A stretch of DNA of 64,000 bases, taken from contig NC_087381.1 of NCBI RefSeq assembly GCF_963675165.1, forward strand, positions 7,472,419 through 7,536,418, written 5' to 3'. Shown piece by piece: positions 1-64,000 of this stretch. Positions within the stretch are counted from its first letter, which is position 1. Each line of letters opens with the position of its first letter. A program made the position numbers and the translations under genes. Under the pieces are notes generated by a model. It ran no database searches. It saw only the letters and a program-made list of their open reading frames with translations, and had not been told where the DNA came from. This stretch comes from Halichondria panicea (taxonomy: Eukaryota > Porifera > Demospongiae > Suberitida > Halichondriidae).

Positions 1-170
1 GGGGACAAAATATTTGTAGTTTAGCAATATTTAGACATTTCATGGGATAATATTTTCGTGGTTGCTGCTTGCACTGCAGGTAAAGGTAGTCAAGGTCGCT
101 TCATTCCTGGGTAAATATTTGTGGTCAGAGCTTCAACCACGAAAACTATGAATACTTTATCCCCCGAAAA

Positions 171-920
171 TTACCGCTACAGTGCATCCAGTCTAGAGAG
201 TAGAATACAAAAATTGGTGAGTAGTTGTACTTAGATGTATCTCAAGATTGGAACATTTCTAAGAAATTGTGCTGATACCATTGTATAGGTAAAAGAATAA
301 GCTACAACATGATTCAAAAATATTTCCCCAAAAGTTGTTGTAGTGGGAAATAATTTTAGGAGATAATGGGGGTGATCGTAAAAAAATGTACGTAACATCA
401 ATTATCTCTGGAACTAAAGTATTTTTGGAAACATTTTTCTTATCAAAAGTTAGACAATTTATTTAAGCTTACTCCATGTAATTTTTAGACCTTAGCCGTG
501 AGATTTTCTTCAAATCTCTCCCTAACCGAAACGGCACTAAAAACTAGCAATTTTGAGCACTGCGGAGGATGTGTAGATATTTAAGTAACATCGAATCTTT
601 CATAAGATAGCCAAACTATCTATAGATGTTGTGACAAAGTTCCAAACCTTAGCCAGAAACCGTTGGCCTTTTCTCTCCCTAACCGATTACCCACTATAAC
701 AATTGGGTACTGTTTTATTAATCACCACAAACCCACCACCTTATGTTGTCATGGAAACAATTTTGGACATGTTGTAGCTTATTCATTAGCCTACACAATG
801 GTATCAGCAGATTTTCTTAAAAATGTTCCAATCATAAGATATTTACATTTAAGTACCACTACTCACACATTTTTGGTATTCTACTCTTTAGACTGGATGC
901 ACTGTAGCTATACGGTAAGG
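171..920. repeat. Long imperfect fold-back (inverted repeat) element
   Basis: The left arm starting near 171 (ctacagtgcatccagtct) reappears inverted at about 885-912. Further matching blocks lie at 224-290 versus 785-875, for example ctgataccattgtatagg against its inverted copy near 793. The arms are roughly 300 bp and meet near 545. This is the architecture of a non-autonomous fold-back transposon; no target duplication was resolved. The rest of 1-2200 shows no coding pattern that I recognise. Confidence 0.6.
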
Positions 921-2203
921 GTGTCTTTATCAGTAAGATCGAAGTTGAAACTGCATATGATTTTTATTCCAAGATGCAGCTCTAGTTTTGCAAAGCCAAA
1001 ATTCCTGTAGCCTCACCCACTGCTGACTAGGCAATAATAAAATTGCACAATATGCAGTTCTGAGTGCAATAATGGCCTTAGCTACAGAATGATGTCACTC
1101 CTGAGTCTCGCATAGGTTGCGCATGTGCAGCGAGGTATACGTGTGTGTGAGAAAGTAAGAATTTGAATTTCTAAAGCGGATTATATGGACAGCCAGCTCT
1201 AAATGAGACAAATTGTACTCTTTTTGTGAAGAAACAAGACAAACCAACTCTGCTGAGGTGAATGAGCTGCAACGGTTGAAGTATAAGACCAGGAATCTCA
1301 ATACTGCAAGAACAACAAGCACCGGGTGAACCGATGGAGAATAGCCAGAAGTTTTCCACTTCCACTCGAGAAAATTGAAAAATAAAATCTAGATGGAGTG
1401 TTGCAGCTATTTTTTAGCACTGTTAAGAAAGAGAATGGAGAGAGCTATGAACCATGCAACTTGAACAATTTGCATGCAGTTGTTCTAAAATTATCCAAAA
1501 AGTTGAGATTCTTTCCAAGCAACGTAGCTTTTATAGCCATCATGCAAGAGTGCTGCAGTTATACTGAGATAGCTAGCTTGTTCTATTTCGGACATTTCAT
1601 GTTCTATAAAAATCTGTTTCAATTATATACGCGAAAAATATTCCATTTTTTGCTGTCCGATAAATTAATTATACCGTATAATTATAACCATAAAATTATA
1701 ATAAGCTACTAAGGGCCTGAGGGTCTCATAATCCCATACTATAATAGTGACTGTTGGACGAGGCCTGATTTAGAATAGCGCTATAATTAACAAGCTATAG
1801 GCTATACAAAAAAGACTCTGCAACCAACAGGTCTCAAGCAACGTTAAAGCTTTGCTCTGGATACATAAAAAAAAACTCACATTGAAGGCCGCCTTTGTCT
1901 CTTGAGAATCATGCGTAGCAAAAACTGCTAATAGAAAGTTACTATTCTACTTAGTTAGCTCTGCACTGGAGCACTAGCTATTGGTAGCTTGCAAGAGTGA
2001 GATAAAAGCTACAAAGCTGCACTGCAGAACGCAAAGACTTTTAAATTAATGATGCATTGCATCTGACTTCAACATAAATTGCCATAGGCAAATGCATATA
2101 ATGGACCTCTGTAGAATACCTCTGCTGAGGTCTCTAAGTGAAATAAGGGACCTCTCAGTGACCAATCAGATTGCACCATTTGTGACAGAAGGGACTGTAT
2201 GTA

Positions 2204-3561
2204 TTACACTGCTGCTACCTTGACCAACGTGATAGAAAACATTAATAACTCACGAATGCATCTGCCTCCCATTCCAGTCCAATCGATATTATTCACATCA
2301 ATTCCCATAAACAGTATGTTAGTGCATGTCCTAGTAACATCACCCCCAACATATATAAAACCCACGTTGCACATGTAGGTGGCAACAGTCCCTATAATTC
2401 TGTCAGTCTCATTTTCTGAATTATTATATGTGATAACTCCATTTTCCAAAGGAAGTAGATCCTGACAGACCCCTGTATACGTATGTGTAATGTGGATAAA
2501 ATATAAAGGAATTGCGTGTTCATATAAAACTATGAGGTACTGATGTATACACACTTTATTACACGTGTATTTGCTATACATTATATTACCATGCACTTAC
2601 CAATGCATTCTGGTATTGGAAGATCCCAATCTGGACCATCTTCAGGATTCGTTGCACTAATACATGTCCTAACCAGGCCATTTTCTGTCGGAATGTGATT
2701 TGGAAGGCACATATGTGTTGCTATAGCGCCCAAAATCCTATTGGTGGGTAGATATTCAATACTTGATAATAGGCCCCTTTCCGCTAGACCTCCAGTTTCA
2801 ATTTCTGGACACTGTGCTAAAAATTTGAAGAGAATAAAAAGTTAAAATGATATAATTATGGTCAAAAGTTAAATTCTGTTAAGTATGTGCAGTATATCAA
2901 TGTACATAATTATATACTTGTAGCCTCAGTATAATCAATCACTTACGCCGACAATCTCGTACTCCGACATCCCATGACACATTGACCAAGTTATCACCCT
3001 GTACTTGTCCCTGGCAATTATCTGTCTGTTCTCCAAATAAACCAAACCCAGGTTCACATTCATAGTTAGCAACGGTCCCTGAAGTATATCCACCACTCAT
3101 TAGATCCCTAGTGTAAGTTATAATAGAGTTGTCCGTTATTCCTTCCAAAAAATTCGCATCGCACAATAAAACTGCAAAGTATATGAATAAAAATATAGTC
3201 AATTTATGAATCATATCTTGATAAAAGTAACGTACGATTACACGATGGCGCCGTTCCTGACCAAGAGAACCCAGTTCCATTAAAAACACACGTTCTTTGA
3301 AGGTCTCCCATGGTACTTAGGCTACGACTAGCATCGCAAACAGTATACGTTGCTACAGTGTTCAAACCTCGATCTGGATTGTTGTACTTTATTGGCGCAT
3401 TGTCTACTGAACTTAAAAGGGGGCACACTGCAGGGAAAAAGAAAAAACCATTAGAAAAAACCAGGCTCCTTGTTATATAGTAACTTACGTTGACATTGGC
3501 AATAAGCTGCATAGAGCAACAGGAGAAACCCAGTCAATTGGAGTTGCAGTAATTTGGCCAT
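2204..3561 (-). CDS. Gene A: secreted protein with 4 CCP/sushi domains
   Basis: Five exons on the minus strand: 3489-3561, 3236-3427, 2947-3171, 2601-2816 and 2254-2472. All join in phase 1 with GT/AG borders and each internal exon is a multiple of three. Exon 1 is a signal peptide (MAKLLQLQ then a Leu-rich core ending AYCQCQ). Each later exon is one four-cysteine CCP module; exon 2 keeps the canonical Trp (FSWSGTAPSC). The product should be secreted, because no membrane segment or GPI signal is visible. CCP modules usually mediate protein-protein contacts outside the cell. The 3' end is uncertain: exon 5 may read through to a TAA at 2204 (about 324 residues) or splice at gtgagt (2253-2248) to an exon I cannot find. 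It is paralogous to gene B through exon 1 and through B's terminal exons. Confidence 0.75.
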
Positions 3562-3640
3562 GCCTTCCGCAGGACAATGCAAAAACAATTTTGTTGAGAG
3601 AGCCTCAACAAAAAACGATCTTAGTCCATTAGTGCTGCAA

Positions 3641-3648
3641 CTTTTATA
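3641..3648 (-). promoter_or_regulatory. TATA-like box upstream of gene A
   Basis: TATAAAAG on the minus strand lies about 80 bp upstream of the gene A start codon, a plausible core promoter position. A matching TATAAAAC sits about 110 bp upstream of gene B inside a conserved upstream block. Conservation between the duplicated promoters supports it; no transcription start can be seen directly. Confidence 0.4.
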
Positions 3649-5724
3649 GCAGGCAGTGACAGGAAACTCTATATAACCACAACTTATACAATGAGATGCT
3701 CTCAAGTGCAGAAGTATAATTTGTATTGTGTGCAGTTGAAGGCCCAAGACAGGAAGCAAATTATTGCACAGGATGCAACAGCTAGTGTAGGAGAGCTGTA
3801 TAACATGCATAATGCACCATGCATTTAATAATTTTGTCTATATTATTATGATTTATATACATCACAAAAATAACACACTAAAATTAAATCCTCTCTTCCG
3901 CTAATTAAGTAAACTGTTGTCCTATTATAATTTATTATACCCACTCATTGCATGCATGTGTAGTGTCCCCTTTTACTCACGGCAGTAAATTGTACAAAAT
4001 TGATGTTGACTCTACCATGATGCAAGTAATGTAAGTTTCACGGCAACACTCAACCAAAATTCTAGAATAACTAACCCATCTCCATTCCCATACACCCCTC
4101 AACTAGAGCTGGCAGCTGTTGCTTTATTTAATGACAACCCTCATGCAGTTGTTACAAGTCCTCACTATCTCCCAAACATGCAGTGGGTGCATATATAGTT
4201 TCTATCATGCCCACGATTGGCATGCAACCTTGTCCTTAATTTCTAGTGATGCACTTAGCACTGCTTTACTCAACATCACACATGCACACAGTGCTGTGTA
4301 TATAAATTTTAACTTGACCCTATATTATTATAATGACACTTACATATCTTAGCAGGTTTCACAATAGCTAAAACCTGAAAACACTCAAATAATCAATCCA
4401 CCTCCATAAACAATACCCATCCACCCCCAACGTACCACAGCTAAGTGCTGTTGCTTTTAACAACTCTTTGATACCAACCTCAGTTGATACAAGTCTCTAT
4501 ACTGTCACTTAGAAGACACCAGTATAACTCTCCCAACTGATCATACACTTGGGTGGATTCTTACTATCACGCCCACAATTGGGAACCTCAAAACAGAAGC
4601 TTATCAATTGTTAATTAAGTGGTAAGCCAGGGCAGCTGTCTAGCTTCCACATTATTGTTAGCTATACTGGGAACACAGTAAGAGCACATACTTTTGGGAA
4701 CAATAATCTGATCAGTGTGGAAGCAATGTGGTTACTCTCATCTTCCACCTGTGTAACACAACAGGTTTAACAACAAAGAACAGATGTACTGAGGTTAGCT
4801 TATAATGGGTGTAGTGGGACAATGAAACCTCTGTAAACCACATTACAAGGCAACTTGATATAGTGGACTGCTAATGGGCACTCAGACACTCTGTCTAGTA
4901 AGGTATATACTCTACAGTTGGTCGTAATATAGTAAGAAGGTTCAGTATATACTCAGGGGTATTAAGGACTGTCCAAATTAAAATGACATGGAATTTTTTT
5001 ATAATGATATTCATACGCGCGACGTCATCGCTTTGGAATGTTTATCACGTGCGTGGGTGGCAAACGTCTGCAATTACTAGTGAGGGCGGAGCTTGGGTCA
5101 CATGACACTGTACTTAATTTATTAAAGTTGACCGTAGCTAGTTGATCGAGTAAAACCCTGAAAGCATTTGTTGTAGGCTACCTAGTAGCTATTAAAGGCC
5201 TTAACTAAGACTATTAGATAGTAGAGAACTTGTTTCCTGCTGCGCAAGACAGAGTGCAGCCAAGCAAGAAAGTTAGGAGGAGAAATCAGGGACAATTCAG
5301 GTAAATATTAGCTTGTTGTTTGTATAGACCATGATTACCTATGAATCTGCTTTTGCGCAGCTGGATTTCATCAGTATATAATGTGTACATCAGGATTCCT
5401 GGAAAAGATAGGATCTAACTAACCTGGAACAAATGCTTTATTTATAATTAGTTTTACAATGAAATTTCATGTTAATTGGTCACATGATAATCACATGATC
5501 TTTATTTTTCATTAAGGAAACTTAAATTTTTATGAGAAAACAAAATGTCAAATTTATATGTTTAATATTGCACACTTTTCAACGTATGTGACGTTGGTCT
5601 TTTCTTGATTCTGGACGTGCCTTAATGCACCTGAGTATACCTTGACATTTCTTTATTCTTGAGCAGTTGATCATTCTGTTCAATCAGCTGAAATCTCAAT
5701 GCTGGCATGTTGATATAACTGAAG
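3649..5724. other. Intergenic bidirectional region, older copy of the B/C promoter cassette
   Basis: No gene is visible. The left third matches the region upstream of gene B (shared stretches include ctatataaccac, gtgtgcagttgaaggcc and acaggaagca). It contains a diverged direct repeat (about 4078-4225 and 4398-4582, both with caccca/catctcc and cacgcccacaattgg-type blocks). It also contains a repeat copy at 4773-4900 (acaaagaacagatgtact...atagtggactgctaatggg) that recurs at 5974-6150 and resembles pogo-type element ends. Confidence 0.5.
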
Positions 5725-5940
5725 TGTCTCTTCCATGCTTCTGCATGTGGACTGCAGCACTGGCTGCTTTGTTTGCAAGAGGATTATGTCTACACACACT
5801 AAACCCATGCATGGATCTAGTATGGTTGGTCCACTATATGCATTGCAGGAGAGTACAATATATGAATAATTATGTAGGCAAGCATTGCAACGGGTTGATC
5901 TATATATCTGCACATGCATGTATATGCTGCAAACCACTCC
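5725..5940 (+). pseudogene. Broken duplicate of gene C exon 1 and start of intron 1
   Basis: The sequence ttccatgcttctgcatgtgg followed by actgcagcactggctgctttgtttgcaa matches gene C's signal-peptide exon (36850-36907). Homology runs on into its intron (ctagtatggttggtc, gcattgcaggagag, cattgcaacgg, gctgcaaacca). Relative to C, the ATG is lost, a CA dinucleotide is inserted in the coding part (frameshift), and the splice donor gtgagagg is replaced by gattatg. No Calx-beta exon follows. It lies about 2.17 kb from gene A's start, almost the spacing of B and C (2.2 kb), so it is a relic of a duplicated head-to-head pair. Confidence 0.8.
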
Positions 5941-6168
5941 CATGCATGCTTCCACCATGCACCCACACTAAACAGACAACAAAGAACAGATGTACTGGGG
6001 TTAGCTTAATGGATGAATATAATTATAGTGAACCAGTGAAACCTATATATGTAAACCACATTAGAAGGCAGACAAGGCAGCCTGATATTATAGTGGACTG
6101 CTAATGGGCAGCTGTTTACTCAGACACTGGCTCTATTAATTTTATTAGTGGTTGCCTCATACCCTATA

Positions 6169-6597
6169 CAGTAGACTCTCGTTAATCCGGTCACCCTTGG
6201 GACCATGCAGCTTGGCCGGAATAGCGAGGTGGCTGCAGCTCAGGAAATAGCCGCGGCTTAAAAACGACCTTACCTCGAATCTAATGACTACTTTTGCGGT
6301 TCTTGTCTCGAGGATAATGTAGGATAATGAATCATTCTGTTCTCTATTTAAGTGTAATTCAATTTTATTTGCTAAACCACACCCAAAACGTCATATCCGA
6401 CCGTAATATACGTATAAAATTACATTGAAAACCTTGTTTGGGACAGACAGCACTGGCCGGTAAACGGAATAGTGAGTGGCCGTACTTCAGGGTGAGTTTT
6501 GTGTAGTAAACACATAGCTAGCATTCCGTGCCAAGCCAAATGGCCGGTATATCGACGTGGCCGTACTTCAGAGAGCCGGAATAGCGAGAGTCTACTG
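6169..6597. mobile_element. Pogo/Tigger-like MITE, TA target duplication
   Basis: The left end cagtagactctcgttaatcc is matched by an inverted right end (ccggaatagcgagagtctactg), both flanked by TA. Internal subterminal copies of the ccggaatagcgaggtgg and ccgtacttca motifs occur. TIRs beginning CAGTAGA with a TA duplication are typical of Tc1/mariner-pogo elements. At 429 bp there is no transposase, so it is non-autonomous. A truncated relative lies at 22057-22235. Confidence 0.75.
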
Positions 6598-6620
6598 TAC
6601 ATATAATTATTATGGAACCC

Positions 6621-6703
6621 TAGCCTTGATCCCAGACCAAGTTTTTGCTTTTGTTCGCCTAACCTTTATAAAATCAAATACTCGTGGTCTGAGATCGAGG
6701 CTA
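6621..6703. mobile_element. Mini element of the TAGCCTCGA TIR family
   Basis: The ends tagccttgatcccagacc and ggtctgagatcgaggcta are inverted copies. The flanks are atggaaccc on the left and atggaacca on the right, a 9-bp target duplication with one mismatch. It belongs to the same family as the RecQ-carrying elements at 17823 and 30655. Confidence 0.75.
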
Positions 6704-7421
6704 ATGGAACCATGCACCCTACGTATAGCTATATAACTCAAATCAATATGCAAACCTTGCAATTGGTTGTTTAGATATCTGTCAGGCTGCAGGTATACTT
6801 TTACGATTGCCTGATTGCAAAGGTTTAGCAAAGTGTCAAGTTTCTGCTAATTTGGCTCATTTCACAAAAGTTTTTCACTCGAAAAACATTACAGTACATT
6901 AATAATTATGCACTCCATAAGATTACGATATGAATGGTACCACTGCACATGCCCAGCCCAAAACAGGCCATGAATGTTTAGCATAAGGACTATACCGCCT
7001 GCATAATATCATAATTATACTGTGTACACACACACACACACACACACAAAATAGTTTACCTGCATGCACTAGCTTGTTTGATCCGAGTGACTATCTCCTG
7101 GTACACTGATACAGCTACTCCATTCCTGTAACAATAAAAGGTGCATAGGGATAACAGCTGGCAAATGAAGTATACTATAATTATTAGTAGTTATATGGTA
7201 CTAGCTAGCTGTGTACAAGCACATAATTATATCACAGAAGACATGCAAGTTTTACTACCTAGTCTCGCTGGCCATACTTACAAAACATTGAGTTTGGTTA
7301 ACAATGTTTACCAATAGAGGTATATAGCCTCGGATTCATTATTTGTTAGTAAAACTCTTTGTAATTTATCAATTAACCTTTTGTACTCTAGTCACGTAGT
7401 ACTCTAGTCACGTACAGACCC

Positions 7422-7959
7422 GATGTCTAGAGCGGAAGTGCCTGTCACGTGAACCATTACGTAACAAGATTGAATTCTGGCTCATTCCTAACCAATTTTT
7501 CTCCAATAGAGCCTATTTAACTTTGTTAAACTGGGAAAAATTCAACCTATATAGGAGAAGGCTTTGAATGCCTTTGCACAGCTAGCTAGCTGAAGCTATC
7601 ATGAGTATTTCAATCGTTTTGTGAGTTACTATTAGTCACACAGCCTGTGTCGCAGAACAGCTGGAGCTAAGGCTTAGCTCCAAGCCTAAGAGAGATTTAA
7701 CTGTCTATGACTAGACTCTCAACAGCTTGCAGCAACACAAAATGAGCGGGCAGGCTGGGGCAAGCCACTTTATATAATACTGGGAAGCTACACTCCTATT
7801 TCATACTTCTCTGAATAACTAGTAACAAGTAATTTAGTGATACATCTTGAGAACTCAATGTAAAAAACTTGCCTTACTCAGCAATGTTGGGCTCACGTGA
7901 TGTTGTGTGGCTTTAATGTACAAGAATATCACGTGCCGGTAACTTCCGCTTTAGACATC
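7422..7959. mobile_element. Fold-back element 1 of three in tandem (GAGCGGAAGT ends)
   Basis: It starts gatgtctagagcggaagt and ends with the inverted copy acttccgctttagacatc. A CACGTG hexamer lies just inside each end. The inner left arm (accaatttttctccaatag) recurs in the neighbouring elements. No ORF of note. The target duplication is unclear because the copies are concatenated. Confidence 0.65.
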
Positions 7960-8017
7960 GAGTTGCAAGAACTCTGCAAAGGTCTGTACAGGGATTTGAG
8001 GTGTTCTTGCAACTGTA

Positions 8018-8540
8018 ATGTCGAGAGCGGAAGTACCTGTCACGTGAACCTTGGTAAAGAGATTCATTCCAAACCAATTTTTCTCCAATAGAGCCTATTC
8101 ATTTTTGTTAAACTGGGAAAACATCGACTTACATCAGAAAGCTAAGAGCCTTTGGAAAGGCTTTGCACCACAGCAGGTTGTCAGCTGAGCTATCCTTGAG
8201 ATTCTATTAGTTTTGTGAGCTACTACTTGCCCCAGCCTGCGCCTGCCCGTAAGCTGTTGAAAGTGTATCACTGGTCTCAGTAAAATCTCTCTTAGGCTAG
8301 CTCCAGCTGGATACACAGTTTGTGTGACAGACTAATAGTAGTAGCTCACGATTGGGCTCAAGGATAGCTTTAGCTGTGGTGCAAAGGCTTGCAGATAATT
8401 ATATGCAGAGCAAAGCCTCCTGTATAGGTGGATTTTCCCCTAAAATAAACAGGCCTAAAGGCTTTATTGGAGAAAAATTGGTTTGAAATGAGCCATAATT
8501 ACGTAACTGTTCACGTGACATGTACTTCCGCTCTCGACAT
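8018..8540. mobile_element. Fold-back element 2 of three in tandem
   Basis: The ends are atgtcgagagcggaagta and tacttccgctctcgacat. The arms are long: the left ccaatttttctccaatagag returns inverted near 8465-8490 (tattggagaaaaattgg), so this copy is an almost complete palindrome. It is separated from element 1 by a roughly 55-bp spacer that is itself palindromic (ttgcaagaact...gttcttgcaa). Confidence 0.65.
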
Positions 8541-8600
8541 TACAGTTGCAAGAACTCCTCAAATCCCTGTACAGCGGTTTTCAGAGTTCTTGCATCTCCA

Positions 8601-9104
8601 ATGTCTAGAGCGGAAGTCACTGGTCACGTGATATTCCCAAACATTTAAGGTTGGACAACATCACGGGAGCACAAATATTGCTGAGTCAGGCAAGTTTTTT
8701 TACATGAGTTTTCAATATAAATTTTACAGACAAAGTTATTCGTTACTAGTTATTCAGAGAAGTCTGAAATAAGCGTGTAGCTTCTCAGTATTATATAAGG
8801 AACTGGTTGAAGTGACTGCCCCGGCCTGCCTACTCATTTTGTGTTGCTGCAAGCTGATGAGTCATATAGACAGTAGACTCTCTCTTAGCTCCAGACATCC
8901 AGTCCTGTGTTACTAATAGTAGCTCACAAAACTATTGGAAGTGCTTACAATCTCAAGGATAGCTTCAGCGGTGATGCCAAAGACTATTTCTAAGGTTGAT
9001 TTTCTCCCAAATCATGTATTGGAAAAAAATCGGTTTAGAATGAGGCTAGAACTTCAATCTTGTTACGTAACGGTTCACGTGACAGGTACTTCCGCTCTAG
9101 ACAT
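8601..9104. mobile_element. Fold-back element 3 of three in tandem
   Basis: It starts atgtctagagcggaagtcac and ends gtacttccgctctagacat. CACGTG is present at both ends, and the internal block atcctt/tagcttcagc is shared inverted with element 1. The spacer from element 2 again holds gcaagaactc and gttcttgca arms. Confidence 0.65.
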
Positions 9105-11115
9105 TGCAAATGCAAGAACTCTGAAAACCGCTGTAGTATGAGGATTGGAAACGGGATCACGTGGGCTTATCAGTAATGAACTTGGGGCCTTCCGGATAAT
9201 CCAGGCTGCGCGTAACGCAGCTATAAGCGCTAAATCACGCCCGTCCAGAGATACAAAGACAAGGTTTTCTCCTGTTCTAGGACAAAGGTAAAGCACTAAA
9301 ACTAGTAGCAGTATTTATTAGAGCCTCTCTTACCATGTAGATACTTATTATTTATTGGGACCTTATTTACCAGTCCTATATCAGAAATTGGCGGCATTTT
9401 CAAACTGGAATGACTTTCTGTACCTATATCTTTTTTGTTATACAAGCAATATTAAAGATTGATGATGTTGTTGATAGAGAATTAGGTAAGGAATGAAATG
9501 GTGTTGAGTTGGCCCTGCTAAGTACTAAGAAAAGTTCACAACATGGTGATAAAATGACAAATTGACCTAAATTTATGTCCACTTTTCCGTACCTCTCTTT
9601 GGCATATAATTTGTCGTGAGTATTTCTAAATGCTTTTATATTATAGTGAGTGCTGTATATTGTGCAATAGACACCTTCATTTGACTAAACAAAGCCTTAT
9701 TTTGGCAGTAGCTGTGATGTTTAGTCTACATGTATATTTACAAATTGACGTAAGTACATGTATATACTGGTCATATGTTATTATGTTACTACCGTCTTGT
9801 TTACTTACCCATAGGTGATATATATACTACAGGGTTGGTTGGAGAATGAATACCTGGACGACTGGGATACTCTGGGAAAAAATCTGTTTCTAGCCGTAAG
9901 GAACTTAAGATGCTGTAGTGATGCCACAAGGACTGAAGTTCAGTCAGGTACGTATATATACAATGTGTATTGTAAACCTAAAACTCCCCTCGTCGCTTTG
10001 CAGTTAAATCATTCATTGACATGGTAGGGGACCTGTTCATCCTTCCTGACGCAAGTGCCTTTCTGAGTGAGTGAATCGGCTAGAACCCTCTCGAAGTGTT
10101 TAACTACATTTCTATTTGATGCACATAATTATTTTTTTACGTGTGATCAAACAACCATAATTATAACTATGAATCGAATCAACTATAATACTAAGAGTAT
10201 AAGAGTGTGAATACACAATACGCTAAAGTGATCAAGCTATTAAATTGTATTTCCCTCATTCATAGCTACAACTTTGTTGCTAAAGTCAGTGCAGTTACAT
10301 GATGCTGGCATGCACTACTAAATATTTTGAATCCTTCGTCTTCACAAACAGAGGCTTAGTGGATTCTCTCGATCTCAGTAGAGTGTTTCCCTGTATTAAT
10401 TAATTTAATTAAAAGGGACAATATTAAAATGGACAAGCAAGCTATACAAATGTAGACTGGTATATTTTGGACTTATACCTTCAATGCTCATCACTGCTCT
10501 TTAGCTCTAGCTCTTCTCAAGTCTCATATGCTGTCTGTCTGCTCTGTAATCTGTGCTGCCATCCCATATATATCCCAAGGTGATGTGAAGAAACTATTAT
10601 TAGCTTCCAGTGCAGTGAATTAACTTCCTGCGCAGCCTGGACTGGCCAACAATCGCGGTCCGTTTCCAATCCCTCTTACTACACTATCTATGATTAAACT
10701 AAGAGAGAAATCGCCATCACAACTCTAGGCTCATACAAGGAACACTGATCTTACTGAGATGGCAGCGTCTGGAAGCAAGTAGACTTGCCAGAGCCGGTCG
10801 GTACTGACATAAAAACGCCCACCACTACAAAAGAAGACAAAACCTGACTTTTCAACACTGAAGATAGCTTGAGCAAGAGCAGAACAGAAGTAGAAGCCAT
10901 CACAACAATACTAGTCACTAGTCTAGGCCATAAATGTTGTAAGTAGCTGTGTTATTTTATTAAAACTGCTGTGATTTGTGCAATGACATCATTGTAAAAT
11001 ATAATAAGATATCTCCACTATATACCCATAATTATTTTGGGTAATAGTTCACATGCGCAGTACAGTGTACACCCAGGCCGCTTTTCCCTGCGGCCTGGGT
11101 TCGAGGCAACAATAG
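9105..11115. other. Gene-free interval, nothing recognised
   Basis: Only short, unsupported reading frames are present. I see no domain signature, no RNA gene fold and no clear repeat boundary. A tttccaatccctctta segment near 10669 resembles the end of the dispersed GGATTGGAAAC repeat found at 33707 and 58213. Confidence 0.4.
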
Positions 11116-12778
11116 AGGTTATGCAGATCCGCCCACGTCCGGCCAAAAAGGGGTGTGACCACATAACAACTCTTGGAAAAGGGGCGTGGTTACATATATC
11201 CGGCATTTTGAGTGGCAAAAAGTACCTTGATATCTCTTTCCTTGGCAATCTGTTGTAGAAATTACAACAACGGTAACGAATCGTTATGATGAATTAGATG
11301 AAGTTGTATGTGAGCTCCTCCCTGACAAACAAACTGTAGTCTAGGTAACGGCCTTATCAGTCAAGTAGGCTAAAAATCTGTGTCCTTTGATGTAAGCTTT
11401 GATGTCTCTTTGTGCATATGTAGTTATAAAAAAAAAAAAAGAAACCTTTGACTTAGCAGCAGTAGTAGTAGGAAGAGTAGCAGTAGTAGTAGCAGTGCAA
11501 GCAGGACTAGACTAGATTAAAAAGTTGGTGGAAAGAATAACTGACCGTTTGGACGTCACCTGGCTGCCAGACTTTCATCTGGACTCTTCCCCCTGAGTAG
11601 CTGGCCTTTCTCTAAGCCACAAAACTGAGCAAGAAGCTGAAGAAGCAGCTAGACAGAGACATGTACCTAGCCTTGAGAATTGGGAGGCGTGGCTCAACTA
11701 GTTAGCCCGGCCCAGAGGAATTGTTACCGTGGGTACTGAACAACCGTAGAAGTACAGCTACCCCTGGCTTTACTGAATTAACTAGCTGTGTCTGCTGTCT
11801 AGTTGGACCAGATTTAGCTAGATAATGGGGTAGAGAATAGTTGAGCGGTGCTGTGTGTAGCTTGAACTGTACTGGCTGGCAAGAATCTAGTAAGCACCTA
11901 GCCTCGGTCCCAGGCCGATTAGGCGACCTAGCGTTCAATTGGAGACGGATCGGCCTGGGGTTAAGCACCCTATGCACTGATAACTCGTCAGAATGGAGGG
12001 TATGTTCTAGGGATCTGGACAGCTGTACATCCAAAGGAGCCAGGGAGTGCCAATCATCTTCTCCCAGTCTCTGACACGCTAAACAAAAGGAGCTAGAACT
12101 GGGAGTCCCAGCTAGAATTGCTAGCCGGATCTAGACTAATAGAATGACATGGAGGCGTGGTGAGGCCGGATCCACACTAATTGATCGACCTAAAGACGCT
12201 CCTGTTCCAGATTTCACGAATGGCAAGGAAAGGGTTAGAGCTGCTGCACTGTTGGTAAATGCAATCAGACACTCTAAAGGATCAAGACTATCATTGTATT
12301 GCTTTCTTTTATATCTAGAACGCCATAGTTGATGGGTAGCTGCAGTCAAGAGAAAGAATGGGGAGCACAAAAGTTGCAAAACTACCGTTTTGTTATTCAC
12401 TCTATTACAGGCAGAAAGAGTCAAGACCCTCTCTCTCCAGAGATACTGAACATAAACATGATATGGAAACAGAAATCAGTGCAATAGACAAACATTTTCA
12501 TGTGTGTGCAGCTCTATAAATCTACAATTCAGTCAATTGGTTTGCATGGTTTATCCATTGTCTTGTTGTTTATGCTCACATGATAGCACCCTATTCTAGT
12601 TCTTGAAAGTAGTTGGAGACTCTCCCTGCATCACACTCAGCCATAGTAGAGCTGCAAACTTTTGCAATAACATTGTGCTCTGATTGCTAACTCTGCTTTT
12701 TGTCACTCAAAATGGCGGACGTATGTAACCACGCCCCCTAATTAATGAGTTTTAGGAAGTGGGCGGATCTGCATAACC
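11116..12778. mobile_element. 1.66-kb TIR element (AGGTTATGCAGATCCGCCCAC ends)
   Basis: The left end aggttatgcagatccgccca is repeated inverted at the right end (gggcggatctgcataacct). Similarity continues about 100 bp inward (ggggcgtggttacata, ccattttgagtg). The flanks suggest a TAG triplet duplication (caatag / tagcc), which would fit a PIF/Harbinger-type target, but this is weak. Short internal ORFs match nothing I know, so the element is probably non-autonomous. A TAGCCTCGA mini element is nested inside at 11899. Confidence 0.6.
11899..11960. mobile_element. Partial TAGCCTCGA-family mini element
   Basis: It begins tagcctcggtcccaggccg and contains gcgttcaattggagacggat, which is part of the 81-bp TIR of the element at 30655. 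The flanks gtaagcacc and ttaagcacc differ at one position of nine. The right GGCTA terminus is missing. Confidence 0.55.
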
Positions 12779-12825
12779 TTAGCCTCGAGACCAGGCCGAG
12801 TTTTCGCTTTTATAACGGTTAGGCC

Positions 12826-13276
12826 CAGAGGAGGTTGGACGCGCGTCATCTACCGTCAGGTTTTATCACGTGCGCTCATAAGAATCTAATTAAAATGGCC
12901 GATTAGGCACCATTAGGCACCTCGATGCTCCACTGTTTTGTAGGCTGTACAGAGACACTGCAAGTAGCCAGAAGTGGTCTAGGAGCATTCCCACCGCCCT
13001 CTCACCTTCCCTACACTGCTGAAAAGATTCCAAGATGGATCTAGACTAGTATTTAGATTTTTTTGACACTTTTCCAATCTTTGTTTAACAGGATTATGAT
13101 CTATATGAGCAGAGGGGTCAGAGCACCATTAATCTGTTTCTCTTTAGCATTCTCTAGCTCTTACTTGCACTGATAAGATTTTACATTCTCACCTTTGACC
13201 TCAAAGGAATTCTACAAAGGTTTATAATTATCACATGACTAAAGGCGTCATGATGATGCGTGTCCAACCTCCTCTG
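12826..13276. mobile_element. hAT-like non-autonomous element
   Basis: The left end cagaggaggttggacgcgcg and the right end gcgtgtccaacctcctctg are inverted copies. Both sides carry ggttaggcc, an apparent 9-bp target duplication (8 bp is usual for hAT). CAGAGG-type ends suggest a hAT relative. It has interrupted an older TAGCCTCGA-family copy. Confidence 0.6.
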
Positions 13277-13343
13277 GGTTAGGCCTCCTGGTAGTAGCCT
13301 AGCCTCCTTCACAAGGCCTAATTAGCGGCCTGGGATCTAGTAG

Positions 13344-13422
13344 TAGCCTTGATCCCAGGCCGATCCATCTCCAATTGAACGCGAGGAGGTGACCTGGCGT
13401 TCAATTGGAGACGGATCGGCCT
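13344..13422. mobile_element. TAGCCTCGA-family fold-back remnant
   Basis: The segment tagccttgatcccaggccg...ccaattgaacgcgagg is followed by its own inverted copy (gcgttcaattggagacggat, cggcctgg). These are the outer roughly 60 bp of the TIR of the 30655 element in fold-back form. The right terminus is eroded. Confidence 0.55.
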
Positions 13423-13495
13423 GGTAGGCCGGTACTAGCCTCGACTCAAGTCCGCTTTACAGCTTCTAAAGCGGCCTTGAATCGAGGCTAGCCTG

Positions 13496-14498
13496 GTACT
13501 AGTTGTCTGCACATGCGTCAACCAATTAGCCACTTCTGGCTATTAATCGGCCTGGAATCGAGGCTAGCTATTAGTATATTCGCGTTCACTTTTGTGACAT
13601 TTATATTTGTGTACGAACCGTGTACTATCCAGTATCCCGTTTATCATTATTGGAATGGCTGAAGCTTTTATCTTCCCTGGAGCTTATTCTGAAGACAGAA
13701 GAACAAGTGAAGAGGCTATAAAGCTTTGTCAAGCTTATCAAGGTCAGATATTTTTGTGTGGTTCTATCAAGTCATTTTTGTTTGGCAAGATCTAGATCCA
13801 CCATTGACATGATACTTTATATGGTGGATCAAGTGAAGAATGTGAGCTAGAGGACTTGGTGCTGCCATCATCAGCTCGAACAGAGGGATCGCCAATGACA
13901 CTATAACCTGTTTAATACGATAAATTTAATATGTACACGTTATAGAATGTCTACTTCTCTGCACAGGAGCAATGGCTAATATCCAGCTATCCCAACAGTA
14001 CTCCTAGATCCTCTTGGCTATACTAACGGACGAGACTGGACAGTGAGAGGTAAGGGTTTAAAGTCTTCGGTTTTTTTTTATCTTGTCTTACTCACAGGAC
14101 TGGAGTGTATCTATATCTGCTTGTCCGAGTGTTGTTTCTGATAGCTCAGAGGCATCAAGAGAATCTATGTTTCTCAAACAAGATTTACCTGAGTTTATAC
14201 GAATAGGGACCTGGAATCAGAGAGGTCCCAGCAGCCTGCTAAACCTTCTTGAAAAGTAATTTAAGGCATTCAATCATCCTGAAGTTGCCCTGCATGGGTC
14301 ACTATAATTATGCTGCAGCACAACCGGCAACTCTCCTTGTGAAGCAGCTCCCTATGTGCATCTTTTGTATACCCACTCTGTGAATTTTCTATGTATATAT
14401 ATATACAATGATTGGTTAATTAAATATAATATTATTTTATTTGCTGACCACAAAAACACAATGAAAATTTGACGCATGCGCAGACAACTAGTACCAGT
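13496..14498. mobile_element. 1-kb TIR element (GGTACTAGTTGTCTGC ends)
   Basis: The left sequence ggtactagttgtctgcacat is matched inverted at 14473-14498 (atgcgcagacaactagtacc). The interior holds a 62-codon frame (13607-13795) that I do not recognise. A second TAGCCTCGA-like end (ggcctggaatcgaggcta, 13549-13566) is nested inside. No target duplication was resolved. Confidence 0.45.
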
Positions 14499-14674
14499 CC
14501 TAGTTGTTCGCCTAACCGTTATAAAAGCGAAAAATCGGCCTGGGGCCAGTGTGAAGAATTTCAGCGGTGAACTATTTTTGCTAGTGTTATACTAATACTA
14601 GCTAGAGTTCAACGCTGCAAAAAACTCTTGCTTCAAGTTCACCGTATTACTTACTAATATCCCCCCCCCCCCAG

Positions 14675-14819
14675 TGCTTGTGATTGGGTTTACTCAGACA
14701 ATCTATGCATGATGTGACTGAAGACATTGTTGACATTTCTAATATTAATTACAAGTGGCAGTGCTGAGTGGAGTAATAGCTGATGGAGTATCAGTTGCTC
14801 AATTTGTGGAATCAGCAGT
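14675..14819 (+). pseudogene. Orphan Calx-beta exon relic
   Basis: After a poly-C tract and an AG acceptor, tgcttgtgattgggtttact, gatgtgactgaagacatt, gcagtgctgagtggagtaat and agctgatggagtatcagttg match gene C exons 9 and 14 nearly word for word. Indels break the frame after the first ten or so codons, the last third is shortened, and the donor is missing. It lies 22 kb from gene C with no companion exon. It retains the intronic acceptor, so it arose by DNA-level duplication rather than retroposition. Confidence 0.8.
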
Positions 14820-17125
14820 ATTTTGTATTATAGCGCATCATCCGAAAACTAGAAAGGAAATTCTACAGTGGAACCTCCATTAACGACCACCTCCAAAGAG
14901 CAACCACACGCTATATAACGTCCAAAAGCTCAGGTCCGGATTGAAACTACAATGACTTCAATCATAGATCGAAGAGTTAGAGGGATAGGAAACGGTTGGT
15001 ATCTCGAGTAACATCCGCGCTACGCTGCGGTTTAATCGAGGCCATCACAACAATATCTATTTCTACACTCAGTGCATAATAAACTACAAGTATAACTGTG
15101 CTTAGTCCATGCAACTCACTTATATTTCAAGGTCTATACCTATTGTAGTAGTCATAACCAGCACGCTTACACCTAGCCTTGGTCCCAGGCCGATTTTTTT
15201 AATAGAACGAAGTTGAAAAATACGGCCTGGTCGTGGCAGGAACCGGAAACCAAAGCAGAGATTCTTCACACTTTGTTTCCTGTCATATTTCACCGTATAA
15301 GTTTAATACCGTAATTTAGCTCCGTGTATGCTCTTAGGTAACTGATTAAGGAGGGATAGGGATTGGAAACGCAATAGAACCGGTGTCACAGCAGATACAG
15401 TCCGGGCCAAAAATGTGTCCGGCCAGACACTAAACACTAGCGGAAATGGTCCGAACTGATTACTTTTTAGCAGAAACTGTCCGTCTATCAATAGCAGTAA
15501 TTCACTGCCAAACCACCCATTGGCTAACTTCATTTTACAGCAAGGAAGTGAAAAGACAGAGTCAGAGTAAGATATTAAAGTGTAAACAGCAATAGAAGTT
15601 CTCAGTCTGAATAAAATAATATAATAAAAAATCTAGACCTAGCTACAAAATTAATCATGAAGATTACAGATACATGAATACTTAATGACTTGTTATCATC
15701 AGTCTAGTCAGGTGGGAAAACAACGCATCACTCTAGGAACTATGATACAGGTCTTGTGGTATCATGCACTCTTCGCATTTTGCACATTCTATCATCTACA
15801 CTCCCTGCTTCTTTGGTCTTGAGTGGAAGAGCTTCTGCCCATTGGTACATGTAATGATGTACTTATTTCCACGGGGTGTCTCTTTTAGATCTAGTGGGCT
15901 AATCAAATCATTACCAATCCTGTGCCAGACACTGCTGACAGGCACACAGTTTTTGTTAAGAGTGAGATTGGCTCGTTGGCAGCTATCACAAGTGTTGACA
16001 AAGTTGTTTTGATCATTTCATTCTAGTAGTGCCTGCATAATATGCATGCATTTCATTATGAGCTTTTTAATACAACTGAGTGTACAACCTTAATTAAATA
16101 ATGCCTGAGCTTATCTTCTCCCTAGTTTTAAATGCCCAGCTAGCTTGTCTGAATGACAAACAGTTATGATCCTCTTCTTTCTACCCTCATCTCTGATCCA
16201 CTACCTCTCTCTCTCTGCCACCATGAGTACGTGTAGTAAAGAAGGCCATCATAAATTCTGAACTTCTCCTTTAATATGCTTCTCGATCTGGCCCCTTCAC
16301 TTGCATTATGCTATCTACGGTTTGTCCCCCCAGACAATACACGCGGCACCAGACAGGAAATGCGACGCGAACGCTGTCCGGCACGTTTCTGCGCGCGCAA
16401 TTAGTCCCCCGGACCGAATTCTGGCCGGACTTTATTTCCTGTGACACCCGGATAAAACCACCCGTGTTACGGTTGACGTCATGTATATGATCAGGCCTCG
16501 AAACCAGGCCACCAGGCTTGAATCGTGGCTATATCGAAGATGGCTGGCTAGGAGTAGCAAAAGACAGAAGACAGGGCTGATGAGCAGCAAATGTGATCAT
16601 TCCTGCATACATGCTGTAGGGGAGAGCTTGTAGCATCAGCCAGATTGAGCAAAACTCTCCTCTGGATCTCACCTAAGACACTATAGGCTCTATAAAGACA
16701 GAATTATATATTATTATGCCTGTTGGCCATTTGGAAATATCAACTGTTTATTGGCCATTATTATTGTGATATTTATGACATTTTTGTGAAATATAAATGA
16801 AGCTTGTATGGAAAAGTTACAAAAACAACAAAACTACAAAAAAACTGTCTTGTTCTTTCGTGACTTTTTAACTTATATAGGGATCCCATAATCTTTCTGA
16901 AGTTATTTCTTTCTTGTATTTGCCTGATGATGTTGGAATTTGGGTCTTCAAGGCATATCTGCATACACAAACGGTCGACATGTTCAACGTTTACCTACTA
17001 AATTGAGCAAGGTATAACTTCTCACAAGAATGCATTCAGGTCATAGAAATAAGACATTACGATGAACCTATTCCTATGCTTGGCCTATAACTAAAAATTG
17101 TGAAATTATAACCTCTTCACCTCTG
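14820..17125. other. Transposon debris, no gene seen
   Basis: Recognisable pieces are a pogo-like end (tacagtggaacctccattaacg, near 14872), a copy of the GGATTGGAAAC repeat (about 14958-15170, with ctcgagtaacatccgc and gcggtttaatcgaggc) and a partial TAGCCTTGGTCCCAGGCCGA copy at 15173. The remainder contains no supported coding sequence. Confidence 0.45.
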
Positions 17126-17134
17126 CATAGAGGT

Positions 17135-17227
17135 TAGCCTCGAACCAAGCCCAACGTAAAATTGGGCTTGGTTCGAGGCTAACCTCTATGCAGAGGTGAA
17201 GTTTACGTTGGGCTTGGTTCGAGGCTA
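17135..17227. mobile_element. TAGCCTCGA-family mini element, perfect 9-bp TSD
   Basis: It begins tagcctcgaaccaagccc and ends gggcttggttcgaggcta, flanked by catagaggt on both sides (17126-17134 and 17228-17236). An internal partial duplication repeats the right end. No coding capacity. Confidence 0.85.
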
Positions 17228-17524
17228 CATAGAGGTACAAATAAACACATAAATTAATTAGCGTAGTTGATACTTGAAATCAGCAACACCTGTTTTTGTT
17301 TTTCAATCAACACCATTGTGGCTCATTACAATCACTAATGGAATACTTTGAAACACTATATACTTCTTCTAGGTTAAAGATTATTTAAACTCTGGTTCTA
17401 GGGAGAAAAAGCATATAAAAACTCACAAAAGTGTTGTAGGGTCGTCTTGAAACTCAAACTTGGACAAATTCACAACTAATAACTAATGTGGTTCCAAATG
17501 ATGAACACTAGGCTGGGTTGTGCC

Positions 17525-17582
17525 TAGCCTCGATTCCAGGCCGATTAAAATACGTATTTTAATTGGCCTTGAATCGAGGCTA
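17525..17582. mobile_element. 58-bp TAGCCTCGA-family element, perfect 9-bp TSD
   Basis: It is a near-perfect palindrome from tagcctcgattccaggcc to ggccttgaatcgaggcta, flanked on both sides by ggttgtgcc. It consists almost entirely of the two TIRs. Confidence 0.85.
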
Positions 17583-17822
17583 GGTTGTGCCCCAGCCCAA
17601 CTTTAGAAGCTGGAGAAGAGGAGTTTTAGCATGGTTTTAGTTAAGTTGCTGCTGGAGGTTAACGCCCACTGCCTATTGCACTCTGAACCGTAACACGGAT
17701 GGTTTCAAGACAGAGGAGGTCGGACATCACCTGAACTTTCACTAATTATGATCTTTTAATGACATTCCAGGCCAAATTACGTTTCGTTTTTGCTGACTCA
17801 GCAGTAGCATCTACTGTACTCT

Positions 17823-19827
17823 TAGCCTCGAATCCACGCCGATTAAAATACGGCCTGGTGTTCATTGCAGGGGTGTTAGTGCACATGCGCTGCACAATTA
17901 CCCAGAATCTGGGTAATCGTGCACGCCAGTAAAACTTTTAGTAAATGTTACCGTAAACTAGCTGTAATACTTGGAATTTGTTCCGTGTTACTATCAATGG
18001 CGTCGACTGAGTTTTGTGAAGCTGTGGCTTATGCTCTTCGTTGCGTTGGTCTAAAGGATCTCACACTGAAGCCAAAGCAAAAGGAGGCTCTCATCTACCT
18101 GTATGACAATCTCATGATGTCTTTCTTTGGTTCCCCACGGGCTATGGCAAGTCTTTGTGCTTCCAACCTGCTCACTGAAGCGGACAAGCTCTAGCTCTAC
18201 AAGAGTTGAGAGAAGTGTTGTGCTGGTGGTGTCACCACTAGTGTCTCAGGCCTCCGGAAGAGAGGGGCCGTGTCTCTGCTGCTATATTGTCTGGCAACAA
18301 AGGTATTAAAGATGTAGATCTATATTAAAGAATAGGAACTGATGATATTAATGGCCTGAACTTAGTGCATTATTACAGTCAACACTGATCCTTCATTTCA
18401 TAGATGTCGAGAAGGACCTCCTTGCTAGTGTGAGTGACGTGTCCGAGGGTCGGTTCTCTCTCCTCTATAGTGCTCCCGAGGCACTCCTTGGTAGAGAAGC
18501 GTAGAAACAGCTCCTGGTCCAACGTCCCCTCTGTGACTCTGTAGTGGCAGTCGCTGTTGACGAAGCACACTGTGCGTATAAGTGGTAAGCAAGAGTGGTT
18601 ACAGTATTTATTCGATTTGAGGCAACGCTTTTAAATATTACGAATTCCCAGGGGTGGTTACTTTTTGAGGCAGAAACATTATTTTTAAAAGTCCTTGTAG
18701 GGAATCCACTAGCCTCTATTCCAGGCCACTTTAAAATACGAACTACATGTATTACAATAAGTGGCTACATCATTTTAGGACACGACATATAAAACAACTC
18801 AGCTTGAGAAAGTGCTACTTTGATAATGTCCTAAGATGTAGTATGTTGCATATTTGGAGGGTCTCCTTAAAAAATGTACACAAGATACAATATATACATG
18901 ACGATTGTACGTTAAAACATAGTACCTTTACATGTGCTCTACTGTCTACGCAGTTTTGTATAATGATTTTACAAATTCCCCCTCACTCAACCACTATTTG
19001 TCTAGCACTTTGGTATGGCTTTCACTGATCTTTTTGACATGTTTTAATATCGCTTCATAGCTGATTGATGTGGTTTAGCCTGGCCCAAGCCTAAATTAAT
19101 AATAATTGAATAATGACTCTACTTACCATGTGATAAATGTACATAATTATGTGTTTGACTCATGATTATTACCGTACAATTATACCTTGACAGAGTGTTT
19201 GTCAGTAGGAGTGCTGGCACTCGTAGTCTATAGTGTGCACTCAATTCCAGCTATATTTATTAATTAATTATTGTTTTTTTATACAACACTCTGCAGGTAC
19301 AGAGATCTACCATTGGGTTGCTGAGTACTGGCAGTCTCACCAGAAGTTGCTTGAGTATAACGTTGCTCCGATCCCTCAGCGGCACATCTCGTTCACATGG
19401 AGCAGTGACTAACAAAATTAATTAACAGTAATTTTTGAAACTCATCTTACTCTTGTTTTTATTACTCTTGTCCTGGACGGGGAAACAGAGTCGCCTTCCA
19501 GCGGCTCCAACGGTCTAACGCTTAGCTAATGGTGGTCTTGCTACGTGTGTGTGTGTGTGGAGAAACCCCTACCTCATGCACTAGTGTCTTTGGATATCTT
19601 TCTCGGAGCCGAGTATACTCATTGGGGTGCCAGTGACACTTGTGAGAGGCCTGGGTAGCCATCTCTAGCTCTCTGTTGTTTTAATGTATTTTTCCTACAA
19701 AGTGGTATAACGTATTCTCATTCTGTTTATTTTCCGTTTTATTATCAACAATAAATTTCGCGCATGTGCACTAACACTCCTGCAATGAACACCAGGCCGT
19801 ATTTTAATCGGCGTGGATTCAAGGCTA
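17823..19827. mobile_element. 2.0-kb TAGCCTCGA TIR element carrying RecQ helicase sequence
   Basis: The first 68 bp (tagcctcgaatccacgccga...gtgcacatgcgc) are repeated inverted at the right end with two mismatches. The flanks are ctgtactct on both sides (17814-17822 and 19828-19836), a perfect 9-bp target duplication. The interior holds a decayed RecQ-type helicase fragment on the plus strand and nothing recognisable as a transposase. Long TIRs with a 9-bp duplication would fit a Mutator-like superfamily, but that assignment is inference. Confidence 0.85.
17997..18584 (+). pseudogene. Decayed RecQ-type helicase N-terminal fragment (in element 17823-19827)
   Basis: It begins ATG with MASTEFCEAVAYALRC. 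A shifted frame then gives WFPTGYGKSLC (Walker A, motif I), followed by VVLVVSPLVSQ (motif Ia region), LLYSAPEALLG and AVDEAHCVYKW (motif II, intact DEAH), then a gtaagc donor. Frameshifts and stops separate the pieces, so no full protein is made. The order and spacing match the first RecA lobe of RecQ helicases. It parallels the better preserved copy at 30898-31620. Confidence 0.75.
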
Positions 19828-21157
19828 CTGTACTCTCTGCTAGCTCTGCTAGTCTCTATTTTAGCCGCCCTCTAAAAGTTGGGCGGCCTAATCACGAGTC
19901 TATGTTATAGAGGGCGACTAATTCATGAGACAATACTTTTGCACGGTTTCTGTTGCTGAATCTGTTGACAGCTAGTTGTGTGTTTGGTGTCTATGATGTT
20001 GAGCTTAAAGCTTTAGCAATTAATGGAAAATAACCTCCCAGAATGGACAGCCACACCCAGAATTAGCAGAAAATTTTTGCTGAGATAGCATTACTTTGCA
20101 CAATCGTGAAAACCTAACTGTAGCTTGTCCCTACAGCCTTTTCAAAGCTCCAAGATTCATTTGCAGCAAGAAATGAGCATTGGTTAGAAAAGAGTGGTGG
20201 GGCTGCTGCACTGTTTTGCAGTTTTTGTGGGTGGGGTTCTCCACGATGACTATACTGAGCATGCGCAGAAAGCAACTGCAAGTCTCCTGAGTGTTTCCTA
20301 ATTTTTTGTCCCCCAGAAATTTTCTTTGTAGGTTGGCACCTATGTGGATGCCAGTGCTGGAAGGTACGTGTGTTGGACACTCAGCTGTAGAGATAATTTG
20401 AGGTTGAAAATAAATTAATGCATGAACAAAAATATTATGCAAAACATGCAGGCTACTATATTATACGCACACAGCATTTGAGTATAATTATGCGTGATCT
20501 ATTTTTTGTTTTCGCAGCCTCTGATAATTATAGCTAAATGTACCTATTATTCAAATCACTGTCTTACATGTAACGATTAGTACAGAAGCCCATTAGGGCA
20601 ATTCATTTCTTAGTTAGGAAGGTCAGAGGTCACCACTAACTTGGAAGTCCGTAGATGAATAGCGCTATATATAATATACTTAATAAAATGCGTAGTGGAA
20701 ATTTGTACCCATTACTTTATGTAGTGCATGCATGGTGTTACATCTATATACATCAACACTAATTATTGTCGTTCTTTTCCCAATCGCTGTAAATTTGATT
20801 TTATAACTTACGAATCCATTAATTTTAATCAGATTATGAACAGGTACCGTAATGGTATACGGGCACTATAATTAGACATGCAGTATATACAAACAGACAT
20901 GCCATAATTATCGTGAACTATACTAATCAGAGTGGTAGTGTATATGATGTAATTGTCTTATATTATTAATATAATAACTGTGGTTCTATAAGTTGATGGC
21001 TTTACTCGAGCCGTCTTGTCTATGTGCTAATCAATCGCCCGAGTGTTAAAGCAAGTGTTGTTGAACATAGCATTATTATAGCATGCAAGTTAAGTACCTA
21101 AGAAGTTACTACACAAATTTAAATCAATTTTACACTCAATATACAAAACACACTTAC
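19828..21157. other. Gene-free interval between transposon and gene B tail
   Basis: No coding sequence is supported. An acceptor-like ctctacag followed by a minus-strand frame ECPTHVPSSTGI (near 20385) resembles the start of a CCP exon but breaks off at once. Confidence 0.35.
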
Positions 21158-21737
21158 CCACACAACGCGGTTCTGGATCACTCCAAATTGGACAGTCACT
21201 TCCCGCTGGATTTTGTATGCATCTCCTATTCAAAATACCATCAACTGGAACCAAATTTCCCCTGCACAGATATATTGCAACCGAGCCTAAACTTCTCACG
21301 CCAGTATATCTAATGTCTCCTCTCAGCCCTCTATCCCGTAAAGCAAGATCATTCTCAGTCTCCATTTTCGTTGAGATCTGGACATAATTCTGAATACAGA
21401 AAGAGATTTTACATATACAAATAGGTTTGATAATTATCTGTATAACAATAAGCAACAATACTAAATAAGCACTGACTTACTTAAACATGATCGAGTTCCA
21501 ACACTCCATTCAGCACCCGTTAAAATGCCTGAAGTAATTATTCTACGACAAAATTCGTCATTGTCATTAGTTAAGGCAAAGCCTGGGTTACAGGTACATA
21601 GAAAGCTTGGGTACCAACAATAAATCCACCATTCAAGGCATTGGGATTGTTGGGGTCAGCAGGCTGTAGTACAGCAGTGTCCTCGAAACTTATAGCCCCA
21701 TCTGTGATACTTAATTCGCCGGGGTCGCAAAGTAGAA
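21158..21737 (-). pseudogene. Decayed CCP exons downstream of gene B (A-type tail)
   Basis: Two CCP-like exons with intact splice borders, 21481-21737 and 21158-21389, both frameshifted. The first reads LLCDPGELSITDGAISFED and then, after two extra bases, CNPGFALTNDNDEFC...WSVGTRSC. The second opens LCPDLNENGD, hits a stop, and resumes in another frame as RGDIRYTG...CPIWSDPEPRC. They correspond in order to gene A exons 3 and 4 (compare PDWDLPIPEC). Their lengths (257 and 232 bp) are not multiples of three, unlike all healthy exons here. They look like former 3' exons of gene B or of an A-like gene. Confidence 0.7.
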
Positions 21738-21765
21738 CTGCATATTTATAATTGCACGATAGTAT

Positions 21766-22004
21766 TCATTTATATAAGTATAATGTTCGCCTGCACGCTG
21801 GCTCCTCTCCTGACCATACCAGCTCACCAGCAATTAATTTACAAAGTCTAGTATCTCTTCCGATAGTCCCTATGCTTTCTCCTTCACAAGGAGAATATTG
21901 GGCAGGGGTTGAATCGAAACGCATATTAATGCCCATGGAATAGGTAATGGTCACACCGAATTGTAGGAAACTTGACACTAACAAGGGGCACATTGGTGCA
22001 GGAC
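21766..22004 (-). other. Gene B exon 26: terminal CCP, read-through to stop
   Basis: It encodes MCPLLVSSFLQFG...GELVWSGEEPACRR and then LYLYK and TGA. It keeps a Trp at the CCP position like gene A exon 2, which it resembles. Where a GTAAG donor would be expected (after the codon following the last Cys) the sequence is gaacatt, so splicing to the decayed exons downstream is probably lost. Confidence 0.65.
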
Positions 22005-25000
22005 CTGTATAGAAGTATAATTATAATTATACAAACCAAGCTATACTAGCTAGGCCGGACATGACGTTTTGGGTTTGATTTGGAATACACATTATCCTCA
22101 AACTGAACAGCACCGCAAAATTAGTCATTAGATTTGAGTTAGGGCGTGTCGGCTATTTTCTGAAATGCGACCACCTCGTTATTCCGGCCAAGCTGCACTG
22201 TCCCAAGGGTGGCCAGATTAACGAGAGTCTATACCGTATATACATGCATGCATGTACAATAAATGCAATAGTATGTATATAATATGACTGAGCTGCCAAG
22301 TATAGCAACTAACAGTAGCTGGCAATAACACTAAACTAAGACTAGAGGCATGCTGAAACGTTTAAGATAAAACAGAGTTTTAGATGAGCCGGGCACTGTG
22401 GACAGGATGACATACCGTCTTTCTTCTAATTACAACACCACTGCATGTCAGTTACTATTTACCATTTCCATTTCGTAATTATTTCGTAATTATTTTATTG
22501 TGGTGCTTAGTACGTAATTAGAATGTATTATCTCTGGCAGAGGGGGGCATTGTGCTGTGGGAGAATAAAGCTATTAACCAATTGCAAACACTAACTATGA
22601 GTCCACGGTATTTTGCAGGAATTGGGCCAAACAATGATATTTGATTTGACTATATAAGATTTCAGAAAACTGGTTTACAGCTGTTCAATACAATTGATTG
22701 ATATCAGCTGATCATGTAATAGCTTACGTTCGCAAGTTGGAGTCTCTCCATCAAATCTGCCACCGCTACCATCACCAGCATCTACACACGTCCGCACCAC
22801 ATTTCCTCCAGTAAGCACGTAACCTGGGTCACATCTGTAGGAGGCCAAAGTGTCAACGTCGTAAGGAGCAGTCATGTCAACATTGTAGACAATCACTCCA
22901 TTGGTTATCGTTGTAAGCATATCGCAAACAGCTACAGAGAGAAAGTAAAGGCACGATAATTGTGTGTCAATCAGAATAAGATCTTACGTTCGCAAGTTGG
23001 AGCTTGTCCACTGAATCTACCACCACTACCATCACCAGCATCCTCACAAGACCTCATCTCAGAGCCTGGATTTATTATGAGCTCATAACCTGGGTTACAG
23101 CTGTAGGTGGCCTCAGTTCCAACGTCGTAAGGAGCAGTCATGTCAGCATTGTAGACAATCACTCCATTGGCTATGAACTCAAGCGTATCGCAAACAGCTA
23201 CAGAGAGAAAGTAAAGGCACGATAATTGTGTGTCAATCAGAATAAGATCTTACGTTCGCAAGTTGGAGCTTGTACACTGAATCTACCGCCGCTACCGTCA
23301 CCAGCATCCTCACAAGACCTCATCTCAGAGCCTGGATTTATTATGAGCTCATAACCTGGGTTACAGCTGTAGGTGGCCACAGTTCCAACGTCGTAAGGAG
23401 CAGTCATGTCAGCATTGTAGACAATCACTCCATTGGCTATGAACTCAAGCGTATCGCAAACAGCTACAGAGAGAAAGTAAAGGCACGATAATTGTGTGTC
23501 AATCAGAATAAGATCTTACGTTCGCAAGTTGGAGCTTGTCCACTGAATCTACCGCCGCTATACCGTCACCAGCATCCTCACAAGACCTCATCTCAGAGCC
23601 TGGATTTAGCACTAGCTCATAACCTGGGTTACAGCTGTAGGTGGCCTCAGTTCCAACGTCGTAAGGAGCAGTCATGTCAGCATTGTAGACAATCACTCCA
23701 TTGGCTATGAACTCAAGCTCCTCGCAAACAGCTACAGAGAGAAAGTAAAGGCACGATAATTGTGTGTCAATCAGAATAAGATCTTACGTTCGCAAGTTGG
23801 AGCTTGTCCACTGAATCTACCGCCGCTACCGTCACCAGCATCCTCACAAGACCTCATCTCAGAGCCTGGATTTAGCACTAGCTCATAACCTGGATTACAG
23901 CTGTAGGTGGCCTCAGTTCCAACGTCGTAAGGAGCAGTCATGTCATCATTGTAGACAATCATTCCATTGGCTATCATCTCAAGTTCAGCACAAACAACTA
24001 CAGAGAGAAATATAGATTGATTATGTACGTACATGCATTTACGTACATAATCAATAGAAATGCCCACGGCTGTACAGTATAACATAAAACATGTTTACGT
24101 GTGTGCAGTCAAGTTTGACTTACTGGGAATATCCGTTTCTCACAAACAATTGCAAAGCATGCTCATTATTAATTGAGTGCTGATATCATTGCTGTGATAC
24201 TGAGTATGCTGATCTGTATGTGCAGTTAAACTCACAAATACGTTCACAGCTTGGAGCCATGCCACTGAATTCTGCCCCTGAAACCACGGTGCTGTCACTC
24301 TCTGTGGTTTCTGTGCAAGTTCTCATCTGGTCACCCACTCCAGCCATGAATCGAAAACCATCGTTACAAGTGTAAGTGGCCACAGTGTCCACAGAGTACA
24401 GAGCAGTCATGTCAGGAGAGTACGAGATCATTCCATTGGGTATCGCCTCAAGCTCCATGCATACAGCTATGGAGAAAAACGAATGAATATAATTATACTG
24501 ATATGCATATTCACACACAATGTTGATGCTGGACTGTGCTTATAATGTAGATACGCATACTATAATTATTATAATACACTGCAATATATAATTATACTTA
24601 CTGCACTCTCTTCTGATTGGACGGAGGGCTTGTTGATCGGCAGGAGTGAGGTAGTCCATTGTGAAGGCCTCCACTTGTGCCCTGTCAGTGATGTCAGCGA
24701 TGGTTCCGTCGCTACGCCTCAGGTCTCCAGTCTGAGTTCCGCACAATCCACACGTCTCTCCCAGTGAGCTACCAGTAGCCACGGTCACAATTATTGAAGA
24801 GGGGTCACCTGAGATATAGTATCATACAATGACCTTACGCTACGCATAACAACTCACCATAATTGTGTCGCACGTTGACTCCGATTCCTCCGCCCACTCT
24901 AATCTCAGTGTAATTGTCACCTCTCTCCACCTCAACATTGGAGTCTGCATACACTGTTGTTTCACGACCAGGTACCCCGGATACCGACGATGCTGCTTCA

Positions 25001-28000
25001 GAGCTCTCGTAACTACCGTCCTCTCGACTGATCCACGAAGCTCTATTCTGTAATTATTAAGACAGTCAAGTTTACCAAGAGGAAATAAATATGCGGAGCA
25101 TAACCAATTACACTGTATGTTCTAATTAAGAGGTAAGTCCCTCAAATTCACTCACAAAGAAAACTCCGACAGCTCCGTTATCCATACTGTCTGTGAGGAA
25201 GTCAGTGCGGACCATGAAGTCCACGCTGTTGTCACATGACTGGAGGAGGGCGTGTTCACACGTGCCCATGAATGTGTAGCTGGTGGAACGTGTGAACGGA
25301 GATACCATCATCGGGTCAGCTATGGTGCAGATTGTCATGTCAGTGGCTGTAGGAAATAATGATATAATTATTAAGGATGTTCACTTGGGCATTATAGCAA
25401 GCAAACGATAGCTATGTATAAAGCTAGCTACCTGAGTTTTGTGATACAGTAGAACCTCGATTATCCGGCCCTCGATTATCCGGAACCTCGATTATCCGGC
25501 TTGGCAGTTTTCTTTTTAATCAGATTACATAATTCAGAAAATGGGCGTGTCCCTCAAATGCGCATGCGCGTTGCAGCTGTTACCATGGAGACATGCCTGC
25601 TTTTCTTTTGCGCATGCGCAGACAACATGTGGCACTGCTGTTCATCAATAAAGTGGGTGGATCAAGGCGTGGTTTATCTATTCGATTATCCGGCATATTC
25701 ACTTATCCGGCCTGCTTCTGGAACCAAGGTGTCCGGATAATCGAGGTTCTACTGTACTGAGTATGCATGCTGATGTGTGCAATTGAACTCACGAATATGT
25801 TCACAGCTTGGAGCCATGCCACTGAATTCTGCCCCTGAAACCACTGTACTGTCACTCTCTGTGATTTCTGTGCAAGTTCTCATCTGATCACCCACTCCAG
25901 CCAGGAATCGGAAACCATTGTTACAAGTGTAAGTGGCCACAGTGTCCACAGAGTATGGAGCAGTCATGTCAGGAGAGTATGAGATCATTCCATTTGGTAA
26001 CGTCACAAGCTCCATGCATACGGCTATGGAGAAAAAAACATTCTCATGAATGCCAATTATTATATAATAACAAAATTGATTGCTGATTTCATCGCTGCAC
26101 TTACGAACACATCTTGGTTCCTCTCCATCAAACTCTGACCTAGGATCATCAGCCGGCATCTGTTCCAGTGGTAGGCAAGTCCTCATTGAGTTGCCCACTC
26201 CTGGTACCAGTTCAAATCCATCGTCACACCTATAAGTGGCCACTGTTCCGGCAGAGTAGTTAGCCGTCCTGTCAGGAAAGTACGAGATCATCCCATTGGT
26301 TATAGCTGGGAGCTCTACACAATTACCTGTGATGTGCATGTGTTGTGTCTGGGTTACTATACGTCTTACATGTATGTAATGTCAATATGGGTTCATAGCA
26401 ATGAAAACATTCCTACGTACGTATGCACACAAGAAGGCTTTACATATATACTTACGTGTGCAGTTGAGTTCAATTTGGAAAGATGTTCCGTTCCTCACAA
26501 AGACTCCTCCCTCTCCTTCTACTATCTCGCCACACTCAAGCAAGATCAGCTCACCGGGTCGTGGGAAGGTAGTGGTTTGTCCAGGGCTAGTAGTTCCTGG
26601 ACTGAATCCATCAACACATTCAAACATAGCTAAAGCTCCAGCAGGAAATGGTGGGACAGGTGCGGTGTTGTAGGTCACCATCGCATTCGGTGGAACAAAG
26701 ATCTGATCACATTCAGCTGAAGAAAAAATTATTGATAGTTACTGATAGCTAATACTAATATCTCGTCTACTTAAATGATCAGTTTACTCACGGTCGCAGA
26801 CTGGTGTTTGAGGCGGGTCAAATACTACATCCCCTCCTTCTGATTGTACACAGATTTTGTTATCAGGTCCGTTAACAAGAGCGTAGCCAGTGTTGCAGAA
26901 GTAAGTGGCCACAGTGCCCACTGAGAAGGGATCATCATTGTATTCAACGCGTCCATTTTCAATGACTTCCAGCTCAACGCAAAGAGCTGTGTGAGAGAAG
27001 ACAAGAAAGTGATTATTTATTTAGAAAGTGTGTGAATTGATTTCGATTTGCAGAAGTTTAAGTTCAAAAGAGTCCACTTACGTATCAAGACACAGCGAGG
27101 TTCCTCTCCATCAAACATCCCATCTTCCCCACAAGTCCTTGTGATGGAGCCCTCCAAAGTATACCCATCCACACATTGATAAGTGGCTACAGTGTCTATC
27201 GGTCTTGGGGAGGTGGCACTACTGTAGCTAATGACTACATTGGCCAAAGCTGGTAGATCATCACAGGTGATTTCTGTGAAAGGGAGCATTACGTAACTAA
27301 CAGTTATCAGCAGTCAATCTTAGTATAGTCTTACCTTCACAGATTGGAGCTTCTTGATTAAACTGCCCGTCAGTTGCACCGATGTCCTCACACACCCGCA
27401 CTTGCGTACCCACCAGTCTGTAGCCACGGTTACATACGTGGTTTGCATTTGTGTCCAGTGAATAGGGGGCCACAGTATCGGACTCGTAAGTGATCTCTCC
27501 ATTTGCAAGAGACTTTAGTTCTTCACACTCGATTGCTGGAGGGAAGCAGTCATTTAATGTTATGCACTACTTTGATGTATTGCTGATAAACTTACGAATG
27601 CAAGTTGGAGCTGTCATATCGAACATTCCAGAGCCAGCGTTCTCCACACAAGTTCTGCTCACTGGGCCATTGAGGTTAAAGCCATCATTACAAGTGTATG
27701 AGGCGACTGTCCCTATCGGCCGTGGCATGTCAGCAGAACTGTAAGAAATTACTCCATTGACGATAGCAGGCAAGTCAGCGCACACAGCTGGAAAGGAATA
27801 AGTATTATAATTATACCATGAATAAATAATTATATACTACAATAGAATAGTAATATTAAAAGTCCACTCACGAATCATAGAGCATACAGGTTCCATGCCA
27901 GAAAATGTTCTGTCAGATTGACAATCTCTAGTTACATCTCCACTGAGAGTAAATCCATCTTCACAAACGTAAATGGCCGTAGTTCCGACGTCGTAATCAG

Positions 28001-31000
28001 GAGTGTTATCAGGAAGATAAGTGATCATTCCATTGGCTATCTCTGGCAGAGGGGGGCATTGTGCTGCAGGGAGAATGAAGCTGCATGAACAAATTATAAG
28101 GTGCTTATAGGGTACAAACACTATAGTTCAGAGTCGATGGTATTATAATTATAAGGTGCTTATTGGGTACAAACACTAGTTCTATTAACTAAGAGTCCAC
28201 GGTAATTTGCCCTATTTGTACTTTCTAAGAAATGGGTTTGGGGTTTCAATACAATTGATTGATACCTGCTGATCATGTAATAGCTTACGTTCGCAAGTTG
28301 GAGCCTCTCCATCAAATCTACCACCGCTACCATCACCAGCATCTACACACGTCCGCACCACATTTCCTCCCCTGAGCACGTAACCTGGGTCACATCTGTA
28401 GGAGGCCAAAGTGTTAATGTCGTAAGGAGCAGTGATGTCATCAGTGTAGACAATCACTCCATTGGCTATCATTACAAGCTCATCGCAAACAGCTGCAGAG
28501 AGAAAGTAAAGGCACGATAATGGGGTTTGTATCATATAAATCTTACGTTCGCAAGTTGGAGCTTGTCCACTGAATGTAGCACCGCTACCGTCACCAGCAT
28601 CATCACAAGACCTCATCTCAGAGCCGGGATTTATCACTAGCTCATAACCTGGGTTACAGCTGTAGGTGGCCACAGTTCTAACATCATAAGGAGCAGTCAT
28701 GTCACCAGTGTAGACAATCACTCCATTGGCTATCATATCAAGCTCATTGCAAACAGCTGTATATAATTACAATTATTAATAGTATTAATTTGTGTAAGTA
28801 ATGTACGGATGCACTCGGGTTCAATTCCACCAAAGCTTCCGAGGCCAGAGCCTACTTGTACATCACAGGTTCTCATTGAGTATCCGTTCATCAGTATGTA
28901 GCCACTGTTGCAGGTGTAGGTGGCCACAGTGCCATCAGGGAAGTTATCCAGTTTGTCAATATTGTACGATATCACTCCATTATCGATATCAGATAGTACA
29001 TCGCAAGAACCATCTGTGTGTATATGATGGCAATTTCAGTAGCAAATTGAACAAACCGACAAGATGGGATCTATGTAGAATCTAATTCGAGCGCAAAACT
29101 ATACGCTATTGGGCATTCAAAAATTGGATTATAGCCTTTCTATAATTATTAAGATTAACAACTTATGCCTGCTATGTGTCTATCGTTAATAGATAATAGA
29201 GTCAAACACACAAACAGGCCCAACCATGGCAGGCTACTACCATGCACACAAGCTAACCATGTTTTGGGGGTCAAAGTAAATAATTCATGCATGTACATGC
29301 ATATACTTTAATTGGGGTATAATTTTTGAAACACCTATAATTATGAAGCACAGTATGCAAAGATACTGACCATCGCTGTCCTGTATAATAACTTGAGTAA
29401 CTTTGGTACCATGCCCTGTGAATGCGCAATGAAGTCTAAGTTAGATAGACCACACCCCCTCGCGTCTTATAGTAACCACCTTGGTAACAGTTAGATTCAC
29501 TCGGCTTTGCCTCAAGCTAACTACAACTGCAGAGGTTATACAGACGCATATTTTACTCCCTATATACATAGATACCTCCTATGAACAATATCTATCTGAT
29601 TCACTCTGCATATATAATCATATCTTATAGGTGATTTCCAGAGAATAATGGCTAATATTTTTCCTTATACATACAGGCACTATTCAAGGTTTACTACAAA
29701 AAAAATAATAGACTGTATAGACGCAATGAAAAATTTGTGTATAGACTTTGTTTTGAGCTAGCTAGACGTACCTAGCGTCTAAGTCTATAGAAGCTAGCTA
29801 CATATTACAGTCATGTTCATGAGGTCAAACAATGCAGTCAAATAATTCTTGCTCTGCATGTGGTTCTAGTCAAGGCTGTGGCTCAGAGGTAGAGGAGTAT
29901 ATAAGTAGTGTTGTTGACATTGCATGATAGACTCGACTTGTGCAGCAGTGCAAATGGCAGCTAGCTGCTGATATTGATAGGCTGGATCTGTGGCTTCCAG
30001 CAGAAAACCAAGCTTTAGCAATCAATCTGAATAGCTAGCATGAATAGCTCCCAGATAAACAGTAGCTTAGGAGTGTGCTTGAGTACCCTGAGCCCATCTG
30101 GATACGCACTGAATGGGGCTATTGATGTTTTTCTTTTCAGCTATTTTTGAGGATCTTGCCTGTCGCTCCCGCTCCCTAATCTTTCTTGTTTTGTTTCATT
30201 GTCACTCTTTATTCTCGTACTAAGATACATTTTCTATTTTTCTATTGAATCACGTAGAAATTGGTAAAGGATCACGAGTCCTAAAAGCAAATATCGTATG
30301 CCGGTTCATGCCGGTCTGCCGGTCCATGACATACATACCACGGACCAACGTTGAAGACTAACTAAGGGACTCGATCGCTTCGCTCTCCCCATGCAATTAC
30401 TATAGTCAAGTAGTCAATAACTATTATACTACTGTTACAATATACACTTGTAAAACGTACCAAGTGTAACCAGTGTGCTCCATTGTCCATCGGCAGCAGC
30501 TGTCTTAGCTCTGACCTACAGTCGTTATTATAGAGAGACGTTGAAGAGCCTACTCACTAATTAACATACTCAAACCGAAGAACTATAACCACTTAATTAT
30601 ATATACCTTCAATGTTATGATTATATAATTAGCCTAGCTGAGCTACCGTATTACTAGCCTCGATCCCAGGCCGATCCGTCTCTAATTGAACGCTAGGTCG
30701 CCTCCTCGGCCTGGTATTGATTGTATCTGGGCGTGTATCTGGGCGTGCTCTTATTGGCTCCACCTCGCTCAGGTATTCGCTAAAAAAGAGCGAATTCCTA
30801 AGCGACTTAACACTAATGGTGTATGTATGAGCACCTACTCCGTAAAAGTAATTGTAATCTCATGAATAGCTCCGTAAAGCTAGCTAGCTACTATACTATG
30901 GCAATTTTTCAACGTCTTTTGATATCCAAGAAGCATTAGCATATGCACTGTCTTGTGTGAAGCAAGAAGGACTGATCCTCAAGGAACAGCAGGTCCGTGC

Positions 31001-34000
31001 TCTCAAGCTCCTGTCAGAAGGAAGGGACGTTTTTGTGTGGTTCCCAACTGGGTATGGCAAGTCTCTGTGCTATCAATTGCTACCCTTCTTGATGGACTAC
31101 AAGCTTGGTAGGACTAAGGGTCCTCTTGTCGCCAGAAGTGTAGTTTTTGTCATCTCTCCCCTTGTGTCTCTCATGATTGACCAGGTCAGGAGTCTGAACA
31201 CTGGAGGTGTTTCTGCTGCCATCCTCAGTAGTAATAAGGGAATCGACAGAAGTCTTGTTGCCACTAACAAAGATGTGTCGGATGGAAAGTACCGTCTGCT
31301 GTTCACTGCCCCAGAGGCTGTTGTTGAAGACTATCGTTGGAGGATGCTATTACTAGAGCCTCCACTCAATTCCTCTTTAGTGGCAATAGCTGTGGACAAA
31401 GCACACTGTGTTTACAAGTGGTAAGTTATTAATAACTCCCGTTGTGATTATTATGTATGTTCTGTAGGAGCTCTGACTTTCGTCCTGCCTATGCACACCT
31501 AGGTGAGCTTAGAGCATTTGCCCCTCCTGGTGCTCCAATGTTGGCTGCAACGGCTACTGTGACAGATGTTATGAGGAATGTGATTGTGGAGGTTCTCGAA
31601 ATGACTGGGTGTGCTGTTGGACGCGAGCTCACAGTGAAAGGAGATGCGTCGGAACCACTCGTGTCCTTAGTCCTTTTCTTAGGGGCTGATCTTACTGGAC
31701 TACTAGGGAGCTGCTCTTTGGACACTTGTTTCTGGTAGCTACGTCTGGCCAGGAGCCTGAACACCTCTATGGACTCTATCTTCTTGATACAAGAAAGACA
31801 GACAATCTTTGACAGGCCATCTGAATCACTAACAGGCAGATCCAATGCAAGACTGAGCCTCCCTGGAATATCTTCTTTGAGAGCCTTACTGCTGAACAAA
31901 TGTTTATATCTTCTGTTTTGTATGGCATCAGTGCTGCAACATAACCTACAAAGAACAAACTTAGAAGCCATTAATTTTATTCAATTTTCATTTGACCACA
32001 TGGACTTAATAATAATAACAAAGTCACGCCCAGATACAATCAATACCAGGCCGAGGAGGCGACCTAGCGTTCAATTAGAGACGGATCGGCCTGGGATCGA
32101 GGCTACCGTATTACTAGAATGTTTTGCGAGCATCAAACATAATTATAATTATGTAAACTTTGCGAGGGTTGATCAATATAATTTGTTCACAATAATAAAA
32201 TCGCAAAACCTAAATTATTACTAGTAAATACACACAAGTACACGATCCTTTCCAGAACGCAATAGTTAGATCGCAAATTAGGGTCAATAAGTATAGCGCA
32301 AAATTTTAAGACACTTAAATTTCGTGGAATGGCCTCTAAAAGCATTTCGTTGAATAATTTTCGTGGGTTGACTGCTTACCGGAAGCCACGCCTTTAATCT
32401 TTTACGTTATAGCAAATAATTCTAGTGTTGTGTAGGATTGCTAACCCACAAAAACAGCAAAAATTAAGCACTTGAAAATTTTGTGCTATATGATATACTT
32501 CTTGCATTACTGGCAGATGTACCAATTTACTAAGCTATACTAACCCACCTGGACCATCACTCTCTCTCGATTGCTGGCAGATACCTCATCTCCAATGACG
32601 TGGAACAACTCTCTGTTGCCCTTAACAACAATTACATTATCTGAGCCAGGGTTTACAAAGTTCACATCATAGCCAGTGATTCTTCCGTAGCTCCGACGGG
32701 GAGTGGTCCATATTACAACATTGTAGAGTCCTAGCACTCGAGATGGGGCTTCAGACCCTGCAATAGAATAGATAGCTTCATGAATCAGTGCATAGTGCAG
32801 CATCAGAGTCGTAGACAGCGGGGGGGGGGCAGGGGGGCAGTTACCCCCCCTGGCATTCTAGATCTGCAATATTACTGGGAAGCAGAAGCCACCTTCTTCG
32901 CTCAAGCTACCTTTGTTTAGTTTAGCTAAGTAGCTAAGTTGGTGCCACAGCAAGTTTACAAGTTGCCATGAACAGAAATAGCTAACAGTTGACAGTTAGT
33001 AAAAATGTTCAGGTGTTATTTTTCCACCTGCAAACATGAGCTATATATGGCCATAGAAATATGGCGGGGGGGGGGGGCTTCAGCCCCTGGAGCCCCCCCC
33101 TTCCTATGCCACTGTGAATAATTCAAATAATAAACAATATCTGTGTATTTAATTTCCATAGCCTCCAGGCACTCACTTGTATCCCCTGTCATGGCAACGA
33201 CCTCACAGCTCCTGCTCTGCCCTCCCTCCTCCTGACCACTCACTCCATTCTCAGGGATCACTCGAATGGTGTAGGTGGTGAGTGGCCGCAGACCAGACAC
33301 TGAGTAGTCCACCAGGGTATCTTGTTTGACATACGGCCTCCTGTTGTGTTGAGTGAAGGTCTGGTTGTCCTCAGAGTAGAATATGTTGTAGTAGAAATCG
33401 TCTCTCCCAGTGATCTCAGGCCTCTCCCAACGCACAGTGATGGAGTTACCTCGAGTTCTTTGTTGAACTAACTCTATGTTTCTGCATACACCGGAGGGAG
33501 CTGTGTATATGCGTGTATATATCGTGGGGAATTAAGTGATAGAGATATCCATAGACTGATGTCATTCTTAACTACGGTATCTTTAACCTCAATCATATCA
33601 AAGGATACAAACCACAAACCATAACGCACTTAGCAACATGACCACGCAACCATGCACATGCACACATGCTCAATTTTTAATCAGCTAGCAGCATACAGAG
33701 AAAGGAAGGATTGGAAACAAAGGTACCCTCGAGTAACATCCGCTTTACCCCGCGGTTTATTTAAGGCTGTCTTTACAAGCCAGAGCTGTAGATGGGCGTG
33801 GCTCGGCTAGCTAAGCTGATGGCCTATTTCTACATAATAAACCATGCACTAGCAAATATGCTTATTCTATGCAACTTTCTTATATTATATACCTAGTTAT
33901 AACCAGCACGCTTACACGTTATAGCAATAAAAGACTCGATCATTAATATAACACTTGGAAGTTTATAACTTCACTGAAATGTCTCCTTCACTGGGTGTGG

Positions 34001-34634
34001 TCAGTCATTAGCAAGTACTAGGTACAAATGGTTCACAGAATTGGCGTGTTTTAAATTACTGAAAGAGATGATGTTTTTGAGCGAGTTATACTCAGAAAAA
34101 GTTGAGGCTTCACTGCAGATGCAGCATTACGTGCACCACTCTGTTTCCAATCCCTCCAATCCCTGTATCTATATGAATTATGTTCAAAGCATATTGATAT
34201 ATAAATGTGCCATGCTGTTGCAGGCCATGGTAGATACAATCAACAATGAAGCAATTGCTACATAATAATCGACTCACACGTGCAAGGAATGTTCGGTCCC
34301 TCAAGGTTGGTCCTGTGATATCCATTGAAGCAGGTGCACTCTGGGCTGTTGGTCTCCACACTGTTACTGTTGGCAGGACAGGTAACACACGACGGTACTC
34401 CAGAGGACAGCTGCTCAACGTAGGTACCAAGGGGACATTGAGGACCTGAAACAAAAAGAGCACAATATTTGAACAAAAATTATAATTATAGACATAATAA
34501 TTATAGAGAAGCAACAATGCCGAATAATTACTTAAACTAACTTGTGCTTGTTGGAACTTACTTTGACACTGGCTATAAGCCACACAGAGCAACAGAAGAA
34601 TTGCTGTTGATTGAAGTTGCAGTAATTTGCTCAT
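21766..34634 (-). CDS. Gene B: secreted Eph-type Cys-rich/FN3/CCP/VWD mosaic protein
   Basis: There are 26 minus-strand exons; coordinates are given in the domain entries below. The domain order is signal peptide, Eph-receptor-type Cys-rich module, two FN3, eleven CCP, one VWD split over three exons, and seven CCP, about 1,745 residues. Junctions are phase 1 except inside the second FN3 and the VWD, where a phase-0 intron splits the domain. No membrane segment is visible, so the product is probably a secreted matrix or recognition protein. The start at 34634 is chosen for its signal peptide (MSKLLQLQSTAILLLL), homologous to gene A. Exon 22 carries a 2-bp insertion that would truncate the protein unless it is skipped or is an assembly error. 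The terminal exon ends at a TGA because the expected donor has become GA. The gene is divergently arranged with gene C. Confidence 0.8.
22057..22235. mobile_element. Truncated pogo-like MITE in gene B intron 25
   Basis: The right end (cctcgttattccggccaagctgc...ccagattaacgagagtcta) is the inverted counterpart of the left end of the MITE at 6169. The opposite terminus is missing. Confidence 0.55.
22529..22553 (-). pseudogene. Remnant of a duplicated CCP exon (exon 9 copy)
   Basis: The plus-strand sequence tatctctggcagagggggg continuing gcattgtgct is identical to the 5' part of gene B exon 9 (near 28038-28063) with its acceptor, but the rest of the exon is absent. Upstream, exon 25 matches exon 8. 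An exon 8-9 block was therefore copied here and then truncated. Confidence 0.65.
22728..24466 (-). other. Gene B CCP 12-17 (exons 20-25), including a recent tandem array
   Basis: Exons: 24236-24466, 23788-23997, 23520-23731, 23254-23463, 22988-23197 and 22728-22931. Exons 21-24 are near-identical CCPs (NGMIVYN or NGVIVYN, CNPGYEL, GSEMRSCEDAGDG, FSGQAPTCER). They repeat with a 266-bp exon+intron period, so they are a recent tandem expansion. Exon 22 has an extra TA at about 23559-23562, making it 212 bp and shifting the frame. Exon 25 is closest to exon 8 (GGNVVRTCVDAGDGSGG). Most modules have Phe where classical CCPs have Trp. Confidence 0.85.
24602..25346 (-). other. Gene B von Willebrand factor type D domain (exons 17-19)
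   Basis: Exons 25156-25346, 24858-25047 and 24602-24808. The first encodes ADPMMVSPFTRSTSYTFMGT then CEHALLQSC, the characteristic VWD opening. The second gives VEVERGDNYTEIRVGGGIGV. The third gives SSLGETCGLCGTQTGDLRRS, the CGLCG signature. The usual GDPHxxTFDG start is altered (no His, no DG). VWD domains support multimerisation and matrix assembly. The outer borders are phase 1, so the three exons form one transferable module between CCP arrays. Confidence 0.85.
25447..25754. mobile_element. Pogo-like MITE in gene B intron 16
   Basis: Perfect terminal inverted repeats (left cagtagaacctcgattatcc, with its inverse at the right end) are flanked by TA on both sides. Extra internal copies of cctcgattatccgg lie next to each end. 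At 308 bp it has no transposase. Confidence 0.85.
25793..29013 (-). other. Gene B CCP 1-11 (exons 6-16)
   Basis: Exons: 28807-29013, 28547-28756, 28289-28492, 27872-28063, 27596-27787, 27335-27535, 27082-27273, 26792-26986, 26456-26716, 26105-26326 and 25793-26023. Each is one CCP in a symmetric phase-1 exon with a multiple of three bases. Typical signatures are NGVISY, GTVATYTC, CNDGF or CNPGY, and F(S/D)G..P.C near the end. Exon 14 is the longest (87 codons) with an extended loop. Exons 16 and 20, on either side of the VWD, are close copies (SPDMTAxYSVDTVATYTC). Confidence 0.85.
29014..30460 (-). other. Gene B intron 5, nothing recognised inside
   Basis: Donor gtacgt at 30460-30455 and acceptor acacacag ending at 29014. 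The interior shows no domain-like frame. It contains only AT-rich sequence and short direct repeats (agctagctag). Confidence 0.45.
30898..31620 (+). pseudogene. RecQ-type ATP-dependent DNA helicase, first RecA lobe only
   Basis: Two exons (to 31420, then from 31468, phase 2). Motifs in order: LILKEQQVRALKLL (motif 0 region), WFPTGYGKSLCYQ (Walker A), VVFVISPLVSLMIDQV (Ia), LLFTAPEAVV, VDKAHCVYKW (motif II, normally DEAH, Glu replaced by Lys), WSSDFRPAYAHLGELR and MLAATATVTD (motif III). The second RecA lobe, zinc-binding and HRDC regions are absent. The ATG at 30898 is out of frame with the rest. Loss of the catalytic Glu, the missing lobe and the shifted start argue against an active helicase. 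It could be captured host sequence or the remains of an element-encoded gene. Confidence 0.75.
31610..31971 (-). CDS. zf-AD (ZAD)-like zinc-finger ORF inside transposon
   Basis: It starts MASKFVLCRLCCSTDAIQNR and continues to IVCLSCIKKIESIEVFR. The C-x2-C near residue 8, a second C-x2-C about 50 residues later, the spacing and the helical tail fit the zinc-finger-associated (ZAD) fold, a dimerisation and nuclear protein module. A basic, Ser-rich linker (SAPKKRTKDTSGSD) follows. No C2H2 fingers come after it. The frame stays open to about 31489, but past roughly 31620 it overlaps helicase sequence antisense, so the true end is unknown. Confidence 0.55.
32806..33055. mobile_element. hAT-like repeat copy in gene B intron 3
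   Basis: The sequence gtcgtagacagcgg, then a cagttaccccccctggcatt block, and ttggtgccacagcaag match the element at 35520-35872 in inverted orientation. The ends are eroded and long G tracts have expanded. A separate G/C-rich hairpin follows at 33060-33105. Confidence 0.5.
33703..34160. repeat. Dispersed GGATTGGAAAC repeat in gene B intron 2
   Basis: The left end ggattggaaacaaagg is mirrored at the right by ctgtttccaatccctcc. The interior (ctcgagtaacatccgc, gcggttta, gttataaccagcacgctt, ggcgtg) recurs at 58213-58697 and partly at 14958-15170. It is probably a non-autonomous DNA element. Confidence 0.55.
34278..34634 (-). other. Gene B exons 1-2: signal peptide and Eph-type Cys-rich module
   Basis: Exon 1 (34562-34634) is a signal peptide (MSKLLQLQSTAILLLL...AYSQCQ). 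Exon 2 (34278-34445) encodes CPLGTYVEQLSSGVPSCVTC, then PANSNSVETNSPECTCFNGY and HRTNLEGPNIPC. The spacing C-x-C-x2-GY-x-R and the closing P-x2-PC followed by FN3 match the Cys-rich/FN3 junction of ephrin receptors. There is no kinase or transmembrane part, so only the ectodomain module is shared. Confidence 0.75.
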
Positions 34635-34742
34635 GGCTTCCGCAGGAGAGTCACAATGCATGCATAAACTTGTCAAGTATATGCAATTTGTTGAGAGCAT
34701 GCAGCATCAACTGATCTAGATATTGCATTGTTGCTACTCCAA

Positions 34743-34750
34743 GTTTTATA
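34743..34750 (-). promoter_or_regulatory. TATA-like box upstream of gene B
   Basis: TATAAAAC on the minus strand lies about 110 bp upstream of the gene B start, inside a block conserved with the gene A promoter (tataaccac, tgtgtgcattgaacgcc, ggcaggaagca). Confidence 0.4.
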
Positions 34751-35322
34751 TGCATACATGTATAACCACATTGTGTGCATTGAACGCCCACGGCAGGAAG
34801 CATATAACAATTATGCTGTACATGCATGCACTCAAACAATACCTTGTCTATATATTATTTAAAGTATATATATAAGGTGCATCCTCTCAGACCCTATACA
34901 GACCCTATATATAAGGAAATTTTTATCCCTTAATATTATGCGATCGAATGTGTTCTTCGAGGGTATAAATATCAGTGGTTTTTGCTGATTAAGCATGTAC
35001 CGCAAACATCTATATATCCACGAATTTAATATCGCATATATACATGCATGCATGCATGCTGCAAAAAGGCTGCTATTCCGTGAAAATTAAACCTGCTTTG
35101 TAATAGTCATTCCGCAAAAATGTATACCTGGTATATAATTATGCTAAGCACTACATGCATGTGTGTATTTATTGCCCAGTGAGTGGGCAGATCAAAGCAA
35201 TCCATCACTATACCAGCAACAGTATATAACTGATGCAGTGCAATTATAATAATTATGGCATGTTACGCTGCGTGTAAAAAATTCAGTAAACAAAATCTGT
35301 TTTTGACTTATGTACCACCCAA

Positions 35323-36127
35323 TACCGTATAGCGGGTATAATATTATTTCGAGGGTATAATGTTCACGGTTTTCGCGGATTGAGCCTGTACCCACGAAAA
35401 TTTATATCTTTATTGAATAGTAGGCGTGTTCAGTATTATTGACCACATGCACCTATATCGACAATAAAAAGGAATCAAGAGACAAGGACGCCGGTATAGC
35501 CAGCTAGCTTGCTCTATATACCAGGGCCGTAGATAGCTTAGGTTTGCAGGGGTGGCAAAATAACAGCTGAACATTTTTACTAAAAAAAAAGGTCATATCC
35601 TCTGAGTATGGCAACTTCCAACTTGCTGTGGCACCAACTTAGAGCAACTAAAACAAGGTAGCTTAAACTAGGAAGGTGACTTCCCATGCAGAGGCGCAGT
35701 GGAGCTCAGAATTTTACCTAAAAAAAGGTTGTAACTTATTCTCAGCAGTCAGCATGCGCATCAGATAGCCCTTCCCACATCTTATTGGGTATGTGCAGAT
35801 CAATAATTTTAGCAGATCTGAGAATGCCAGGGGGAACTGCCCACCCTGCCCCCTGCTGTCTACGGCCCTGTCTACGTCTACTGTATCCTTTGACTATGGC
35901 CTGCACAGCAAACGTTCTGCTATAGAGGTGGAGGACATAATTATATAGTGCCTCACTGATTCTATTAGGCCTGGATTCGAGGCTAACGGTGTGGAGGTAC
36001 AGCTGCATGTTGATGTGTGCATGCGCCAAAAGGCTGGAACTCCGACCACGAAATAAAATCCGCGAAATCCTTTGTAGTGGTCCATCCGCGAAAATTTATA
36101 CCCTCGAAATATACCCGCTATACGGTA
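35323..36127. mobile_element. TIR element (TACCGTATAGCGGGTA ends) between genes B and C
   Basis: The left taccgtatagcgggtata...tcgagggtataa is mirrored by ttataccctcgaaatatacccgctatacggta-type sequence at the right end. The family also occurs at 53820. A second transposon (35520-35872) is nested inside. It lies in the shared upstream region of B and C and is absent from the older cassette copy. Confidence 0.65.
35520..35872. mobile_element. Nested hAT-like MITE (CAGGGCCGTAGA ends)
   Basis: The left ccagggccgtagatag and the right ctgtctacggccctg are inverted copies. A relative in inverted orientation lies at 32806-33055. No target duplication is clear. Confidence 0.55.
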
Positions 36128-36716
36128 ACTCAATTGGTCCCTTTTATAGGCTGCACTAGTACTACTTGTGGGAAGCAATTTAATTATGTATATCACTTAT
36201 TTATATAGCTGTGTACAATTACAATCATAATACATAAAGCAATGAAAACAGAAGACATGCAAAACCAGGCCCTTACCTACTAAATAGATTCTCTTGGAGC
36301 CGTGTTGAGACTCAGAGTTCCTCTCAAACCCTCAAAATGTGTATAAATGTGTGGTGATATTACTTTAGCCTCGAGAACAGACCCCCGGTGATGGAGGCCC
36401 TGGTTTGGTTAGCGATCTTTACCAAATCAAAATAATGAGCTTGACCTTTTTACACCGAAATAACATGCCCTTGAATTCGTGTTTTGAACACGCCCTCGAA
36501 ATTGCACCCACATGGACTAAAAAATTACAGATAGAACAACACTCAGAACAGTATGGTTATAGGGGATATGTCAAATCTCCACTGACTAGACAATGACTAC
36601 AATGTGTGATGCGAGAAAGAGACAGTTCTCCAAGGAGTTAAAGAAGCTGGGCAGGCGCTGATTATCAATTAACAACCATGTGAAGTGCAGTTTGGTGGCT
36701 TCACAAAGTGAGACTG

Positions 36717-36723
36717 TATAAAA
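36717..36723 (+). promoter_or_regulatory. TATA-like box upstream of gene C
   Basis: TATAAAA in gactgtataaaaccacag, about 127 bp upstream of the gene C start codon. Confidence 0.35.
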
Positions 36724-36849
36724 CCACAGCCCTCCACTAGTAAACAGTTTGGCTCTTCTGCACAGACCAAAAGAAGTGCAAGTGCTCAAGCCAAGCCATT
36801 CAAAATACATTGGAGATCGTTTGCATAGAGTCGGTGCAAGCATTGCAAG

Positions 36850-64000
<27,151 letters not shown>

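Follow-up and report, generated by a model that had tools for sequence, protein, structure and literature searches.

How did two large transposon copies in one stretch of the sponge Halichondria panicea come to carry the same half of a RecQ helicase gene? The window, as the whole 64-kb stretch of DNA is called here, had been annotated from its letters alone, and this initial annotation had left two answers standing: either the helicase is part of the element lineage, or a captured fragment has spread. The elements and their relatives in the rest of the genome were therefore compared with each other, with host RecQ genes and with the transposon types known from the literature.

Copies and gene remnants in the window

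All six copies with TIRs that had been annotated in the window could be located (Table 1). Their 9-bp TSDs are exact in four of them and show one mismatch each in the copies at 6621 and 37045, so that the claim of 9-bp duplications stood in this modified form. The four small copies can be regarded as probable MITEs of the same transposon type as the two large ones, elements A and B. Among 81 distinct candidate TIR pairs, taken from the window and further loci of the genome, exact flanking repeats of 9 bp occurred 24 times (copy L012 being counted twice, with an alternative pairing from the same left end), those of 8 and 7 bp once each, and those of 6, 10 and 11 bp not at all. Controls with shifted ends, covering lengths of 6 to 9, gave a single 8-mer; the TSD length of 9 bp is not a product of chance.

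Table 1. Positions of the transposon copies and of the gene relics within them, numbered from the first letter of the window.
Feature	Position	Strand	Remarks
Element A	17823..19827	+	2005 bp, internal-deletion derivative
TIRs of element A	17823-17890 and 19760-19827		97% over 68 bp
Left 9-bp TSD of element A	17814..17822		CTGTACTCT
Right 9-bp TSD of element A	19828..19836		CTGTACTCT
RecQ exon 1 relic, element A	17988..18304	+	Walker A TGYGKS retained, reading frame broken
RecQ exon 2 relic (DEAHCAYKW), element A	18404..18587	+	Stops at shared intron border
Transposase exon relic before GDNxDK motif, element A	18967..19068	-	tblastn, L025 exon as query, 82% over 34 aa
N-terminal transposase exons, relic, element A	19464..19658	-	tblastn
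Element B	30655..32105	+	1451 bp, internal-deletion derivative
TIRs of element B	30655-30735 and 32025-32105		100% over 81 bp
Left 9-bp TSD of element B	30646..30654		CCGTATTAC
Right 9-bp TSD of element B	32106..32114		CCGTATTAC
RecQ lobe 1 coding stretch, element B	30897..31420	+	Open; Pfam DEAD 1.4e-10
Intron at YKW|gt border, element B	31421..31467	+	Read from sequence; L027 same position
Next RecQ exon, start only (motif III LAATATVT), element B	31468..31618	+	Interrupted by internal deletion
First transposase exon with zf-AD zinc finger, element B	31612..31980	-	Pfam zf-AD 6.3e-7; 97.6% over 123 aa to L024
83-bp MITE	6621..6703		TSD ATGGAACCC/ATGGAACCA
93-bp MITE, nested foldback inside	17135..17227		TSD CATAGAGGT
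58-bp MITE	17525..17582		TSD GGTTGTGCC
41-bp MITE	37045..37085		TSD ATCTGTATA/ATCTGTATG

Both large copies contain RecQ lobe 1 in the same orientation, as tblastn confirmed. Pfam recognised the lobe in element B and gave no match for element A in the single frame scanned; element B reads DKAHC, the consensus of the copies being DEAHC. The two lobes had been described as ending at the same YKW|gt border. This is true of element A, whereas element B continues past the intron up to about position 31618 (SSDFRPAY...LAATATVT). The border common to both copies coincides with an intron that the full-length copy L027 has at the same position. The initial annotation had not remarked on a further gene in minus orientation, whose 5' part was detected by tblastn in both large copies. 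Since the 5' parts of both genes are retained in each, elements A and B are to be seen as internal-deletion derivatives and not as captures. Indeed, eight short copies (A and B of the window, L010, L012, L015, L021, L022, and L023) align to L025 or L024 as internal deletions, and both window elements are non-autonomous.

Full-length elements and the descent of their two genes

In longer copies of 5.1-5.8 kb from the same genome, a RecQ gene with both lobes is accompanied by a transposase gene of the DUF6589 family, which lies on the other strand. Copy L027 measures 5821 bp and is flanked by the TSD TGCCGGCCT, while family C comprises six closely similar copies of 5349 bp, four of them with exact 9-bp TSDs. 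For family D (5343 bp; TSD TATCTTCTT in the single copy examined), the ends were located by where copies stop matching, after a TIR search of three further lineages had failed; for the lineages L090/L091 and L092/L093, no ends were found by TIR search.

Only four Pfam families, namely DEAD, Helicase_C, DUF6589, and zf-AD, reached their cut-offs in the element ORFs scanned. DEAD and Helicase_C were matched in families A, B, C, and D, DUF6589 in families A, C, D and four further lineages (1.1e-21 to 1.2e-35), and zf-AD in family B (3.3e-7 and 6.3e-7), the match in family A being weak and below the cut-off (4.4e-5). In families C and D, Pfam did not find zf-AD, and cysteines are seen by eye at the same position. 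L024, the full-length model of window family B, is degraded; its DUF6589 match is short, and the three transposase motifs are all missing from it. A phmmer search of the PDB grouped the family-C helicase with WRN/BLM/RecQ (best 9.2e-37). Against TIGR00614, element RecQs scored at most 198.9 bits with a cut-off of 219.8 bits, except for one C-family copy with neighbours counted, and RecQ_Zn_bind stayed below its cut-off in them. A PDB profile search with DUF6589 exons gave no match, and structure prediction for the transposase exon with the first two motifs reached a pLDDT of 30 and a pTM of 0.24.

Genome-wide, 39 of the 52 DUF6589 clusters have a RecQ gene arranged tail-to-tail within 3 kb, compared with a random mean of 0.24 and a maximum of 3 in 2000 draws; in one further cluster the two are in tandem, and 12 are without RecQ within 3 kb. 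Of 96 RecQ clusters, 56 lack a DUF6589 partner, host genes and fragments being among them. RecQ is accordingly carried by many copies in the genome and not rarely, the latter being an outcome that had been named as speaking against the linkage. In ten lineages, the RecQ tree agrees with the transposase tree (Mantel r 0.986, a value reached in none of 20,000 permutations). The split between element and host RecQs was recovered at 99/97 (12 versus 4 rows) and, with the window copies added, at 100/99 (8 versus 3 rows), and none of the element RecQs in these trees was placed with a host RecQ. Each window RecQ is nearest to its own full-length family, namely to L024 for element B (96%) and to L027 for element A (84%), and not to a host gene; the other outcome named in advance, RecQ pieces each closest to a different host gene, did not occur either. 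Of the two answers, it is thus the first that held: the helicase is part of the element lineage, as evidenced by a two-lobed RecQ beside the transposase in longer copies and by the matching phylogenies of both genes.

Had MITE-like or Mutator-like elements captured a fragment of a host RecQ gene, in one event or two, and spread it, this would explain why the window copies hold half a RecQ only. Mutator-like elements are described as capturing genes, and Mu as making TSDs of 9 bp, the same length as here. Such an origin is nonetheless very improbable, given that each window copy pairs with a longer element having a two-lobed RecQ, that host and element RecQs separate in the trees and that the RecQ tree agrees with that of the transposase. 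The transposase differs from that of Mutator-like elements as well, and Pfam showed no MULE domain in those element ORFs that were scanned. Selective retention of the lobe in the short copies, where it might act, for instance, as a dominant-negative regulator of transposition, is likewise very unlikely. In its favour, the complete lobe-1 stretch is matched by fifteen further family-B copies, and in window B the reading frame stays open for 178 aa. Against it, substitutions in 16 copies amount to 29 nonsynonymous, 15 synonymous and 1 stop, where 69/27/4% are expected, and 11 of the 15 other copies show, relative to window B, a net indel whose length is not a multiple of three, partly shared by descent. 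Window B itself displays DKAH where DEAH is expected. Selection on the RecQ pieces of the short copies is not supported.

Relation to Academ and other helicase-carrying transposons

AcademH, with which Kojima (2020; Mob DNA 11:15) is reported to deal, is the Academ lineage encoding a helicase. The initial annotation had not recognised elements of this kind; helicase-encoding Academ transposons with 9-10-bp TSDs are, as far as the literature consulted goes, already on record. In the description of PMC10045372, AcademH has a helicase and TSDs of 9 or 10 bp. The window elements share the encoded helicase, which is of the RecQ type with both lobes in longer copies, and the TSD length, which is 9 bp here with none at 10 or 11 among the 81 pairs. 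Matched in this way by description, TSD length and helicase, they are probably cut-and-paste transposons of the AcademH type, and most likely represent a new member of a helicase-carrying type already described in animals and fungi.

A relative from the same genome adds to this comparison. It is a DUF6589 element without RecQ, for which no significant match was obtained within the element, and all three of its copies have 4-bp TSDs (ATTA, TTCA, and GTTC). One copy sits inside L026, a copy of the window type (H-type). The cores of both types were joined by hhalign (prob 91.5, E 8.4e-7), but not significantly by BLASTP or tblastn (E 0.32; best 0.025), and the viral contigs scanned for both types revealed no relative. 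AcademX is described as encoding a nuclease and having TSDs of 3 or 4 bp (PMC10045372), and its stated 4-bp length matches the RecQ-free relative. The C-terminal part of the latter showed no nuclease match in Pfam or PDB. The window elements differ from AcademX and are not of its type. They share the DUF6589 core with the 4-bp-TSD relative, their likeness to Academ being one known from descriptions only.

A two-gene transposon of a separate superfamily, in which DUF6589 elements recruited RecQ independently of Academ, is unlikely. It would accord with a comparison to Academ made by description, with the term DUF6589 having no match in the body of the papers searched, and with genes on opposite strands, an arrangement not stated for AcademH in the description consulted in PMC10045372. 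However, helicase and TSD length agree with AcademH, and the TSD length of the RecQ-free relative agrees with AcademX. That the elements are Kolobok relatives with RecQ (KolobokH) is scarcely conceivable. KolobokH encodes RecQ, as do the window elements, and in one rhodophyte Kolobok RecQ lies on the complementary strand (PMC9587614), but the Kolobok TSDs described there are TTAA-specific and 4 bp long, whereas those found here measure 9 bp and vary in sequence. Moreover, KolobokH stems only from fungi in that description (PMC9587614) and has its RecQ downstream of the transposase domain, and the transposase of our elements is assigned by Pfam to DUF6589. An identity as Helitrons was rejected for elements with TIRs and 9-bp TSDs. 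Helitrons have neither TIR nor TSD.

Proposed architecture and mechanism

The observed ends, 9-bp duplications and two genes with their joint descent describe an element that, at full length, covers 5.1-5.8 kb and has TIRs starting TAG(C/T)CT, with a RecQ-family helicase gene and a multi-exon transposase gene converging on each other. The transposase begins with a zf-AD zinc finger in both window families (weak in A), and this N-terminal part would bind the TIRs. Its DUF6589 core has the conserved motifs GDNxDK, GGDxxT, and EHxN, from which a DDE-type catalytic domain may be predicted. This domain would excise the element and insert it with a 9-bp stagger, and RecQ would unwind or process DNA at the ends or the gap.

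As the two genes start at opposite ends and run towards each other, loss of the central part spares RecQ lobe 1 at one end and the first transposase exon at the other. This accounts for the same half-gene in two families, with no capture needed. DUF6589 elements with a separate convergent RecQ have TSDs of 9 bp and the one without it 4 bp, one being found inside the other in the same genome, and we tentatively suggest, with considerable doubt, that the RecQ partner helps to set the cut stagger and that an arrangement of two genes tail-to-tail may represent a variety of AcademH not described so far.

Since this genome has closely similar full-length copies and, next to them, a relative whose TSDs differ in length, the role of the helicase in transposition could be tested. 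For DUF6589, a Pfam family of unknown function, our findings point to a role as a transposase. The common descent of RecQ and transposase, seen in ten lineages of a single genome, shows the helicase to be integral to these transposons.

Window copies A and B as deletion derivatives

The RecQ-carrying TIR elements of the window, copies A and B, are both repeated in the 131-Mb genome, where the best 40 candidates were scored in the searches with them, so that the copy counts are lower bounds. RecQ lobe 1, which the initial annotation had placed in both in the same orientation, was found in both, with that orientation, via tblastn; the common end at the exon border YKW|gt holds for copy A, but copy B runs into the next exon. 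Of the longer family-A copies, L027 has DUF6589 and a weak match to zf-AD on the strand opposite its RecQ-type helicase; L025 aligns to L027 along most of its length, with broken frames. The longer family-B copy L024 displays the helicase, a zf-AD exon and a short DUF6589 match only. Copy B corresponds to L024 positions 249-499, 1286-2013 and 4383-4871; the missing 500-1285 is an insertion in L024 bearing its own 9-bp repeat. The deletion join of copy B (2013/4383, L024 numbering) is common to L010, and a different join, 1944/4186, was revealed in L012, L015, L021, L022, and L023. In copy A, the deletion join lies near L025 positions 1355 and 3861. As both copies match longer ones and contain parts of the RecQ and transposase genes (tblastn), they are internal-deletion derivatives of longer elements; because the genes begin at opposite ends and face inward, a middle deletion leaves the first part of each.

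The family-B RecQ pieces (16 copies) showed 29 nonsynonymous and 15 synonymous substitutions and one stop, and 11 of 15 copies have a net frame-breaking indel relative to copy B. With this pattern lacking clear constraint, the pieces would most likely be drifting passengers.

Descent of helicase and transposase

A genome search yielded 68 DUF6589 matches in 52 clusters and 117 RecQ lobe 2 matches in 96 clusters. RecQ lies tail-to-tail within 3 kb at 39 of the 52 DUF6589 clusters and in tandem at one, with 12 having none within 3 kb; random placement gave a mean of 0.24 pairings and a maximum of 3 (2000 draws). Paired RecQ clusters numbered 40 of 96, the unpaired ones including host genes and fragments. 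Across the ten lineages with both genes readable, RecQ and transposase tree distances correlate with r 0.986, a value reached in 0 of 20,000 permutations.

Host RecQ genes were found with the TIGR00614 model, whose cut-off element RecQs miss, except for one copy when its neighbours are counted. The branch between 12 element and 4 host rows, two of the latter below half filled, has a support of 99/97. The lobe-1 tree including the window copies splits 8 element from 3 host rows at 100/99, with one host row below half filled and one on a long branch; here, copy B is closest to L024 (96%, fork 82/89) and copy A to L027 (84%, fork 87/89). Capture of a host RecQ is very unlikely, since a supported branch separates the element RecQs from those of the host. 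Together with the two-gene longer copies and the joint descent, this split supports an element-owned helicase, which the initial annotation had rightly given as one option. In transposition, the N-terminal part of the transposase may bind the TIRs, DUF6589 would cut and join DNA, and RecQ would process it.

Ends, target site duplications and full-length families

Our script, searching for TIR pairs flanked by 9-bp repeats, recovered all six previously annotated copies, the duplications (TSDs) being exact in four and differing at a single position in two. In the window and the collected loci, a broader search for TAGNCTCG-type ends gave 81 distinct candidate pairs, with exact flanking repeats of 9 bp in 24 (in one of these, a left end already counted is paired with another right end), 8 bp in one, 7 bp in one, and 6, 10 or 11 bp in none.

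Coordinates of elements and MITEs
Feature	Location	Length	Ends
Copy A	window 17823-19827		
Copy B	window 30655-32105		
Foldback MITE	window 17115-17227 (with 20 bp of flank)	93 bp	
Palindromic MITE	window 37850-37916	67 bp	TAGTCTCG
Further MITE types	L016:2393-3152; L031:1132-1418; L012:53-661		TAGACTCG or TAGTCTCG
Family-A copies L004-L008 (n=5)	G000:C13:5.57-6.04 Mb		
C-family copy	C1:1329568-1334916		
C-family, inverted pair	G000:C10:1593011-1598359; G000:C10:1620706-1626054		
C-family, other copies	second on C1; C8; C17		
L026 DUF6589 element	G000:C3:3626468-3632667; copies at C9, C14	6.2 kb	CAGT

The 93-bp MITE contains a perfect foldback whose 40-nt arms take in 20 bp of flank; it resembles a product of hairpin repair or template switching. 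The palindromic MITE has flanks GGTATCAGA/GGTACCAAA with two mismatches, as read from the sequence. Exact 9-bp TSDs of the further MITE types indicate that more families of this kind exist. In the family-A cluster, a TSD was found in L004, L006, and L008; it is GAAAAAATC in all three, so segmental duplication, not transposition, probably multiplied these copies.

Closely similar full-length copies occur in the C family, which comprises six copies with common ends and a length of 5349 bp (one with an insertion of ~226 bp). In an ungapped comparison of 3597 bp per copy, L059 and four of its five relatives are separated by 2 to 4 differences, L060 not being comparable without gaps. Exact 9-bp TSDs flank four of the six (TCTAGTGCT, TCCACAAAC, ATATCATAG, CAGTAGAGT). 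The flank ATAGAACCA, common to both C10 copies, suggests that an exchange between copies inverted the stretch, although the other pair of flanks does not match. C-family RecQ displays TGYGKS, DEAHC, TATAT, QETGRAGR and a cysteine cluster, and the transposase GDNIDK, GGDQLT, and EHLN. The D family is 5343 bp long, with the TSD TATCTTCTT at both sides of the one copy examined. Pfam revealed no zf-AD in either family.

Relation to AcademH and AcademX

The initial annotation did not recognise this helicase-linked TIR type, but a helicase-encoding type, AcademH, is known: PMC10045372 gives TSDs of 9 or 10 bp for AcademH and 3 or 4 bp for AcademX, a difference seemingly tied to the encoded enzymes, helicase and nuclease. 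Window-type elements likewise encode a helicase and make 9-bp TSDs. Given this fit and a DUF6589 relative with 4-bp TSDs in the same genome, we file them as probable AcademH-type elements, matched by description (TSD length, helicase).

That relative, the L026 type, has a long ORF (1617 aa in L026) and TSDs of 4 bp in all three copies (ATTA, TTCA, GTTC), one copy being nested within a RecQ-bearing L027-type element. No significant RecQ match lies inside the 6.2 kb element, and its C-terminal part gave no nuclease hit in Pfam or PDB. Its core resembles the RecQ-linked DUF6589 core in profile comparison (prob 91.5, E 8.4e-7), with no significant match in plain BLASTP. With a TSD length within the AcademX range of PMC10045372, the element looks like AcademX. 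Worth keeping are the joint descent of RecQ with the transposase and the contrast of 9-bp and 4-bp TSDs within one genome.
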